A model generated the notes under the pieces. It saw only the letters and a list, made by a program, of their open reading frames with translations, searched no databases and was not told where the DNA came from. A stretch of 64,000 nt of DNA from Paracoccaceae bacterium. Lineage in GTDB: Bacteria; Pseudomonadota; Alphaproteobacteria; Rhodobacterales; Rhodobacteraceae. Positions within the stretch are counted from its first letter, which is position 1. The number at the start of each line of letters is the position of its first letter. A program made the translations under genes and the position numbers. The DNA lies in NCBI GenBank assembly GCA_020628545.1, contig JAHDEX010000001.1, positions 1-64,000 of the forward strand, in the 5' to 3' direction. Positions 1-64,000 of the stretch are shown here, in pieces.

Positions 1-40
1 CCGCGCAGGTTTCACCCACGTTGCAACAATCCGTGCATTG

Positions 41-142
41 TTCTTCTTTTGGACACAAATACCTTCCCGCCGAAGGCGTCCCGCACCCTCCATCAAGCGC
101 GGAGCGTAGGTTCAACCGTAGGTCGGGGTTCACCCCGACTCC
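41..142. repeat. Intergenic repeat downstream of livH
   Basis: The stretch at 41-73 (CTTCTTTTGGACACAAATAC followed by CTTCCCGCCGAAG) resembles two elements at 52329-52351 and 52465-52487. It is followed at 122-139 by a perfect hairpin, GTCGGGG-TTCA-CCCCGAC. Elements of this type are, from general knowledge, common between genes in Rhodobacteraceae. It lies just past the stop codon of livH, which reads leftwards, so the hairpin may also act as an mRNA end structure. There is no T-run after it on the minus strand, so it is not a typical intrinsic terminator. Bases 1-40 show nothing recognisable. Confidence 0.5.
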
Positions 143-155
143 CGCGCAAGCCTCG

Positions 156-1160
156 TCAAACCCGCTCAATGATCTTCTCCCCGAAGAGGCCCTGTGGCCG
201 GAACACCAGCACGATCAGCGCCAGTACATAGGCAAACCAGTTCTCTGTCGCCCCGCCAATCATCGGGCCAATCGCGAACTCAAACAGCTTCTCGCCCACT
301 CCGACAATCAACCCGCCGATGATGGCACCGGGGATGGAGGTGAAGCCGCCGAGCATCAGCACCGGAAGCGCTTTCAAGGCGATCAATGACAGCGAGAACT
401 GCACGCCGGATTTCGCGCCCCACATGATCCCCGCGACCAAGGCCACGAAACCCGCCACGGACCACACCAAAATCCAGATGAAGTTCAGCGACACACCGAC
501 GCTCAACGCCGCCTGATGGTCATCCGCCACCGCACGCATCGCACGACCGTGCTTCGTGTACTGGCTGAACAGGATCAGCGCGACGACGAGAATGATAGCA
601 ACGATTGTCGCGGTGATATCAAGGTTATCAATAAAGAAGCCGTAGCCGAACCACCCGAATGTCACCTCATCAATTGCGATGTTGATCCCTTGTGGCAGGC
701 AAACGCCGTCCGTCAGACAGACATCAAGTTTCTTGATCTCAGATCCCCACATCAGGTCGGCAACACCTTCCAGCAGATAGGCCAGGCCGATGGTCGCCAT
801 GAACAGGATTATCGGCTCCTGCCCGACCAGATGGCGGAAAATGAACCGTTGCGCGGCCCAGGCGAGGATAATCATCACACAGACTGTCAGCACAATGGCG
901 AGGATCGAATGTAGCTCCCACCCAAAATGGTGGATCTTGGTGCCAAAGATCACGTTGATGAGGTGAGCAAACGGCACCTGCCCCTGCTGTATGCCAACGA
1001 AAGTCATCGCGGCAAACAAAGCCATCACCCCTTGGGCGAAGTTAAAGATGCCGGAGGCCTTGAAGATCAGCACAAAGCCCAAAGCGACCAGTGCATAGAG
1101 CACCCCGGCCATCAGCCCGTTCAGGAAGACTTCCATCGCAAAGACGAGTTGATCAGGCAT
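156..1160 (-). CDS. livH: Branched-chain amino acid-type ABC transporter permease
   Basis: This is an inner-membrane permease of the LivH family (334 residues, normal length is about 290-340). It would form one half of the channel of an ABC importer for branched-chain amino acids or a chemically similar ligand. The N-terminus (GLMAGVLYALVALGFVLIFK) and the C-terminal stretch from about residue 270 (GGFTSIPGAIIGGLIVGVGE) are typical of the family, with about eight hydrophobic segments between. A clear ribosome site (GGAGGGC) precedes the ATG. It follows livG by 53 bases in the same direction, and the acyl-CoA ligase is upstream of both. The remaining subunits (LivM, binding protein, LivF) are expected to the left of the window. 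The ligase suggests that the ligand may be an aromatic or branched acid rather than an amino acid. Confidence 0.9.
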   Translation of the reverse strand: MPDQLVFAMEVFLNGLMAGVLYALVALGFVLIFKASGIFNFAQGVMALFAAMTFVGIQQGQVPFAHLINVIFGTKIHHFGWELHSILAIVLTVCVMIILAWAAQRFIFRHLVGQEPIILFMATIGLAYLLEGVADLMWGSEIKKLDVCLTDGVCLPQGINIAIDEVTFGWFGYGFFIDNLDITATIVAIILVVALILFSQYTKHGRAMRAVADDHQAALSVGVSLNFIWILVWSVAGFVALVAGIMWGAKSGVQFSLSLIALKALPVLMLGGFTSIPGAIIGGLIVGVGEKLFEFAIGPMIGGATENWFAYVLALIVLVFRPQGLFGEKIIERV

Positions 1161-1213
1161 TGCGCCCTCCTATCGCTATGCACATGCTGTGCACCTCTCG
1201 TGCACGGGTCAAA

Positions 1214-2035
1214 TCACTCATTTGGCACCCCCAGATAGGCGTTGATCACCTGTTCGTTGTTGCGCACCTCATCAGGTGTCCCGTCGCCAATTTTCTTTCC
1301 GTAATCCATCACCACCACACGGTCGGAGAGGTCCATCACCACCCCCATGTCGTGTTCGATAAGACAGATTGTGGTGCCGAACTCGTCATTCACATCAAGG
1401 ACAAAGCGACACATGTCCTCTTTCTCTTCCACGTTCATGCCCGCCATTGGCTCGTCCAGCAGCAGCAGTTTCGGCTCTGCCGCAAGGGCCCGCGCGAGTT
1501 CAACCCGCTTTTTCAAACCGTAAGGTAGACGTGCGACGGGTGTTTTGCGGATCGACTGAATTTCAAGGAAATCAATAATCTTCTCAACAACTTCCCGGTT
1601 CTCATCTTCCTCTTTCGCCGCAGCACCCGCCCAAAGTGCTTGCTTGAAGATCCCGGATTTGACGAAGTTCAAACGCCCCGTCATCACGTTGTCGAGCACG
1701 GTCATACCTTCGAACAAGGCAATGTTCTGGAAGGTGCGCGCAACACCCTGTCGCGCAACCTCATAGGGGCGCATCTGGGGGCGTTTACTGCCACGAAACC
1801 AGACTTCGCCTTCCTGCGGCACGTAGAAGCCTGAAATCACATTCAACATCGATGATTTACCGGCGCCGTTTGGGCCAATGATCGCGCGGATCTCGCCCTC
1901 ACGGATATCAAAACTGATATCCGTGATCGCTTTGACGCCACCAAATCGAAGCGTGATGTTCTTCATTTCCATCAACACATTGCCGATCGTTCGGCCATCA
2001 GGTGTTACGTGAGGTACATCTGCTAAAGCGCTCAT
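1214..2035 (-). CDS. livG: Branched-chain amino acid-type ABC transporter ATPase
   Basis: This is a cytoplasmic ATP-binding subunit of the LivG type (273 residues). Walker A (GPNGAGKSS) lies near residue 53, an LPYGLKKRVELARAL segment stands in the place of the ABC signature, and Walker B is LLLLDEPMAGM. The extended loop between Walker A and the signature, with the ARTFQNIALFEGMTVLDNV stretch, is characteristic of LivG rather than LivF. The start codon overlaps the stop codon of the upstream acyl-CoA ligase (ATGA), which implies translational coupling. It should pair with LivH and with subunits lying outside the window. The first 15 or so residues are an extension ahead of the usual start of the ABC fold. 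Confidence 0.92.
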   Translation of the reverse strand: MSALADVPHVTPDGRTIGNVLMEMKNITLRFGGVKAITDISFDIREGEIRAIIGPNGAGKSSMLNVISGFYVPQEGEVWFRGSKRPQMRPYEVARQGVARTFQNIALFEGMTVLDNVMTGRLNFVKSGIFKQALWAGAAAKEEDENREVVEKIIDFLEIQSIRKTPVARLPYGLKKRVELARALAAEPKLLLLDEPMAGMNVEEKEDMCRFVLDVNDEFGTTICLIEHDMGVVMDLSDRVVVMDYGKKIGDGTPDEVRNNEQVINAYLGVPNE

Positions 2036-4002
2036 TCTGCGGCAACTTTCATGCTGGAGGAACGGTGCGTCGTGGCATCAATCAATGACAATGTCGCCTT
2101 GATGGAGCCTTTCCGCCCGTCTTCGTAAGTCACCTCAGTTTCAGTCGACACTTCTGAGGCGTCCGAATATAGCGCTGCGATCAGATCATCGTATTTCTCT
2201 TCAATGATCCGGCGGCGCACTTTGCGCGTCCGCGTCAGCTCACCATCGTCCGCGTCCAGCTCTTTATGCAGCACCAGGAACCGATCGATCTGGCAACCGG
2301 AAAGCATTTCGTCCTGCGCCACCTGCGCGTTGACCTCTTCCACGTGGGTCTTGATGGTGGCCAGAACCTGCGGATGTCCGGCAAGTTCTTGATAGGATGC
2401 GTAAGCGATGTTGTTGCGTTCCGCCCAGCTTGCCACCGCCCCGTGGTCAATGTTGATGAAAGCGACACACGTATCTCGCCCATCGCCGAAGGCCACGACC
2501 TCAAGAATATTGGGGAAGAATTTCAATTTGTTTTCAACATACTTCGGGGCAAACATGCGACCGTCGGCAAGTTTTCCCACGTCCTTCGCACGGTCGATGA
2601 TCCGCAGATGACCGCTGTCCTTTTCGATGAACCCCGCGTCGCCTGTGGCCACCCACCCTTCGGCGTCTTTTGTAGACGCCGTGCTTTCAGGGTTCTTGTA
2701 GTAGCACTCGAACACGCCTGGGCTTCGGAAGTACACCTCGCCGCTGTCGGCAAGCTTCAGTTCGACACCGGGAGAAGGCACCCCTACGGTATCCGCGCGC
2801 ACCTCTCCATCAGGCTGAGCCGTGATGAACACGGTTGCTTCGGTCTGGCCATAAAGCTGTTTGAGGTTGATCCCCATCGACCGGTAAAAAGAGAAGATTT
2901 CCGGACCGATGGCTTCACCGGCCGTGTACCCCACCCGAATGCGATTGTAGCCGAGCGTATTTTTGAGCGGCCCGTAGATCAGCGCCTCGCCCAAAGCGTA
3001 CTTGATCCGTTTGCCCGCGCCGACCGGTTTGCCGTCGAGGATGTCAGGGCCAACGTCCTTGGCAAAATCCATGAAATGATTGAACAGCCACCGTTTGAAC
3101 GGGCTGGCATCCTCTATCCGGATCATCACATCGGTCAACTGCTGTTCGAAGACCCGTGGTGGTGCGAAAAAGTAGGTCGGGCCGATTTCGCGCAGATCGA
3201 CAGACAACGTGTCCGCACTCTCAGGGCAGTTTACGCAGAAGCCGCACCAATAGGCTTGACCGATGGAGAAAATGTAGTCGCCCACCCACGCCATCGGCAG
3301 GTAAGCCAGCACATCATCTTCACGGCGTAAGTGGTCAAATTCGCTTGAATTCTTAGCACTTTCGATCACGTTCCGATTGGAAAGAACAACGCCCTTCGGG
3401 CGCCCCGTTGTGCCCGACGTGTAAAGCATCACGCAGGTTGACGCGTAATCAAGTTTTGCCTTTCGCGCGTCCAGTTCCTTGTTCAGGGTCGCATCAGCCT
3501 CGGCGCCATCCGCAATCATCTGGTTGTAGTCATGCAGATGGGTGCGGTCGTATTTCCGCAAGCCACGTGGATCGAGGTAAATCACCTCCTCCAGTTGCGG
3601 CAGCGAGTCGTTGATCTCAACGAGCTTGTCTACCTGCTCTTGGTCTTCGGCGAACACGATGCGCGCGCCGCAGTCTTCAAGGACATAGGCCAGCTCCTCG
3701 GCGGCACTGTCCTGATAGACAGGTACCGGCACCGCGCCAACGGATTGCACAGCGGCCATCGCCCAATAGAAATGCGGACGGTTGCGGCCCAGAATGGCGC
3801 AAAAGTCCCCTTCCCGGACACCAAGCTTGAGCAAACCAAGCGCAAGGTTCGTAACCTGTACTTTGGTGTCGGACCAGGTCCAGCTTTGCCAGATCCCGAA
3901 CTCTTTCTCCCGGTACGCTGTGCTGTCGCCGAAGGTACGGGCATTCCGATCCAACAGCGCCGGAATAGATACCAGTTCTTTGGAAACCTCTGCCGTGTTC
4001 AT
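2032..4002 (-). CDS. AMP-dependent acyl-CoA synthetase (long-chain type)
   Basis: This enzyme activates a carboxylic acid to its CoA thioester through an acyl-adenylate (ANL superfamily; 656 residues, similar in length to the FAA1-like long-chain ligases). The AMP-binding P-loop YTSGTTGRPKGVVLSNRN lies at about residues 193-210. A GQTE motif is near residue 390, an ATGDAGF motif follows, and the DRAKDVGKLADG hinge is near 467. A strong ribosome site (GGGAGG) precedes the ATG. It is the first gene of an operon continuing into livG and livH. Such ligase-Liv clusters are common in roseobacters. The combination suggests that an imported acid is activated on entry, but the substrate cannot be read from the sequence. 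Confidence 0.88.
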   Translation of the reverse strand: MNTAEVSKELVSIPALLDRNARTFGDSTAYREKEFGIWQSWTWSDTKVQVTNLALGLLKLGVREGDFCAILGRNRPHFYWAMAAVQSVGAVPVPVYQDSAAEELAYVLEDCGARIVFAEDQEQVDKLVEINDSLPQLEEVIYLDPRGLRKYDRTHLHDYNQMIADGAEADATLNKELDARKAKLDYASTCVMLYTSGTTGRPKGVVLSNRNVIESAKNSSEFDHLRREDDVLAYLPMAWVGDYIFSIGQAYWCGFCVNCPESADTLSVDLREIGPTYFFAPPRVFEQQLTDVMIRIEDASPFKRWLFNHFMDFAKDVGPDILDGKPVGAGKRIKYALGEALIYGPLKNTLGYNRIRVGYTAGEAIGPEIFSFYRSMGINLKQLYGQTEATVFITAQPDGEVRADTVGVPSPGVELKLADSGEVYFRSPGVFECYYKNPESTASTKDAEGWVATGDAGFIEKDSGHLRIIDRAKDVGKLADGRMFAPKYVENKLKFFPNILEVVAFGDGRDTCVAFINIDHGAVASWAERNNIAYASYQELAGHPQVLATIKTHVEEVNAQVAQDEMLSGCQIDRFLVLHKELDADDGELTRTRKVRRRIIEEKYDDLIAALYSDASEVSTETEVTYEDGRKGSIKATLSLIDATTHRSSSMKVAAE

Positions 4003-4353
4003 TGGACCTCCCGATCATTTCAAAGGCGCCTGAGCCACAACTCTGCCCCTGCCTCCTGCCAGCACGGTGCAAATCCAGAACGTCATAGTCAGCAACGCGA
4101 ATTGCTTCATGCGCCTAGTTAGCGATGCGCTGTTTTCCTCCACGTTCGAAGCCTACTGACCGGGATTGCAATCCGTCAACGCTTCTGCCCCTACCGCTCA
4201 CGTATCCTTGTCTCAAAACGAGACAGTTTCGATCTGAAGTGGCGGGCCGTCGCCCAGAAAAACTGGCCGTTCGAGCACGACGAGCGCTTTACCTTCAGTC
4301 ACGCAGCGGGATAGCATTTGGTAACGCGCACGTCGGACGCGCAGTGGGGGACT
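4003..4353. promoter_or_regulatory. Divergent promoter region with an inverted repeat
   Basis: This 351-base gene-free stretch separates the acyl-CoA ligase operon (minus) from the Gfo/uxuA operon (plus), so it must hold both promoters. A perfect inverted repeat, TGTCTC-AAAAC-GAGACA, lies at 4209-4225 and has the size and symmetry of a dimeric repressor site. No regulator gene lies next to it, so its owner is unknown. I saw no clear pair of -35 and -10 boxes and no coding potential. Confidence 0.4.
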
Positions 4354-5397
4354 ATGAAAGCAGCATTGATTGGTGTCGGCATGGTCGCCGAAACCCACAT
4401 CCGCGCGATTGCAGATGCCGCGCCGCACGTGTCGCTTGCAGGTATCTGCGGGCGACGCGCCGATCGCACAATTGCATTTGCGGAGAAGGTCACGGAAATC
4501 ACCGGGGTTGCGCCGAAGGTCTACGCCGATGTAACTGAGGTCGCCACAGATCCAACGGTCGACTTTGCTATCATCTGCACACCACCGAACGCGCGCGAAG
4601 AGATTATCGCGCCGCTGGCGCAGGCCGGCAAAGCCATCTTGATGGAAAAACCGATTGAAAGGTCATCGGACGCCGCCGCGCGGATCATCGCGCTTTGCGA
4701 TGCGGCGGGGGTGCAGCATGGCGTTGTGTTTCAGCATCGCGCGCGTGAGAGTTCTACAAAATTGGCCGAGATGCTGGCATCAGATGCTTTTGGCGAGATC
4801 GCACTCGCCGAAATCGCCGTGCCTTGGTGGCGGCCGCAAAGTTACTATGACGAACCGGGGCGCGGCACTTATGCGCGCGACGGCGGCGGTGTCCTGATCT
4901 CACAAGCGATTCATACGCTCGACCTTGCCCTTTTGCTCCTTGGACCGGTGCGCCGTGTACAGGCCATGGCGCGTAGAACGCGTCTGCACGATATGGAAGC
5001 GGAAGACTTTGTCACGGCAGGCCTCGACTTTGCGAGCGGTGTCGTTGGATCGCTTGTTGCGAGTACCGCCAGTTTTCCCGGCGACGCCGAAAGCATTACG
5101 CTGCACGGCACCATAGGCAGCGTTGTGCTGGCATCCGGTCAGCTTCAGATTTCTTGGCGTGATGGGCGCACTGAAACACTTGGGGAAGCAGGTGGGACCG
5201 GTGGCGGCGCTGATCCTATGGCATTCACACATGCGTGGCATCAAACGATCATTACGGACTTTGCCCGTGCGCTGAAGGAAGGCCGACGCCCCTTGGCGGA
5301 TGGACATGCGTCGCTTCGCGTGCACCGCCTGATTGATGCCATTATTGCATCATCAAAGTCCGGACGCGCCATTGATTTAGGTGAGGTCGCACCATGA
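4354..5397 (+). CDS. Gfo/Idh/MocA family oxidoreductase (1 of 3)
   Basis: This is an NAD(P)-dependent sugar or polyol dehydrogenase of the Gfo/Idh/MocA family (347 residues). The Rossmann motif is at the N-terminus (ALIGVGMVAETH), the family EKP motif is present as LMEKPIE near residue 101, and the catalytic-histidine region reads GGGVLISQAIHTLDL near residue 180. The ATG at 4354 was preferred to an in-frame start 36 bases upstream because a GTGGGGG ribosome site precedes it and because the Rossmann strand starts at once. Its end overlaps the next gene by 4 bases. With two more paralogues and uxuA behind it, it probably interconverts a sugar acid or inositol-like compound. The substrate is not known. 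Confidence 0.85.
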   Translation: MKAALIGVGMVAETHIRAIADAAPHVSLAGICGRRADRTIAFAEKVTEITGVAPKVYADVTEVATDPTVDFAIICTPPNAREEIIAPLAQAGKAILMEKPIERSSDAAARIIALCDAAGVQHGVVFQHRARESSTKLAEMLASDAFGEIALAEIAVPWWRPQSYYDEPGRGTYARDGGGVLISQAIHTLDLALLLLGPVRRVQAMARRTRLHDMEAEDFVTAGLDFASGVVGSLVASTASFPGDAESITLHGTIGSVVLASGQLQISWRDGRTETLGEAGGTGGGADPMAFTHAWHQTIITDFARALKEGRRPLADGHASLRVHRLIDAIIASSKSGRAIDLGEVAP

Positions 5398-6407
5398 GCA
5401 AACCGCTCACCTTCGGCGCCATCGGCATCGATCACCGCCATATTTTCGGCATGGCGCAAAATATGATGGATGTCGGTGCCACGTTCAAAAGCTGGTGGAC
5501 AGAAGGCGCGCCAGAGCCGCTTGCCGGATTTGAGAAGCGATTTCCGAATGTGTCGCGTGTCGCTGAGGTTGCCGACATTTTAGACGACGCTGACGTCGAT
5601 CTGGTTCTCATTTCGTGCGTCCCGGCCGATAGGGCCGGTCACGCGATTGCGGCAATGCACGCGGGCAAGGACGTGATGACGGACAAGCCCGGCTGCACAA
5701 CCCTTGCGCAGCTTGAAGCCATCAAGACAGCCCAGCGGGATACCGGGCGGATCTGGACCGTTGACTTCTCGGAACGGTTTGAAGTTGCAAGCATGACGCG
5801 GGCTGCGGAACTTGTCGCGCAGGGCGCGATCGGGACAGTTATTCAAACGACCGGGCTTGGCCCCCACCGGCTGAACGCCGCCACGCGACCCGACTGGTTC
5901 TTCGAGCGGGACCGATATGGCGGTATCCTCTGTGATATTGCGTCTCATCAGATTGACCAGTTTCTGTTCCTGACCGGACAGACCGACGCCGAGATTAGGC
6001 GCGCCTATGTTGCCAACTATGCCAACCGCGATCATCCGAGCCTGCAAGACTTTGGCGAAATCGTTCTGCAAGCAGGTGAGGCACATGGCTATATCCGCGT
6101 TGATTGGTACACCCCGGATGCCTTGCCAACATGGGGTGACGGGCGGCTGACGATCCTTGGCACGGAAGGCTACATCGAACTTCGCAAATATGTGGATGTA
6201 GCCGGCTCGGATGGGATTGATCACCTGTACCTCGTGAACGGGTCGCGGTGCGAAAAGGTCGATTGTTCCGATGCGGGCTTGCCATACTTTGCGCGTCTGG
6301 CCGAGGATATCGTGAACCGGACTGAAACCGCCGTGGCACAAGCGCACACGCTAAAAACCATGGAGCTCGCGATCAAAGCGCAAATGCTCGCGGAGGGGCA
6401 ACTTTGA
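5394..6407 (+). CDS. Gfo/Idh/MocA family oxidoreductase (2 of 3)
   Basis: This is the second dehydrogenase of the operon (337 residues), overlapping the first by ATGA. The N-terminal GAIGIDHRHIFG departs from the normal GxGxxG dinucleotide motif, with an Asp-His-Arg-His run where glycine and small residues usually sit. The EKP motif is DKP (MTDKPGC, near residue 97). The later histidine segment GGILCDIASHQIDQF is kept. These changes suggest a divergent member, perhaps with altered cofactor binding or a non-redox role (some relatives are hydrolases or lyases). It is distinct from its neighbours rather than a recent duplicate. Confidence 0.78.
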   Translation: MSKPLTFGAIGIDHRHIFGMAQNMMDVGATFKSWWTEGAPEPLAGFEKRFPNVSRVAEVADILDDADVDLVLISCVPADRAGHAIAAMHAGKDVMTDKPGCTTLAQLEAIKTAQRDTGRIWTVDFSERFEVASMTRAAELVAQGAIGTVIQTTGLGPHRLNAATRPDWFFERDRYGGILCDIASHQIDQFLFLTGQTDAEIRRAYVANYANRDHPSLQDFGEIVLQAGEAHGYIRVDWYTPDALPTWGDGRLTILGTEGYIELRKYVDVAGSDGIDHLYLVNGSRCEKVDCSDAGLPYFARLAEDIVNRTETAVAQAHTLKTMELAIKAQMLAEGQL

Positions 6408-7468
6408 TTGCGGTGGCCATCATTGGCGCAGGGATCGGGGCGGAGCATCTTGAGGGATACCGCGCCCTGCCCAGCCAGTTTCGCGTAAAGACTCTCTGTG
6501 ATCTCGACACAGCACGCGCGCAAGCCGTCGTCGGCGATGATCCGATTGCTGTGACAGATAACCTCGACAGCGTGCTGGCCGACCCCGAGATCTCGTTGAT
6601 CGATGTATGTTTGCCGCCTCACCTGCACTTGCCTGTCATGACACAAGTTCTCGCCGCAGGCAAACATGCCATTTGCGAAAAGCCTTTGGTGACGTCGCTG
6701 GCCGAAGCGGATGCACTGATTGCGACTGCAACACGCCAAGACCGCAAGCTCTATCCAGTCTTTCAATACCGTTATGGCAAGGCGATGGCGCAGCTTGATG
6801 CGCTAAACACAGCGGGTCTGCTTGGCACGCCATTCGCTGCCTCGCTTGAGACCCATTGGTGCCGGAAGGCAGATTACTACGCCGTCGATTGGCGCGGGAC
6901 ATGGGCTGGAGAAAATGGTGGCGCTGTTTTGGGCCATGCGATCCACAATCATGATCTGATCGCAACGTTGATGGGGCCGATTGAGCGGGTCGCAGCCTTC
7001 GTCGACACGCGGGTTAATGCAATTGAGACGGAAGACTGCGCCGCAATCTCGATGCAAACACGCGATGGTGCGCTTGTCACCTCGTCGATCACCCTCGGTG
7101 CCGCAAGCGATACAACACGCTTTCAACTTTGCTTTGAAAACCTCACGGCAACCAGTGGGGCATCGCCTTATGCGCCCATGACGGGGGATTGGTCTTTTCG
7201 AGCGCGCAACGCGGAGCAACAAGACGCTGTGGATCAGGTCGTCGCAGGCGTTGGTGAAGTTCAGTCCGGTTTCACGGGGTTTCTGAGCGCGGTGGGTCGG
7301 GACCTTTCCGGACAACCCGCCTCGGTCGTCACCGCCGAAGAAGGGCGGCAGTCCATTGCCCTCGTCGCAGCCATCTACCATGCGGCGCGCAATGGCGAAG
7401 TTGTCGCTCTACCGCTTGCAGAAGATCACCCACTCTATCATGGTTGGCACCCAGACTCTGACACTTGA
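6404..7468 (+). CDS. Gfo/Idh/MocA family oxidoreductase (3 of 3)
   Basis: This is the third dehydrogenase of the operon (354 residues). It has a regular Rossmann start (VAIIGAGIGAEH), an EKP motif (ICEKPLVTS, near residue 93) and a conserved GGAVLGHAIHNHDL segment near 179. The start is a TTG inside the TTGA overlap with the preceding gene. No upstream in-frame ATG exists and the Rossmann strand begins immediately, so the rare start looks genuine and implies tight translational coupling. uxuA begins 12 bases after its stop. The likely role is oxidation or reduction of a sugar-acid intermediate feeding mannonate dehydratase. Confidence 0.82.
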   Translation: MIAVAIIGAGIGAEHLEGYRALPSQFRVKTLCDLDTARAQAVVGDDPIAVTDNLDSVLADPEISLIDVCLPPHLHLPVMTQVLAAGKHAICEKPLVTSLAEADALIATATRQDRKLYPVFQYRYGKAMAQLDALNTAGLLGTPFAASLETHWCRKADYYAVDWRGTWAGENGGAVLGHAIHNHDLIATLMGPIERVAAFVDTRVNAIETEDCAAISMQTRDGALVTSSITLGAASDTTRFQLCFENLTATSGASPYAPMTGDWSFRARNAEQQDAVDQVVAGVGEVQSGFTGFLSAVGRDLSGQPASVVTAEEGRQSIALVAAIYHAARNGEVVALPLAEDHPLYHGWHPDSDT

Positions 7469-7480
7469 AAGACCTCTAGA

Positions 7481-8686
7481 ATGAAGCAGACATGGCGCTG
7501 GTTTGGACCCCATGACACCATCTCAACCGCTGACATGCGCCAATGCGGCGTTGAGGGCGTTGTGAGTGCGTTGCATCAGTTCAATCCGGGTCTGGTCTGG
7601 CCTGAAGCAGAGATCAGAGCGCGACAGGCCGCGATTGAGACAATGCCGGATGGCGCCCCAAGCGGCCTAACATGGGACGTGGTTGAAAGCCTGCCCGTAT
7701 CGGAAACGATCAAGACAAAGGGCGACGCCTATGCTGCTCACATCGCGGCCTATTGCGAGAGCCTTGAGAACCTCGCCGCCTGCGGTTTGGAAGTGATTTG
7801 CTATAACTTCATGCCAATCCTCGATTGGACACGTACGAACCTGCGCCGCACGATGGATCATGGCGGCACTGCAATGCATTTCGATCTTCTCGATTTCGCG
7901 GTGTTCGACCTACACATTCTGAGGCGTAGTGGCGCTGAGGCTGACTACAGTTCTGCATTTACGCAGCAAGCAGCTCATCGTTTCGCCGGGATGAGCGATG
8001 CAGCCTGCGAAACATTGAAGAACAACATCGTTGCGGGGCTGCCGGGCGCCAATGACAACTGGACGCTGGCAGATGTGCAGGCGCATCTTGCGACCTACAC
8101 CGAAATCGGATCTGACCAGCTTTACGCAAATTTGATCGACTTTTTAGCAGAGGTCACACCGACAGCCGAAAGGCTGGGACTGCGGATGTGCTGCCACCCG
8201 GACGATCCACCATTCTCGCTCTTAGGGCTGCCACGGATCATGTCGCGGCAGGCGGATTATGCGCGGCTTGTTTCGGATATCGATGTGCCGGCGAACGGGA
8301 TCACTTTTTGCACAGGATCGCTCGGCGTGGATCCGGCCTTCGATCCGGTCGCGTTTATCGACGATCTGGGCCACCGCATCCACTTTGTTCACTTGCGAAA
8401 TACAACGCGAGAACAACCAGTTGACGGGCAACGCTCAAGTTTTCATGAGGCCGCGCACCTTGAAGGCGACACTGACATGGTTGCGACGATCGCGGCGCTT
8501 TTGCGAGAGGAAGCAAAACGCCAGGCGGATGAGCGCGCGGATCACGTCATCCCGATGCGCCCGGACCATGGTCAGGATATCATCGATGATCTGCGCAAAA
8601 ACAGCATGCCCGGCTACCCTCTGGCGGGGCGGATGCGGGGCCTTGCAGAGTTGCGCGGAATCATGGCGGCGCTCACGACCGCATGA
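7481..8686 (+). CDS. uxuA: Mannonate dehydratase
   Basis: UxuA (EC 4.2.1.8) converts D-mannonate to 2-keto-3-deoxygluconate, a step in glucuronate breakdown. The protein has 401 residues, the usual length. Family landmarks are the start MKQTWRWFGPHD, the metal-site region MCCHPDDPP near residue 233, FCTGSLG near 273, HFVHLRN near 300 and MRPDHG near 360. It closes the operon with three Gfo/Idh/MocA enzymes. One of those may play the role of a mannonate or fructuronate oxidoreductase in place of the usual UxuB. No uronate isomerase or transporter is present in the window. Confidence 0.93.
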   Translation: MKQTWRWFGPHDTISTADMRQCGVEGVVSALHQFNPGLVWPEAEIRARQAAIETMPDGAPSGLTWDVVESLPVSETIKTKGDAYAAHIAAYCESLENLAACGLEVICYNFMPILDWTRTNLRRTMDHGGTAMHFDLLDFAVFDLHILRRSGAEADYSSAFTQQAAHRFAGMSDAACETLKNNIVAGLPGANDNWTLADVQAHLATYTEIGSDQLYANLIDFLAEVTPTAERLGLRMCCHPDDPPFSLLGLPRIMSRQADYARLVSDIDVPANGITFCTGSLGVDPAFDPVAFIDDLGHRIHFVHLRNTTREQPVDGQRSSFHEAAHLEGDTDMVATIAALLREEAKRQADERADHVIPMRPDHGQDIIDDLRKNSMPGYPLAGRMRGLAELRGIMAALTTA

Positions 8687-8749
8687 CAAGTTTGCGATTT
8701 CTTAAGGATTTGATTGGATTGTGAAAGGGTTATTCGAAGGAATGTATGT

Positions 8750-8917
8750 ATGTCCTATGATCCTCACACTCTCCCAACAGATTGGCAGCGCCGCCGCGCC
8801 GTGAAGGCAGTGGCCCTCCCGCAAGAACCTCGGTTCGACAACGTCCGCGTCGCGCGGCTGGCCATCATTCTTGCGCTCGTTTGCTTCTGGATGTCTGTGC
8901 TCATGACGGTCTTTTAG
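8750..8917 (+). CDS. Small single-pass membrane protein, unknown function
   Basis: This 55-residue protein has a soluble, arginine-rich N-terminal half and one hydrophobic segment at about residues 36-54 (RLAIILALVCFWMSVLMTVF). An upstream in-frame start at 8714 exists, but a GAAGGA ribosome site lies about 9 bases before the ATG at 8750. It follows uxuA by 63 bases and may be read with it or on its own. I do not recognise the family. It could be a small inner-membrane accessory protein. Confidence 0.5.
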   Translation: MSYDPHTLPTDWQRRRAVKAVALPQEPRFDNVRVARLAIILALVCFWMSVLMTVF

Positions 8918-8991
8918 GCCGACTTGTTGAAGAACTGGTTAACGCAGATAAACCATATTCAACGCTTAAAGCACGTCGTCCCTGCCCTGAC

Positions 8992-9606
8992 TCAGTAAAG
9001 CCCGCTTTCGCGCGCGATCATGGCAGCCTGGGTTCGATTGGATGCGCCGATCTTACGATAAAGCGTTTTCATGTGAAGTTTTACAGTCGGCTCCTGGATC
9101 GCCAGATCGCGTCCAATTTCTTTGTTCGACTTTCCTTCGGTCAACCCTTTCAGGACCTGCATCTCTCGCTGGGTCAATTGTTCCGCAAGAGGATGAACGG
9201 CCGTCTCATTTGTTGACGTCATGAAATCAATCGGGGCGAATTGCTCACCATTGGCCATTAGGCGCACGGCGTTGATCAGTGATTTGGCCGGCATCGATTT
9301 TGGTACGAATCCCGCAGCACCCGCGGCAAGAGCTTCTTTCACGACAGCTTGCGTGGCCTGCCCCGAGATCAACGCGACCTTCTGCCCTTCGACCAAAGCC
9401 ATGGCTTGTTTGACGCCCTGTACGCCCTGCATTCCCGGCATGTTGAGATCCAAGAGAACAAGATCAAAGGCTTTTTCCGTGGTCATCAGCGTCATTGCTT
9501 CACGGAAAGTCCCTGCGGTGGCCACCTCAAAACCGGCCTCGCCCTGCAGATACAACACCAATGTGTCGCGCAGCAGTTCGTGATCATCCGCGATGAGTAT
9601 GCGCAT
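8992..9606 (-). CDS. LuxR/NarL-type response regulator
   Basis: This is a two-component response regulator of 204 residues. The receiver domain (about residues 1-120) has the acidic pair at D7-D8, the probable phosphorylated aspartate D53 (LLDLNMPG), and the conserved lysine in FVPKSMPA. A GerE/LuxR helix-turn-helix at about 138-200 reads LTQREMQVLKGLTEGKSNKE followed by IGR. It is transcribed away from the SUOX-fold protein and the hybrid kinase. The kinase ends in an HPt domain but has no DNA-binding output, so this regulator is its natural partner. This pairing is inferred from position. Confidence 0.88.
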   Translation of the reverse strand: MRILIADDHELLRDTLVLYLQGEAGFEVATAGTFREAMTLMTTEKAFDLVLLDLNMPGMQGVQGVKQAMALVEGQKVALISGQATQAVVKEALAAGAAGFVPKSMPAKSLINAVRLMANGEQFAPIDFMTSTNETAVHPLAEQLTQREMQVLKGLTEGKSNKEIGRDLAIQEPTVKLHMKTLYRKIGASNRTQAAMIARESGLY

Positions 9607-9822
9607 CTTTGCCCTGTATCATTCGTTTTGCCCCATAGCTGATATGTCAGGAATCATACCGTCAAACAATGGATCAAGGTCGATCTGCGACCATTCTTCC
9701 ACCTGATCTCGCCGGTCCCACCCCACCTCATATCCTATCCTTTCGGGTATGTTGGGTATCCCGATGCCCAGATTACAACTTACAAGAGTATGATAGGCTT
9801 TCAGGGCATGGAAGGAGTTTTG

Positions 9823-10338
9823 ATGACGCGCACGTTGGCAGCGGCATTCATGGCTGCAAGTTTTGTAGCCACTACAGTCACACCATTGGCGGCCGATACC
9901 CTCCCCGAACCTTCGGGGCCTGTGGTTTTGACCGTGACGGGACCTATTGGTGTGACCAACGTAGGCGATACGCTGCAACTTGATCGTGACGCTTTCGAGA
10001 AGATGGACCAAAGCCAATTTGTCACAACGACAGTCTGGACTGAGGGCCTCCACGAGTTTCAAGGGGTATCGCTCCTCTCGCTCACGGAATTACTGGACGT
10101 GTCGGAAGGCACGCTTCTTGCGAAAGCCGTCAATGATTACACCGTCGAAATTCCGGTATCGGATGCCGTCGAGGATGGCCCGATCATTGCCTACAAGATG
10201 GACGGCGAATTAATGTCCATCCGCGATAAGGGACCGCTTTGGGTGGTTTACCCGTATGACAGCAATCCGGACTACCGGACTGCTGTCATACATTCGCGCA
10301 GCATTTGGCAACTCGACAGGATTGAGGTCGTCAAGTAA
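9823..10338 (+). CDS. Secreted SUOX-fold (molybdopterin-binding-like) protein without cysteine
   Basis: This is a 171-residue exported protein. A Sec-type signal peptide covers about residues 1-25 (TRTLAAAFMAASFVATTVTP, cleavage near LAADT). The body resembles the oxidoreductase molybdopterin-binding (SUOX/YedY) fold, with segments such as FQGVSLLSLTELLDV, AVNDYTVEIPVSD and GPLWVVYPYD. True members hold molybdenum through one cysteine, but this protein contains no cysteine at all. It therefore cannot be a normal molybdoenzyme and is more likely a periplasmic ligand sensor. GGAG precedes the ATG at 9823, so that start was taken over an in-frame one at 9790. The hybrid kinase starts 37 bases downstream. 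Confidence 0.7.
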   Translation: MTRTLAAAFMAASFVATTVTPLAADTLPEPSGPVVLTVTGPIGVTNVGDTLQLDRDAFEKMDQSQFVTTTVWTEGLHEFQGVSLLSLTELLDVSEGTLLAKAVNDYTVEIPVSDAVEDGPIIAYKMDGELMSIRDKGPLWVVYPYDSNPDYRTAVIHSRSIWQLDRIEVVK

Positions 10339-10375
10339 CCCTAGGGTGACCTTCGCGCAGCATTGAAAGCTCACC

Positions 10376-12898
10376 GTGGCGCAACAGCATGTCGCAGAAC
10401 AAAGACGTTTGCGCCTGATTGCAGGCGCGGCGATCATTCTTGGGTTATCGGCAATCATTTTCCTCGCCATCAGCGTGCTGCGGCAAGTGAATGCGCTGGA
10501 CCAGAATGCTTTCGACAGCGCGCAGTGGTCTTTGTCACAGACAGAAGTCGAGTTTCTGGAATATGCCCGCGCCGTCGACAGCGCGACGCCAGAGGTCGAT
10601 ACGATCCGTTTGCGGTTCGATATCTTTTACAGTCGTGTCATCACGCTCAAGAACGCGCGGGTGTTTGCGCCGCTTCGAGACGACGCCGATTTTGCTTCCG
10701 AACTCGCTCAAGTTGATCTCTTCCTTGACCAATCAACGCCCTTGATCGACGGACCGGACACGCAGTTGATTGAAGAACTCGCGGCGCTCAATACCTTCAT
10801 TTCCGAGGCGAGGGGCAGTGTGCGGCAGCTATCGCTTTCTGGCCTTGATCGTTACACCCGGTTTCTCGATCAACAAAAGCTGCAGGTGTCGCTGACAACT
10901 GCTCAATTGGTGGCAGTGATCGTCGCACTTTTTGCAGGGCTCGCAATCGCACTCTTGCAGATGGACAGGCTTAACAATCAAGCGGCGGAACGCGAGGCAG
11001 CTTTGCAGCAGTCAAACTCGCGCTTGAACACCGTGATTGGAACGGCGCTTGACGGTGTGCTTGTGACTGATGCCGATATGCAGATCATCGATTTTAGTCC
11101 GGCAGCAGCAGATATTTTTCAATGCTCACCCGAGATTGCGATGGGCCGTCACTTCTTCGATTTCTGCTCTGTTGGTCCGCCCACAAATGATGAAGTTGCC
11201 AAATCGGACGCGCTCCAGACCATTCTGGAGGCAAAAGGCCGTATGAAGGGCACGGGTTTCACGCTTGAAGGACGCTCCTTTCCGATCGAGTTCGCGTTTC
11301 AAAGCGCCAAGACGCCAACTGGTGACATCCACATTGCCTTTGTGCGTGACATCTCTGCGCGTGAGGCCGCAGAAGAAGAATTAGTCGCTGCCAGAGATGC
11401 GGCGCTCGCAAGTGAAAGACTGAAATCGGACTTCCTGGCCACAATGAGCCATGAAATCCGCACACCGCTCAACGGGCTGATCGGCAATATGGACCTGTTG
11501 GGCGATACGGGCTTATCGCCACATCAGGCCCGGTACCTTGATAACATGTCGGCTTCTGGCCGCATGCTAATGCAACACGTGTCAGACGTGCTCGACATCA
11601 CGCAATACGATGCCGGCAAGTTGACGGTCTCACCCGTGGTCACCAACCTGTCCGCATTGATTGAAGACGTCGTTTTGACGCAGCGTGGCTTGGCGGAAGC
11701 GCATGAGACCTCATTGTGCTGGCATTGGGAGGGGCCACCCCTGGAATGGGTCAGCGTTGACGCAAGCAGATTGCAACTGATCTTGATGAATCTTGTCGGC
11801 AACGCGGTGAAATTTACGCGCGCGGGCCGCGTGACCGTCACTGCAACGCATGAGAATGCCGACGGTGCGGACCATGTTCGTTTCGAAATTGCAGACACCG
11901 GCCCTGGGATCGATCCAGAGCAGCTGCCACATGTATTTGATGATTTCTTCACAGGCGATGCCAGCGAGTCGCGTGACGTTGACGGATCAGGCTTGGGTCT
12001 CGGGATCGCCCGCAGGTTCGCGACGGCCTTAGGCGGGCAGATCGGCATCGACAGCGAGCTTGGCTCTGGAAGCACGTTTTCTGTGACTATTCCCGTCGAC
12101 ATAGCGGAGGCCCCAAGCGGCGTCACACCCCCGGATGACACGCCCGTTGCGCCACCGCAGCATGTTCTTGTTGTTGAGGACAATGCCATCAATCGCACAG
12201 TGGTACGGGATATGCTGATGGCGGACGGCCATCGCGTGACAGAGGCGGTCGACGGTAAAACCGGGCTGGCTATTGCCCAGGCAACCCAGTTCGACCTTAT
12301 CCTGATGGATATCAGCATGCCGCAGCTTGATGGCCGTGAAGCCGCGCAGCGGATTGTCAGTGGTGACGGCGCATCGCGCAACGCGCCAATTGTTGCCCTG
12401 ACGGCCAATGTGTTTGTAAGCGATGCACCCGGCTTTCAGGCTTGTGGAATTGTTGCGACAGTCGTCAAACCTCTTCGCAGAGATGCTTTGCGCGGCGCTT
12501 TGCTGGATGTCGCGTTGCCGCCCACGATCTCTGGCCCGTCGATCCTCGCCGATCATTTGTCTGAAACCTGCGAAACGCTTGGGCCAGCTTTTGAGGCAAC
12601 TATGAAACGGTTTTCGAACGAGGTTGATGTTTTCATCAAGCAGTTCACCGCCATGCCTCGTGCGCCGTTCGAGGAAATCGCCGATGCCGCCCACAAGGTT
12701 GCGGGATCATGCGCACTGTTTGGCGTTTGGCGCCTGCAGCAAGCGCTGCTCATGGTGGAAGAAACTGCGCGAGAGCGGAATGGCATTGGCCTCCACCACT
12801 TGCGACAGCAGCTACCCGAACTTTGGAACCAAGCACAGCACGCTCTGCAAGCGCATGCTTCCACTTTGACGGCAGAAAGTACTTCCATCGAAACTTGA
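10376..12898 (+). CDS. Hybrid histidine kinase with PAS, receiver and HPt domains
   Basis: This is a membrane sensor kinase of 840 residues. Two transmembrane segments at about 12-35 and 176-198 enclose a periplasmic domain of about 140 residues. A PAS domain (about 220-330) follows, then the dimerisation domain with phosphorylatable H359 (MSHEIRTPLNG), an ATPase domain with NAVKFT and DTGPGID boxes (to about 570), a receiver with D645 (LMDISMP), and an HPt domain with H773 (AAHKVAGSC). This layout makes a full phosphorelay. The start is a GTG with no strong ribosome site. The gene follows the SUOX-fold protein, and the LuxR regulator is divergent. The likely chain is periplasmic sensor, kinase, HPt, LuxR regulator. 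Confidence 0.88.
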   Translation: MAQQHVAEQRRLRLIAGAAIILGLSAIIFLAISVLRQVNALDQNAFDSAQWSLSQTEVEFLEYARAVDSATPEVDTIRLRFDIFYSRVITLKNARVFAPLRDDADFASELAQVDLFLDQSTPLIDGPDTQLIEELAALNTFISEARGSVRQLSLSGLDRYTRFLDQQKLQVSLTTAQLVAVIVALFAGLAIALLQMDRLNNQAAEREAALQQSNSRLNTVIGTALDGVLVTDADMQIIDFSPAAADIFQCSPEIAMGRHFFDFCSVGPPTNDEVAKSDALQTILEAKGRMKGTGFTLEGRSFPIEFAFQSAKTPTGDIHIAFVRDISAREAAEEELVAARDAALASERLKSDFLATMSHEIRTPLNGLIGNMDLLGDTGLSPHQARYLDNMSASGRMLMQHVSDVLDITQYDAGKLTVSPVVTNLSALIEDVVLTQRGLAEAHETSLCWHWEGPPLEWVSVDASRLQLILMNLVGNAVKFTRAGRVTVTATHENADGADHVRFEIADTGPGIDPEQLPHVFDDFFTGDASESRDVDGSGLGLGIARRFATALGGQIGIDSELGSGSTFSVTIPVDIAEAPSGVTPPDDTPVAPPQHVLVVEDNAINRTVVRDMLMADGHRVTEAVDGKTGLAIAQATQFDLILMDISMPQLDGREAAQRIVSGDGASRNAPIVALTANVFVSDAPGFQACGIVATVVKPLRRDALRGALLDVALPPTISGPSILADHLSETCETLGPAFEATMKRFSNEVDVFIKQFTAMPRAPFEEIADAAHKVAGSCALFGVWRLQQALLMVEETARERNGIGLHHLRQQLPELWNQAQHALQAHASTLTAESTSIET

Positions 12899-12991
12899 AG
12901 GATTTGCGGCGATTGCTCAAAAGCGACATCTTCACTGCACACCTTGGTCGTTCTCAACGCTAGACAGAATTGCTCAGCGCTGATTAATCTC

Positions 12992-13007
12992 TGGACAGAT
13001 ATGTCCA
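12992..13007. promoter_or_regulatory. Palindromic operator candidate ahead of the methylated-amine operon
   Basis: A perfect palindrome, TGGACA-GATA-TGTCCA, lies 49 bases before the start of the dimethylglycine-dehydrogenase-like gene. Its size and symmetry fit a TetR-family dimer, and a TetR gene is third in this operon, so autoregulation is a reasonable reading. Binding has not been shown. Confidence 0.5.
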
Positions 13008-13056
13008 TTGCGCAACCAAAACGATGCCGCACGGAAGCAAAAGGGGAGCGCTGAGA

Positions 13057-15462
13057 ATGAAATCGCACTACCGCGTCGTTGTGATTGGCGGAGGCGTCGT
13101 TGGCGCTTCGGTTCTGTACCACTTGGCCAAATTTGGTTGGAGCGACGTCTGCCTGATTGAGCGCAATGTATTGACTGCCGGATCAAGCTGGCATGCCGCC
13201 GGTGGCATTCATGCTTTGAACGCCGATCCAAATATGTCAGCGTTACAAGCCTACACAATCGATCTTCTTTCCGAGATTGAAAAAGAGTCAGGGCAATCGA
13301 TTGGCTTGCACATGACCGGGGGTGTCACGCTGGCAGGTACGCCGGAACGGTGGGAATGGTTGCAGTCGGCCTATCGGACCTTCCAAGCCATTGGCATTGA
13401 TGACGTGCGACTGGTCACCCCGGACGAAGCCGCGGAGATGTGCCCGATCATGGATCCGAAGGGCATCATTGGCGGTATGTACGCGGACCGCGAAGGCTAT
13501 ATCGACACAACTGGCACAGTCCACGCTTACGCGGGCGCCGCAAAAAAGCGCGGTGCGGAAGTGATTGAGCATAACCGCGTCCTTGAGTTGCGACAGGTTC
13601 CCGAAGGCTGGGATGTCGTGACCGAAAAAGGCACTATCAGGACAGAGCATGTTGTGAACGCTGGGGGACTTTGGGCCAAGCAGGTGGGCCGCATGGCCGG
13701 GATCGAACTGCCGGTCTCGCCGCTTAACCACCACTACCTGATCTCTGACACGATCCCGGAAGTCGAAGCGCTGGACCGCGAGCTGCCGATGATGGTGGAC
13801 CTCGAAGGCTATACCTACATGCGGCAAGATCAGAACGGAATCCTGCTGGGCATCTATGAGGTCGATCACCAACACTGGATGATGGACGGGGCGCCGTGGG
13901 AATACGGCTTTGAATTGCAGCAAGAGGACCCGGATCGCATCGAGCGAGAATTAACGCTGGGGTTTGAGCGCTACCCCGCCCTGCAGCATGTGGGTGTGAA
14001 AACGTGGGTAAACGGGGCTTTCACCTTCTCACCAGATGGCAATCCTTTGGTCGGACCGGTCAAAGGCAAGCCGGGCTATTGGTGTGCCTGCGCTGTCATG
14101 GCGGGCTTTCTCCAGGGTGGCGGCGTGGGTAAGACACTCGCGGAATGGATCATTCACGGCGAGCCGGAAGCTGATGCATTCCCGATGGACGTCGCGCGCT
14201 ACGGACCGTTTGCTGAGAACAAGGAATACATCAAGCAAACGACGGGACAATTCTATTCCCGCCGATTTGTGATGAGCTATCCGAATGAGCAATTACCGGC
14301 AGGCCGCCCGCTCAAGATGTCGCCTGCTCATGCCGAAATGTCGGCTGCCGGATGTCGCTGGGGTGTGTCATGGGGTTTGGAGGTTCCGCTCTACTTCGCG
14401 CCCTCCCCGGACTTCGACGAAAAGCCTAGTCTGCGCCGCTCTAATGCGCATGAGATCGTTGCGGCTGAATGTAAGACAGTCCGCGAAGCGGCGGGTCTTC
14501 TCGACATCTCAGGCTTCTCGCGTTTTGAAGTGTCCGGGCCAGGCGCTGAAAGCTGGCTCGACAAGACAATGGCTTGCGACCTGCCAAAGTCCGGACGCGC
14601 GAAGCTTGCACCGATGCTGTCGCCTGAGGGCAAGCTAAAGGGCGACCTGACGATCTTTAATTGGGGCGACGGCACCTATTGGATCATGGGCAGTTATTAT
14701 CTGCGCGCCTGGCACATGCGGTGGTTTGATGCGTCGTTGACAGATGATGTGACGGTGACCGACATCTCAGACAATATGGTTGGATATGCCGTCGCCGGAC
14801 CAAAATCAAAAGAAGTACTTGAAGCTGCAGTCGGTGCCCCTCTCGATTTATCGTTCATGGGCTGTACGACTCTGGACATTGGATTGATCCGCGCGAAGGT
14901 CGCGCGCCTCTCTGTCACAGGTGAATTGGGGTATGAGATCAATTGCACAGGCGCTGAACACATTGCACTCCGACGTATCCTGCTGGATGCCGGACAGAAC
15001 CTTGGATTGAAGGAGGTCGGTTTCAACGCATTGCTGTCGCTCCGGCTCGAAAAGAGCTTCGGGATCTGGAGTGCGGAGTTCACGCAAGCCTATACTCCCG
15101 GCCAAACAGGGATGGATCGCTGGATCGCGTGGGATAAGGGTGCCTTCGCAGGCCGGGACGCGGCCATTCAGGAACGTGACGGCAATGGGCCGGATCAGGT
15201 GCTGGTGACATTGGCCGTGGATGCACACGATGCGGACGCTTCTGGGTACGAACCAATCTGGAAAGACGGCACTCTTGTTGGGTTTGTGACCTCCGGCGGG
15301 TACGGCCATACTTTGCGCCAATCACTTGCGATGGGCATGGTGGACCGTGCATTCGCGGCAGAGGGAACTGAGCTTGATGTTCACATCGTGGGCGTATCGC
15401 GGACAGCAAAGGTCATCGCCGCCTCGCCGTACGACCCCGCCGGCAAAGCGATGCGAGGCTAG
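13057..15462 (+). CDS. Dimethylglycine/sarcosine dehydrogenase-like flavoprotein
   Basis: This is an FAD-dependent N-demethylating oxidase or dehydrogenase of 801 residues. The N-terminal FAD domain (VVVIGGGVVGASVLYHL, about 7-23) includes SSWHAAG, whose His46 matches the covalent flavin site of dimethylglycine and sarcosine dehydrogenases. The C-terminal half (about 430-790) is a GcvT-like folate-binding domain pair, which would take the methyl group as methylene-tetrahydrofolate. A GGGGAG ribosome site supports ATG 13057 over an in-frame start 33 bases upstream. It heads a gene run with the MttB homologue, TetR and soxBDAG. This fits stepwise demethylation of glycine betaine or a related compound to glycine. 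The exact substrate is not fixed. Confidence 0.83.
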   Translation: MKSHYRVVVIGGGVVGASVLYHLAKFGWSDVCLIERNVLTAGSSWHAAGGIHALNADPNMSALQAYTIDLLSEIEKESGQSIGLHMTGGVTLAGTPERWEWLQSAYRTFQAIGIDDVRLVTPDEAAEMCPIMDPKGIIGGMYADREGYIDTTGTVHAYAGAAKKRGAEVIEHNRVLELRQVPEGWDVVTEKGTIRTEHVVNAGGLWAKQVGRMAGIELPVSPLNHHYLISDTIPEVEALDRELPMMVDLEGYTYMRQDQNGILLGIYEVDHQHWMMDGAPWEYGFELQQEDPDRIERELTLGFERYPALQHVGVKTWVNGAFTFSPDGNPLVGPVKGKPGYWCACAVMAGFLQGGGVGKTLAEWIIHGEPEADAFPMDVARYGPFAENKEYIKQTTGQFYSRRFVMSYPNEQLPAGRPLKMSPAHAEMSAAGCRWGVSWGLEVPLYFAPSPDFDEKPSLRRSNAHEIVAAECKTVREAAGLLDISGFSRFEVSGPGAESWLDKTMACDLPKSGRAKLAPMLSPEGKLKGDLTIFNWGDGTYWIMGSYYLRAWHMRWFDASLTDDVTVTDISDNMVGYAVAGPKSKEVLEAAVGAPLDLSFMGCTTLDIGLIRAKVARLSVTGELGYEINCTGAEHIALRRILLDAGQNLGLKEVGFNALLSLRLEKSFGIWSAEFTQAYTPGQTGMDRWIAWDKGAFAGRDAAIQERDGNGPDQVLVTLAVDAHDADASGYEPIWKDGTLVGFVTSGGYGHTLRQSLAMGMVDRAFAAEGTELDVHIVGVSRTAKVIAASPYDPAGKAMRG

Positions 15463-15465
15463 TCG

Positions 15466-16998
15466 ATGGCTGAACCACGCAGAGGGCGGCGTAGACAAAC
15501 CGCCGCGACAGGACCGACACGCAAGGTGGACTACCACAACCTATGCAATCCGTTTCCGGCGATGGACGTGTTCTCAGCAGATGAGATCGCGAATATGCAC
15601 GACACCGCCTTGCGGATGCTGGAAGACTTGGGAATGCGCGTTCTGCTCCCCGAGGCCCGCAAGCTCTTCAAAGCCGCAGGCGCGGCGGTCGATGAAGACA
15701 CCCTTATGGTCAAGATCGGGCGCGATATAATCGAAGACGCGCTTCAATCTGCGCCACGCTCGATCACATGCAAAGCGGCGCAGCCAGAGAAGGACGTCGT
15801 ACTGGAACTGGGCAAGCTTGTTTTCCAACCCGCCTCAGGTTCTCCTCACGCGACTGACTTGGAGCGTGGACGCAGGCCGGGATGTGGTCGTGATTTCAAG
15901 GAGCTGATCCAGATCCTGAACCACTTCGATTGCTATCACATGCTGCCTCCGGTGGTTGAGGCGCAGGATGTGCCAACCAATGTGCGGCACTACTTTTACC
16001 TCGAAACGCAAATCGCCAACTCCAACAAGGTCCCATTTGTTTATGCGCGCGGCACACCGCAGGTTTTGGAAAGCTTTGAGTTGCTGCGCGACTTTCGGGG
16101 CCTGAGCGATGACGCATTCACCGCGACGCCGCACACGTTCACGATCATCAATACCAACAGCCCGCGCACCCTCGATATTCCGATGGCGCAGGGATTGATC
16201 GACTTTGCTCGTTTTGGGCAAGTTTCGATTGTCACGCCTTTTACGCTGATGGGCGCAATGGCCCCAATTACCGTGGCGGGCGCGATTACGCTGAGCCATG
16301 CTGAATGCATCGCGGGTATCACACTGACGCAGTTGGCCAAACGCGGCGCGCCCGTGTGTTACGGTACATTTACATCCAACGTTGATATGCGGTCAGGGGC
16401 ACCAGCTTTTGGGACACCAGGGCATTTTCAAGCATCCCTCGCAGCAGGACAATTGGCGCGGCTCCTCGGCCTGCCATGGCGGTCGGCTGCAGGATCGGCC
16501 TCCAACATCAATGATGTGCAAGGCGCGAATGAGAACCAGATGGGGCTTTGGGGTTGCCTGATGGCGGGTGCCACGGTCATCATCCACGCGGGCGGGTGGC
16601 TCGAAGGTGGGTTGTCCACGTCCTACGAAAAGCTGGTCACGGATGGTGAGGTTTTGAACATGGTTGCGGAATTATGTGCCGGCGCAAAAGCGGGCACCGA
16701 TGAGATCGGATTTGACAATGCGCTGACCCACGTCGACCCGAGTGGGCACTTCTTTGCCACGCCCCAAACGATGGAGCGCTACAACACCGAATTCTACGAA
16801 CCCGTGATTCATGACTACGCCAATTTTGGCACATGGACCGAACGCGGCGCGCGGGATGCCAACACGCGTGCGACGGATGTCTGGAAAGAGATTGTGGCCA
16901 ACCCCAAGGGACCGGACGTGGATCAAGACAGGCTCGCTTCCCTGCACGCCGACATCGCCAAGCGCACCGCCGCCGGCGGCGCCGAGCCGGAGAGCTGA
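15466..16998 (+). CDS. MttB-family methyltransferase homologue, non-pyrrolysine
   Basis: This 510-residue protein belongs to the trimethylamine methyltransferase (MttB) superfamily. It is full length with no internal TAG, so it is one of the many members without pyrrolysine. The known relative MtgB demethylates glycine betaine onto a corrinoid protein. Recognisable segments are FTLMGAMAPITVAGAITLSH near residue 262, the glycine-rich GAPAFGTPGHF near 310 and the ENQMGLWGCLMAGATVI region near 352. No corrinoid protein or its reactivase is nearby, so the methyl acceptor is unclear. The gene starts 3 bases after the flavoprotein and is followed directly by the TetR gene. A role in betaine or methylamine breakdown is inferred from position. 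Confidence 0.8.
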   Translation: MAEPRRGRRRQTAATGPTRKVDYHNLCNPFPAMDVFSADEIANMHDTALRMLEDLGMRVLLPEARKLFKAAGAAVDEDTLMVKIGRDIIEDALQSAPRSITCKAAQPEKDVVLELGKLVFQPASGSPHATDLERGRRPGCGRDFKELIQILNHFDCYHMLPPVVEAQDVPTNVRHYFYLETQIANSNKVPFVYARGTPQVLESFELLRDFRGLSDDAFTATPHTFTIINTNSPRTLDIPMAQGLIDFARFGQVSIVTPFTLMGAMAPITVAGAITLSHAECIAGITLTQLAKRGAPVCYGTFTSNVDMRSGAPAFGTPGHFQASLAAGQLARLLGLPWRSAAGSASNINDVQGANENQMGLWGCLMAGATVIIHAGGWLEGGLSTSYEKLVTDGEVLNMVAELCAGAKAGTDEIGFDNALTHVDPSGHFFATPQTMERYNTEFYEPVIHDYANFGTWTERGARDANTRATDVWKEIVANPKGPDVDQDRLASLHADIAKRTAAGGAEPES

Positions 16999-17000
16999 TT

Positions 17001-17639
17001 ATGTCCAAGGTGACCCCGATCGCTCAGGGCAACGTCAAAGTCACGCGCGATGACTGGCTGTTGGCAGCGCGAGATATTCTCGTCCGCCGCGGCGTCGGAG
17101 AGGTGAAGATCCTGACGTTAAGCGAAACCCTCGACGTGTCCCGGTCCAGTTTCTACTGGTACTTCAAAGACCGGACCGAACTTCTTGATGCGCTTTTGGA
17201 CGATTGGGAGGCGACCAACATTCGGACCATCATCGTGCATTGCGAAATGCAAGCGAGCGGGATCGATGAGGCCGCCTGCAACTTCTTCAGATGCTTCGTG
17301 AACCCCAAGCTGTTTGATCAACGCCTCGATTTCGCGATACGGGAATGGGCGCGCCGCGACGCGTCAGTCCGTAGCCGCATTGACGCCGCCGACGATGCGC
17401 GTCTCGCCGCCGTGATCGCGATGTTTGTCCGGCATGGCTATGCGGTTGAAGAGGCTGGCTGGCGTGCGCGGATCATTTACTACATGCAGCTGGGCTATCA
17501 CGCACTGGAAGTGACAGAGCCGATGGAAACGCGGATGTCGCGCCTTCCGGGATATCTGCGCGGGTTTACCGGGCGCGACCCGGATATTGCGGTGATCACC
17601 GCATTCGCCGCTTACGCAGAGCAGAAGGCTTTGACCTGA
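17001..17639 (+). CDS. TetR-family transcriptional regulator
   Basis: This is a 212-residue DNA-binding regulator. The helix-turn-helix lies at about residues 34-55 (LSETLDVSRSSFYWYFKDRT), with the TetR signature of a serine/phenylalanine-rich recognition helix. The C-terminal ligand domain is all helical. The start at 17001 lies 2 bases after the stop of the MttB gene; longer in-frame openings upstream run through that gene and were rejected. The stop codon overlaps the ATG of soxB. Its place between the demethylation enzymes suggests that it controls them, perhaps through the palindrome at 12992-13007. Confidence 0.88.
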   Translation: MSKVTPIAQGNVKVTRDDWLLAARDILVRRGVGEVKILTLSETLDVSRSSFYWYFKDRTELLDALLDDWEATNIRTIIVHCEMQASGIDEAACNFFRCFVNPKLFDQRLDFAIREWARRDASVRSRIDAADDARLAAVIAMFVRHGYAVEEAGWRARIIYYMQLGYHALEVTEPMETRMSRLPGYLRGFTGRDPDIAVITAFAAYAEQKALT

Positions 17640-18889
17640 TGGGTGCCTATTCTGCGTGGTCCGTCTTTCGTGAAGGGCTGCGTGGCGGCACTGGCTGGAA
17701 ACAGGCGTGGCGCACGCCGACGCCCAAAAAGCACTACGATGTGGTGATTATTGGCGGCGGTGGACATGGACTGGCGACGGCCTACTACCTGACAAAGAAC
17801 CACAACATCACCAATGTGGCGGTAATCGAAAAAGGCTGGCTTGGTGGCGGAAACACCGGGCGGAATACAACTGTCATCCGGTCCAATTACTTCTACCCAG
17901 AAAGTGCGGCGCTCTATGATCTTTCGGTCCGGCTGTATGAAGGTCTGAGCCGCGATCTGAACTACAACGTCATGTTCTCTCAGCGGGGCATTGCCCTGCT
18001 GGGGCATTCCGAGCACGACATGGAAATCCTGACGCGGCAATACAACGCCATGCGGCTCAACGGGATCGATGCGGAACTCCTCAGCGCAAAGCAGGTGCAA
18101 GAGAGAGCGCCAATCCTGAACTTCTCAGAAAATGCGCGCCATCCGATCCATGGCGCGGTCAACCAGCCGCGCGCGGGCACCGGACGACACGACGCCGTGG
18201 CGTGGGGCTTTGCCAGAGCGGCAGATCGCGCAGGGGTCGATATCATCCAGAACTGCGAGGTGCAGGACTTCATCATGGAAGGCGGGCGCTGTATCGGCGT
18301 GGCAACCTCAAAGGGCGACATCAAAGCTGGCGTTGTCGGGGCGGCAGTGGCAGGGCATTCATCGGTCCTGGCCGCGAAAGCCGGGTACGACTTGCCAATC
18401 ACATCTTACTGCCTGCAAGCCTTCGTGTCAGAGCCCCTAAAGCCTATCCTCGATACAGTTGTGACCTCGCCCGCCTTCGGAACATATGTCAGCCAGTCTG
18501 ACAAAGGCGGTTTGGTGATTGGCGGGGGGCTTGATCGGGTGCCGTCCTACGGCCAACGCGGCAACATGCCGGTGCAGGAAACGGTTTTGGCCGGGCTGGT
18601 TGAGATGATGCCCGCATTGGCAAAGGTAAAGCTACTGCGGCATTGGGGCGGCATTGTCGATGTGACGCCGGACAGTTCTCCCATTATCGGGCCATCGGGT
18701 GTAGACGGCATCTTCGTCAATTGCGGTTGGGGCACTGGCGGGTTCAAGGCGATCCCGGCTGGTGGCTATCTCCTCGCCCACCTGCTGGCCACCGGAGAGC
18801 ATCACGAGATCTCCAAGCCTTTTGACCGCAGTCGCTTTGAAACGGGTCGGTTGGTCGACGAAAGCGCTGCCTCTGGCATCCCGCACTAG
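17639..18889 (+). CDS. soxB: Sarcosine oxidase subunit beta
   Basis: This is the flavin-bearing subunit of heterotetrameric sarcosine oxidase (416 residues, normal size), which oxidises N-methylglycine to glycine, methylene-tetrahydrofolate and peroxide. The FAD motif VVIIGGGGHGLATAYYLTK is at about residues 35-53, followed by GGGNTGRNTTVIRSNYF. The GTGRHDAVAWGFAR segment near 180 carries the histidine expected to bind FMN covalently. The C-terminal part has DVTPDSSPIIG and a CGWGTGGFKAIP segment typical of the subunit. It overlaps the tetR stop by one base and is followed 9 bases later by soxD. Confidence 0.95.
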   Translation: MGAYSAWSVFREGLRGGTGWKQAWRTPTPKKHYDVVIIGGGGHGLATAYYLTKNHNITNVAVIEKGWLGGGNTGRNTTVIRSNYFYPESAALYDLSVRLYEGLSRDLNYNVMFSQRGIALLGHSEHDMEILTRQYNAMRLNGIDAELLSAKQVQERAPILNFSENARHPIHGAVNQPRAGTGRHDAVAWGFARAADRAGVDIIQNCEVQDFIMEGGRCIGVATSKGDIKAGVVGAAVAGHSSVLAAKAGYDLPITSYCLQAFVSEPLKPILDTVVTSPAFGTYVSQSDKGGLVIGGGLDRVPSYGQRGNMPVQETVLAGLVEMMPALAKVKLLRHWGGIVDVTPDSSPIIGPSGVDGIFVNCGWGTGGFKAIPAGGYLLAHLLATGEHHEISKPFDRSRFETGRLVDESAASGIPH

Positions 18890-18898
18890 GACGAACTC

Positions 18899-19165
18899 AT
18901 GCAAGTTTTCCCCTGCCCCTTCTGCGGACCAAGAAATGAAACCGAGTTTCATTTTGCGGCCGAGGCCGGGAAAGTCCGGCCCGACACAACGCAACAGATT
19001 GGCGATGCGGACTGGGCCACTTATCTGCACGCGCAACGCAATGAGAAGGGCACAGTGCGCGAGGTGTGGATGCATATGACCTGCGCTGAACTGTTCATAC
19101 TGGAGCGAGACAGCGTGACGATGGATGTGCTTGGCAGCACCGCTTTGCGAAAGGACGCGACATGA
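18899..19165 (+). CDS. soxD: Sarcosine oxidase subunit delta
   Basis: This is the small zinc-binding subunit of the enzyme (88 residues). It begins MQVFPCPFCGPRNETEF, with the CPFC pair at residues 6-9. Later histidine and cysteine residues (MHMTCAELF) complete the usual zinc site. It sits in the conserved order soxB-soxD-soxA-soxG, with its end overlapping soxA by 4 bases. Confidence 0.95.
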   Translation: MQVFPCPFCGPRNETEFHFAAEAGKVRPDTTQQIGDADWATYLHAQRNEKGTVREVWMHMTCAELFILERDSVTMDVLGSTALRKDAT

Positions 19166-21954
19166 GCGGGCTGCGCCTTGAAAGTGGTGGTCAGATTGAT
19201 CGCAAGCGCTGGTTGTCGTTCACCTTTGATGGCAAGGCGTATTCCGGCTTTGCGGGTGATACGCTTGCCTCTGCCCTGCTCGCCAACGGAGTACGCATCG
19301 TCGGCCGCAGCTTCAAATACCATCGCCCACGCGGTGTGTGGAGTTCATGGGTGGATGATCCCAACGCAATTATGACGGTGCGACTGGGCGACCGTGAATT
19401 GCCAAATGTGTCAGCCGCGACAACCCTTCTTGAAGACGGAATGGAACTACGGGCCGTCAACGCCTGGCCCAATGCGCGCTATGATGTGAAAGGCGGCCTC
19501 GATCTCTTTCACCGGTTTCTGGGTGCCGGGTTTTATTACAAGACTTTCATCTGGCCGGATTGGCATCTCTTTGAACCTGCGATCCGCAAGATGGCCGGGC
19601 TCGGCCCCGTGAACGCGGATGTCTACGACGACTATGTTTCTGACCAGCTGAACGCCTCCTGCGATACGCTTGTGGTTGGGGGTGGACCCGCAGGCCTTGT
19701 TGCCGCTCGCACAGCCGCTGAACGCGGTGAGGCCGTTTGGCTGGTCGAGGATCACGCCAGCCTTGGCGGTAGCGCTGCGATGTTGGGACACATCGACGGG
19801 ACGGATCATGCCGCGTGGGTTCAGGCGCAAGAGCAGGCGATCGAGGTTGCTGACGGACGAATTCTGAAGCAAACCACAGCTTACGGCATCTACGATCATG
19901 CAATGGTTGGTCTGTTGGAAAAGCGCGGCTTTGCCCAGCCGCCGCGCCGATATCGCCTGCGGGCGGGGCGCATTATTATGGCAACCGGCGCGCTGGACCG
20001 TCCGATTACGTTCGGCAATAACGATCTGCCGGGGATCATGTCGCTACAGGGTGCAGCCGATTTCATGGCGCGCTACGGTGTTCTTCCCGCGCGGAAGATG
20101 ATCGTGATGGCAAACAACGCCGCTGCCGATCAGGCGTGTGCTGTGTTAGATCAGGCGGGCGCCGATTTGCGGCACTTTGCACCTTCCAAAACCATGTCCG
20201 GCTTTGGCTCACGCGGTGTCGAAGGCGTCTCAATCGACGGCTACAAACGCACGGCAAATGCAGTTCTGGTTTCAGGCGGTCTGACGCCACTGGTCCATCT
20301 GTGGCGACATGCTGGTGGCAAGCTTGACTGGTGCGAGACGCGACAGGCGTTCCTCCCGGGATATGGACCTAAGAACATGCAGGCGATTGGCGCTGCCAAC
20401 GGAACGTTTGAGGTCGACAAGGCCATCGCGGAAGGCACCGCAGCAGGCAAGGGACTGTCTTTTGAGCGCCCGTCCACTTCTTACACCCTTACGCCGCTTT
20501 GGCCTCAGCCCGGAAGCAAAGGGCGGCAGTGGATCGACTTTCAGCACGATGTGACCTTGAAAGATGTCGAGGTTGCTGCACGTGAAAACTATGTCTCAGT
20601 CGAACATCTGAAGCGTTACACGACGCTAGGCATGGCGGCGGATCAAGGCAAGACGGCCAATATGGCAGGGCTGGCTGCAATGGCCACCATTCAAGGCCGT
20701 CCGATCCCCGAGGTCGGCACAACCACATTCCGCCCGCCCTTCGTCCCCGTGCCGATAGAGGCGTTCCACGGCCATCATGGAAAGCAGCTTTGGCATCCCG
20801 TCAAACGTCTCCCGCTTGAGGCCGAACACCGCGTGATGAACGGAGCGCTGCGGGAATATGGCGGCTGGCTGCGCCCGGGGTGGTACGGCAATGATGATGC
20901 GGAATTGCATATTCAAGCCGAAGCGCTGCTGGCCCGTCAAACTGTTGCACTTTTCGACGGATCTTCGCTTGGCAAGATCGCTGTCATGGGACCGGATGCA
21001 GAGGCATTCGTAAACTTCGTTTACTACAACACGATCAAGACGCTGAAGCCGGGCGAGATGCGCTACGGCTTAATGCTGACTGAACGTGGGATTGTGAAGG
21101 ACGACGGGGTGATTGCGCGTCTCGGACCGGATCACTTCCTCATCTCCTGTTCATCAAGCCACACCGACAGCGTTCGCACGCATCTGGAAGCGTGGCGGCA
21201 AGACGGTAACGACCCTGATCGCATCTTCATTCATGACGAGACACAAAGCTGGGCCACATTGACGGTCACTGGCCCACGCGCGCGCGACGTTGTTGCGAGT
21301 TTGGGCCTGCCACTGGACATCGGTGCCGCCGCCCTGCCCCATATGACATTTCAAGAGACGCAGTGGAACGACCACCCGCTGCGTATCGCTCGCGTGAGCT
21401 TCACAGGCGATCTGAGTTTTGAAATATCAGTGCCTGCCCGACAGGCGCCGGCGCTCTGGGCTGTGTTGCACCCATCCATAAAGGACCATGGCGGTGGGCT
21501 GCTTGGTATTGAGGCGTTGTCGATCCTGCGGGCCGAGAAGGGCTACATCATGATCGGGAAAGACACGGACGGCGAAACGATGCCGCATGATCTGGGTTTC
21601 ACCGTGCCGCGCGCGAAAAAGACTGCCGCCTATCTCGGTGATCGCAGCCTGCACACCGCTGTCGCCAATGCGCCCGGCCGCAAGCAGCTCGTCGGCCTTA
21701 AAGTTGCGGATGGTGGAGCGATGATCCCTACGGGCGCGCATATCGTCTTGCCTGGCAAATCTTCGTCGCAAGGATATGTGACCTCAAGCTACGACAGTCC
21801 TTACCTTGGCCATCCCATCGCTCTGGCGATCGTGACTGATGGCGCGCGTAGGCATGGTGAGGCTGTGGAAGCTTGGCACGACAACCGAAGACTGCCGGTC
21901 ACGATCTGTGCGCCTTGCGTGTTTGATCCTACAGGAGAAAAGCTCCATGCGTGA
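19162..21954 (+). CDS. soxA: Sarcosine oxidase subunit alpha
   Basis: This is the large subunit (930 residues, slightly short of the 965-1000 of many homologues). The N-terminal ferredoxin-like region reads GFAGDTLASALLANGVRIVG (about 33-52). The dinucleotide-binding domain has LVVGGGPAGLVAARTAAERG near 170, and the C-terminal third is a GcvT-like folate-binding domain. The complex oxidises sarcosine and passes the one-carbon unit to tetrahydrofolate. It overlaps soxD at the start and soxG at the end (8 bases), as in other roseobacter operons. Confidence 0.95.
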   Translation: MSGLRLESGGQIDRKRWLSFTFDGKAYSGFAGDTLASALLANGVRIVGRSFKYHRPRGVWSSWVDDPNAIMTVRLGDRELPNVSAATTLLEDGMELRAVNAWPNARYDVKGGLDLFHRFLGAGFYYKTFIWPDWHLFEPAIRKMAGLGPVNADVYDDYVSDQLNASCDTLVVGGGPAGLVAARTAAERGEAVWLVEDHASLGGSAAMLGHIDGTDHAAWVQAQEQAIEVADGRILKQTTAYGIYDHAMVGLLEKRGFAQPPRRYRLRAGRIIMATGALDRPITFGNNDLPGIMSLQGAADFMARYGVLPARKMIVMANNAAADQACAVLDQAGADLRHFAPSKTMSGFGSRGVEGVSIDGYKRTANAVLVSGGLTPLVHLWRHAGGKLDWCETRQAFLPGYGPKNMQAIGAANGTFEVDKAIAEGTAAGKGLSFERPSTSYTLTPLWPQPGSKGRQWIDFQHDVTLKDVEVAARENYVSVEHLKRYTTLGMAADQGKTANMAGLAAMATIQGRPIPEVGTTTFRPPFVPVPIEAFHGHHGKQLWHPVKRLPLEAEHRVMNGALREYGGWLRPGWYGNDDAELHIQAEALLARQTVALFDGSSLGKIAVMGPDAEAFVNFVYYNTIKTLKPGEMRYGLMLTERGIVKDDGVIARLGPDHFLISCSSSHTDSVRTHLEAWRQDGNDPDRIFIHDETQSWATLTVTGPRARDVVASLGLPLDIGAAALPHMTFQETQWNDHPLRIARVSFTGDLSFEISVPARQAPALWAVLHPSIKDHGGGLLGIEALSILRAEKGYIMIGKDTDGETMPHDLGFTVPRAKKTAAYLGDRSLHTAVANAPGRKQLVGLKVADGGAMIPTGAHIVLPGKSSSQGYVTSSYDSPYLGHPIALAIVTDGARRHGEAVEAWHDNRRLPVTICAPCVFDPTGEKLHA

Positions 21955-22468
21955 CGACCGCAACAGATGGGACGCCCAATCGGACCACCTCCAGTCGATT
22001 GAGATTGGTGGCGTGACGCTTCACGAAGTGGTTCTAGAAAGACAGATGCTCGTGTCTGGAGCGCTTGTGCGCGAAGCATTTACCCCAGCCGTGGCATGGC
22101 CCGACATTGCGCAAGGCGACGGTTATACACTCAGCCTCCGACGAGACCGGGTGATGGTTGTGAATGGGGTTCCTTTGCCAGAAGGATGGGACGGCAAAGC
22201 AGCGCAGGCCGTGAGTAATGTCACAGACGGGTTTCGCGTTTTTGAAATTGCGGGAGAGCACGCGATGGCGGTGCTTCAGCGGGGTGCGGAACTTGAGATC
22301 AAGTATCCGTCTGCCTCTGTTGCGAGAGGCATTTTTCATCTGAGTTGCATCCTCTATCGCCATGAACAAAAAGACCGTTTCCGAATACATGTTGCGCGGG
22401 GACATGGCGAAGGTTTGTACCAAAACCTCATCGCCGCAATGGAAGCAGCTGCAGAGCACGTGTTCTGA
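21947..22468 (+). CDS. soxG: Sarcosine oxidase subunit gamma
   Basis: This is the smallest non-zinc subunit of the sarcosine oxidase complex (173 residues). The ATG at 21947 was chosen because AGGAGA lies 10 bases upstream inside soxA; an earlier in-frame start would run 36 codons further into soxA. The C-terminal region with EHAMAVLQRGAELEIKYPS and FHLSCILYRHEQKDRFRIHV is typical of the GcvT-like gamma fold. It ends the operon. No clear terminator was found between it and the next gene. Confidence 0.9.
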   Translation: MRDDRNRWDAQSDHLQSIEIGGVTLHEVVLERQMLVSGALVREAFTPAVAWPDIAQGDGYTLSLRRDRVMVVNGVPLPEGWDGKAAQAVSNVTDGFRVFEIAGEHAMAVLQRGAELEIKYPSASVARGIFHLSCILYRHEQKDRFRIHVARGHGEGLYQNLIAAMEAAAEHVF

Positions 22469-22521
22469 AGTCGGAGCTGGCACTTTTTGGCTGACATCTT
22501 ATCGGGCGACATTGCGACACT

Positions 22522-22542
22522 GAATGATATAATATAACACTC
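22522..22542. promoter_or_regulatory. Zur-like operator ahead of the zrg-like operon
   Basis: The AT-rich core GATATAATATAAC at 22526-22538 is one base away from the palindrome GTTAT-N3-ATAAC, which resembles the Zur boxes described in alphaproteobacteria. It lies 65 bases before a histidine-rich zinc-binding protein gene. It stands out against a GC-rich background. The call rests on consensus likeness and context. Confidence 0.6.
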
Positions 22543-22603
22543 TCCGGTGAGGTTCGCTTCTCCGATCCGCGCAAAGTGAATTGTTCTTAGGATACGATAT
22601 CAA

Positions 22604-23242
22604 ATGCCATCATTCCGTATGATCGCTCTACCCCTTGTCTGCATGGCCGCGACCGCCCAGGCAGACGAGACACGCCAGTTGGATGCCCATGAGCATGGTA
22701 TTGGGGCCCTGAACGTCGCATTTGACGGCAATACCGTTGCGATGGAATTTCAGGCCCCGGGCGCCGATATCGTCGGGTTTGAATATGAAGCGACCTCTCA
22801 AGAGGATCGCACGGCAATTGAAGACGCGGTCGCCACTTTGGCAAAACCGCTCGATCTCTTTCAGGTGCCCGCAGCCGCGGAATGTTCTGTGACCCAAGCC
22901 AGCTCTGCTTTGATTACCGAAGATGCTGACAATCATGAAGAGCATCATGACCACGATGATCATGACGATGAGGACCACTCGGAGCATGATCACGAGAAAC
23001 ACGCAGAGCATGACGACCACGAGGAACATGACCATGCTGCAGCACCCTCGCACAACGAATTTGAAGGCGCTTATACCCTGAGCTGTGCAAATCCCGCCGC
23101 CATCGACACGTTGACTTTCGCCTATTTCGACGTTTTCCCAAATGCGCTCGAAATTGAGGTTCAGATCATCACACCAACGGGTGCTAAGGCATATGAGGTC
23201 GAACGCGATGCACCCGAACTGGCACTTTCGGGGCTTTTTTAA
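22604..23242 (+). CDS. zrgA: Histidine-rich periplasmic zinc-binding protein (DUF2796/ZrgA-like)
   Basis: This is an exported metal-binding protein of 212 residues. A signal peptide ends near residue 21 (CMAATAQADE). The mature N-terminus HEHGIGALNVAFDGNTVAM is the DUF2796 hallmark. A central low-complexity segment at about 107-148 alternates His with Asp and Glu, as expected for a zinc-collecting loop. The C-terminal part repeats the family ending. In Vibrio, ZrgA belongs to a zinc-uptake ABC system (zrgABCDE). The order here (ZrgA, ATPase, permease, DUF3299) and the Zur-like site upstream support the same role. Confidence 0.85.
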   Translation: MPSFRMIALPLVCMAATAQADETRQLDAHEHGIGALNVAFDGNTVAMEFQAPGADIVGFEYEATSQEDRTAIEDAVATLAKPLDLFQVPAAAECSVTQASSALITEDADNHEEHHDHDDHDDEDHSEHDHEKHAEHDDHEEHDHAAAPSHNEFEGAYTLSCANPAAIDTLTFAYFDVFPNALEIEVQIITPTGAKAYEVERDAPELALSGLF

Positions 23243-23244
23243 GC

Positions 23245-23940
23245 TTGGCCGATCCGATCTTGTCTTTGGGCGATGTGCGGTTTCGCTGGTCCGGCGCGGC
23301 CCACTTCGCGCTCGACATCGCCGCGTTCGATGTCGCGCGCGGCGAGAAGGTCTTGCTTTTAGGCGAAAGCGGTTCGGGGAAATCCACTTTGTTATCGTTG
23401 ATCTGCGGGACGATACTGCCGCAAAGTGGGACGGTTTCAGTTGCAGGCTCAGATTTGTCGACGATGTCGTCCGGTTCGCGCGACAGGTTTCGCGCAGAGC
23501 ATGTTGGGGTCATTTTTCAACAGTTTAACCTCCTGCCCTTTGGCACGGTCGCAGACAACATTCTCCTCCCTCTTCAGTTCGCGCCACATCGTCGTGCGCG
23601 CACGAAAGATGCGAAGGCAACGGCAAGAACGCTTTGTGAGAAGCTAGGCCTGCCAAAGTCAGTCTTCACTGCCAAGGCCGCAACCTTAAGCGTGGGTCAA
23701 CAGCAGCGGGTCGCCGTTGCGCGAGCTTTGATCGGCCAACCGCCGCTGATTATGGCCGATGAACCCACTTCTGCACTAGATGCCGCAACGCAAACGGCCT
23801 TTCTTGACCTGCTGTTCGCGCAGGTCGAAGCAAACGACGCCTCGCTTTTGATGGTTAGCCACGACAGCCGCCTCGCACCGCAATTTGATCGCGTCGTAGA
23901 GATGGAGGCAATCGCCAAAACCCCGCGAGCGGCCGCATGA
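23245..23940 (+). CDS. ABC transporter ATPase of the zrg-like zinc system
   Basis: This is a cytoplasmic ATPase of the MacB/LolD class (231 residues). Walker A is GESGSGKST near residue 38, the signature is LSVGQQQRVAVARAL near 147, and Walker B is PLIMADEPTSALD. The start is a TTG 2 bases after the zrgA stop; no ATG or GTG lies near the beginning of the fold, so the rare start is accepted. It overlaps the permease by ATGA. It should power the FtsX-like permease next to it. Confidence 0.88.
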   Translation: MADPILSLGDVRFRWSGAAHFALDIAAFDVARGEKVLLLGESGSGKSTLLSLICGTILPQSGTVSVAGSDLSTMSSGSRDRFRAEHVGVIFQQFNLLPFGTVADNILLPLQFAPHRRARTKDAKATARTLCEKLGLPKSVFTAKAATLSVGQQQRVAVARALIGQPPLIMADEPTSALDAATQTAFLDLLFAQVEANDASLLMVSHDSRLAPQFDRVVEMEAIAKTPRAAA

Positions 23941-25187
23941 TATTGCGTTTGGCCCTGGCATCCCTTTGGGCGCGCGCGCTCACCGTTGGCATGACGATCC
24001 TCGCCATCGCCTTGTCAGTCGGGCTTTTTCTTGGCGTCGAGAAGGTCCGCACAGGCGCAAAGGACAGTTTTGCCGACACGATTTCTGGCACCCACCTCAT
24101 CGTCGGGGCGCGATCAGGTTCCGTGCAATTGCTTCTGTATTCAGTTTTCCGGATCGGGAATGCGACCAACAACGTCAGCTGGGAAAGCTATCAGGACGTC
24201 GCTAGTCGCGAAGAGGTGGATTGGATCGTCCCGATCTCGCTTGGCGACAGTCATCGTCAGTTCCGGGTGATGGGAACTACACGGGCTTTCTTTGAGCACT
24301 ACAAATACCGGCAGGGCAGATCTTTAGCTGTTCAGCATGGCGTTGTGATGGACGACCTTTTCGACGCCGTGATCGGCGCGGATGTCGCGGAAACACTCGG
24401 CTATGCCGTGGGCGACCCGATCATTGTGGCTCACGGGCTGGCATCCTTTACCGAACATAAGGATCAGCCTTTCCGTATCTCAGGCATACTTGCCAAGACT
24501 GGAACGCCGGTTGATCGCACCGTGATCGTCAGCCTTGAAGCAATTGAGGCCATCCATGTGGATTGGCGCAACGGCGCACAGGTCCCCGGCCAATCGACAT
24601 CCGCTGATGAAATTCGTCAAATGGATCTTGTCCCACAAGCAGTTACTGCGGCGCTGATCGGAGTAAAAAGCCCGTTGCAAACCTTTGGATTACAACGCGC
24701 CATCAATGAATACCCCGAGGAACCTTTGCTGGCGATCTTACCGGGCGTCGCGCTGCAAGAGCTATGGGGTATCGTGGGTGTCGCAGAAACGGCCTTGCGC
24801 GCTGTTTCGGCCATGGTGGTGATCACGGCGTTGATCGGGATGATGGCCACGATCTTCTCAAGCTTGAATGAGCGGCGGAGGGAAATGGCGATTTTTCGGG
24901 TCATGGGCGCGCGACCGCGTGTCATAGTGACACTTCTGTTGCTTGAAGCGATGCTTATGGCCGGCATCGGCGCAATCTTGGGCTTGTTGCTAGTCTACCT
25001 TGGCCTTTTCATCGCTCAACCCATCGTCGATAGCGCCTATGGGATCTGGTTACCCATCACCCCACCCGGCCTGCGAGAAGCTTTGATCGTTCTTGCGGTC
25101 GTTGTTGCTGGCGCAATTGTGAGCATGATCCCCGCCTGGCGCGCCTACCGTCTATCGCTTGCTGATGGTATGACTGTCAAAACCTGA
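23937..25187 (+). CDS. FtsX/MacB-type ABC permease of the zrg-like zinc system
   Basis: This is an inner-membrane permease of 416 residues. It has one N-terminal membrane segment (about 18-38), a periplasmic domain of about 240 residues, and three C-terminal segments with the FtsX core (LNERRREMAIFRVMGARPRV near 310). Such permeases usually act with a periplasmic protein rather than as simple importers. The neighbouring ZrgA-like protein fits this. It is translationally coupled to the ATPase. Confidence 0.86.
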   Translation: MILRLALASLWARALTVGMTILAIALSVGLFLGVEKVRTGAKDSFADTISGTHLIVGARSGSVQLLLYSVFRIGNATNNVSWESYQDVASREEVDWIVPISLGDSHRQFRVMGTTRAFFEHYKYRQGRSLAVQHGVVMDDLFDAVIGADVAETLGYAVGDPIIVAHGLASFTEHKDQPFRISGILAKTGTPVDRTVIVSLEAIEAIHVDWRNGAQVPGQSTSADEIRQMDLVPQAVTAALIGVKSPLQTFGLQRAINEYPEEPLLAILPGVALQELWGIVGVAETALRAVSAMVVITALIGMMATIFSSLNERRREMAIFRVMGARPRVIVTLLLLEAMLMAGIGAILGLLLVYLGLFIAQPIVDSAYGIWLPITPPGLREALIVLAVVVAGAIVSMIPAWRAYRLSLADGMTVKT

Positions 25188-25203
25188 ACGCTGATGAGGG
25201 TAA

Positions 25204-25707
25204 GTGATGATAAACCGACGCTCTGCACTGACACTTCTGGGCTCCGGCGCGCTTCTGCCACAAGCGGCGCTGGCGGCCACCCCGCGCGAAATTATGTGGG
25301 AAGACCTTATTCCGCCCGGCGTTCCCTATTCTGAGATCATCGGACCTGGGCTGATGGACGAGATCAACGACACTTGGGCGCCCGAGTTTGATGAGAACGC
25401 GACGAAACTGAACGAAACGCTCAACAACGCCTACATCAAGATGCCGGGCTTCATCATTCCGTTTGAGGTCAGTTCGGATGGTGTGACGGAGTTCATGCTG
25501 GTACCTTACGTCGGTGCCTGCATCCACGTCCCGCCGCCACCTGCCAATCAACTCGTTATGGTTAAGGCGGCCGATCCATGGCCCAACGATGACCTATGGG
25601 AGGCTGTTTGGGTCATCGGAACAATGCGAACACAATTGCAGTCAACGACGCTAGGCCAGACCGGCTATGCGATTGAGGCTGATAAGATGGAAACCTACGT
25701 CTGGTAG
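25204..25707 (+). CDS. DUF3299 periplasmic protein
   Basis: This exported protein has 167 residues (166 if the second ATG is used). The signal starts INRRSALTLLGSGALLPQAA, with an RR pair that could suit the Tat pathway, and ends near LAATP. The DUF3299 core shows MPGFIIPFEV followed by FMLVPYVGACIHVPPPPANQ, with a single conserved cysteine. DUF3299 proteins commonly accompany zrg-like ABC genes, and it may help in metal handling. It closes the operon and converges on hemN 8 bases further on. Confidence 0.75.
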   Translation: MMINRRSALTLLGSGALLPQAALAATPREIMWEDLIPPGVPYSEIIGPGLMDEINDTWAPEFDENATKLNETLNNAYIKMPGFIIPFEVSSDGVTEFMLVPYVGACIHVPPPPANQLVMVKAADPWPNDDLWEAVWVIGTMRTQLQSTTLGQTGYAIEADKMETYVW

Positions 25708-25715
25708 AAGCTGCG

Positions 25716-27068
25716 TCAGATCGCGTGGCTGTGGACGTCACTTTCGCGTAAACCCTCGTCCAGACTGGCTGCGATCACGCGTGTCAGGTCCTCAAACCCC
25801 GGCTGAATACGAAACTGACCTGCCGATTGACTGATCGCGCAGGGGAAATGCGCCGTAGTTTTCGAAAGCACCTGTGCAATCGCTGTACCTGCGCCTTCGA
25901 TGTTGTTGAGCAGTGAAGGGTCGATTTGACCTTGGCACATAATCTGATCGATCAGATCTGCAGTCACCTTGTCGCGCGGTGACAGGACGTAGCCCTTGTG
26001 TGCAGCCAAGCCCCCTTTCTGCACGCGTTCGCGGTAGGCCGCAGTGGCGACGGCATTCTGCAGGTAACCACCGGGAAATCTTGAAATTGCCGAGGCACCG
26101 AACCCGATGAGCGTTTCGCACGGATCGTCGGTGTACCCCTGAAAGTTACGCTTCATCGTCTTGGCAGCCGCTGCTTTCGCAAGGCTATCTTCAGGTAATG
26201 CGAAATGGTCGATCCCAAGTGCAACGTACCCCGCAGACTTCAGCGTATCTCCCGCCAGGTGTGTGGCGTGGTAACGGCTTTCCGGGTCGGGCAGCGCCTC
26301 TGACGAGATCATAACCTGACGCTTGGACATGTGCGGAACATGCGCATACCCATAAAGCGCAATTCGATCGGGTTGCAACGCAAGCACGCTTTGCAATGTG
26401 GCAGATAGCGTTTCACGGTTTTGATAAGGGAGACCATAAAGAACATCGATATTGACGCTACGCGCGCCCATCTCGCGAACCCGGGTTACGACACGTTCAG
26501 TCTGTTCGAAGGTTTGTCGGCGGCCAATGGCTTCTTGCACTTTGCGGTCAAAATCCTGCACCCCGATACTGGCGCGATGCATGCCCCACTTTGCAAGTGT
26601 ATCCAGGACCGCCGGCGCAGCCTCGGTTGGATCGATCTCAACGGAGAATTCGTAGCCTTGTGATGGCGGAAACGCCGTGGTCAGCGCGCTCAACAAACGA
26701 TCCATCTGAATAGCGGACAACAGCGTCGGCGTTCCGCCACCGAGATGCAGGCGCGCCATGTTGAGGCCTGATGGCGTGCGTTCGGCAACGGCTGCGATTT
26801 CCACCAATAGTGAAGTTAGGTAATCCTCGACTGGTGCAAGTGTCTGTGTCCCCTGCGTCCGACAAGCACAGAACCAGCACAATCGGCGGCAAAACGGAAT
26901 ATGCACGTAAACCGAAATGTCCTTATCGTGCGATAACATCGCAAGCCAATCTGATTGATGACGATGACCGACATCAGGCTCAAATCTGTTCGCGGGCGGA
27001 AAACTTGTGTACCGCGGCACTTTCGTATCGAAGAGGCCATATTCGCGCAGAAGGTTTACTTGTTCCAT
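25716..27068 (-). CDS. hemN: Oxygen-independent coproporphyrinogen III oxidase
   Basis: HemN is a radical SAM enzyme that decarboxylates coproporphyrinogen III without oxygen during haem synthesis. The protein has 450 residues, the usual length. The iron-sulphur motif is C60-R-R-L-C64-W-F-C67, preceded by VYVHIPF, and GGGTPT follows near residue 112. The N-terminus EYGLFDTKVPRYTSFPPANR is typical, with 9 residues before it. This favours the ATG at 27068 over one 30 bases upstream. No ribosome site precedes 27068. A class II FNR promoter from the box at 27103-27116 would begin transcription almost on this ATG, so the message may be leaderless. Confidence 0.93.
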   Translation of the reverse strand: MEQVNLLREYGLFDTKVPRYTSFPPANRFEPDVGHRHQSDWLAMLSHDKDISVYVHIPFCRRLCWFCACRTQGTQTLAPVEDYLTSLLVEIAAVAERTPSGLNMARLHLGGGTPTLLSAIQMDRLLSALTTAFPPSQGYEFSVEIDPTEAAPAVLDTLAKWGMHRASIGVQDFDRKVQEAIGRRQTFEQTERVVTRVREMGARSVNIDVLYGLPYQNRETLSATLQSVLALQPDRIALYGYAHVPHMSKRQVMISSEALPDPESRYHATHLAGDTLKSAGYVALGIDHFALPEDSLAKAAAAKTMKRNFQGYTDDPCETLIGFGASAISRFPGGYLQNAVATAAYRERVQKGGLAAHKGYVLSPRDKVTADLIDQIMCQGQIDPSLLNNIEGAGTAIAQVLSKTTAHFPCAISQSAGQFRIQPGFEDLTRVIAASLDEGLRESDVHSHAI

Positions 27069-27102
27069 GTTTCGTCGATACGATGGGCCAGGGAACAAAA
27101 CT

Positions 27103-27116
27103 TTGATTCAGATCAA
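27103..27116. promoter_or_regulatory. FNR box between hemN and fnrL
   Basis: TTGATTCAGATCAA is a perfect match to the FNR consensus TTGAT-N4-ATCAA. Its centre is 41.5 bases from the hemN ATG, and TATCGA lies at the class II -10 position on the minus strand (27080-27075). It ends 3 bases before the fnrL ATG, so binding there could block fnrL and give negative autoregulation. Confidence 0.88.
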
Positions 27117-27119
27117 GCC

Positions 27120-27848
27120 ATGAACGTTGCGCTGCGGGAACGCATCAAATGTAGCGATTGTCCGATCCGTCACCGTGCCATCTGTGCGCGGTGCGACGAC
27201 GATGAGCTTGCGCGTCTCGAAACCATCAAATCCTACAAGACGTTTGAGCCCGGCGAGACAATAGGATGGCGTGGCGATGACCTGGTTCATTTTTCGTCAC
27301 TTGTCAGCGGTATTGCCTCACTTACAAGAACACTTGAAGACGGTCGCACGCAGATGGTCGGTCTATTGCTGCCGTCAGACTTTGTTGGACGCCCGGGCCG
27401 GTCACAGGTCGAATTTGATGTGACGGCAGTTTCCAAGGTGACGGTTTGTCGGTTTGAACGGGCCCCGTTTGAAAAGCTTGTCGCAGAAGTTCCACACGTG
27501 TCCCAACGGATGCTTGAGATGGCGTTGGATGAATTGCAGGCCGCCCGCGAATGGATGGTGCTTTTGGGCCGTAAGACCGCGCGCGAGAAGATCGCAACAT
27601 TCATCGAAATGGTGGTGCGTCGCAGCACCGACCCCCAGAAACCGTCTGTTGATTACGCGCTTCCGCTGACCCGCGAAGAGATTGCGGATTTTCTTGGCCT
27701 CACGCTTGAGACGATCAGTCGGCAACTGACCAAGCTTAAGAAAGATGGCGTGATCGCCTTCACGGATCGGCGTCATTTCCGCGTACTCGACCTTGCGGCA
27801 CTACATGCAGCCAGCGGTGACGACGCCGATGGCGGTATCATCGCCTAG
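27120..27848 (+). CDS. fnrL: FnrL, oxygen-sensing Crp/Fnr-family regulator
   Basis: FnrL is an iron-sulphur regulator that activates microaerobic genes (242 residues). The N-terminal cluster cysteines are C11, C14 and C22 (KCSDCPIRHRAICARC), and the fourth is in VTVCRFER near residue 118. The cAMP-fold domain spans about 25-140 and the helix-turn-helix near 190-212 reads LTREEIADFLGLTLETISRQ, with E and S-R in the DNA-reading positions. The ATG at 27120 was chosen because it leaves the usual short leader before the first cysteine; an open frame continues upstream over the hemN promoter. It is surrounded by four FNR boxes and its probable target genes. Confidence 0.95.
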   Translation: MNVALRERIKCSDCPIRHRAICARCDDDELARLETIKSYKTFEPGETIGWRGDDLVHFSSLVSGIASLTRTLEDGRTQMVGLLLPSDFVGRPGRSQVEFDVTAVSKVTVCRFERAPFEKLVAEVPHVSQRMLEMALDELQAAREWMVLLGRKTAREKIATFIEMVVRRSTDPQKPSVDYALPLTREEIADFLGLTLETISRQLTKLKKDGVIAFTDRRHFRVLDLAALHAASGDDADGGIIA

Positions 27849-27860
27849 TCGGCGGATCAC

Positions 27861-27874
27861 TTGATCTGGGTCAA
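27861..27874 (+). promoter_or_regulatory. FNR box ahead of uspA
   Basis: TTGATCTGGGTCAA matches the FNR consensus with one base different. With its centre at -41.5, the -10 hexamer falls on TAGATT (27897-27902) and transcription would start near 27909. This lies inside the left arm of the inverted repeat at 27903-27923. Confidence 0.82.
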
Positions 27875-27902
27875 GGCGGACCTTCCCCACTCCATTTAGA
27901 TT

Positions 27903-27923
27903 TCCTTCTGAACTTCAGAAGGA
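27903..27923 (+). promoter_or_regulatory. Inverted repeat enclosing the uspA ribosome binding site
   Basis: TCCTTCTGA-ACT-TCAGAAGGA is a perfect 9-base inverted repeat, and its right arm contains the AGAAGGAGA ribosome site of the next gene. In RNA it would hide that site. However, the FNR-dependent start point predicted at about 27909 would remove the left arm, so only transcripts reading in from fnrL would carry the closed hairpin. It could instead be a repressor operator over the start point. Confidence 0.6.
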
Positions 27924-27930
27924 GACCGTC

Positions 27931-28338
27931 ATGTATAAACACGTCTTGATCCCGACCCAATTGGACGAGTCGCGCGATGTCGCGCTCGCAACTGAGGCTG
28001 CACAGGTGCTGCTTGCCAAAGGGGGGCGCATCACCTTCCTGCACGTTCTGGAGCCACTGCCTGCATCTGTTGGCACTTACCTGCCAGAAGGATACCCGCA
28101 AGCGACGCGCCAAGCGATGAAAGAGAAACTGAGTGAGTTGGCGGCGGGTACCGACGGAGCGCAATCAGCGCTCGCCGACGGTTCAGCGGGCCGCACAATC
28201 ACGAACTGGGCGGATGACAACGGCGTCGACTGCATCGTCATTCCGTCGCATCAACCAACTTTCACTGATGTGTTCCTTGGCTCTACTGCGACCTGGGTTG
28301 TCAAACATGCACACTGTGCGGTGCATGTCGTCAGATAG
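27931..28338 (+). CDS. Universal stress protein (UspA family)
   Basis: This is a cytoplasmic protein of the Usp fold (135 residues, one domain). It starts YKHVLIPTQLDESRDVALAT, and the C-terminal segment VIPSHQPTFTDVFLGSTATW includes a partly conserved nucleotide-loop region (the classic G-x2-G-x9-G-S/T pattern is altered). In relatives of this group a usp gene often lies beside fnrL and the cco genes and is induced by low oxygen. An FNR box and a strong but potentially masked ribosome site are upstream. Confidence 0.88.
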   Translation: MYKHVLIPTQLDESRDVALATEAAQVLLAKGGRITFLHVLEPLPASVGTYLPEGYPQATRQAMKEKLSELAAGTDGAQSALADGSAGRTITNWADDNGVDCIVIPSHQPTFTDVFLGSTATWVVKHAHCAVHVVR

Positions 28339-28342
28339 CGAT

Positions 28343-28366
28343 CCACTTTGACTCAGATCAAAGTGG
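28343..28366 (+). promoter_or_regulatory. FNR box with extended symmetry ahead of ccoN
   Basis: TTGACTCAGATCAA at 28348-28361 is an FNR box, embedded in a longer perfect inverted repeat CCACTTTGA-N6-TCAAAGTGG. With the box centre at -41.5, the -10 hexamer is TAAAAG (28384-28389). This predicts a start point near 28396 and a leader of about 60 bases. Confidence 0.88.
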
Positions 28367-28455
28367 CCAGTGCCCAGCTTACCTAAAAGCAAGATCAACA
28401 AAGGCGGAGTCGCGTGCTGATTCCGTGACAAGTAGCCGATGAAAGGGACATCTTC

Positions 28456-30078
28456 ATGGACGTCATCAAGCTGGTAGCACTCGGCGTCATCGCCTTGATC
28501 GCGGCCTATGCTGCGGATCAAGGCAATGACATCGCATTCCGAATCCACGGCGCCATCATCATGCTGGTTTCGGGCGGGCTGTTCTTATGGACTTTGCGCA
28601 AAACAGGCGAACCGAAACCGCAAATCGCCCTCGACGCCTATCAAGACGGTGTCGTGCGTGCGGGTGTCATCGCTACGGCGTTCTGGGGCATGGCCGGGTT
28701 TCTTGTTGGGACATTTATCGCGTTCCAACTCGCTTTTCCGGCGCTCAACTTTGAATGGGCACAGCCATTTGGAAACTTTGGACGCCTAAGACCGCTGCAT
28801 ACCTCTGCCGTGATTTTTGCGTTTGGCGGTAATGCCTTGATTGCCACGTCGTTCTACATCGTGCAGCGCACCAGCCGCGTTCGCCTGTTTGGCGGCAACC
28901 TCGCTTGGTTCGTCTTCTGGGGCTATCAACTGTTCATCGTGCTGGCTGCGACAGGCTACTTACTGGGCGGCACCCAATCCAAAGAATATGCAGAGCCTGA
29001 ATGGTACGTGGACATCTGGTTGACCGTTGTCTGGGTCGCCTACCTGCTTGTGTTCCTTGGCACGATTATGACCCGCAAAGAGCGTCACATTTACGTCGCT
29101 AACTGGTTCTTCCTGAGCTTCATCATCACCGTGGCCATGCTGCACCTGGTCAACAACTTGGCGATCCCTGTCAGCATTTGGGGCAGCAAATCGGTCCAGC
29201 TTTTTGCTGGCGTACAAGACGCAATGACCCAGTGGTGGTACGGCCATAACGCGGTGGGCTTCTTCCTGACAGCGGGCTTCCTCGGCATGATGTACTACTT
29301 CGTGCCGAAGCAAGCGGGCCGCCCGGTCTATTCCTACAGGTTATCAATTATCCACTTTTGGGCACTCATCTTCCTCTACATCTGGGCGGGTCCCCACCAC
29401 CTGCACTACACCGCACTACCGGACTGGGCCTCGACCCTTGGTATGGTGTTCTCGATCATCCTTTGGATGCCCAGCTGGGGTGGTATGATCAACGGTCTGA
29501 TGACGCTGGATGGCGCTTGGGACAAGATCCGGACAGACCCTGTGATCAGGTTCTTCGTCGCCTCACTCGCCTTCTACGGCATGTCAACGTTCGAAGGCCC
29601 AATGATGTCGATCCGCGCAGTCAACAGCCTGTCGCACTATACCGACTGGACGATTGGGCACGTGCATTCCGGCGCGCTTGGCTGGAACGGAATGATCACC
29701 TTTGGCTGCATCTACTTCCTCACACCGCGCCTGTGGGGCCGGACGCAGATGTACTCGGTATCCGCAATGAACTGGCACTTCTGGCTCGCGATGATTGGCA
29801 TCGTGCTTTACGCCGCGTCGATGTGGGTCACAGGCATCATGGAAGGCCTGATGTGGCGCGAGGTCGATGACCAAGGCTTCCTTGTGAACTCTTTCGCCGA
29901 CACCGTGAGCGCCAAGTTCCCGATGTATGTGGTGCGCGGTTTGGGCGGGGTCATGTTCCTGTCAGGTGCCGCAATCATGTGCTGGAACATGTGGCGCACA
30001 ATCGCAGGGCACGCCCCTGTCGAGCAACCGGTCAGTCAAATCACTGATGCCGACCGTCACGCAACACCCGCAGAATAG
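28456..30078 (+). CDS. ccoN: cbb3-type cytochrome c oxidase subunit I
   Basis: CcoN is the catalytic membrane subunit of the high-affinity terminal oxidase used at low oxygen (540 residues). It has about twelve to fourteen hydrophobic segments. Histidines expected to hold haem b and the haem-copper centre occur in [40 protein letters not shown] and [20 protein letters not shown] ribosome site lies close to the ATG. It heads the ccoNOQP operon behind an FNR box. Confidence 0.97.
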
Positions 30079-30089
30079 GAGGACCGGTC

Positions 30090-30815
30090 ATGGCCTTTAT
30101 CGACAAACACGCCGTACTGGAGCGCAGCCCGACTTTGTTGCTCGTCTCCTCCCTGCTGGTGGTCACCGTGGGTGGCATCGTGGAAATCGCCCCACTCTTT
30201 TGGCTCGAAAACACAATTGAGGAAGTGGAGGGCGTGCGCCCCTACTCCCCCCTCGAACTGAAGGGGCGTGACATCTACATCCGCGAAGGGTGCTATGTCT
30301 GCCACAGCCAGATGATCCGCCCGATGCGCGACGAGGTGGAACGCTATGGGCACTACAGCCTTGCTGCCGAAAGCATGTATGATCACCCGTTCCAATGGGG
30401 GTCGAAGCGCACGGGGCCTGACCTGGCCCGTGTGGGCGGCCGTTACTCTGACGCATGGCATCTCGATCACCTAATAGATCCACAGTCCGTCGTGCCCGAA
30501 AGCATCATGCCGAAATATGGGTTTCTGCTTGAGGCTGAGCTGGACGGTGATGACATTGAAGCGCTCCTCAGCACGCATCGACTGGTTGGCGTGCCCTACA
30601 CGGATGAACAGATTGAGGTGTCTTACGCGGATATGATCGCGCAGGCCGACCCCGATGGGGATTGGGATGCCGTGCTCGAACGCTACCCGGGTGCTGCCGT
30701 GGGCAACTTTGATGGTCAGCCTGCGCTGACCGAGATGGATGCGCTTATCGCCTACATGCAGGTCCTTGGGACGATGGTTGATTTCTCAACCTTCACCCCG
30801 GACGCAAGCCGCTAG
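30090..30815 (+). CDS. ccoO: cbb3-type oxidase monohaem cytochrome c subunit
   Basis: CcoO is a membrane-anchored mono-haem cytochrome c (241 residues). One N-terminal membrane segment (about 15-37) is followed by the haem motif CYVCHSQ near residue 69, and a methionine ligand is likely in PESIMPKY. It passes electrons from CcoP to CcoN. A perfect AGGAGG ribosome site lies before the ATG. Confidence 0.96.
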
Positions 30816-30826
30816 GAGGGAGGGAC

Positions 30827-31036
30827 ATGGACACTTACTCACTCTTGCGGGCCTTCGCTGACAGTTGGTTCTTGCTTGCGATGTTCACCTTCTTTGTCGG
30901 TGTCGCGATCTGGGCTTTCTTGCCCAGCCAACGTGCCAACCGGGACGATGCGGCCAGCATTCCATTCCGCGATACCACCCCAGACCTTGATCAGGCGGGC
31001 GACGACGACTTCTTGAAAGGGCAATCTCATGGGTGA
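30827..31036 (+). CDS. ccoQ: cbb3-type oxidase small subunit CcoQ
   Basis: This is a small membrane protein of 69 residues with one hydrophobic segment (FLLAMFTFFVGVAIWAFLPS, about 15-34) and an acidic tail. CcoQ stabilises the oxidase core. It overlaps ccoP by 8 bases and has a GGAGGGAGGG ribosome site. Confidence 0.93.
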   Translation: MDTYSLLRAFADSWFLLAMFTFFVGVAIWAFLPSQRANRDDAASIPFRDTTPDLDQAGDDDFLKGQSHG

Positions 31037-31880
31037 ACAACGCCTTGATGAACAAACAGGCCAAACGACAACCGGCCACAGCTACGACGGCATTGAAGAG
31101 CTCAACACACCCCTGCCCCGCTGGTGGCTCTGGACCTTTTACCTGACGATCATCTGGGGCGTGGGCTACACGATTGCCTATCCGGCCTGGCCTTTGATCT
31201 CTGGGGCGACATCTGGCTTGCTGGGGTATGCGACGCGCGGCGAAGTCGCGGAGGATATTGCTGCGCACGAGGCCAGCAATGCGGCATTGGTTGAACAGCT
31301 TGTCGCTGCAGACCTGACCGAAGTCGCATCGGGCACGGATTTGCACCGCTACGGGATCGCACGAGGTGGTGCGGTGTTCCGCGCGCAATGCAGCCAATGC
31401 CATGGGTCAGGTGCCGCAGGTGCAATTGGTTATCCCAACCTGCTCGACAACGATTGGCTGTGGGGTGGCACGGTTGAAGAGATTGCCTACACCGTCCAAC
31501 ACGGCATCCGCAACGAGACCGATTTCGACGCGCATTATTCTCAAATGCCAGCATTTGGCGAGTTTTGGGTGAGGACGGAGATCGAACAGGTCGCTGACTA
31601 CGTGCTGAGCCTCAGCACTGGCACACCGATTGAAGATGGCGCGGATCTGTACCTCGACAATTGTGCCGCCTGCCACGGCGACAATGGCGAGGGGATGCGC
31701 GACGTGGGCGCACCCAACTTGTCAGATGCAATCTGGCTATATGGCGGTGATCGGGACACAGTCATCGAGTCGATTTCCAACGCCCGTTTCGGCGTGATGC
31801 CAGCTTGGGGACAACGCTTGTCCGAGGAAGACGTCCGTGCGGTTTCACTTTACGTACACGCACTTGGCGGCGGCGAATAA
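31029..31880 (+). CDS. ccoP: cbb3-type oxidase dihaem cytochrome c subunit
   Basis: CcoP is a membrane-bound di-haem cytochrome c that receives electrons for the oxidase (283 residues). An N-terminal membrane segment (about 35-57) precedes two cytochrome domains, with haem motifs CSQCHGS near residue 121 and CAACHGD near 213. It ends the ccoNOQP operon just before a hairpin terminator at 31903-31927. Confidence 0.96.
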   Translation: MGEQRLDEQTGQTTTGHSYDGIEELNTPLPRWWLWTFYLTIIWGVGYTIAYPAWPLISGATSGLLGYATRGEVAEDIAAHEASNAALVEQLVAADLTEVASGTDLHRYGIARGGAVFRAQCSQCHGSGAAGAIGYPNLLDNDWLWGGTVEEIAYTVQHGIRNETDFDAHYSQMPAFGEFWVRTEIEQVADYVLSLSTGTPIEDGADLYLDNCAACHGDNGEGMRDVGAPNLSDAIWLYGGDRDTVIESISNARFGVMPAWGQRLSEEDVRAVSLYVHALGGGE

Positions 31881-31890
31881 CCTCGCTCAT

Positions 31891-31904
31891 TTGATGCAGA
31901 TCAA
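31891..31904 (+). promoter_or_regulatory. FNR box ahead of ccoG
   Basis: TTGATGCAGATCAA is a perfect FNR box. The class II -10 position falls on TAGGGT (31927-31932), giving a start point near 31939, 18 bases before the ccoG ATG chosen here. The ccoP terminator hairpin lies between the box and the -10. Confidence 0.85.
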
Positions 31905-31927
31905 AGAGGGCCTCCGGGCCCTCTTTT
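31903..31927 (+). terminator. Intrinsic terminator of ccoNOQP
   Basis: A 10-base stem AAAGAGGGCC / GGCCCTCTTT with a TCCG loop ends in a run of four T. It lies 23 bases after the ccoP stop. Its left arm shares two bases with the FNR box and its T-run touches the predicted ccoG -10, so terminator and promoter are interlocked. Confidence 0.85.
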
Positions 31928-31956
31928 AGGGTCTGGCCATGAGCCAAGGTGAACCA

Positions 31957-33363
31957 ATGTCCGATTCCTCCCCCTCCCTTTACGCGGCACGAGAGCCAAT
32001 CTTTCCAAAACGCGTGAAGGGCCCGTTTCGTAATCTGAAGTGGGCGATTATGGTCGTTACCTTGGGCATTTACTATCTTACCCCATGGATCCGCTGGGAC
32101 CGTGGCCCGAACCTCCCCGACCAGGCCGTGCTGGTCGACTTGGCCGGGCGCCGCTTTTACTTCTTCTGGATCGAGATCTGGCCGCACGAGTTTTACTTCG
32201 TTGCAGGGCTCTTGATCATGGCGGGGCTCGGCCTTTTTCTTTTCACCTCAGCGCTTGGTCGCGTCTGGTGCGGCTATAGCTGCCCCCAGACGGTTTGGAC
32301 TGATCTGTTCATCCTCGTGGAACGTTGGATCGAAGGTGACCGGAATGCGCGGGTGCGTTTACACAACGCGCCTTGGTCATTGAATAAGGCGCGGTTGCGA
32401 CTGACAAAGTGGGCCACATGGTTGATTGTCGCTGTGCTGACCGGCGGTGCCTGGGTTTTTTACTTCGCTGACGCTCCGACGCTGTTACAGCAGTTGGTCA
32501 CATTCAGCGCGCCTCCCGTCGCCTACATTACCATCGCAATCCTGACCGCGACGACGTTCGTATTCGGTGGCTTCATGCGCGAGCAGGTGTGTATCTATAT
32601 GTGCCCATGGCCTCGCATCCAGGCCGCTATGATGGACGACAATACCTTGACCGTTGCCTATCGCGATTGGCGCGGCGAGCCGCGTGGCAAAAAGCGACAA
32701 GAGGGGATCGGCGATTGCATCGACTGCAACGCATGTGTCGCAGTCTGCCCGATGGGGATCGACATCCGCGACGGTCAGCAGATGGCCTGCATCACATGTG
32801 CGCTTTGCATCGACGCATGTGACGAGGTCATGGACAAGGTCGGTCGGGACCGTGGCTTGATCGACTATCTCGCCCTGTCCGACGAACCGCGAGAGCGCGA
32901 AGGCAATAAGCCGCGTCCAATCTGGCAGCATATCCTGCGGCCGCGCACAATACTTTACACCGCCATCTGGGGGCTTGTGGGACTTGCGATGACTTACGCC
33001 CTTTTCATCCGGCCGGAAATCGAAATGACGGTCGCAGCGATCCGCAATCCAACGTTCATTACGCTATCCGACGGATCGATCCGAAACACATACGAGCTTC
33101 GCATTCGCAACAAGCACGGTGAAGAACGGCAGTTCAGCATGAACCTCACCGGTGATCTGACCCTGAGCCTGGAAATTGAGGGATCGCCTTATCGGTCTGT
33201 GCCGGTCGCCCCGGACTCTATGCAAAAGTTTCGCGTTTACGTCACGGCCCCAGCCAGCAGCCCCGCTGCCACTGCGGACCAAACCGATATGCGGTTCTGG
33301 ATCGAGGATCTGGGCAACGGAGACCGTGCACACGCCGACACCCACTTCAATGGAAAAGGATAA
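31957..33363 (+). CDS. ccoG: cbb3 oxidase assembly iron-sulphur protein CcoG
   Basis: CcoG (RdxB/FixG) is a membrane ferredoxin-like protein thought to reduce copper for cbb3 oxidase assembly (468 residues). Several membrane segments in the N-terminal half are followed by two four-cysteine clusters, GDCIDCNACVAVCPMGI near residue 253 and ACITCALCIDACD near 280. The C-terminus is an Ig-like domain. AAGGTG lies 7 bases before the ATG at 31957, so it was preferred to an in-frame ATG at 31939, which has no ribosome site. Confidence 0.95.
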   Translation: MSDSSPSLYAAREPIFPKRVKGPFRNLKWAIMVVTLGIYYLTPWIRWDRGPNLPDQAVLVDLAGRRFYFFWIEIWPHEFYFVAGLLIMAGLGLFLFTSALGRVWCGYSCPQTVWTDLFILVERWIEGDRNARVRLHNAPWSLNKARLRLTKWATWLIVAVLTGGAWVFYFADAPTLLQQLVTFSAPPVAYITIAILTATTFVFGGFMREQVCIYMCPWPRIQAAMMDDNTLTVAYRDWRGEPRGKKRQEGIGDCIDCNACVAVCPMGIDIRDGQQMACITCALCIDACDEVMDKVGRDRGLIDYLALSDEPREREGNKPRPIWQHILRPRTILYTAIWGLVGLAMTYALFIRPEIEMTVAAIRNPTFITLSDGSIRNTYELRIRNKHGEERQFSMNLTGDLTLSLEIEGSPYRSVPVAPDSMQKFRVYVTAPASSPAATADQTDMRFWIEDLGNGDRAHADTHFNGKG

Positions 33364-33367
33364 GACA

Positions 33368-33817
33368 ATGACACGCATCACCGGTTGGCATGTCCTTGCC
33401 ATGTTCACATTCGGCTTTTCCGTCATTATCGCCGTGAATTTGTCGCTCGCTTTCAACGCAGTACGTACTTTTCCCGGCCTGGAAGTGAAGAATTCCTACG
33501 TTGCGAGCCAGTCATTCGACGCCGATCGCACAGCACAACTTGCGTTGGGCTGGGAAGTGGACGCGTGGGTGAAAGATGGCTTGCTTTATCTGTCGGTCGT
33601 TGATGCAGGCGACGCTGTTGAGCCCGCGATTCTGAGTGCCACATTTGGACGGGCCACGACCGTCGCAAATGACCAATCGCCAGTTTTCGTGCATGATGGG
33701 ACGACATTTGTGGCACCTGTCACAACCGATGCTGGCAATTGGAACCTACGGGTTAAACTGCGCGCGGCTGACGGCACCCAGTTTCAACAGCGCATCATCG
33801 TGAAGGTGGTCGGATGA
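33368..33817 (+). CDS. ccoH: cbb3 oxidase assembly protein CcoH
   Basis: CcoH (FixH family) is a small assembly factor of 149 residues with one N-terminal membrane segment (about 9-31, GWHVLAMFTFGFSVIIAVNL) and a periplasmic beta-rich domain. It follows ccoG by 4 bases. The open frame continues upstream into ccoG, but the ATG at 33368 and the family N-terminus fix the start. It overlaps ccoI by ATGA. Confidence 0.93.
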   Translation: MTRITGWHVLAMFTFGFSVIIAVNLSLAFNAVRTFPGLEVKNSYVASQSFDADRTAQLALGWEVDAWVKDGLLYLSVVDAGDAVEPAILSATFGRATTVANDQSPVFVHDGTTFVAPVTTDAGNWNLRVKLRAADGTQFQQRIIVKVVG

Positions 33818-35949
33818 CTGCTGTTTGTCCCGCTTGCGATGCAGCCGATTATGCCGTCGATGTGGCGGCAAGAGCGCAGACAGTAGCCTTGTCGGTCCCC
33901 ACAATCCGATGTGCCGCCTGCATCGGGTCCATTGAGAAAGCACTCAACGATTTACCGGGCGTGCGGGAAGCGCGGGTAAACCTGACGCTGAAGCGGGTAT
34001 CGGTTGTGACGAATTTGCCGGCTGAGCAACTTGTCGCGACCCTGGAGGACGCAGGCTATCCTGCCCACCCGTTTGATGCGGCAGCCTTGGGACAGGCAAC
34101 CGATGCGGTAGGACGCGACCTGCTCATGCGGATGGGCATCGCGGGCTTTGCAATGATGAACGTCATGCTGCTTTCGGTGGCTGTCTGGTCCGGCGCGACC
34201 GATGCAACACGGGATCTGTTTCACCTGATCTCAGCCGGGATCGCCCTGCCCGCTGCGCTTTATGCCGCGCAGCCGTTCTTTGAGAACGCCATGCGGGCCT
34301 TGAAAGCAGGTCATTTGAACATGGACGTGCCCATTTCACTTGCGATCATACTTGCAGGCGGGATGTCACTTTACGAAGCGCTCAATGGCGGGGCACATGC
34401 TTACTTTGACGCGGCGCTGTCATTGACCTTTTTCTTGTTGATTGGACGCTATCTCGAACATCGCACCCGGGCAGCTGCACGTTCGGCAGCCACTGAGCTT
34501 TCGGCACTCGAAGTGCGCACAGCGTTGCGCAAAGTCGGAGACACAGTCGAGGATGTCGCGCTTGATGCACTCAAAGTGGGCGATGCGATCCTTGTGCCAA
34601 CCGGAGTGCGTGTCCCGGTCGACGGGCCACTGACCAGCGCGGAGAGTTTTACGGATCGGTCATTCCTTACCGGGGAGAGCGATCCCGTGACCCACTGCAA
34701 GGGCGATCTTTTGCAGGCGGGTGAGATCAATCTCGGCGCACCGTTTGAGATGACAGCGGAGGCCCTCGGACAGGACACACGACTGAGCCGCATTGCGCGA
34801 CTAGTTGAGACGGCTGAAAATGTGCGCAACCGCTATACAACGCTCGCGGATAAGGCTGCGTCATTCTACGCGCCTGCGGTTCATCTTTTGGCGGCGGCAA
34901 CATTTCTCGGCTGGTTGCTAGTGAGCGGCGATCCGCGCCATTCGCTCAACATCGCAATTGCGGTGCTGATCATCACCTGCCCTTGCGCCTTGGGCCTCGC
35001 TGTTCCCGCGGTTTCTACCGCTGCCATCGGCCATCTTTATCGCCGCGGCTTGCTGGTAAAGTCCGGGTCAGCGCTTGAACGGCTCGCAGAAGTGAACCGC
35101 GTGATCCTCGACAAGACCGGTACATTGACCAAGCCAGGTTTCGACTTTGACCTTGGGACGCTCACTGAAAGTGACAAATCGGTTGCGATGGGTTTGGCAC
35201 AAGCCTCATCTCATCCTGTCTCATTGGCTTTGCGGCAGTACCTAGGTGCCACACCAGCGGCGCAGCTCTCGGATGTGAAAGAGCATTCCGGTCGGGGCAT
35301 CAGTGCAAAGTGGGGTGAGACAAAGGTTGCCTTGGGCAAACCGCAGTGGGTTGGCACTGAGGGCACCGGGCTTGGGTTCCGCATCAGTGAGAATGTCTAC
35401 CTGCTTCCGGCCCATGAGATCGAACGACCCGGAGCTGGCGGTCTCGTCGAAGCCCTTCACGAGCAGGGCTTCGACGAGACCGAGATGATCTCTGGTGACA
35501 ACGTCGCAAAGACCCGCGCTTTGGCAGGAAAACTTGGTATTGCCAGATGGCTTGCAGGTGTGTCGCCGGAGGCAAAGCACCAGCACGTCGACGCGCTGAA
35601 ACAAGAAGGTCAGCGGCCCTGCATGGTGGGAGACGGGATCAACGACACGGTCGCTTTGACCGCGGCCCATGCATCGGTTGCGCCCGGTACGGCATTGGAT
35701 GCTGCGCGCAACGCTGCAGATGTGGTCATGCTGAACGACACCTTAGCCGATCTGCCAATCCTGTTTGCAACGGCGCGCAAAGCCGTCAGCCTGTACCGGC
35801 AAAATTTTGGGATCGCATTTTGCTATAACGCCGTCGCGATCCCTATCGCCGTGATGGGATTTGCGACACCTCTGATGGCCGCGCTCGCCATGTCGTTCTC
35901 ATCGATCACTGTACTGCTTAACGCAATGCGCGCGAGGACGGTCAGATGA
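33814..35949 (+). CDS. ccoI: Copper-exporting P-type ATPase for cbb3 oxidase assembly
   Basis: CcoI (FixI) moves copper across the inner membrane to supply the oxidase (711 residues). There is an extra N-terminal CPAC pair (residues 5-8), a metal-binding domain with RCAAC (about 31-35), the membrane metal site CPC in IITCPCALGLAVP near residue 391, the phosphorylation motif DKTGTLT near 436, and GDGINDT near 608. It overlaps ccoH and ccoS, the standard order. Confidence 0.96.
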   Translation: MTAVCPACDAADYAVDVAARAQTVALSVPTIRCAACIGSIEKALNDLPGVREARVNLTLKRVSVVTNLPAEQLVATLEDAGYPAHPFDAAALGQATDAVGRDLLMRMGIAGFAMMNVMLLSVAVWSGATDATRDLFHLISAGIALPAALYAAQPFFENAMRALKAGHLNMDVPISLAIILAGGMSLYEALNGGAHAYFDAALSLTFFLLIGRYLEHRTRAAARSAATELSALEVRTALRKVGDTVEDVALDALKVGDAILVPTGVRVPVDGPLTSAESFTDRSFLTGESDPVTHCKGDLLQAGEINLGAPFEMTAEALGQDTRLSRIARLVETAENVRNRYTTLADKAASFYAPAVHLLAAATFLGWLLVSGDPRHSLNIAIAVLIITCPCALGLAVPAVSTAAIGHLYRRGLLVKSGSALERLAEVNRVILDKTGTLTKPGFDFDLGTLTESDKSVAMGLAQASSHPVSLALRQYLGATPAAQLSDVKEHSGRGISAKWGETKVALGKPQWVGTEGTGLGFRISENVYLLPAHEIERPGAGGLVEALHEQGFDETEMISGDNVAKTRALAGKLGIARWLAGVSPEAKHQHVDALKQEGQRPCMVGDGINDTVALTAAHASVAPGTALDAARNAADVVMLNDTLADLPILFATARKAVSLYRQNFGIAFCYNAVAIPIAVMGFATPLMAALAMSFSSITVLLNAMRARTVR

Positions 35950-36098
35950 ACGTGTTAGTCTTCCTCATTCCTGTGTCGCTTATCCTTGGTGGCATCGGGC
36001 TCGTCGCATTCATGTGGACGTTGCGCCACGATCAATATGACGATCCTGACGGCGCGGCAGCGCGCATCTTGCTCGACGAAGACGAGGCATCCAGCTGA
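35946..36098 (+). CDS. ccoS: cbb3 oxidase maturation protein CcoS
   Basis: This 50-residue protein has one membrane segment (NVLVFLIPVSLILGGIGLVA, about 2-21) followed by FMWTLRHDQYDDPDGAAARI, the CcoS signature. CcoS is needed to insert cofactors into CcoN. It overlaps ccoI by ATGA and ends the assembly operon. It converges on the alpha/beta hydrolase 16 bases further on. Confidence 0.95.
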   Translation: MNVLVFLIPVSLILGGIGLVAFMWTLRHDQYDDPDGAAARILLDEDEASS

Positions 36099-36114
36099 AT
36101 TTCAATTGCCCGAG

Positions 36115-36843
36115 CTAACTCCGGCTCTCAAGATGCCTCCGCAGGCAGGCGTTGAAAACCTCAGGTTCTTCGAGATGAACTGCGTGTGCGCAGCCTCGAA
36201 TGACAGTCAGGGTCGTCTCCGGAATTTTCCGATGCAGAAGATCAATCTGCGACCGAGAATAGGTTCGGTCTTTGTCGCCCCAGATAATAAAGGTCTCCTG
36301 ACGGATGCCAGCAAGCCGGTCCACGCCTGACCACCCTTCCATTGCGTCAAGTCCAGCTTCCATGGCTGCGAGGGATGCCTTTGCCGCAATGTCGGCACAT
36401 CCCGGATAGCCGCGCGCTGTGGCACCATCCTTAAACCATGTCGCCGCGATCCTGCGCGCGGTCGCCTCCGCCCCTTCTTCGCGCGCCCGGCGCTTGCTCT
36501 CAGCGATGGTCTCAAACCGTCCCGGCAGCACGCCAACAGACCCCGTCGCGTAGAGGATCAGCGTCTCTACCAACTTCGGCGCACGGTGAACCACCTCTTG
36601 TACGATCATGCCGCCCATTGAATGCCCAAGAAGATGGCAGCGGTGCACGCCATTGTGTTCGAGTTCCGCGATGACCCACTCCGCAAAACCGTCGATGGAT
36701 GCAATCGGCGTTTCATCCGCGCGGTCACCAAACCCAGGCAAATCAAGCGCGATCACATCGCAAACGTCACTGAGCGCGGCGATCTGACCGTCCCATTGTG
36801 CACTGCCTCCGAGGAAGCCGTGCACAAGGACCAGCGGCGTCAC
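36115..36843 (-). CDS. Alpha/beta hydrolase
   Basis: This is a soluble hydrolase of 242 residues. The oxyanion region is LVHGFLGG near residue 6, the nucleophile elbow is GHSMGG near 73, an acid is likely in WGDKDRTYS near 199, and the histidine is in CAHAVHLEEPEVF near 225. It overlaps the upstream permease by 4 bases and is therefore probably the last gene of the cuyA-like/ABC operon. This raises the possibility that the imported compound is an ester or lactone. The specific substrate cannot be read. Confidence 0.85.
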   Translation of the reverse strand: MTPLVLVHGFLGGSAQWDGQIAALSDVCDVIALDLPGFGDRADETPIASIDGFAEWVIAELEHNGVHRCHLLGHSMGGMIVQEVVHRAPKLVETLILYATGSVGVLPGRFETIAESKRRAREEGAEATARRIAATWFKDGATARGYPGCADIAAKASLAAMEAGLDAMEGWSGVDRLAGIRQETFIIWGDKDRTYSRSQIDLLHRKIPETTLTVIRGCAHAVHLEEPEVFNACLRRHLESRS

Positions 36844-38393
36844 TTCCGCTGACCCTGGACAATCCTATCGAGGATCATGGCGCAGAAGAGGATCGCAAAA
36901 CCCGCAAGGATACCTTGGCCGACATTGGCGTATTGCAGCGCCTCAAGCACGTCCTCTCCAAGCCCCTTCGCACCGATGAGTGAGGCAACCACCACCATGG
37001 CCAGCGACAGCATGATCGTCTGGTTGATCCCTGCCCTGATGGATGGACTCGCCAACGGCAGATCAACCCGCGTGAGAAGATACCACTTGTTGGCACCAAA
37101 TGAGATTGCCGCCTCGCGCACACTCTCCGGAACGCCGCGCAGGCCCAATACTGTCAATCGCACAACGGGCGTGCCGCCAAAAATCATTGTGGTGACAACC
37201 GCGGCAGGTTTGCCGGTGCCGAAGAAAGCGATCACCGGGATCATGAAAACAAATGCTGGCATTGTCTGCATGAAATCCATGATGGGCTGGATCGCAGCAT
37301 AGAACCGCGGCCGACGCGCGGCGAACATGCCGAGTGGAATGCCGATCAGGATCGACAAGCAGGCGGCCGTGCCAAGTAGAGCCAGGGTCGTCATCGCCTT
37401 TTCCCAGAAGCCCAAGAGCCCCATGTAGGCGAGAAAGGCGCCTGAATAGATCGCCATGCGTACTCCGGCGGTCAGCCAAGTCAGCAAGATGATCAGCGCC
37501 GCAATCACGATCCATGGCGTGCTGACGAAAACGACTTCCAGCGCGTCCAGAACGAGGCGGATCACCCATGTGATGCCATCGAACAACGCCTCACCGTTCA
37601 GGACCGCCCAGTTAAAGAAAGCTTCAACCCAGTCGATGCTCGTCAGGCGGATATCCGGGTCAGTTGGAAAGTCGCTCAGCAAGGTAAAGCGACCCGGGAA
37701 GCTGTAGTGGACCATGGCTGCAAAGACGATCAGTGCCATGAAGACCGCGCTAAAAACGATCTGGGACATGGGCATGCCGGACCGGATTGACCGGTCTGAC
37801 ACCCAATCTGAGAACCGCGCTTCCAACGCCCAGTTTGCGACGGTGGCTTGTGCCGCCTTTGCGAGTAACAGAATGGCAAGGCCGGTCAGCGCAATCGTCG
37901 GCCCTTGCGCGGCCAGTGCCGCCGCTTCGTCCCTGATGCCGCCGATATTGGCCTCCAACCCTTCAACGGCGCGTTGGAATGCATCCACCCTGTCAGAGCC
38001 ATCCTCAATTGCAGCCGCCAACTGCTGACGGCGCAGTTCGAGCGTACCTTCAATGGAGGCGATGCGGGCCATCGCGTCTGCGGCAAGATCACCAAAGAGG
38101 CCGCGCGCAATCTGCACAAATGCGAGCGCCTCCAGAATCAAGAAGGGCAACGCCCATGACCACAACCCACGCGCGCCAAACCATATCGGGCCGAATATCC
38201 CAGCCATCAGGTTGAACGTCGGGGTGAACCGCGAAGAGGCGCCAATCTTGTCGAAGTTTTGGATGTAATAGTCCGGGCTTGTCCGCACGAACGTGCGGAT
38301 ATTCTCATGCCGCTCTTTGATATATGCCTTTGCGACGTCGCTATTGGGATCGTCGAGTGGATTTACGGTTGTCTGTGTCGTCCCGTCCATCAT
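36840..38393 (-). CDS. Zwitterion/quaternary-amine ABC permease with long N-terminal extension
   Basis: This ProW/OpuAB-type permease is much longer (517 residues) than the usual 280. The C-terminal 290 residues hold the transport core, including the coupling segment GGTPVVRLTVLGLRGVPESV near 430 and SFGANKWYLLTRVDLPLA. The first 215 or so residues hold two to three membrane segments and a helical, coiled-coil-like stretch at about 110-170. It overlaps both the ATPase and the hydrolase genes. Long permeases of this kind occur in roseobacter transporters for betaine-like compounds and trimethylamine N-oxide. Confidence 0.85.
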   Translation of the reverse strand: MMDGTTQTTVNPLDDPNSDVAKAYIKERHENIRTFVRTSPDYYIQNFDKIGASSRFTPTFNLMAGIFGPIWFGARGLWSWALPFLILEALAFVQIARGLFGDLAADAMARIASIEGTLELRRQQLAAAIEDGSDRVDAFQRAVEGLEANIGGIRDEAAALAAQGPTIALTGLAILLLAKAAQATVANWALEARFSDWVSDRSIRSGMPMSQIVFSAVFMALIVFAAMVHYSFPGRFTLLSDFPTDPDIRLTSIDWVEAFFNWAVLNGEALFDGITWVIRLVLDALEVVFVSTPWIVIAALIILLTWLTAGVRMAIYSGAFLAYMGLLGFWEKAMTTLALLGTAACLSILIGIPLGMFAARRPRFYAAIQPIMDFMQTMPAFVFMIPVIAFFGTGKPAAVVTTMIFGGTPVVRLTVLGLRGVPESVREAAISFGANKWYLLTRVDLPLASPSIRAGINQTIMLSLAMVVVASLIGAKGLGEDVLEALQYANVGQGILAGFAILFCAMILDRIVQGQRK

Positions 38394-39451
38394 GATACCT
38401 CTGTCCCTTCGATCACCGTGCGCAAAAGATCCGCCCGCGTAATGACGCCCACATCTGCACCACCCTCTTCCACCAAGATCGGGTTGGCGTCATCGATGGC
38501 AAGGTTGATCAAATTGCTCAGCGACTCTTGCGCGTTCACTCGGGGGGCGTCTGCGGGGATCGGACCGTGCGATGATGTGAACGCCTCAATCGGCTGCATG
38601 ACCACATGGGCATGCACGACTTTCAGACGCGAAATACCTGCGACGAAGTCGGCCACGTAGTCATCTGCCGGGTCCATCACGATATCTTCGGCGGTACCCA
38701 TCTGCACCATTTTACCGTCCCGCATGATGGCGATCCGGTCGCCGATACGCACCGCTTCATCAAGGTCATGCGTGATGAAGATCGTTGTTTTCTTCAGGAT
38801 CTTGGACAGCCGAATAAACTCATCCTGCAATTGCCGCCGGATCAAGGGGTCGAGCGCAGAGAATGGCTCATCCATCAAAAGCACATCCGGGTTCGCGGCA
38901 AGGGCCCGGGCGAGGCCAACCCGCTGCTGCATCCCCCCCGACAGCTCGTGCGCGAACTTGGACCCCCACGCGCCCAGTTCCACAATATCAAGGATCGCCG
39001 CCGCCTGGCGCATGCGCTCATTCTTCGCGACCTGCCGGATTTCGAGCGGCATCGCGACGTTATCAAGAACCGACCTATGCGGCATCAGCGCGAAGTTCTG
39101 GAACACCATGCCAATCTTCCGGTTGCGGAAGGTTTGCAGCTCTTTCGGTCCAAGGGCCATTACGTCAGTACCCTCGATCTCGATTTTGCCTGCTGTTGGT
39201 TCGAGAAGGCGATTGAAATGGCGGACGAGCGTGGACTTGCCGCTTCCCGATAGACCCATGATGCAAAAGATTTCGCCGCGGTTAACCGAAAGGCTCACAT
39301 CCGCCACGCCGACGACCGCGTTGTATTCTGCGAGAACCTCGGCTTTTGTCAGGCCGTGTTCCTTGATCGCCTTAAGTGCAAGATCAGGTTTGGCCCCGAA
39401 GATTTTCCAAACGTTGGAAATTTCGATGACGCCTTGGTCGCTGTCCAACAT
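38390..39451 (-). CDS. Zwitterion/quaternary-amine ABC transporter ATPase with CBS region
   Basis: This is a ProV/OpuAA-type ATPase (353 residues from the ATG at 39451; in-frame GTG and TTG codons lie 12 and 15 bases upstream). A 45-residue leader precedes the ABC fold. Walker A is GLSGSGKST, the signature is LSGGMQQRVGLARAL, and Walker B is VLLMDEPFSALDP. The last 80 residues resemble the CBS-type region that senses ionic strength in betaine transporters. It overlaps the permease by ATGA. Confidence 0.9.
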   Translation of the reverse strand: MLDSDQGVIEISNVWKIFGAKPDLALKAIKEHGLTKAEVLAEYNAVVGVADVSLSVNRGEIFCIMGLSGSGKSTLVRHFNRLLEPTAGKIEIEGTDVMALGPKELQTFRNRKIGMVFQNFALMPHRSVLDNVAMPLEIRQVAKNERMRQAAAILDIVELGAWGSKFAHELSGGMQQRVGLARALAANPDVLLMDEPFSALDPLIRRQLQDEFIRLSKILKKTTIFITHDLDEAVRIGDRIAIMRDGKMVQMGTAEDIVMDPADDYVADFVAGISRLKVVHAHVVMQPIEAFTSSHGPIPADAPRVNAQESLSNLINLAIDDANPILVEEGGADVGVITRADLLRTVIEGTEVS

Positions 39452-39473
39452 CGTTTTGCCCACCAAATGTCAC

Positions 39474-39499
39474 GCCGGCAGGGGCAGTCCCCCGCCGGC
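39474..39499 (-). promoter_or_regulatory. Strong hairpin between the binding protein and ATPase genes
   Basis: GCCGGC-A-GGGG-CAGT-CCCC-C-GCCGGC forms a stem with one mismatch in the 58-base gap after the binding-protein gene. There is no T-run. Hairpins at this place commonly protect the upstream message, so that more binding protein than ATPase is made. That role is inferred. Confidence 0.6.
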
Positions 39500-39524
39500 T
39501 CTTGTTCAAAATCGCAGTTGGGTC

Positions 39525-40484
39525 TTAGAGACCCAGCATCGCATCGACGCGGTCAGAATTGGCCTCGACCCAAGCCTTTGCCGCATCCGCTGGATCAACG
39601 CCGTTTGCGCTGATCTCAAACGCCAAGCTACTCACGTCGTCAGCCGTCAGTGAGAAGTTCTGGAAGAACTCTGCAATTGCAGGCGACCGATCCACCAGAG
39701 AGTTCGACCATGCGATCTGCACCTGCTTGAGGTCATCTTTGGTGGCGACCGAGGACTTCTCGTACCAGTCCGCGTCATCGGATGGTTGCACCATGATGTA
39801 CTTGGCCGGATCAAATGTTGGCTCGGTCAGCATGGTCACGTCAAACATGTACCAAACGGCATGTGGCTCATAGCAGTAGAATGCATAGCCTTCACCCTTT
39901 GCAATACTGTCCTTAATGCGCGCCGTCTTGACGGCTTCTTCCGCACGAATTGGCTCAACAAAATCGAGCAGACCGTAGTCGCGGACTTTGACTTCGTTCA
40001 CGTTGGCCGAGGCCCAGCCAGGCGCACCAATCCACATTTCGCCTTGTCCGTTGCCATCGCTGTCCATCGCGGCTGCCACGTCGGGGCGGCCCAGATCCGC
40101 AATGTCAGTGATATCCATGGCGGCAGCGAAGTCTTTTGAAACACAAAAGCCCTGGTTGCCCTCATAAGGGTTGGAGGACAGCGTCACCGTGCCAGCTTCG
40201 TCAACGTACTGCTTGGTGAAGCTCTCTTGGTTTGGCAGCCAGACATCAGGGTGCACATCGATGTCACCTTCGCCCTGGTCCATTGCCTGGAAGATCGTCG
40301 CGTTGTTGCCAGGCACGTATTCGACCGTGCCGCCGATCCGTGATGTCACGACCTCGCCCAGCACGTGCGCAATGGCTTGCGCCCCGGTCCAGGACGGGAC
40401 GCCGATCTTTACTTCTTCTGCAAAGGCAGGCGCGCTCATGACGCTAAGCAGCGTCGCGGCCATAAGCTTTGTCTTCAATGTCAT
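39525..40484 (-). CDS. Periplasmic binding protein for a zwitterionic compound (OpuAC/ProX family)
   Basis: This is an exported binding protein of 319 residues. The signal peptide ends near residue 22 (SAPAFAEE). The mature start VKIGVPSWTGAQAIAHVLGE is typical of the family. Tryptophans at WTGAQ, DVWLPNQ, MWIGAPGW and HAVWYMF could form the aromatic box that holds methylated ammonium groups. DSDGNGQGE at about 150 looks like a calcium-binding loop. A GGAGAC ribosome site precedes the ATG. It lies 38 bases after the cuyA-like gene. The ligand may be a betaine, trimethylamine N-oxide or, given the neighbour, cysteate. Confidence 0.88.
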   Translation of the reverse strand: MTLKTKLMAATLLSVMSAPAFAEEVKIGVPSWTGAQAIAHVLGEVVTSRIGGTVEYVPGNNATIFQAMDQGEGDIDVHPDVWLPNQESFTKQYVDEAGTVTLSSNPYEGNQGFCVSKDFAAAMDITDIADLGRPDVAAAMDSDGNGQGEMWIGAPGWASANVNEVKVRDYGLLDFVEPIRAEEAVKTARIKDSIAKGEGYAFYCYEPHAVWYMFDVTMLTEPTFDPAKYIMVQPSDDADWYEKSSVATKDDLKQVQIAWSNSLVDRSPAIAEFFQNFSLTADDVSSLAFEISANGVDPADAAKAWVEANSDRVDAMLGL

Positions 40485-40522
40485 TTGGTTTGTCTCCTTG
40501 TTGGTCGTTTTTTTGATTCTTT

Positions 40523-41617
40523 TTATGGTGCATAGCCTGGCAGGCCGAATGCATCGGAATAGCCAAAAAGCGCCACGCTTCCGCCGGTATGAGCAAAAAC
40601 GACGTTATTCATGCCGTCGAAGTAGCCTTTGCGGGTCAGATCGATCAGTCCATCAAGGCCTTTGCCTGAATAGACAGGGTCAAACAGCAGACCCTCCAAC
40701 TCGGCGAGAAGACGCACAGCCTTGATCATCCCCTCCGTCGGCAACCCGTATCCCGGCCCGACGTAGTCACAGTTCGCACGGACTGCGTTGCGGTTCACGA
40801 CACCTGGCATGCCCATGTAGTCTGCAGTCTGTTCCGCGAGATCAAATACCATGCCTTCTTGCTTGTCCTGTGGGGCACGCACGCCGATGCCAAGCAGATG
40901 GATATCGCTTTCAAGAGCGGCCAATCCGGCGACAAGGCCTGCCTGCGTACCTGAACTACCGGTCGCATGGACAAGCGCATCAATCGAAAGCCCGAGCCCG
41001 TTCGCCTGCTCTGTCAATTCGCGCGCGCAATTTACGTAGCCCAGCGCGCCAATCGTGTTCGATCCACCACCCGGGATGATGTACGGTGTGTTCCCATTTG
41101 CCTTTAGTTGGTCAGCGAGGATCTCCATTTCAGCGTTCATGTCAGCGCCGCCCGGCCGCTTTGACACGGTCGCACCATGAAGCCGATCCAGTAGAACATT
41201 TCCGTTCATGATGTAATTCGGGTCGTTCGACCCTGTTCGGTCCTCAAGAAGAATGTGACAGGTCATTCCCAACTTTGCAGCAGCAGCTGCTGTCTGCCGC
41301 GCGTGGTTCGACTGGGTTGCACCTTGGGTAATGATGGTGTCGGCGCCCTGCTTTTGCGCGTCAGCCATTAAAAACTCGAGTTTGCGGGTCTTGTTGCCAC
41401 CCGAAGACAACCCGGTGCAATCATCCCTTTTGACCCAGATGCGCGGACCGCCAAGGTGTTCACTAAGCCGGTCCATCGGCTCAAGCGGCGTTGGAAAATG
41501 GCCCAGCGCGAGGCGCGGAAACTGCGCAAGCCGGACCGCAAGATCCTTACACCGGCTGGCGGCTATATCTGACGACATACCAGTATCGTCGGCTATCACA
41601 TGATCTGTTGTTGTCAC
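40523..41617 (-). CDS. cuyA: PLP-dependent L-cysteate sulfo-lyase or D-cysteine desulfhydrase
   Basis: This is a fold-type II PLP enzyme of the ACC deaminase/D-cysteine desulfhydrase family (364 residues). The PLP lysine lies in [12 protein letters not shown] near residue 75, [17 protein letters not shown] follows, and [14 protein letters not shown] is in the second half. [15 protein letters not shown] and the long shared blocks resemble, from memory, CuyA of Ruegeria pomeroyi, which splits L-cysteate to pyruvate, ammonia and sulfite. D-cysteine desulfhydrase is the main alternative. The GTG at 41617 has an AAGGGGG ribosome site; an ATG 27 bases upstream has none. It heads the ABC-importer operon. 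Confidence 0.72.
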
Positions 41618-41675
41618 ACGCGCCCCCTTGTCGTGATTACCCATAGCATCAGGTGGCGCTACGCAAAAAAACAGT

Positions 41676-41710
41676 GCATATTTCTATGCCCAGCCATACG
41701 ATAAGTATGG
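41676..41710. promoter_or_regulatory. Two palindromes in the cuyA-lysR divergent region
   Basis: GCATA-TTTC-TATGC (41676-41689) and CCATAC-GATAA-GTATGG (41694-41710) lie side by side between the divergent cuyA-like gene and the LysR gene. LysR-type regulators normally bind a pair of such sites, one for recognition and one for activation. The layout fits control of both genes from here. Confidence 0.65.
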
Positions 41711-41725
41711 GCAAAGGAAAAATTG

Positions 41726-42631
41726 ATGAAACTTGAATGGCTTGATGATGTGATCGTGTTGCTGGAGGAAGGCAATCTGTCGCGCGCTGCAGCCCGCCGC
41801 AACATCACGCAACCCGCCTTTTCGCGCCGTATTCAAGGGTTTGAGGAGTGGTTGGGGATCGCAGTGCTCGATCGCCAAGTGAACCGCGTTGATGTGCACC
41901 CAGCCCTTCAGTCCAGCGAGACGGAAATCCGCGCGCTCGTCAAAAGGTTGCGCGAATTGCCGAAAAAGATAGCGGCATATGAGGCGACGCGCACAACTGT
42001 TGCGATTGCCGCCCAGCACGCACCGCTGTGCTCCGCCTTCCCTGACATGGCCCTTAAAGCCACATCACGTTTCCCGGGGCTGCAATTTCGCCCGCGCGCG
42101 GGAAACTTGAACGACTGTGTCTCAATGTTCCTGCGCGGCGATACAAGCATGTTGTTGTGCTATGAGGCGCAAAGCATAGGGGCGCTTCAGTTCGGCGCAA
42201 ACATCCAGCGTGGCGTTTGGGGCAATGATTATCTTGTGCCCGTCGTTGGGGGCAGTCTGCGCTATCGCGTCACTGATGGCGGCGCGATTCCACTTGAAAC
42301 GCCGGCCATCGTTTATCCCGACGACAGCTACTTTGGGGAGGTCCTTCATCGCAACGCACGGGTATTCGGTACGCTCAGCTTTTCAGAAACGCCGTTTAGC
42401 ATCACAGCTTTTTCCAGTGGCACCCGAGAGATGATCCTTGCGGGGCTGGGGGTGGGATGGTTGCCGTTCAGCATGATCTACCGCGAACTTGAAAACGGCG
42501 ATCTGATTTCATTGGCCGAACGATACGGCAAAGAGACCTTGGAAGTGGCGGTCTACGCCGACAACAAGTCTGTCGTTGCGATGGATCTGATGGGTCTTTG
42601 GGCGCAGGTTTCAGAGAGTGGGCGCGCATAA
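41726..42631 (+). CDS. LysR-family transcriptional regulator
   Basis: This is a DNA-binding regulator of 301 residues. The helix-turn-helix at about 16-37 reads EGNLSRAAARRNITQPAFSR. The effector domain runs from about 90 to 300, with a periplasmic-binding-protein fold. AAGGA precedes the ATG; a TTG one codon earlier is possible but less likely. It is divergent from the cuyA-like/ABC operon and probably controls it in response to the imported compound. Confidence 0.9.
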   Translation: MKLEWLDDVIVLLEEGNLSRAAARRNITQPAFSRRIQGFEEWLGIAVLDRQVNRVDVHPALQSSETEIRALVKRLRELPKKIAAYEATRTTVAIAAQHAPLCSAFPDMALKATSRFPGLQFRPRAGNLNDCVSMFLRGDTSMLLCYEAQSIGALQFGANIQRGVWGNDYLVPVVGGSLRYRVTDGGAIPLETPAIVYPDDSYFGEVLHRNARVFGTLSFSETPFSITAFSSGTREMILAGLGVGWLPFSMIYRELENGDLISLAERYGKETLEVAVYADNKSVVAMDLMGLWAQVSESGRA

Positions 42632-42752
42632 CGCGGATCGGCCAGCTGCCGGGGACACAACCAAAAATTGACCGCGAATCTAGGAGCTACACGCCATTTC
42701 CCAATTAACAACATTTTGATTTATTGAGGCTAATTGTTTCCCGGAAACTGCT

Positions 42753-42804
42753 GTTAACCTTTCGTTAACCTTTCGCCGACCTTTCAAATTTGACAAAAAT
42801 TTGA
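42753..42804 (+). promoter_or_regulatory. CtrA-type site, 11-base tandem repeats and AT-rich palindrome
   Basis: GTTAACCTTTC occurs twice in tandem (42753-42774), with a degenerate third copy GCCGACCTTTC. The two copies create TTAA-N7-TTAA at 42754-42768, the CtrA consensus. A palindrome TCAAATTT-N5-AAATTTGA follows at 42784-42804. All of it lies 85-136 bases before the copper-radical oxidase gene. The rest of 42632-42888 shows nothing recognisable. Confidence 0.65.
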
Positions 42805-42888
42805 TGATGGCCACCGTAACCCCTTGCGCGTCATCCATAGTCACCGATGGCCGCATGTGGGTGTTTTTACGAGTGTGTGGGGGTTACG

Positions 42889-45800
42889 ATGGCCACGACG
42901 GTGCTGTCTACAATAGACAATGAAGCGATCACGGGAGCCTTTGCGCTCGCGGTCGATGTCTCATTCAATGATTTGTCAGCTGGCAATTCGCAGGACGTCT
43001 TTGAATTTTCAAATGCAGAAGGCACGAGCCGGATTTGGTTCGGTCAGCTTGAGGGCACCAATGACGTCGAGTTCGGGATCGAACAAGACGGCGTCATTCA
43101 CACCGTGGTTGCGACCAACGTAATCACAGAAGGTGAATACGCCACCTGGCGCGTTGGGGTTGATCCTGACGGCACAATGCGGATTGCAAAGAACTACGAC
43201 CTGCTTGTCGAAGGTGACGGTGTCGTACCTTCAGATGAGCCGCGCGAGAGTCGCCTCATCGGTTCGTCTCAAGACCCAGATGATACCGATCTCGACGGCG
43301 TTGTTCTGAACCTGAAAATTGCAAATTACGGCAATGTCACAGAGCTTGACCCGACGTTTCAAGCAAGCCCATGTGCCACTACTGGCGAAGTCCGCTGTTT
43401 CTGTGACAAACTGCGTCCGGATGGCCCGGTCGAACCCGGCATTGAGGGCGAAACGCAAATTTCGGCGACTGACCTTGAGGGTGATGGCGAATGGAGCGCT
43501 GTGCAATCCCTCGGCCTCATCCCCATCCACGCGATGGTGCTTCCCGATGGTAAGGTCCTGAGTTTCGGTACAGACGAGAATGGCACACAAACGGGGCAGT
43601 TCGTCTACAGTCTCTATGACCCGGAAACTGGGGTCGACATCATCCTACCGAATACAACCGACACCGATATCTTCTGTTCAAACATGTCGATTGATCCTGT
43701 CACCGGGAATGTTCTGCTGATGGGCGGTGACGCACGTGGCGAAGGAGGCCAGGTCAATACAGGCATCAACGACGTTCTTGTGTTCGACTACGCCACACAA
43801 ACTATCCGCGATGCGACGCAGGGCGAGATGGCCTATGACCGTTGGTACAACACCTCTGTCACGCTCTCGAATGGTGAGATCATGACGCTCGGTGGCACCG
43901 GAGGCGGCAAAGACAATCCTGAGATCTACAATCCTGACACCGGTTGGCGAGAGCTGACGGGCGTCGAGATGAACATCAACTATTACTATCCAAAGACCTG
44001 GGTAACGAGTGACGACAAAGTATTCGTCTTCCCCGGTGGCGGGCAGATGTACCGAATTGATCCGACGGGTGACGGCTCCGCAGAAAACTTGGGCTGGCCC
44101 GGGTTTCCGCGCAACGCGTTTCAGCCAGGCGTGATGTATGACGTTGATAAGGTCGCCATCGTCGGCACCGACAACATGATCTACATCGCCGACATCAGCG
44201 CGGAACAACCGGTCTTCACTGCCGTCGCACAACTTGATCATCCACGTCAGGAAGGTGGGATGAGCATGCTCCCGGATGGGCGCGTCATCATTACGGGCGG
44301 TGCGCCGTCACGGTATGATCTGGAGAACGCCAGTTACACGGCGGAAATCTGGGATCCGCGCGACAATTCCGTTGAAGAGGTCGCAGATGCAGCACTTGCG
44401 CGCCTATACCATTCAACTCACCTGCTCTTGCCAAACGGCATGATCTGGGCCGGCGGCGGTGGTGCCCCCGGACCGTTGACAAATACAAACGTCGAAATCT
44501 ACGCACCGTCATACCTCTATGACGAGAATGGCGACATGGCCGACCGGCCGCGGATCGTTGACGCGCCGACGAACGTTGAGAACGACGAGACTTTTGAGAT
44601 CAAGGTGGAAGATACCGCCGACATCGCCCGTGTGACAGCGGTGCGCACCGGCGCGCTGACGCATGCCGTGAATTCAGACCAGCGATTTGTCGAACTCGAC
44701 TTCACAGTGGTTGATGGCAACACGCTTCAAGTGACCAGCCTTTCGGACGGGGCGATGGTGCCGGGGTCGTGGATGCTGTTCGTTCTCGACGACAACGGCG
44801 TCCCTTCTGTTGCGAGTATGCTTGGCGTGGCCATGGCCGATCTCATTGAGACACCGAACCTTGTCCCCGCAGATACCGGACTTGATGTCTATGGTATCGA
44901 TGATGACGACATCGACGGCGCGTTTGAAATTACCGTTGAGGCGCGTTTTGACGATATCGACGGCGGCTCTTACCAGCGGGTCTTCGACTTCGGCAATGGT
45001 GCCGGACAGGACAATATCGTTCTTGGTCAGATCAACCGAACTCCTGACATGTTCTTCTCTGTCTTTGTGGATGGTGTGCAGTACACGATCATTGCACCAA
45101 ACGCGATTGAGGAAGGTGTTGTCGCGAAGTGGACGACTTCAATTGATGCGAGCGGCTATATGCGGCTTTGGAAGGACGACGTTCTTGTGGCTGAAGGCCA
45201 AGGGGCTGTGCCTGCTGACGTTGATCGCGCGCTAAAGCTGGTGGGTGAATCCAATTGGGCGGCCGATGACCGCCTTGAGGGCATGGTGCGCTATCTTGAG
45301 ACAGTCAACGAAGGCGATGCACCCGAATACTTACATTTTGGCCAGCCGCGTATTTCCTTGATTGCGCCTGAGGACGCACTCGAAGGCGACAGCGGCGAGA
45401 CCGGCGTCATACAATTTGAGGTGCGGCTTGATCAGCCTGCAGCGGCGATCGTGACAGCGGATGTTTCCGTCGTAGGGGGCGTGGGTCCGGCGCAGGTGAT
45501 TATCCCTGCCGGTCAAACCTCTGCTTTCATTGATGTGGCGTATAACGGCAACAATGACTTCGGGCTTGATCAGCAGGTTGTCGTCAGCCTGAGCAACGTC
45601 AGTCAAGCACGCATCGCGAGCGATTTGTCGGTGAGCGCGACGATCATCGACGATGATAGCTCCGGGACTTATCTGAAGGCGAATTACTTCCTGACAAACG
45701 GCGCGACGTCACTGGCAGACGTGGACTTTGACACCACGCCAATCCAAGAGGATATCGTTTCAGAAATCTCGGAAAACGCCGGTGATGGCGCGTTCTATCC

Positions 45801-47364
45801 CGGTGGCCCCACAGATAGCTTTGCGGTCCGTTATGAAGGTGGTTTCTGGGTCGACACGGCGGGTGAGCATACGTTCTTCCTCGGCAGTGACGACGGATCT
45901 GCATTGTTCATTGATGGCGTGCAAGTGATCGACAACGACGGTATTCATGGCCTGATTACGTTAAATGCGACGGTGGACCTCGCAGCCGGACAGCATCAGA
46001 TCGAAGTGCGATACTTCGAAAATCTGGGTGGTGCTGCGATTGATCTTGAATGGGCGGGCCCTGGCTTCACCCGAACCCAAATGGACTTTACGGCAGCCCA
46101 ACCGCCTGCAGAACCGCCTGCTGTGGATGCCGACGTATCAGGCCGCTACTTCGTCGATCTCGACGGTTCGAGCACATTGACAGCAGGTGACGACGTTGTT
46201 GCAGGCGCAACGGTACGGCTGATCCGAAATGGTGTTGAGATGGCGCGGACCACGACTGATGCCGAGGGACGCTACAGTTTTGCGGATGTTGAAGCTGGCG
46301 GTGGCTATCGTGTCGCTTTCGAGGATCCGAACGACAGTCTCGGTCAGGACCTCGACTACATCACGGATCGCGTCGGCGGTGACGCTTTGACCGACAGCGA
46401 CGTCATCTGGTCCGACGGATTTGGTGACGGTACGACGCGCAAATTCTCGGTCGAAGATGGCACGCCGCAGCTTGGTATCGACGCGGGTCTGCGTGGTTCT
46501 GATGTGCCACCAGATCCCGATCCGGAGCCAGAACCCGAGCCAGAGCCCGGCGATACCGGCCTTGAAGGTCGCTACTTTATCGACCTTGATGGTTCAGGAA
46601 CCTACACCGAAGGTGACACAGACGTGGCCGGTGCGCGAGTCTCCCTCGTGCGCAATGGTACGGCTGTTGATCAGACCGTCACACGCGCCGATGGCACCTA
46701 CAGTTTCACGGGTATCGAAGGTGGCAGTGGTTACCGGATCGCGTTTGAAAACCCAACCGGTGCAGTAGGTCAGGCCATTCCTTACATCACCGAACGTATC
46801 GGCGGTGACGATCTGATCGACAGTGATGTCATCTGGACGGACGGGCGCGGTGACGGCATCACCCGCAAAGTCACAGTGTCAGAAGGTTTTGTTCTGTCCG
46901 GGATCGATGCTGGGCTTCAAGGGTCTGAATTCAATCCGAACCCGGATCCTGATCCGGAGCCAACGGGCGATGCATCGGTGTCTGGCCGTTACTTTATCGA
47001 TCGCGATGGGGATCAGGTATTGAACACCGGCGACGATACGATTGAGGGGGCGACTGTCTGGCTGATCCGCGATGGTGCTACGATCGCGCAGACCACAACC
47101 GGTGCTGACGGAAGCTATGTCTTCAATGGCATCGAACCCGGCGGCGGATATCGCCTCGCGTTTGAGAACCCGCCAGCAGCGATTGGGGAAGAGTTGACCT
47201 ACATCACCACCCGCGTCGGCGATGCCGAGACAGACAGCGATGTGATCTGGTCGAATAATGTTGGTGACGGAACCACATACAAGTTCAGCCTGACCGATGG
47301 CACAGAACTGACGGGCATGAACGCTGGTCTGGATGGAAGCGTCACCGACACTCCATTTGTGTAA
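42889..47364 (+). CDS. Modular copper-radical oxidase (galactose/glyoxal oxidase-like)
   Basis: This 1491-residue protein is built as follows: LamG-like module (about 8-150), Kelch propeller (200-540), DUF1929 domain (550-650), second LamG-like module (665-810), Calx-beta (820-920), PA14 (928-1065), and three SdrD-B-like repeats (1081-1204, 1225-1346, 1362-1484) joined by Pro-Glu/Asp linkers. All five copper-radical residues can be placed: C263 and Y320 (thioether pair), axial Y507, H508 and H592. It should oxidise an alcohol or aldehyde and release peroxide, probably on extracellular sugars. No Sec signal is visible. GGGGG precedes the ATG; an earlier in-frame ATG at 42847 was rejected. Confidence 0.82.
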   Translation: MATTVLSTIDNEAITGAFALAVDVSFNDLSAGNSQDVFEFSNAEGTSRIWFGQLEGTNDVEFGIEQDGVIHTVVATNVITEGEYATWRVGVDPDGTMRIAKNYDLLVEGDGVVPSDEPRESRLIGSSQDPDDTDLDGVVLNLKIANYGNVTELDPTFQASPCATTGEVRCFCDKLRPDGPVEPGIEGETQISATDLEGDGEWSAVQSLGLIPIHAMVLPDGKVLSFGTDENGTQTGQFVYSLYDPETGVDIILPNTTDTDIFCSNMSIDPVTGNVLLMGGDARGEGGQVNTGINDVLVFDYATQTIRDATQGEMAYDRWYNTSVTLSNGEIMTLGGTGGGKDNPEIYNPDTGWRELTGVEMNINYYYPKTWVTSDDKVFVFPGGGQMYRIDPTGDGSAENLGWPGFPRNAFQPGVMYDVDKVAIVGTDNMIYIADISAEQPVFTAVAQLDHPRQEGGMSMLPDGRVIITGGAPSRYDLENASYTAEIWDPRDNSVEEVADAALARLYHSTHLLLPNGMIWAGGGGAPGPLTNTNVEIYAPSYLYDENGDMADRPRIVDAPTNVENDETFEIKVEDTADIARVTAVRTGALTHAVNSDQRFVELDFTVVDGNTLQVTSLSDGAMVPGSWMLFVLDDNGVPSVASMLGVAMADLIETPNLVPADTGLDVYGIDDDDIDGAFEITVEARFDDIDGGSYQRVFDFGNGAGQDNIVLGQINRTPDMFFSVFVDGVQYTIIAPNAIEEGVVAKWTTSIDASGYMRLWKDDVLVAEGQGAVPADVDRALKLVGESNWAADDRLEGMVRYLETVNEGDAPEYLHFGQPRISLIAPEDALEGDSGETGVIQFEVRLDQPAAAIVTADVSVVGGVGPAQVIIPAGQTSAFIDVAYNGNNDFGLDQQVVVSLSNVSQARIASDLSVSATIIDDDSSGTYLKANYFLTNGATSLADVDFDTTPIQEDIVSEISENAGDGAFYPGGPTDSFAVRYEGGFWVDTAGEHTFFLGSDDGSALFIDGVQVIDNDGIHGLITLNATVDLAAGQHQIEVRYFENLGGAAIDLEWAGPGFTRTQMDFTAAQPPAEPPAVDADVSGRYFVDLDGSSTLTAGDDVVAGATVRLIRNGVEMARTTTDAEGRYSFADVEAGGGYRVAFEDPNDSLGQDLDYITDRVGGDALTDSDVIWSDGFGDGTTRKFSVEDGTPQLGIDAGLRGSDVPPDPDPEPEPEPEPGDTGLEGRYFIDLDGSGTYTEGDTDVAGARVSLVRNGTAVDQTVTRADGTYSFTGIEGGSGYRIAFENPTGAVGQAIPYITERIGGDDLIDSDVIWTDGRGDGITRKVTVSEGFVLSGIDAGLQGSEFNPNPDPDPEPTGDASVSGRYFIDRDGDQVLNTGDDTIEGATVWLIRDGATIAQTTTGADGSYVFNGIEPGGGYRLAFENPPAAIGEELTYITTRVGDAETDSDVIWSNNVGDGTTYKFSLTDGTELTGMNAGLDGSVTDTPFV

Positions 47365-47396
47365 TCGCATGACCAGCAGCAAGAAGGCCCCGTGCC

Positions 47397-48335
47397 ATGA
47401 CAGCGCTTGATCGCAACATGAATGCCGCGTTCGCAAAGTCAAAGCGGACACGGCGGGCGACACAATCCCAAGGTCGGATCGCGACAGGCATCTCTGTCCA
47501 TCTGCCCTATTGGGATGTGGACCTTGGCTCTGTCCAGCCCATTAGTGGCATCACGCTCTTTCTCGATGCGGGCGCGCAGATGCAGGATTTTTGGGTCCTC
47601 GTTTCCGAGGCCCCTTTTGTCTCCGATAGCTTAGCCGCGATGCGCAACGCGTCGGATTACTGGGCGTATCACCATAAGTGCCCTGCGAAAGGCGTCGCAA
47701 GGATCGCTGTGCCGCATGGCGTCTCAGGTCGTTTCTTACGCGTTCAGATGGCTATTGCGGCGAAGGCCATCCCGCTTTCCGGGCTTGATATTGCGGTTCC
47801 GGATCCAACGGACGCCCTTTCGGTCGCAGAGATCTCTCGCCTTCAACCGCGCCGTGCACGACCAAAGCCCCTACAGACCGGAGAAGAATCCAATCTGACG
47901 CTTCGGTTCGACACAATCGCAAACACCACCTACGCGCTCAGCTTTGATCACAATTCCCCAGCCGACCCGGTCCATGTCTGGTGGAATGGTCAACTCTTGC
48001 TGCCTGCTGATTTTGATGTCGCGGCCGACGAAAAGCGGACGACCTTTCATACGGACGTGACAGGCACCGGTGGAGAAAACACGCTGACATTTGGTGCAGC
48101 ACAATCCGCGGGCAACGCAGAACTGCCGCGAAACATTTCGTTCAAACAAAAGGCGCCAGTTCCCACGTCAGCAAGGCCGCCTGAAACAAAACCAAATGTT
48201 GGAACGCTTGCGGGCATTTTGCGCCGAAAGCCCGCGTTGCAAAAGATGTTGAATGGCGTTGACGATGACGTGGTCTTGCGCTGCCTCGAAGAACTGATGG
48301 GCGACGCCCCGCGCGACGAAATCGTCTTTCGCTAG
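47397..48335 (+). CDS. Discoidin (F5/8 C)-like protein, unknown function
   Basis: This 312-residue protein has no signal peptide. Residues 30-150 look like a galactose-binding discoidin fold (PYWDVDLGSVQPISGITLFL). A second beta-rich segment with VHVWWNGQLLLPADF spans about 165-245, and the C-terminal 60 residues are helical. It follows the oxidase by 32 bases with the same direction, so it is probably co-expressed. It may bind the same sugars or help the oxidase. I do not recognise a named family. Confidence 0.55.
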   Translation: MTALDRNMNAAFAKSKRTRRATQSQGRIATGISVHLPYWDVDLGSVQPISGITLFLDAGAQMQDFWVLVSEAPFVSDSLAAMRNASDYWAYHHKCPAKGVARIAVPHGVSGRFLRVQMAIAAKAIPLSGLDIAVPDPTDALSVAEISRLQPRRARPKPLQTGEESNLTLRFDTIANTTYALSFDHNSPADPVHVWWNGQLLLPADFDVAADEKRTTFHTDVTGTGGENTLTFGAAQSAGNAELPRNISFKQKAPVPTSARPPETKPNVGTLAGILRRKPALQKMLNGVDDDVVLRCLEELMGDAPRDEIVFR

Positions 48336-48381
48336 CAAGCGTTTTCTCTCGCGTTGGCTGAGGTGGTGTTTCAGTCTCGGC

Positions 48382-49578
48382 CTAATCGTGGCGGATCAGT
48401 ACACCCAGATCGGCAACATTGGTCCCGGTCGCGTCCGTGACCAAAAGATCACCTGCAGCTTTTAGTGCGGCATAGCTGTCATTGTTCGCAAGTAGCGCGT
48501 GCAAGTCGCAATCTGCAGCAGCAATCCGCGCCAGCGTGCCGTCATCGACCAAGCCGCCTGCTGCGTCTGTTGGCCCGTCCCTGCCGTCAGATCCACCTTG
48601 CAAGCAAGTCCACTTGATCCAGCCCCGTGCTTGCGCTTCAAGGGCGATGCGAAGCGCAAGCTCTTGATTGCGTCCCCCGCGCCCAGTGCCCTGAAGCTGG
48701 ACGGTGGTCTCTCCCCCCCAAACGGTCACGCCGGGTTTCGCCTGATCGCAGATTGCTTTGGCGGCATCCGAGACATCCCCTTCCACAGCTGGTAGGACAG
48801 TGCATTCACCGGCCGCATGCTCCATCGCGGCAACGCTGAGGGCGTTGGAACCGATCAGGATGTTTTTGTGGTCAGGCAACTCATCAGGCGAAGTGTCCGC
48901 TTCAAGATGTGCCTTGATGCTCGCTGGCACCGCATCCCAGATTTGGGCCTGTTTGAGAACCGCAATCGCCTGAGCGGCTGTGCCAATGGGTGGCGCTGTG
49001 GGGCCACTCGCGATTGTCGAAAGATCATCTCCGACAACGTCCGAGAGGATCAATGCGGTGACGGAGTGCGGTGCCGCAGCGCGCAAAAGGCCACCGCCCT
49101 TGATCTGTGAAACCTGCTGACGGACAAGGTTCATCTGTGTGATATCAAGGCCTGCACCAAGCAACAGCGCGTTTAGCTTTGCTTTCTCGTCGAGGCTGAC
49201 GCCAGATACAGGGGCCGGCATAAGTGCTGACCCACCACCAGATATCAGTGCGAGGACCGGACCTGTTGCCGCTTTCAAGTCTGCCAGAACGGCCTGTGCT
49301 GCCGCTGCGCCATTTGCGTCAGGTACTGGATGCCCTGCCGCCATCACAGTGGCCCCATCGAGGTCAGTGGCATTTTCGTAGTTGGTAATCACGCGTGTCG
49401 GCACGCCCGGATGGGCCCGCAGCGCGGCCCCAGCCATCTGAATTGCGGCTTTGCCCACTGCAATGATCTGGGACGGTGGTGTGACCTGCGCAATCTGACG
49501 CGTAACAGCAGCAGCCGGATCGGCAGCGGCGACACCTGCATCAAATATTTGTCGGACGGTTGTGCGCGGGTCGGTCAT
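48382..49578 (-). CDS. gckA: Glycerate 2-kinase (MOFRL family)
   Basis: This enzyme phosphorylates D-glycerate to 2-phosphoglycerate (398 residues). Landmarks are VGKAAIQMAGAAL near 40, GHPVPD near 83, LISGGGSALMPAP near 111, and the C-terminal MOFRL domain with GGRNQELALRIAL. Older databases call the family hydroxypyruvate reductase (TtuD). GGAG precedes the ATG at 49578, which was chosen over one 12 bases upstream. In methylotrophic or serine-cycle metabolism it would feed carbon into glycolysis. Confidence 0.88.
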   Translation of the reverse strand: MTDPRTTVRQIFDAGVAAADPAAAVTRQIAQVTPPSQIIAVGKAAIQMAGAALRAHPGVPTRVITNYENATDLDGATVMAAGHPVPDANGAAAAQAVLADLKAATGPVLALISGGGSALMPAPVSGVSLDEKAKLNALLLGAGLDITQMNLVRQQVSQIKGGGLLRAAAPHSVTALILSDVVGDDLSTIASGPTAPPIGTAAQAIAVLKQAQIWDAVPASIKAHLEADTSPDELPDHKNILIGSNALSVAAMEHAAGECTVLPAVEGDVSDAAKAICDQAKPGVTVWGGETTVQLQGTGRGGRNQELALRIALEAQARGWIKWTCLQGGSDGRDGPTDAAGGLVDDGTLARIAAADCDLHALLANNDSYAALKAAGDLLVTDATGTNVADLGVLIRHD

Positions 49579-49678
49579 CGGGTGCTCCATCTTGTCGCGG
49601 CAAACCTACGCAGGATCGGGGTAAGCACAACCCTTGAAAGCAGGCAGAAATATTTGACGCAGCCAGCGACTCGCGATA

Positions 49679-49693
49679 GAACAAAATAGGAAC
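49679..49693. promoter_or_regulatory. LexA (SOS) box ahead of imuA
   Basis: GAAC-AAAATAG-GAAC matches the alphaproteobacterial LexA consensus GAAC-N7-GAAC exactly. It lies 20 bases before the imuA start, so LexA would cover the promoter or the start point. Confidence 0.9.
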
Positions 49694-49713
49694 ATTTGAT
49701 AACAGGAGCTCCC

Positions 49714-50385
49714 GTGCAGTGCCAAGGGACACCCAGCATACCCAGTCGGCCTTTGCCCAAATCCACTCCCGCCAGCGGGGATGCGACCTTGCGCGAAATC
49801 TTCGCCGATCATGTGGTGGATGGGGCAGCCACGGGTTTTGCGCTAGGGCAGCTGCAGCACAGCGGCAAACCGCTTTTGTGGATTCAGGACCGCATCACCC
49901 GCAAGGAGGCCGGACGTCCAAGCTTGGTCGGATTGCCTCAGGGGTTGGAAATCATCCATGTGGACGTGAACAAAGCTATCGACGTGCTTTGGGTGATGGA
50001 AGAAGGATTGCGTTGCACCAGCCTGTGTGGCGTGATGGGCGAGGTCTGGGGCGACCCGCCCGCGCTCGACTTCACCGCAACCAAACGGCTCGCCTTGCGG
50101 GCCGAAACCCACGGGGTGCCCGCTTGGCTGATGCGCCGGGCTGCGCATCCCAACCTCAGTGCCGCACGCGAACGCTGGCGCCTGTCGAGCCTGCCCAGTC
50201 TGGGGCATCCCTATGACAGCCGCGCGCCGGGTCAGGCCCAATGGCAGGCGGATCTCTTCCGTGCGCGCTGGCGCACACCAGGCCAATGGGTGGTCTATAA
50301 CGACCCCGTGCAGGGCCTGCAGTTCCACCACCCCACTGACAGTGCCGCTGAGGGGGCGACGACACAGCGACGCCTCTCCGGGTAA
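49714..50385 (+). CDS. imuA: SOS mutasome protein ImuA
   Basis: ImuA is a RecA-like protein that helps the error-prone ImuB-DnaE2 polymerase (223 residues). The core includes FALGQLQHSGKPLLWIQDR and GLEIIHVDVNKAIDVLWVME. A Walker A motif is not obvious, as in other ImuA proteins of this group. The GTG at 49714 has AGGAG 5 bases upstream; a TTG 18 bases earlier lacks a ribosome site and overlaps the LexA box. imuB starts 39 bases after the stop. Confidence 0.88.
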   Translation: MQCQGTPSIPSRPLPKSTPASGDATLREIFADHVVDGAATGFALGQLQHSGKPLLWIQDRITRKEAGRPSLVGLPQGLEIIHVDVNKAIDVLWVMEEGLRCTSLCGVMGEVWGDPPALDFTATKRLALRAETHGVPAWLMRRAAHPNLSAARERWRLSSLPSLGHPYDSRAPGQAQWQADLFRARWRTPGQWVVYNDPVQGLQFHHPTDSAAEGATTQRRLSG

Positions 50386-50424
50386 GGTCGCCACAGCCAC
50401 AGCCGCGAAAGGTCACCACCCGGT

Positions 50425-52284
50425 ATGAGCTATCAGGACAAGCTGCCTGTCCTGCCCTTCCCCACACCACCGTCAGACCCGCAGACAGCGCCGAAACCCA
50501 AAGTTTCCCAAGACCAATTGGCTCAGGCCATGGCCGCCTTGCAAGCGGCCCTGACGGCTGAGCAAAGTAAAGCGGCCACCACCAATCCATCCCCGCGGGA
50601 GACCGAAAGTTTCAGCCCTGTCGGGAAGCCCAAAACGCAGGCCCACTGGCGCGCCAGCCATGCGCCACCGGACGCGCCGGGGTCCGGGCGGGTGGGTGCC
50701 GCCGCAGGCGCAGTCACCCCGACCGAGACATTAGACGACACCCCCGCCAAAGACCCGCTCGCCAAACGCATCACCGCGATCCACCTGCCCCGCTTCGCCA
50801 TTGAACGCTGGCACCGCTGGGCTCTGACCCAAGGTGAGGCGCTGCCCGAAGACATCCCTGCCGCCCTTGCCGTCGAAGGCGCCCATGGCCCGGTGATCCA
50901 CGCGACCAACCGCGCAGCTGAAACCGAAGGCGTGCACATAGGCGCGCGCGTGGTCGACATGCGCGCCCTCTGCCCCAATTTGAAAGTCACTTTCGCGGAT
51001 ATCGCAGGCGATCAAAAGGCTCTGGAAAAGCTGATGTTCTGGGCGCGTCGCTGGTGCCCCTGGACAGCACTGGACGGCGCAAGCGGGCTGATCCTCGACA
51101 CCACCGGGTCAGATCACCTCTGGGGCGGTGAAGCGGCGATGTTGCGTGATATGGAAGAGCGGCTCTCGCATCTGGGCTTTTCCGCCAACCTCGCCGTCAG
51201 CCCAACCCATGGCGCATCCTGGGCCCTGACACGCTTTGGCAGCGTGCGGGAGGTCTGCGCGCCCGAAAAGCTGGCCCTGCGCATGTCCAACATGCCCGTC
51301 CGGGCGCTGCGCCTGACCGATGACACCGTGCAACTCCTGAACCGTCTTGGCCTGAAAACCGTGGGCGATCTGTCCGCTGTCCCGCGCATCTCCCTCGCCC
51401 GCCGCTTCAGCCGGGCAGAGCTGCCCGAAAACCCGCTGCTGCGGCTGGATCAAATGATGGGCCGTCTGGCGGAACCGATCAGCGCAAGCGACGACCCGCC
51501 GCGCTTTGCGGTGCAAGCCAACCTCGCGGAACCTATTCAGGACCCAACACCACACCTGCCCGCCCTCTGTCAGGAGCTTTGTGCAGGTCTGCAAAAGGCG
51601 GGCTTCGGTGCCCGCCGCCTGCGCGTCAGTGTCTTCCGCAGCGATGGCGAAGTCAGCCACGTGGATGTCGCCACAGCCCAACCCAACAGAGACCCCGACC
51701 ACCTGCTACGCCTCTTTGACGACAAACTGGAACGGATCAACCCGGGCTTTGGGTTTGATCTGATCACACTGGGTGCCACGGTGTCGGAGGCCTTAGGCGA
51801 CAGCCAACCCACGCTGGGTAAAACCGGGGGCGAGGATGCGGACCTCGCGCGCCTGATCGACCGGCTCACCGCCCGGCTGGGCGCACGGGCCGTGCGCCAC
51901 CCAGAAGCGCAGGAAAGCCATGTCCCTGAACGGGCCGAGGTTTGGGCTCCGGCGATCAGCACTAAGACCCACCGCACAGCACCGCGTAACGCCCGGCCCT
52001 TGCGCCTTTTCGATCACCCCGAAGAAGTGCGTGTGCTTTATGCCGTCCCCGAAGGCCCGCCCGCGCAATTTGTATGGCGACGCGTAACCCGCCGGATTGT
52101 GCGTTTTGCTGGCCCCGAACGGATCGCGCCGGAATGGTGGCGCGACATGCCCGGCACCCGTCTGCGAGATTATTATCAGGTTGAGGATCAACTGAACCAC
52201 CGGCTGTGGCTCTACCGCAGTGGCGTGTTGGGCGACGACCGTGGCGAGACGCCTCGTTGGTTTGTGCATGGGGTGTTTGCGTGA
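50425..52284 (+). CDS. imuB: SOS mutasome protein ImuB (inactive Y-family polymerase)
   Basis: ImuB is a Y-family polymerase relative that links DnaE2 to the sliding clamp (619 residues, longer than the usual 500). The first 110 residues are a proline- and lysine-rich extension. The polymerase-like part starts ITAIHLPRFAIERWHRWAL. Where active Y-polymerases have catalytic acidic residues, this protein has GLILDTTGSDHLWGG, so it is probably non-catalytic, as known for ImuB. The C-terminal 90 residues include REDIPQ-like family segments such as TRLRDYYQVEDQLNHRLWLY. Confidence 0.88.
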   Translation: MSYQDKLPVLPFPTPPSDPQTAPKPKVSQDQLAQAMAALQAALTAEQSKAATTNPSPRETESFSPVGKPKTQAHWRASHAPPDAPGSGRVGAAAGAVTPTETLDDTPAKDPLAKRITAIHLPRFAIERWHRWALTQGEALPEDIPAALAVEGAHGPVIHATNRAAETEGVHIGARVVDMRALCPNLKVTFADIAGDQKALEKLMFWARRWCPWTALDGASGLILDTTGSDHLWGGEAAMLRDMEERLSHLGFSANLAVSPTHGASWALTRFGSVREVCAPEKLALRMSNMPVRALRLTDDTVQLLNRLGLKTVGDLSAVPRISLARRFSRAELPENPLLRLDQMMGRLAEPISASDDPPRFAVQANLAEPIQDPTPHLPALCQELCAGLQKAGFGARRLRVSVFRSDGEVSHVDVATAQPNRDPDHLLRLFDDKLERINPGFGFDLITLGATVSEALGDSQPTLGKTGGEDADLARLIDRLTARLGARAVRHPEAQESHVPERAEVWAPAISTKTHRTAPRNARPLRLFDHPEEVRVLYAVPEGPPAQFVWRRVTRRIVRFAGPERIAPEWWRDMPGTRLRDYYQVEDQLNHRLWLYRSGVLGDDRGETPRWFVHGVFA

Positions 52285-52539
52285 TTTTCCTGCGGAAAAT
52301 GGGGTGGCTTCGCCCCCCTTCCCCCCCGAAGGTATTTTTGTCCAAAAGAAGTAAGGGCGCGTTAACCTTAACGTGGCATGAAGGACATGCGGTACAGGCG
52401 GAGGCGCCGATGACCGCTCCAAGAGAAGGCGTTCCGTCGTTTTCATGGATGGCGGAACGCACATCTTCTTTTGGACAAAAATACCTTGGGGAGCGCGAGG
52501 GGCGAGCCCCTCGCTCCACCCTCGCCGCAGGCCAAGGTC
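52284..52539. repeat. Inverted pair of intergenic repeats between imuB and dnaE2
   Basis: The left element starts on the imuB stop with hairpin ATTTTCC-TGC-GGAAAAT (52284-52300), then AAGGTATTTTTGTCCAAAAG (52329-52348). An inverted copy lies at 52465-52487 and is followed by hairpin GCGAGGGGC-GA-GCCCCTCGC (52495-52514). About 110 bases lie between the copies. The right copy runs to 25 bases before the dnaE2 start. The pair could fold into a large stem that affects dnaE2 expression. Confidence 0.65.
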
Positions 52540-55500
52540 ATGCCTGAAAACGATCACGCCCATCCACGGCGGACCGTGCCGGATGACGGGGTTTACGCGC
52601 CAAACGCCCCCGCACCCTTTGTGGAATTCGGCCTTGCCACCTGTTTTTCCTTCCTGCGCGGGGCCTCTGATGCGGTTGATCTGGCCACCACTGCCTGGGG
52701 GCTGGGATATGATGCGTTGGGGTGCGCAGATCTGAATAGTTTTGCGGGAGCGGTGCGGCTGCATACAGAGGCCACGACCTGTGCCGTGCGCCCGATCATT
52801 GGCACGCGTATTCTGCTTCTCACCGGGGAACAGTTTCTGGTCTATCCCAAAACACGCGACGCCTATGGGCGGCTCTGCCAGCTGATTTCGAAAGGCCGCA
52901 CGCGCGACGCTGAGGGCAACTGGCAGCTCAAAGGCGCCTGTGATCTGACGCTGCAGGATTTGGCGGATCATGCTGAGGGATCGGTCATCATTGCCATCCC
53001 GCCTCGTGCGCTCAGCCGTTTTGCGCGCAGCCTGCCGAAGCTGAAGAAAACCCTCCCCCAGCTGACCCATATCGCTGCAAGTTATCACTACCGCGGGGAT
53101 GATCGCGCACGGCTGAACCGATTGGACAGCGTCGCAGATCAACACAGACTGACGCTGCTGGCCACTAATGACGTGCTCTATCACGCGCCAGAACGGCGGC
53201 CCTTGCAGGACGTGATGACCTGCATTCGTGAGAAAACCACGATTGCCAAGGCCGGGTATCTGTTGAACCCGAATGCTGAGCGGCATCTGAAATCACCCGA
53301 AGACATGTGCCGCCTGTTTACCGAATGGCCCCATGCGATCCGCGCGACGCGGGATTTGGCGGATCAGTTGGCCTTTTCGCTTGAAGAATTACGATACGAA
53401 TACCCTTCGGAAGTCGTTCCAGACGGCATGGATGCACAGTCGTACTTGGAGCAGCTGACCTGGGAGGGCGCCGCGACGCGCTACCCAGACGGTGTACCGG
53501 AAGAAACGCGCGCGACGATCCTCAAGGAACTGGCGATGATCGAACAGAAGAAGATCGCGCAGTATTTCCTGACCATCCACGACATTGTCCGCTACGCACG
53601 AGAGGATGCCGCTCCGCCAATCCTCTGCCAGGGGCGCGGGTCAGCGGCGAATTCGGCCGTTTGCTACGTTCTCGGCATTACGGCAGTGGACCCGGCCCAG
53701 CATCAATTGCTGTTTGAACGTTTCATCTCTGAAGACCGGGACGAGCCGCCGGATATCGACGTCGATTTCGAACATGAGCGGCGTGAGGAGGTCATTCAGC
53801 ATATCTACGAAAAGTACGGCCGCCATCGCGCGGGGCTTTGTGCCACGGTGATCCATTACCGCCCCCGGTCGGCCATTCGTGAGGTTGGCAAGGTGATGGG
53901 CCTGTCGGAAGATGTGACCGGTGCGCTCGCCAAGACGATCTGGGGGTCCTGGGGCAAGGATGTGGATGGGACGCATGTGTCTGAGGCCGGTCTGGATTTG
54001 TCTGACCCGGTGCTGCGCCGCACCATCATCATCGCCCAGCAAATGATCGGGATGCCACGACATCTCGGCCAACATGTGGGCGGGTTCATTCTGACCGAAA
54101 AGGCGCTGACGGAGACAGTGCCGATTGGCAATGGCGCGATGCCGGACCGCAGTTTCATCGAATGGGACAAGGACGATATCGACGCCTTGGGCATTCTGAA
54201 GGTCGATATTCTGGCGCTGGGGATGCTGACCTGCATCCGCAAGTGTTTTGAGATGATTGAGGCGCACTACGGCCAGACCTGGGACCTCGCCACCGTCCCG
54301 CAGGAGGACCCGCGCGTTTACAATATGCTCTGCAAGGGCGACAGCATTGGCGTCTTTCAGGTGGAAAGTCGCGCGCAGATCAACATGTTGCCGCGCCTGC
54401 GGCCTCGGACGTTCTATGATCTGGTGGTGGAGGTGGCGATTGTCCGACCCGGCCCCATTCAGGGCGACATGGTGCATCCCTACCTGCGCAGGCGCAACGG
54501 GGAGGAGCCGATCAGCTACCCTGCCCCCGCCGCTCCCCATGACCCACAAGAGTTAAAGAAGATCCTCGGGCGAACACTGGGTGTGCCGATCTTTCAGGAA
54601 CAGGCCATGAAGATCGCGATTGATGCGGCTAAGTTTTCCTCTAAAGAGGCCAATGAGCTGCGCAAGGCCATGGCGACGTTCCGGTCCAAGGGAACGATTG
54701 GCTTGCTTGAGGAAAAGATGGTCGGGCGCATGGTTGAACGTGGCTATGACCCGGAGTTTGCCGCGAATTGCTTCAACCAGATCAAGGGCTTCGGGGAATA
54801 TGGCTTCCCCGAAAGCCATGCGGCGAGTTTTGCGCAGCTGGTCTATGTCTCAAGCTGGCTCAAATGCCATTTCCCGGATGTCTTCTGCGCAGCCTTGCTG
54901 AATTCGCAACCAATGGGGTTTTATGCGCCTGCCCAACTTGTCCGCGATGCGCAGGAGCATGGGGTGGAGGTGCGACCGGCGGATGTCAACTTCTCCGACT
55001 ACGACTCCACGCTGGAACCCAAGACCACCGGCGGCTGGGCTTTGCGCCTTGGCCTACGCCAGATCGGTGGGCTGCGAGAGGATGCGGCAGCGAAGATCAT
55101 GCACGCCCGCGATCAGCCTTATGAGGATATTCCAGACCTGCAGAAACGCGCGGCCATCACCGCCCCGATTGTCCGGCGTCTGGCCGAGGCCGACGCCATG
55201 CGGTCAATGTTCATCGACCGGCGGCAAGCCTTGTGGGAGGCGAAGGCGCTGCGCGATGCCCCTGATCTACCTCTGTTCCAGGACACCCGGGATGAGGGGG
55301 CAGAGGTGACGGTGCCCCTGCCCGCGATGCCGGTTTGTGAGCAGGTGGTGGCGGACTACCAGACAACGCGATTGTCACTAAAGGCGCACCCAATGGCATT
55401 TCTGCGCAAGTCGATGCGCAAACAGCGGTTCATCGACACCGCCCAACTGAAGGATGCGCGACCCTGGCAAAAGGTAAAAATGGCGGGCCTCGTGCTGATC

Positions 55501-55845
55501 CGCCAAAAACCCGGGACGGCGAAGGGTGTCTGTTTCATTACGATTGAGGATGAGGTGGGCGTGGCCAATATCGTCGTCTGGCCCAAGATGATGGAGGCTT
55601 ACCGTAAGGTTGTGATGCAATCACGCCTCTTGATGATCGAAGGCTACGTGCAACGTGAGGTCGAGGTGATCCACGTGGTGGCCCAGCACCTTGAAGACAG
55701 GAGCGATGCGCTGATGCGGCTTGCACCCGAAGGTATGGAGGCCCCACTGGCCCGGGCGGATGAGGTCAAAAAGCAGATCCCCGCGCCGTCTCGGACGCAT
55801 CCTCGCAATGTGCGGATCATCCCTAAGAGTCGTGACTTCCACTGA
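52540..55845 (+). CDS. dnaE2: Error-prone DNA polymerase III alpha subunit DnaE2
   Basis: DnaE2 is the SOS-induced C-family polymerase that bypasses DNA damage with ImuA and ImuB (1101 residues). The N-terminal PHP domain starts EFGLATCFSFLRGASDAVDL. The polymerase core includes PDIDVDFEHERREEVIQHIY, with the catalytic aspartates near residue 403, and FQVESRAQINMLPRLRPRTF. The OB fold is near residue 960-1050. The open frame runs back through the repeat at 52471, but the ATG at 52540 is near the family start. Its ribosome site is weak. Confidence 0.92.
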   Translation: MPENDHAHPRRTVPDDGVYAPNAPAPFVEFGLATCFSFLRGASDAVDLATTAWGLGYDALGCADLNSFAGAVRLHTEATTCAVRPIIGTRILLLTGEQFLVYPKTRDAYGRLCQLISKGRTRDAEGNWQLKGACDLTLQDLADHAEGSVIIAIPPRALSRFARSLPKLKKTLPQLTHIAASYHYRGDDRARLNRLDSVADQHRLTLLATNDVLYHAPERRPLQDVMTCIREKTTIAKAGYLLNPNAERHLKSPEDMCRLFTEWPHAIRATRDLADQLAFSLEELRYEYPSEVVPDGMDAQSYLEQLTWEGAATRYPDGVPEETRATILKELAMIEQKKIAQYFLTIHDIVRYAREDAAPPILCQGRGSAANSAVCYVLGITAVDPAQHQLLFERFISEDRDEPPDIDVDFEHERREEVIQHIYEKYGRHRAGLCATVIHYRPRSAIREVGKVMGLSEDVTGALAKTIWGSWGKDVDGTHVSEAGLDLSDPVLRRTIIIAQQMIGMPRHLGQHVGGFILTEKALTETVPIGNGAMPDRSFIEWDKDDIDALGILKVDILALGMLTCIRKCFEMIEAHYGQTWDLATVPQEDPRVYNMLCKGDSIGVFQVESRAQINMLPRLRPRTFYDLVVEVAIVRPGPIQGDMVHPYLRRRNGEEPISYPAPAAPHDPQELKKILGRTLGVPIFQEQAMKIAIDAAKFSSKEANELRKAMATFRSKGTIGLLEEKMVGRMVERGYDPEFAANCFNQIKGFGEYGFPESHAASFAQLVYVSSWLKCHFPDVFCAALLNSQPMGFYAPAQLVRDAQEHGVEVRPADVNFSDYDSTLEPKTTGGWALRLGLRQIGGLREDAAAKIMHARDQPYEDIPDLQKRAAITAPIVRRLAEADAMRSMFIDRRQALWEAKALRDAPDLPLFQDTRDEGAEVTVPLPAMPVCEQVVADYQTTRLSLKAHPMAFLRKSMRKQRFIDTAQLKDARPWQKVKMAGLVLIRQKPGTAKGVCFITIEDEVGVANIVVWPKMMEAYRKVVMQSRLLMIEGYVQREVEVIHVVAQHLEDRSDALMRLAPEGMEAPLARADEVKKQIPAPSRTHPRNVRIIPKSRDFH

Positions 55846-55952
55846 CCGCTTTTACGCAGAGTTTCCAGATTTCAAACAATTGCCACAATGATGGTTAATG
55901 TTGCGCGTCCATCAACAACGTAACAGTGACAATTATCAAACGGATACACTTC

Positions 55953-56600
55953 ATGACATTCCTGCGCAGACTGACACTTATCTCAGCTGCGTCTTTGCTT
56001 GCAGCCTGTGGGGGCTCAGGCTCATCGAGTCCGGTAACGACGGCTGAAGCAAACGACGCATTCGATGAACTATTCCAACTATTTGAAGCAGAACTCACGT
56101 TCCAAACAGAAGCGGAACTTATCGCAAAAGGCAGTGCCAGCTATTCGGGCAATGTCTTTGCAGGCGTCACGACCACCGATGACGTTTTCTTTGGTCGTGC
56201 CCGTCTCGAAGTCGACTTCACCGACGGGGGCAGTGTCACCGGTGTAGCAGATGATTTTGTCACATTTGTTGATCCGCTCATTGGAGAAAGTCCAACCTTC
56301 GCCGGCCTCTCCAGCGATGTGGAGTTCACCGAACTCAATGGAGAGCTTACTTTGTCCGGCGGTGCGCTGACGTCCGAGCCATCCGGTGATGCGACGGCAG
56401 GCGTTCTGGAAATCGATGTGTCCGGGAATATCGTTATCCCGGCTACAATCTCGATCACGGACGCACGGGAAGACTATACAATTGACGGGATACTCGCGGG
56501 CCTTGTCATTGACGACGAGCGCTTCGTTGCTGAGGGCGGCGTCACCGCGACAAGCCCGGGCGCGTCCTTTGAGAGCTTTGTCTACATTTTGGCCGACTAA
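55953..56600 (+). CDS. Transferrin-binding-protein-like or beta-rich lipoprotein, unknown function
   Basis: This is a probable lipoprotein of 215 residues. The signal peptide carries a lipobox, SLLAACGG, with the lipid cysteine at about residue 19. The mature part is rich in Gly, Ser, Thr and acidic residues, with alternating segments suited to a beta barrel (SASYSGNVFAG, FGRARLEVDFTDGGSVTGVA). This resembles the C-terminal barrel of transferrin-binding-like lipoproteins, but the match is loose. An upstream GTG at 55926 was rejected. A strong terminator follows. Confidence 0.6.
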   Translation: MTFLRRLTLISAASLLAACGGSGSSSPVTTAEANDAFDELFQLFEAELTFQTEAELIAKGSASYSGNVFAGVTTTDDVFFGRARLEVDFTDGGSVTGVADDFVTFVDPLIGESPTFAGLSSDVEFTELNGELTLSGGALTSEPSGDATAGVLEIDVSGNIVIPATISITDAREDYTIDGILAGLVIDDERFVAEGGVTATSPGASFESFVYILAD

Positions 56601-56625
56601 GCCATCTGACCAAACCTAAAAACGC

Positions 56626-56663
56626 AATGAAGGCTCCCCATAAATGGGGAGCTTTCTTCATTT
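56626..56663 (+). terminator. Long intrinsic terminator after the lipoprotein gene
   Basis: The stem GCTCCCCA-TAAA-TGGGGAGC is extended by AATGAAG / CTTCATT across a TTT bulge and followed by T-rich sequence. It starts 25 bases after the stop codon. Confidence 0.8.
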
Positions 56664-57097
56664 CGCCCCACCACAGCCAACTATCACCGAGCAAATGCCC
56701 CAGTAACGCCACGGTGCGTTAAGGGGTTGTTTACCAATTCACCATCAATTGGAACTCAATCGCGTGAGGGCGGTTGCTGTGATGAGTTTTGAGTTGGCGA
56801 GTTGATAGAATGCAAACCCTATACCCCCACCGGCTGTTGTCGGCCCTACCTTTGGAAACATGCGCCTGCGTGATTTTCTGGGTTCTTTTGGTTGGCTAAC
56901 CGTGCTGCGTGCTGCGTTATGCCCGGCAGCATGTGGCACTCTAAGTAGCTCTATCCCGGAGGTACTGTAACCGGACGCTCTGTCCCGAGCGTCCGGTTGA
57001 CCTCCCCCGACGCAGGACCGACACTCACGATATTGGCGCAAAGGCACCAACCCGCAAAAGGCTTGGTCGCGTCTATCGCTTTGCGTATGACAGAGGC
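56664..57097. other. Gene-free stretch with a strong two-part hairpin
   Basis: No convincing gene lies in these 434 bases; a 30-codon frame at 56860 was not accepted. A perfect 12-base stem AACCGGACGCTC / GAGCGTCCGGTT (56969-56998) is nested in GGAGGT / ACCTCC (56958-57005), with one asymmetric bulge. There is no T-run. It may be a structured RNA, a repeat, or a regulatory site. The promoter of the DctB-like kinase must lie here. Confidence 0.5.
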
Positions 57098-58849
57098 ATG
57101 TCAGACTTGGCTGCCGATCACGGCGATATCCTCCGCCCCAACCGCAAACGCGGTGCTGCGCTCTTTTTGATCGCGATCACTCTCGTCGCGCTGGCCGCGG
57201 CCAGCTACGTCGCGCTGACATCGCAATTGCTGAGGGCCGCATCCGAGCAAACACCCCAGCGCGCCACCTTTTACGCCGATGCGATTGACGACGCGCTCAC
57301 GCGATTGGAGCATTTGCCTTTTGTCCTTTCCACGAACCCGGACATTCGCGCGGCACTTGCATCCGGTGAGGCAGATACCCTCAACCCGCTCCTTGCCGAT
57401 TACGCGCAAAGCGCGGAGGCGGAGTTTGTATATCTCCTCAATCGCAACGGGCTGACGATCGCATCTTCGAACTACCAGGACGCCAACTCGCTTGTCGGAA
57501 ACCACTATACGTTCCGCCCCTACTTTCGCGACGCTGTCGCGGGCGGTGAGGGTCGTTACTTTGCAGTTGGTGTCACAACAGGGCGGCCCGGCTATTTCCT
57601 GGCCGAGCCTGTACGGAGCCTTTCCGGTGAAGTCCTCGGGGTCGTGACGGTCAAAATCGGGTTCGGTGACCTTTCGCGGGTGTTAACCGATAGCGGGGAG
57701 CTCTTGTTGCTGTCGAACGCGCAAGGTGTGGTTCTCGCCAGTTCGGACGAGGCCCTCACCTACGGACAAATCGCATCGATGACGCCGGATGACCTTCTGG
57801 CCTTGCGCCAGCAACAGCAGTTCGGCGAGCAAGTTCTTTTCCCCCTCGATTGGACTGAAAAGACCGAGAGGCGCATTACGCTGGATGGGACCAGCTATGT
57901 CTGGACGCCTGTCTCACTTGCCGAAGAAAACTGGACGCTGCATCTGTTGTCGGATGTCGCTGATATTCGCAGACAGGCGTTTCTGTATGTTGCAGTGGGT
58001 ATCATCACGTTGCTGGCCTTGCTGGTTGCTGCTGCGATCTTCCGGGCTGTGCAGTTGCGCCGTGCACTCACGATCTCAAATGCGGACCGTAAGCGCCTTG
58101 CGTTAGAAATTGAGGATCGCAAGCGCGCGGAGCAAAAGCTGGAAGTGGCGCGAACCGCATTGGCCCGCAAGAACCAGCTTGCCGCCTTGGGGCAGATGGC
58201 GGCATCCATTACCCACGAACTCGGTCAGCCGATTTCGGCCATGCGCAATTACCTTGCAGCGGAAGAAATCACACGCGATGCCGCGCCCGACAGCGTCTTG
58301 CCGGAACTTTCAGGGATCGTTTCGCGCATGCAGGGCATCCTGAACCAACTACGTCAGTTTGGTCAGCATAACCCAAACGCAGACATCAGCTTTTCGCTGC
58401 AGGACACCATCCGCGCGGCACAACAACTTGTTGCGCATACGGCCCAAGCCGCTGATGTGGATATCGACGTGCAGATGCCCGACCACACCGTCAAGCTTAA
58501 GGGCAACCCGCAACAGGTCGAACAAGTGGTCGTCAACCTGTTGCGGAACGCCATTGATGCTACTCATGAAACGGACGTCCGCAATGTCACTCTGACCGTT
58601 CAAGACACCGATACCCAAGTGATCGTAACCGTCGCGGACAGCGGCTGTGGTTTGGGTGACTACACGGTTGCCGATCTTCGGGAACCATTCTTTAGCACAA
58701 AAGCGTCTGGACAGGGCATGGGACTGGGCCTTGCCATTTCGGGACAAATCGTCAACGAGATGGGCGGCACGCTTCAAGCCCGAAACGCGCCAGAAGGTGG
58801 CGCCATCTTCACTGTCACCTTGCCCAAGGACCAAGCCATCGATGCCTGA
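57098..58849 (+). CDS. DctB-like sensor histidine kinase
   Basis: This is a membrane sensor kinase of 583 residues. Two membrane segments (about 20-43 and 295-318) enclose a double-PAS-like periplasmic domain, with YTFRPYFRDAVAGGEGRYFA near residue 145, the pattern of C4-dicarboxylate sensors. A coiled linker is followed by the phosphorylated-histidine motif ITHELGQPISAMRNYL near 370 and the ATPase boxes NLLRNAIDA, DSGCGLG and GMGLGLAI. It overlaps the response regulator by 8 bases. The TAXI TRAP genes downstream are its likely target. Confidence 0.9.
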   Translation: MSDLAADHGDILRPNRKRGAALFLIAITLVALAAASYVALTSQLLRAASEQTPQRATFYADAIDDALTRLEHLPFVLSTNPDIRAALASGEADTLNPLLADYAQSAEAEFVYLLNRNGLTIASSNYQDANSLVGNHYTFRPYFRDAVAGGEGRYFAVGVTTGRPGYFLAEPVRSLSGEVLGVVTVKIGFGDLSRVLTDSGELLLLSNAQGVVLASSDEALTYGQIASMTPDDLLALRQQQQFGEQVLFPLDWTEKTERRITLDGTSYVWTPVSLAEENWTLHLLSDVADIRRQAFLYVAVGIITLLALLVAAAIFRAVQLRRALTISNADRKRLALEIEDRKRAEQKLEVARTALARKNQLAALGQMAASITHELGQPISAMRNYLAAEEITRDAAPDSVLPELSGIVSRMQGILNQLRQFGQHNPNADISFSLQDTIRAAQQLVAHTAQAADVDIDVQMPDHTVKLKGNPQQVEQVVVNLLRNAIDATHETDVRNVTLTVQDTDTQVIVTVADSGCGLGDYTVADLREPFFSTKASGQGMGLGLAISGQIVNEMGGTLQARNAPEGGAIFTVTLPKDQAIDA

Positions 58850-60188
58850 GCAAAACCGTACCGTTGTCATCGACGATGACCAGGAAATGCGACAATCGCT
58901 GCGCGTCCTGCTTGAGCGTTCGGGTTGGGAGGTTCAGGTCTTTGCAAGTGCGCAACAGGCAATGACCAAACTTGATGCGATAGCGCCGGATGTGGTCGTG
59001 TCCGATGTGCGAATGCCGGGGATGTCCGGCATGGAATTGCTAGACGCTCTGACGAAACGCCAATCACCGCCGTTGGTGCTCGTTTCGGCGCACGGGGACA
59101 TCCCAATGGCCGTCGATGCGATCCAGAAAGGTGCATATACTTTTCTCGAAAAACCGTTTGAACCGCGTCGGTTGCTGACGGTCCTGAAACATGCCGCAGA
59201 TCAATACCGGCTTTCTGGTATGACCGTGCGGATGCGCGAGCAACTTGCATCGCTTTCTGGTCTGGATCGCGTTCTGCTCGGCGGCGATGCGCGGATGGCA
59301 GATCTCAAATCGGCGGCCGTCGATGTCGCAACGGCGCATGGACCAGTCTTGATCCGTGGCGAAACCGGGACGGGCAAAGAACTTCTCGCCCGTGCGCTGC
59401 ATCGTTTGGGGTCGCATCGTGATGGGACTTTTGTAGCGCTTAACTGTGCCACCTTGGTTCCGGAGCGCGCGGAAGAACAAATCTTCGGAAACGCGGATAC
59501 ACTGCGCGGCAGCTTTCGCCAAGCGGATGACGGGACACTCTTCCTTGATGAAATTGGAGCATGTCCGATTGATGTCCAACCCAAGTTGCTGCGTGCCATT
59601 GAAACCGGGCAAATCCAGCCAGTTGGCGAGGACGAGGCCATTCAAACGAATGTGAGGATCATTGCGGCGACAAATGAAGACCTTGATGAGATGGTTGCCG
59701 ACGGTTTGTTCCGGTCTGACCTGCTGTTCAGGCTGAACGCATTTGAATTGCGTTTGCCGCGCCTTGCAGATCGTGGTGACGATATTGTCCTGCTCTTTGA
59801 CCACTTCGTAGGCCAGCTTTCAGAGACCTATGAGGTTGCACCGCCGGAATTGACGGCCGACGATGCGGCGGCTTTGCTCGCACATAGCTGGCCCGGCAAT
59901 GTGAGAGAACTGCGCCATGTTGCCGAGCGACGCGTCCTGGCAGCACGCCGTGGTGGAGGTTCGGTCGCAGAGGCGCTCAGGATGGATGATGGCGCTGATG
60001 AAGTTCCGGCAACCTTGCGCGAGGCCGTGGCGAGTTTCGAACGAACGTTGATCGCTAAAGCGATTGCCGCACATGCAGGCAGGATGGACGCTGTCGCAGA
60101 AGCCTTGGGCATCGGCCGCAGAACGCTGAACGAGAAAATCGTGAAACTGGGCCTTGAGAAGGATAAGCTGCTCGGGTCTTCGAATTAA
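58842..60188 (+). CDS. DctD-like AAA+ response regulator lacking the GAFTGA loop
   Basis: This NtrC-type regulator has 448 residues. The receiver has acidic D11-D12-D13 and phosphorylation site D55. The AAA+ domain has Walker A GETGTGKE near 173 and Walker B GTLFLDEIG. A Fis-type helix-turn-helix ends the protein (MDAVAEALGIGRRTLNEKIV). Between IFG and GSFRQADDGT, the usual E-x-GAFTGA sigma-54 contact loop is missing and is replaced by NADTLR. It may therefore act with sigma-70, as described for the NtrC of Rhodobacter capsulatus. It starts inside the kinase gene. Confidence 0.88.
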   Translation: MPEQNRTVVIDDDQEMRQSLRVLLERSGWEVQVFASAQQAMTKLDAIAPDVVVSDVRMPGMSGMELLDALTKRQSPPLVLVSAHGDIPMAVDAIQKGAYTFLEKPFEPRRLLTVLKHAADQYRLSGMTVRMREQLASLSGLDRVLLGGDARMADLKSAAVDVATAHGPVLIRGETGTGKELLARALHRLGSHRDGTFVALNCATLVPERAEEQIFGNADTLRGSFRQADDGTLFLDEIGACPIDVQPKLLRAIETGQIQPVGEDEAIQTNVRIIAATNEDLDEMVADGLFRSDLLFRLNAFELRLPRLADRGDDIVLLFDHFVGQLSETYEVAPPELTADDAAALLAHSWPGNVRELRHVAERRVLAARRGGGSVAEALRMDDGADEVPATLREAVASFERTLIAKAIAAHAGRMDAVAEALGIGRRTLNEKIVKLGLEKDKLLGSSN

Positions 60189-60209
60189 CGTGTCCCGCGC
60201 CAGATATTC

Positions 60210-62243
60210 CTACGATGCCCTGACCTTTGGCACTCCCGAGACCAAGGGGTGTATCTCTTCCCTGCTTTGGGGTTTACCGAAAAGATAGCCTTGCACGTAA
60301 TGACAACGCTCGCGCCTTAGAAAGGCATACTCGGCTTCCGATTCAACGCCTTCGGCAAGGATTGGCATTTTGAGTGCATCACCCAACAAGAGTGTGGAAC
60401 GCACAATTGCGGCGCGCTGATGATCCAGATGCAGGTTGGACACGAAACTTCGATCGACCTTGATCTTGTCAAAGGGAAACGCCCTTAGCGTTGCCAAAGA
60501 TGAATACCCTTTGCCAAAGTCATCCATGGCGATCCGGACGCCCATCTTTTTGATCTGATACATGACCTCCAATGCGCGCGCCTTGTCATCAATGAGAGTG
60601 GCTTCCGTCACCTCAATTTCTAAACGATGGGGCGATAGGCCGCTTTGTGTGAGGCACCCATCTAGTTCAGCGACGAATTCCGGCTGAACGAGCTGCTGTG
60701 GGGCGACGTTGACCGCGATTGAATATGGCTTTTCCCAATTGGCGGCTTCTAAACAAGCTTCGTGCAGCACCCAATGCCCGATGCTTCGGATCAGGCCGGT
60801 TTCTTCGGCCAAGGGGATAAACACCTCTGGCGAGACGCGCCCTCTGATCGGATGGTTCCAGCGCAGAAGTGCCTCGAAACCCGCAATATCACCGCTGCTA
60901 GTTCCGATCTGGACCTGGTAGTTCAGCTCAAACTCCTGCTTTGGCAAGGCTTGCCGCAGGTCATGTGTCAGATGCTGTCTGTCCAAAGCCGCCCGGTCCA
61001 AATCCGCGTCAAAAAAGCAGATTGATTGGGCGACATCACTTTTCGCGCGATACTTTGCCATGTCGGCCTTTTGCAGCACTTCATCCAAAGCAGTTTCGTC
61101 GGAGAGCGTCGTGGCAACACCGATCGTGACGCCCACAGAAAGTGCCGCGTCTGCGAGAATAATATTGCGCGATATGGCATCTTGCATCCGTTGTGCAAAA
61201 CTGGAGGCTTTCTCATTACTTTCGAAACCCAGGAACACGGCGGCAAACTCATCACCACCCGTCCGTGCCACAAAATGCGTCGGCGCGCAGACTTCTTTCA
61301 AGCGCGACGCGACTTCAACCAGCACCGCGTCGCCAATTCGGTTGCCGTGGATGTCATTCACCTCCTGGAAGCGATCGAGATCGAGCGTGAAGACGGCGAC
61401 ATGGGGGTTGCCGGATCCCCTGCGTTGGTCGTCGAGGTCTTCTAGAATCTGATTGAGAAACAACCGGTTGGGCAGCCCCGTCAAAGCGTCATGCAGGTTG
61501 CTGCGTTGAACAGCAGCGACAGCTTCACGCTCTGTCGTCAATTCGACAGAGAACCCAACAAAGCCGATGAAAAGTATGATCGTGGTCACGCATGCGACAA
61601 CTGTTGCAAGCACACCGTCGGACATTAGTTGGGGTGAAACGAATACCAGCGGGTTCAGATTGAGCGAAATGGCCGCCATGCCAGTGAAATGCATCGCGCA
61701 AATCGATGCGACCATGAGAACAGTAGCAAAGAGCGACGCGTGGTTACTCTTCCCTTCTATGACGGACCGATATGCCAATGCGCCGAGAACCGCACCTAAG
61801 ACTACTGACAGCAGAACATGGCTAAACGACCAGATGATATACCCGGGCAGTTCATATGCTGTCATGCCCACATAGTGCATCACGGCGATTGTGCACCCGA
61901 ATACCGCACCTCCACCCAGCGTGCGTATATGGCCGGTCCCGTAGGCGAGCATCATCTTTGCAATCGCATTTCCACCAACCGCAATTCCAAGCGAAACTAC
62001 GGTCAGAGTTGTCGCAAAACCATGAGCCACGCCCGGCTGATAGGCCAGCATTGCGATGAAGTGGGTCGACCAGATTGTCATCCCGCCAATCAGCGCGGAC
62101 AAAGACGTTTGAAACTGCTTTCTCAGCCCGCCAGAGCCAACAAGCCGGCGCGACAGCAGCATTGTGAGGCAGGACCCCAGAATGCATACCAACGCCGCCC
62201 CTCCGACGATCCAGAAATTGTGGTCATGCGCGAGCGAGGCCAT
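60210..62243 (-). CDS. MHYT-GGDEF-EAL cyclic-di-GMP signalling protein
   Basis: This membrane protein of 677 residues can make or break cyclic di-GMP. The N-terminal MHYT domain has seven hydrophobic segments with the repeated motifs THFIAML, MHYVGMTA and MHFTGMAA, which may bind copper and sense a gas. The GGDEF domain keeps RTGGDEFA, and the EAL domain keeps GFEALLRW and the DDFGKGYSSL segment, so both activities are possible. AGGTG precedes the ATG at 62243; a GTG 12 bases upstream is an alternative. It reads opposite to its neighbours. Confidence 0.9.
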   Translation of the reverse strand: MASLAHDHNFWIVGGAALVCILGSCLTMLLSRRLVGSGGLRKQFQTSLSALIGGMTIWSTHFIAMLAYQPGVAHGFATTLTVVSLGIAVGGNAIAKMMLAYGTGHIRTLGGGAVFGCTIAVMHYVGMTAYELPGYIIWSFSHVLLSVVLGAVLGALAYRSVIEGKSNHASLFATVLMVASICAMHFTGMAAISLNLNPLVFVSPQLMSDGVLATVVACVTTIILFIGFVGFSVELTTEREAVAAVQRSNLHDALTGLPNRLFLNQILEDLDDQRRGSGNPHVAVFTLDLDRFQEVNDIHGNRIGDAVLVEVASRLKEVCAPTHFVARTGGDEFAAVFLGFESNEKASSFAQRMQDAISRNIILADAALSVGVTIGVATTLSDETALDEVLQKADMAKYRAKSDVAQSICFFDADLDRAALDRQHLTHDLRQALPKQEFELNYQVQIGTSSGDIAGFEALLRWNHPIRGRVSPEVFIPLAEETGLIRSIGHWVLHEACLEAANWEKPYSIAVNVAPQQLVQPEFVAELDGCLTQSGLSPHRLEIEVTEATLIDDKARALEVMYQIKKMGVRIAMDDFGKGYSSLATLRAFPFDKIKVDRSFVSNLHLDHQRAAIVRSTLLLGDALKMPILAEGVESEAEYAFLRRERCHYVQGYLFGKPQSREEIHPLVSGVPKVRAS

Positions 62244-62394
62244 GACGTGGCACACCTACTTTTCTTAGTTGCGGTCTGGTTCCTGTTAATTGTGAAAAGT
62301 GAACATCTGCTTCCAAGGTCCGCAATTCTCAGCCTCTGACGGACCAAATTTTCAGATGGGCGAAGAGGCTCTAAATAATACAAGCGCACACAGA

Positions 62395-62410
62395 CTGCGG
62401 AAAGCCGCAG
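62395..62410. promoter_or_regulatory. Inverted repeat upstream of the TAXI binding-protein gene
   Basis: CTGCGG-AAAG-CCGCAG lies 105 bases before the TAXI gene, in the 271-base region shared with the divergent cyclic-di-GMP gene. It is a candidate site for the DctD-like regulator. The rest of 62244-62514 shows no clear motif. Confidence 0.4.
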
Positions 62411-62514
62411 ACAGGAAATTGAGCAAGTTGCGGATTGCTTCCTAGCCGAAAGCTATTCTTCCGATTAATCTTCAGTGCGAGGCCCACTCTCGGGCCCCGA
62501 TCTGGGAGGATCCT

Positions 62515-63525
62515 ATGAAACATTTGAAGACCGCCGCGCTCGCGGCAACGATTGCTGTTTCCGGCGCGGGTGCATATGCGGAAACTGAAGAAGCAAGCTA
62601 CGTACTGGCGACTGCATCCACTGGCGGCACTTACTACCCTGTCGGCGTTGCGCTCGCGACGCTGGTGAAAGTGAAGCTGGAACCAAAACAGAAAATCGGT
62701 ATGGCGGCCATCAGCTCTGCCGGATCTGGTGAAAATGTCCGCCTGATCCGTGAAGGCGAGGCGCAGTTCGGCATCATGCAGGGCCTCTACGGCTTTTATG
62801 CCGCGACCGGCACCGGCCCATTGGAAGAGGTCGGGGCGCAAGAAGACCTCCGCTCAGTGACGATGCTTTGGCAGAACGTCGAGCATTTTGTCGTGTCGGC
62901 GGATGCAGCCGGGGACGGGACGATGTCGGCGATGGCGGACCTGAAGGGTGAAGCGATGGCGCTTGGTAGCCAGAACTCCGGTACCATTGGGTCAAACGGG
63001 ACAATCCTTGGCGGTTTCGGCATTGATATCGAATCTGACTACGAGCTTGTCTATGGCGGCTACGGCCCATCAGCCGAGGCGCTTCAGAACGGCCAGGTCA
63101 AAGGAATCGGCACGCCAGCAGGTGTTCCCGTAGGTGCCGTCAGCCAGTTGATGGCGGCCGCAGGCGATAGCGTCACGCTCCTAAACTTCACGGAAGAGCA
63201 GATGGCAACAGCTGATGGTGGCAAGGGCCTGTGGACACCCTACACGATCCCGGCGGGCACATACCCTGGTCAGGATGCGGATGTGCAGACCATCGCTCAA
63301 CCGAACTTTCTCGCTACATCAGCCGACCTGCCGGAAGAGAACGTCTACATGATCACAAAGACGATCTATGAGAACCTGCCGTTCCTGCAGGCCATCCACC
63401 CAGCCACGAAGGCTATGGCGATTGAAAAGGCCATTGCAGGCTTGCCATTGCCGCTGCATCCGGGTGCTGCAAAGTACTATCAAGAAGTGGGCATTGAGAT
63501 CCCAGAGCGTTTGATCGCGCAATAA
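62515..63525 (+). CDS. TAXI-family TRAP transporter binding protein
   Basis: This is a periplasmic solute-binding protein of the TAXI group (336 residues). The signal peptide ends near residue 22 (SGAGAYAET). The family start YVLATASTGGTYYPVGVALA follows, with GSGENVRLIREGEAQFGIMQ near 64. GGGAGGA precedes the ATG. It delivers a small organic acid or amino acid (the ligand is not readable) to the fused permease encoded next. The DctB/DctD-like pair is the likely regulator. Confidence 0.93.
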   Translation: MKHLKTAALAATIAVSGAGAYAETEEASYVLATASTGGTYYPVGVALATLVKVKLEPKQKIGMAAISSAGSGENVRLIREGEAQFGIMQGLYGFYAATGTGPLEEVGAQEDLRSVTMLWQNVEHFVVSADAAGDGTMSAMADLKGEAMALGSQNSGTIGSNGTILGGFGIDIESDYELVYGGYGPSAEALQNGQVKGIGTPAGVPVGAVSQLMAAAGDSVTLLNFTEEQMATADGGKGLWTPYTIPAGTYPGQDADVQTIAQPNFLATSADLPEENVYMITKTIYENLPFLQAIHPATKAMAIEKAIAGLPLPLHPGAAKYYQEVGIEIPERLIAQ

Positions 63526-63619
63526 CGAAACTGGGGCGTGCGGTTGCCGCGCGCCCTTCCCTTTCGCCTTTCGCGGCGCGACGCATGCGCGCCCCAGACT
63601 TCTGACAGAGGGTGGACCC

Positions 63620-64000
63620 ATGGCGGAGCCGCAGAATAGCGACCTCCTGTTGCGTCAGTTCGACGGAACAGCAGGTCTGATCCTCAATATTTTCTGTTTT
63701 TTCATCGCGGTCGGGCACATTTACGTGGCCTTTGACCCCGTCCTGTCAGAGTTGCAGCGCAATGCTTATCATTTCGCTGGCTTCGCCCTCCTTGCGGCAC
63801 TTCTTTATCCCATGTGGCGCGGTGACCGTCAGGCGCCTCTCGTCCTCGACTTGATCATCGGTGTGGCCGTTGCAGCCTCGGCGGTCTGGCTCACGTTTGC
63901 CGAAAACGCGATCTATGACCGCGGCGTGAAACTTGCTCCGCTGGATTGGGTCGCCACGGCGATTTGCGTAGGCGGTGCCATTGAACTCACCCGCCGGGTT
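63620..64000 (+). CDS. TRAP transporter fused permease, TAXI type (partial)
   Basis: Only the first 127 codons are inside the window and there is no stop. The start MAEPQNSDLLLRQFDGTAGL and at least three hydrophobic segments (ILNIFCFFIAVGHIYVAF, YHFAGFALLAALLYPMW, LIIGVAVAASAVWLTFA) are typical of the fused small and large membrane subunits of TAXI TRAP systems. A GAGGGTGG ribosome site precedes the ATG. It follows the binding protein by 94 bases. Confidence 0.85.
   Translation, partial: MAEPQNSDLLLRQFDGTAGLILNIFCFFIAVGHIYVAFDPVLSELQRNAYHFAGFALLAALLYPMWRGDRQAPLVLDLIIGVAVAASAVWLTFAENAIYDRGVKLAPLDWVATAICVGGAIELTRRV

What the first reader, a model, noticed from the sequence alone, without database searches (positions are those of the whole stretch)
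8992..12898. Cysteine-free SUOX-fold protein as a probable sensor for an HPt phosphorelay
The secreted protein at 9823-10338 looks like the SUOX/YedY molybdopterin fold, but its 171 residues include no cysteine, so the molybdenum ligand is absent. It sits directly ahead of a hybrid kinase with a periplasmic domain and an HPt domain, with a LuxR-type regulator divergent. This suggests a former molybdoenzyme fold reused as a periplasmic input protein.
Basis: partly seen in the sequence, partly recalled or inferred. Interest (0 to 1): 0.75.

Follow-up and report, generated by a model that had tools for sequence, protein, structure and literature searches.

The report
Pterin-sensor kinase system tied to exopolysaccharide
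The finding is a known type of bacterial sensor: a periplasmic pterin-binding protein (PruR) paired with a histidine kinase. In many related bacteria this sensor sits inside a sugar-polymer (exopolysaccharide) gene cluster whose promoters share one DNA motif, which points to what the sensor may control.

Summary
The 171-aa protein at 9823-10338 has no cysteine and matches solved "Pterin Binding Protein" structures at E about 2e-32. It is a PruR homologue. PruR is published as a cysteine-less, SUOX-fold, pterin-binding periplasmic regulator, and PruR paired with a histidine kinase is published as "PruR-DTB" (PMC13259868). The kinase has that class's features: a DcpA-type periplasmic domain (hhalign 97.7%), WX7E at residues 51-59 and a TorS-like core.

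What I did not find in print is the output. In relatives the kinase ends in an HPt domain (43 of 44 tails). In 37 of 74 named loci the triad regulator / PruR / kinase lies in an exopolysaccharide locus. The palindrome CTATMCNNNNGKATAG lies near pruR in 65 of 74 loci (reversed control 2). In those 37 loci, 107 of 109 sites fall in four promoters. In an even family sample only 9 of 84 loci show such genes nearby. In the window's genome the triad lies outside the exopolysaccharide locus and its site is weaker (10/12); that locus has three 11/12 sites but its own regulator. Pterin binding, phosphotransfer and DNA binding are inferred.

The parts
8992..9606 (-). NarL/FixJ-type response regulator (P0003), likely output of the phosphorelay
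   Evidence: REC and GerE domains; lies in a 61-row set (support 100/99) with all 37 regulators from exopolysaccharide loci in the tree
9735..9750 (.). Palindrome CTATCCTTTCGGGTAT, 10 of 12 to CTATMCNNNNGKATAG, between the regulator and pruR
   Evidence: alone not striking in the window (5 matches with up to 2 mismatches, 1.73 expected, 4 of 100 shuffles reach 5); supported by position and by relatives
9823..10338 (+). PruR homologue: secreted-looking, cysteine-free SUOX-fold pterin-binding protein; conserved Trp72, Asn104, Tyr106
10376..12898 (+). DTB-type hybrid histidine kinase: periplasmic domain - PAS - HisKA - HATPase - REC - HPt
10487..10900 (+). DcpA-type periplasmic sensor domain (about residues 38-175, limits by eye)
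   Evidence: hhalign against five DcpA-type N-termini 97.7%, E 1.7e-12
10526..10552 (+). WX7E motif, W51-SLSQTEV-E59
   Evidence: W in 70 of 72 and E in 69 of 72 aligned kinases
11423..11617 (+). HisKA (residues 350-414)
11759..12100 (+). HATPase_c (residues 462-575)
12164..12499 (+). Receiver domain (residues 597-708)
12611..12829 (+). HPt domain (residues 746-818), histidine 773 at 12692-12694

Best explanation
The locus is a PruR-DTB pterin-sensing phosphorelay. A reduced pterin in the periplasm loads PruR. Loaded PruR binds the DcpA-type periplasmic domain of the kinase (the WX7E region being the likely contact) and changes its kinase/phosphatase balance. Phosphate passes HisKA His to REC Asp to HPt His773 to the divergent NarL-type regulator. 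That regulator binds a CTATMC-N4-GKATAG palindrome in its own/pruR promoter region and, in many relatives, in the promoters of an exopolysaccharide cluster. Shown by sequence: families, domains, gene adjacency, the palindrome and its promoter positions, and the exopolysaccharide linkage in relatives. Inferred: the ligand, the direction of signalling, phosphotransfer, which protein binds the palindrome, and whether in this genome the triad still acts on the unlinked exopolysaccharide locus.
For: PruR: matches 7rkb, 7kos/7kou, 7kp2 and 7kom at E 2.4e-32 to 4.3e-20; no Cys; Asn104 in 77 of 85, Asp in the other 8. DTB: WX7E present; profile match to DcpA-type N-termini; TorS-like core as best NCBIfam match by E-value. 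HPt in 43 of 44 tails. Output: in 74 loci whose PruR was not in the set used to derive the motif, a divergent regulator within 3.5 kb in 68, a palindrome of at least 11/12 near pruR in 65 (reversed control 2), 153 sites against 7 for the reversed control in 1.42 Mb; in 37 exopolysaccharide loci 107 of 109 sites lie in the pruR (37/37), wza/wzx (30/33), regulator/pcp (29/37) and wecG (11/37) promoters. In the family-wide sample palindrome and linked regulator go together: 28 of 44 with a regulator, 3 of 40 without, Fisher p 6e-8. Own genome: 3 of 11 sites with at most one mismatch lie in the exopolysaccharide locus C35:31954-46498.
Against: No ligand or binding data. No pteridine-reductase match over the model's cut-off in the own genome (best 165 against 288 bits), but 0 of the 14 control genomes passes either, so this says little. 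The window's palindrome is only 10/12. In the own genome the palindrome overall is no commoner than its reversed control (11 sites against 17). The own exopolysaccharide locus has a different regulator (50% identical, outside the 61-row set) next to a PAS hybrid kinase and a FIST protein. 30 of 65 named loci with full flanks are not in an exopolysaccharide locus, and in the family-wide sample only 9 of 84 have such genes within the fetched stretch. 16 of 44 family loci with a linked regulator lack a site of at least 11/12 near pruR.
Confidence: 0.75

Rival explanations
1. In this genome the triad has left the exopolysaccharide regulon: it regulates only itself or unknown genes, and the exopolysaccharide locus answers to its own regulator and PAS hybrid kinase.
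For: The own exopolysaccharide locus encodes a separate regulator and hybrid kinase. The window triad sits beside Gfo/Idh-type oxidoreductase and UxuA genes, a left flank shared with L171. The window palindrome is weaker.
Against: The window regulator is nested among regulators of exopolysaccharide loci, and regulators with either HTH type (EPT.KLH and QEV.KLH) have this palindrome upstream in relatives, so cross-regulation is possible.
Confidence: 0.3
2. PruR here senses something other than a pterin, or acts unliganded as a structural co-sensor.
For: No ligand was tested; a pteridine reductase was not established in the genome.
Against: The Asn that the review ties to the pterin site appears kept; a FolB/FolX-type aldolase is present, although that is also a housekeeping folate enzyme.
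Confidence: 0.15
3. The palindrome is bound by another regulator that merely co-occurs with the triad.
For: Association is by gene linkage only; 3 of 40 loci without a linked regulator also have the site.
Against: Strong association with the linked regulator and a site between the regulator and pruR; a two-fold symmetric site suits a NarL-type dimer (general knowledge).
Confidence: 0.1
4. The protein is an active molybdoenzyme of the SUOX/YedY type, with the kinase as a bystander.
For: PF00174 match just over the cut-off.
Against: No cysteine at all; best solved relatives are called pterin-binding proteins; kinase adjacency in 69 of 84; the genome has a separate PF00174 protein of ordinary score, with cysteine.
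Confidence: 0.02

Closest known systems
PruR-DTB systems (PruR plus DcpA-type periplasmic domain fused to a TorS/BaeS-like kinase; example Ruegeria pomeroyi WP_011045932.1), PMC13259868
   Same: Two-gene order, cysteine-less PruR, WX7E, PAS-HisKA-HATPase-REC
   Different: The review's main text holds none of the words HPt, response regulator or exopolysaccharide; these features are added here
PruR-DcpA of Agrobacterium tumefaciens (PMC13259868)
   Same: PruR homologue (PDB 7kos is A. tumefaciens PruR according to the review) and homologous periplasmic domain (against DcpA-type proteins of other Alphaproteobacteria; A. tumefaciens DcpA itself was not compared)
   Different: Kinase and phosphorelay instead of GGDEF/EAL output; the surface-polymer link would be transcriptional instead of through c-di-GMP
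SUOX/YedY (MsrP) molybdoenzymes
   Same: Pfam family PF00174
   Different: No cysteine, shorter protein
Rcs phosphorelay of enterobacteria (general knowledge)
   Same: Works alike in outline: envelope sensor, hybrid kinase, HPt, NarL/FixJ-type regulator, polysaccharide genes
   Different: Different sensor parts; no membership claimed or tested

Membership tests
PruR | Homology to solved pterin-binding PruR proteins | tested here: met
PruR | About 170 aa with N-terminal secretion signal | tested here: inconclusive
   171 aa; the signal peptide was judged by eye only
PruR | Molybdenum-ligating Cys absent | tested here: met
   no Cys anywhere
PruR | Trp in place of that Cys | tested here: inconclusive
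   Trp72 is aligned with a Trp of 7kos/7rkb and kept in 67 of 85, but that it is the Trp meant by the review is my inference; a profile alignment to the genome's own YedY-like protein gave no usable match (1.8%)
PruR | Conserved Asn (102 in A. tumefaciens) at the pterin site | tested here: met
   Asn104 aligned with the Asn of the NDY segment of 7kos; equating this with residue 102 is inferred, full-length numbering not seen
PruR | Binds (tetrahydro)pterins | not testable with these tools
   -
PruR-DTB | pruR directly upstream of the regulator gene, one operon | tested here: met
   37-bp gap, same strand; transcription not tested
PruR-DTB | DcpA-type periplasmic domain with WX7E | tested here: met
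PruR-DTB | TorS/BaeS-like kinase in the cytoplasm | tested here: met
   best NCBIfam match TIGR02956 TorS, 319 bits, below its equivalog cut-off of 676.5
PruR-DcpA | GGDEF/EAL output domains | tested here: not met
   kinase domains instead
PruA-dependent pterin pathway | PruA pteridine reductase in the genome | tested here: inconclusive
   model NF006598 (accession recalled; the tool shows it as PRK09135): 42 SDR-type matches, best 165 bits against cut-off 288; 0 of 14 control genomes over the cut-off; genome 94% complete
SUOX/YedY molybdoenzyme | Catalytic cysteine | tested here: not met

The most novel reading that the evidence does not exclude
In Roseobacter-group bacteria, periplasmic pterins control exopolysaccharide synthesis by a complete phosphorelay: PruR, a DTB kinase with HPt, and a NarL-type regulator acting on one palindrome repeated across the exopolysaccharide promoters. 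This would parallel, without c-di-GMP, the pterin control of surface polymers in Agrobacterium, so that pterin sensing has been tied to surface polysaccharide through two different output modules.
Probability: 0.65. Interest if true: 0.7.

Novelty: new member of a known kind. Interest (0 to 1): 0.5.

Why it matters
PruR-DTB systems are described as widespread, yet the review text I read names no response regulator and no target genes for the kinase branch. An operator candidate present near pruR in 65 of 74 loci, and exopolysaccharide promoters that carry it, make the output directly testable. It also suggests that the link between extracellular pterins and surface polysaccharides does not depend on c-di-GMP.

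Tried and rejected
Active molybdoenzyme: rejected, no cysteine. DcpA-type c-di-GMP output: not met in the window; 1 of 84 family loci has a GGDEF/EAL neighbour by motif. That PruA exists in this genome could not be said. The own-genome scan for the palindrome gives no overall excess (11 against reversed control 17); of the eight sites outside C35, seven lie inside longest ORFs and one (C113:44334) does not; two of the three C35 sites also lie in the 5' end of a longest ORF, which I take for over-extended starts. Promoters of the WecG fusion: 11 of 13 have at least 10/12, but seven of these loci had served to derive the motif; among the six others it is 4 of 6; among 17 other sugar-transferase promoters 2 of 17. 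L170 has no site of at least 11/12. Cluster 3 looks like antisense ORFs and was ignored. Six of the 80 named loci were dropped before counting because their PruR is identical to one in the first set; the other 74 may still include near relatives of that set. A plain pattern search for WX7E found it in 67 of 74; the aligned count is W 70 and E 69 of 72. HPt was scanned on 43 of 68 relatives' tails plus the window. The tree's root is for drawing only and the place of the own exopolysaccharide regulator is unsure (long branch). Aligning the PruR profile to the own YedY-like protein failed.

Literature: searches. Only PMC13259868 was opened (outline, passages, sections 7 and 8); the others were seen as search listings. 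The original PruR research paper was not held (its DOI was recalled and may be wrong).
Full report
Observation. Pfam gives PF00174 just over its cut-off for the small protein, HisKA, HATPase_c, Response_reg and PAS for the kinase, and REC plus GerE for the regulator. HPt misses its cut-off by 0.2 bits on the full protein but scores 30 bits on the C-terminal 150 residues. In an alignment of 44 tails (window and 43 of 68 relatives) the HPt histidine, 773 here, is invariant, and 43 of 44 tails match Hpt at E 0.01 or better.

What the small protein is. It matches four solved sequences named as pterin-binding or Oxidored_molyb proteins: 7rkb and 7kos/7kou at E about 2.5e-32, 7kp2 at 1e-23 and 7kom at 4e-20 (a profile gives 4e-50 for 7kos). 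A 2026 review (PMC13259868; outline, passages and sections 7 and 8 read) describes PruR. It is periplasmic, about 170 aa, SUOX-like, lacks the molybdenum-ligating Cys and has Trp instead, and binds reduced pterins. The review says that one common configuration pairs PruR with a DcpA-type periplasmic domain carrying WX7E, fused to a TorS/BaeS-like kinase (PruR-DTB, example from Ruegeria pomeroyi). Over 85 aligned homologues, window included, 80 have no Cys after the signal region. Trp72 is kept in 67, and Asn104 in 77 with Asp in the other 8; the review mentions an Asn-to-Asp change in some groups. Which Trp replaces the Cys I infer; a direct profile alignment to the genome's own YedY-like protein gave no usable match.

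What the kinase is. Residues 51-59 read W-SLSQTEV-E. Across 72 aligned kinases (window included) W is present in 70 and E in 69. The N-terminal profile of 35 kinases matches that of five DcpA-type N-termini (four annotated as EAL-domain proteins behind a PruR-like gene, one from an unannotated record) at 97.7% probability, E 1.7e-12, with these motifs in register. The best NCBIfam match by E-value is TorS, below its equivalog cut-off.

How general the arrangement is. In 120 sampled genomes of the family, 67 have a match to the small protein. I fetched the 85 non-own places listed. 84 gave an ORF; 69 are followed by a kinase, 1 by a GGDEF/EAL protein, 4 by other or short ORFs and 10 by none within the rules used; 44 of 84 have a linked NarL-type regulator. 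A named scan gave 80 loci, mostly from Rhodobacteraceae/Roseobacteraceae. After dropping six duplicates, 71 of 74 have the kinase and 68 a divergent regulator within 3.5 kb.

The operator candidate. Between the regulator and pruR, k-mer counts showed a palindrome. With CTATMCNNNNGKATAG, 21 of 41 regions (window included) score at least 11/12 against a shuffled mean of 0.07 (the same sequences as used for derivation). In the 74 other loci, 65 have a site of at least 11/12 near pruR (reversed pattern: 2), and the whole loci hold 153 sites against 7 for the reversed pattern in 1.42 Mb. In the family sample, 28 of 44 loci with a linked regulator have the site near pruR against 3 of 40 without (Fisher p 6e-8). 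The window's own site, 9735-9750, is 10/12 and would not stand out alone.

The output. In 37 of the 74 loci (35 of the 65 with full flanks) the triad lies inside an exopolysaccharide cluster, counted as a WecG homologue plus a Pcp or Wzy homologue. The layout is wzy and pcp, then the regulator, then divergently a WecG-sugar-transferase fusion, often galU, pruR and the kinase, then wza and divergently wzx. The labels rest on Pfam for the own locus: Poly_export (wza), Polysacc_synt_3 (wzx), WecG plus Bac_transf; pcp only on a sub-cut-off GNVR match; wzy had no Pfam match and is my reading. GalU matches NTP_transferase. Of 109 sites of at least 11/12 in these loci, 107 fall in four promoters: pruR 37 of 37, wza/wzx 30 of 33, regulator/pcp 29 of 37, wecG 11 of 37. 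Promoters of the WecG fusion carry a site of at least 10/12 in 11 of 13 genomes. Seven of these 13 loci had served to derive the motif; among the other six it is 4 of 6, including one genome without a PruR match. Other sugar transferases have it in 2 of 17. In the even family sample the linkage is rarer: 9 of 84 have such genes within the fetched stretch.

The window's own genome. The triad is not in the exopolysaccharide locus; its left neighbours are UxuA and a Gfo/Idh-type oxidoreductase, its right neighbour a FAD-dependent oxidoreductase/GCV_T protein. A genome scan gave 11 sites with at most one mismatch, no excess over the reversed control (17), but three near-identical ones lie within 12 kb on C35. 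That stretch, C35:31954-46498, is the exopolysaccharide locus, with the sites before wzx/wza, pcp and wecG. It has its own regulator, 50% identical to the window's, next to a PAS hybrid kinase and a FIST protein. On a tree of 70 regulators the window's one lies within a 61-row set (100/99) that holds all 37 exopolysaccharide-locus regulators; its sister is L171, also outside such a locus and sharing the window's left flank. The simplest reading is that the triad moved out of the exopolysaccharide locus in this sublineage, while the locus kept palindromes under another regulator. Whether the window's regulator still acts there is open.

Mechanism and certainty. Shown: homology, domain order, conserved motifs, gene neighbourhood, palindrome positions. 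Inferred from PruR literature: reduced pterin loads PruR, and PruR contacts the kinase's periplasmic domain. Inferred from domain order: His-Asp-His-Asp relay to the regulator. Inferred from linkage: the regulator binds the palindrome and sets exopolysaccharide transcription. The sign of regulation is unknown.

Novelty. Class known; window triad a new member. I found no report of the regulator, the operator or the exopolysaccharide link in the searches (listings), nor the words exopolysaccharide, response regulator or HPt in the review's main text. The original PruR research paper and its supplements were not available to me, so part of this may be recorded there.

Noticed in passing
   Followed up: partly
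L133 4364-9109 (G000:C35:40364-45109): Own exopolysaccharide locus carries a FIST-domain protein, a PAS hybrid kinase and a second NarL-type regulator, possibly another sensor module in the place PruR-DTB has in relatives. The FIST protein is not NosP by the NCBIfam cut-off (24.9 against 450).
   Followed up: partly
L251 3938-7745: Agrobacterium plasmid pAtCFBP6625b: a PruR-like gene followed by two genes annotated 'response regulator', on a plasmid typed conjugative. 626 plasmid records match the window's PruR, 263 of them Klebsiella.
   Followed up: no
L109 (G007:C32:52392-52859): PruR-like stretch with three in-frame stops, probably a decayed copy.
   Followed up: no
L185, L187, L194, L207, L220 upstream of pruR: A galU-like gene (NTP_transferase) lies directly upstream of pruR even outside full exopolysaccharide loci; 32 of 74 loci have it there.
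   Followed up: partly
L231, L237: PruR with palindrome and regulator but no kinase found directly downstream.
   Followed up: no
L204, L213: Records titled Nocardioides marinus and Enemella evansiae hold Roseobacter-type loci; probably misnamed or contaminated assemblies.
   Followed up: no
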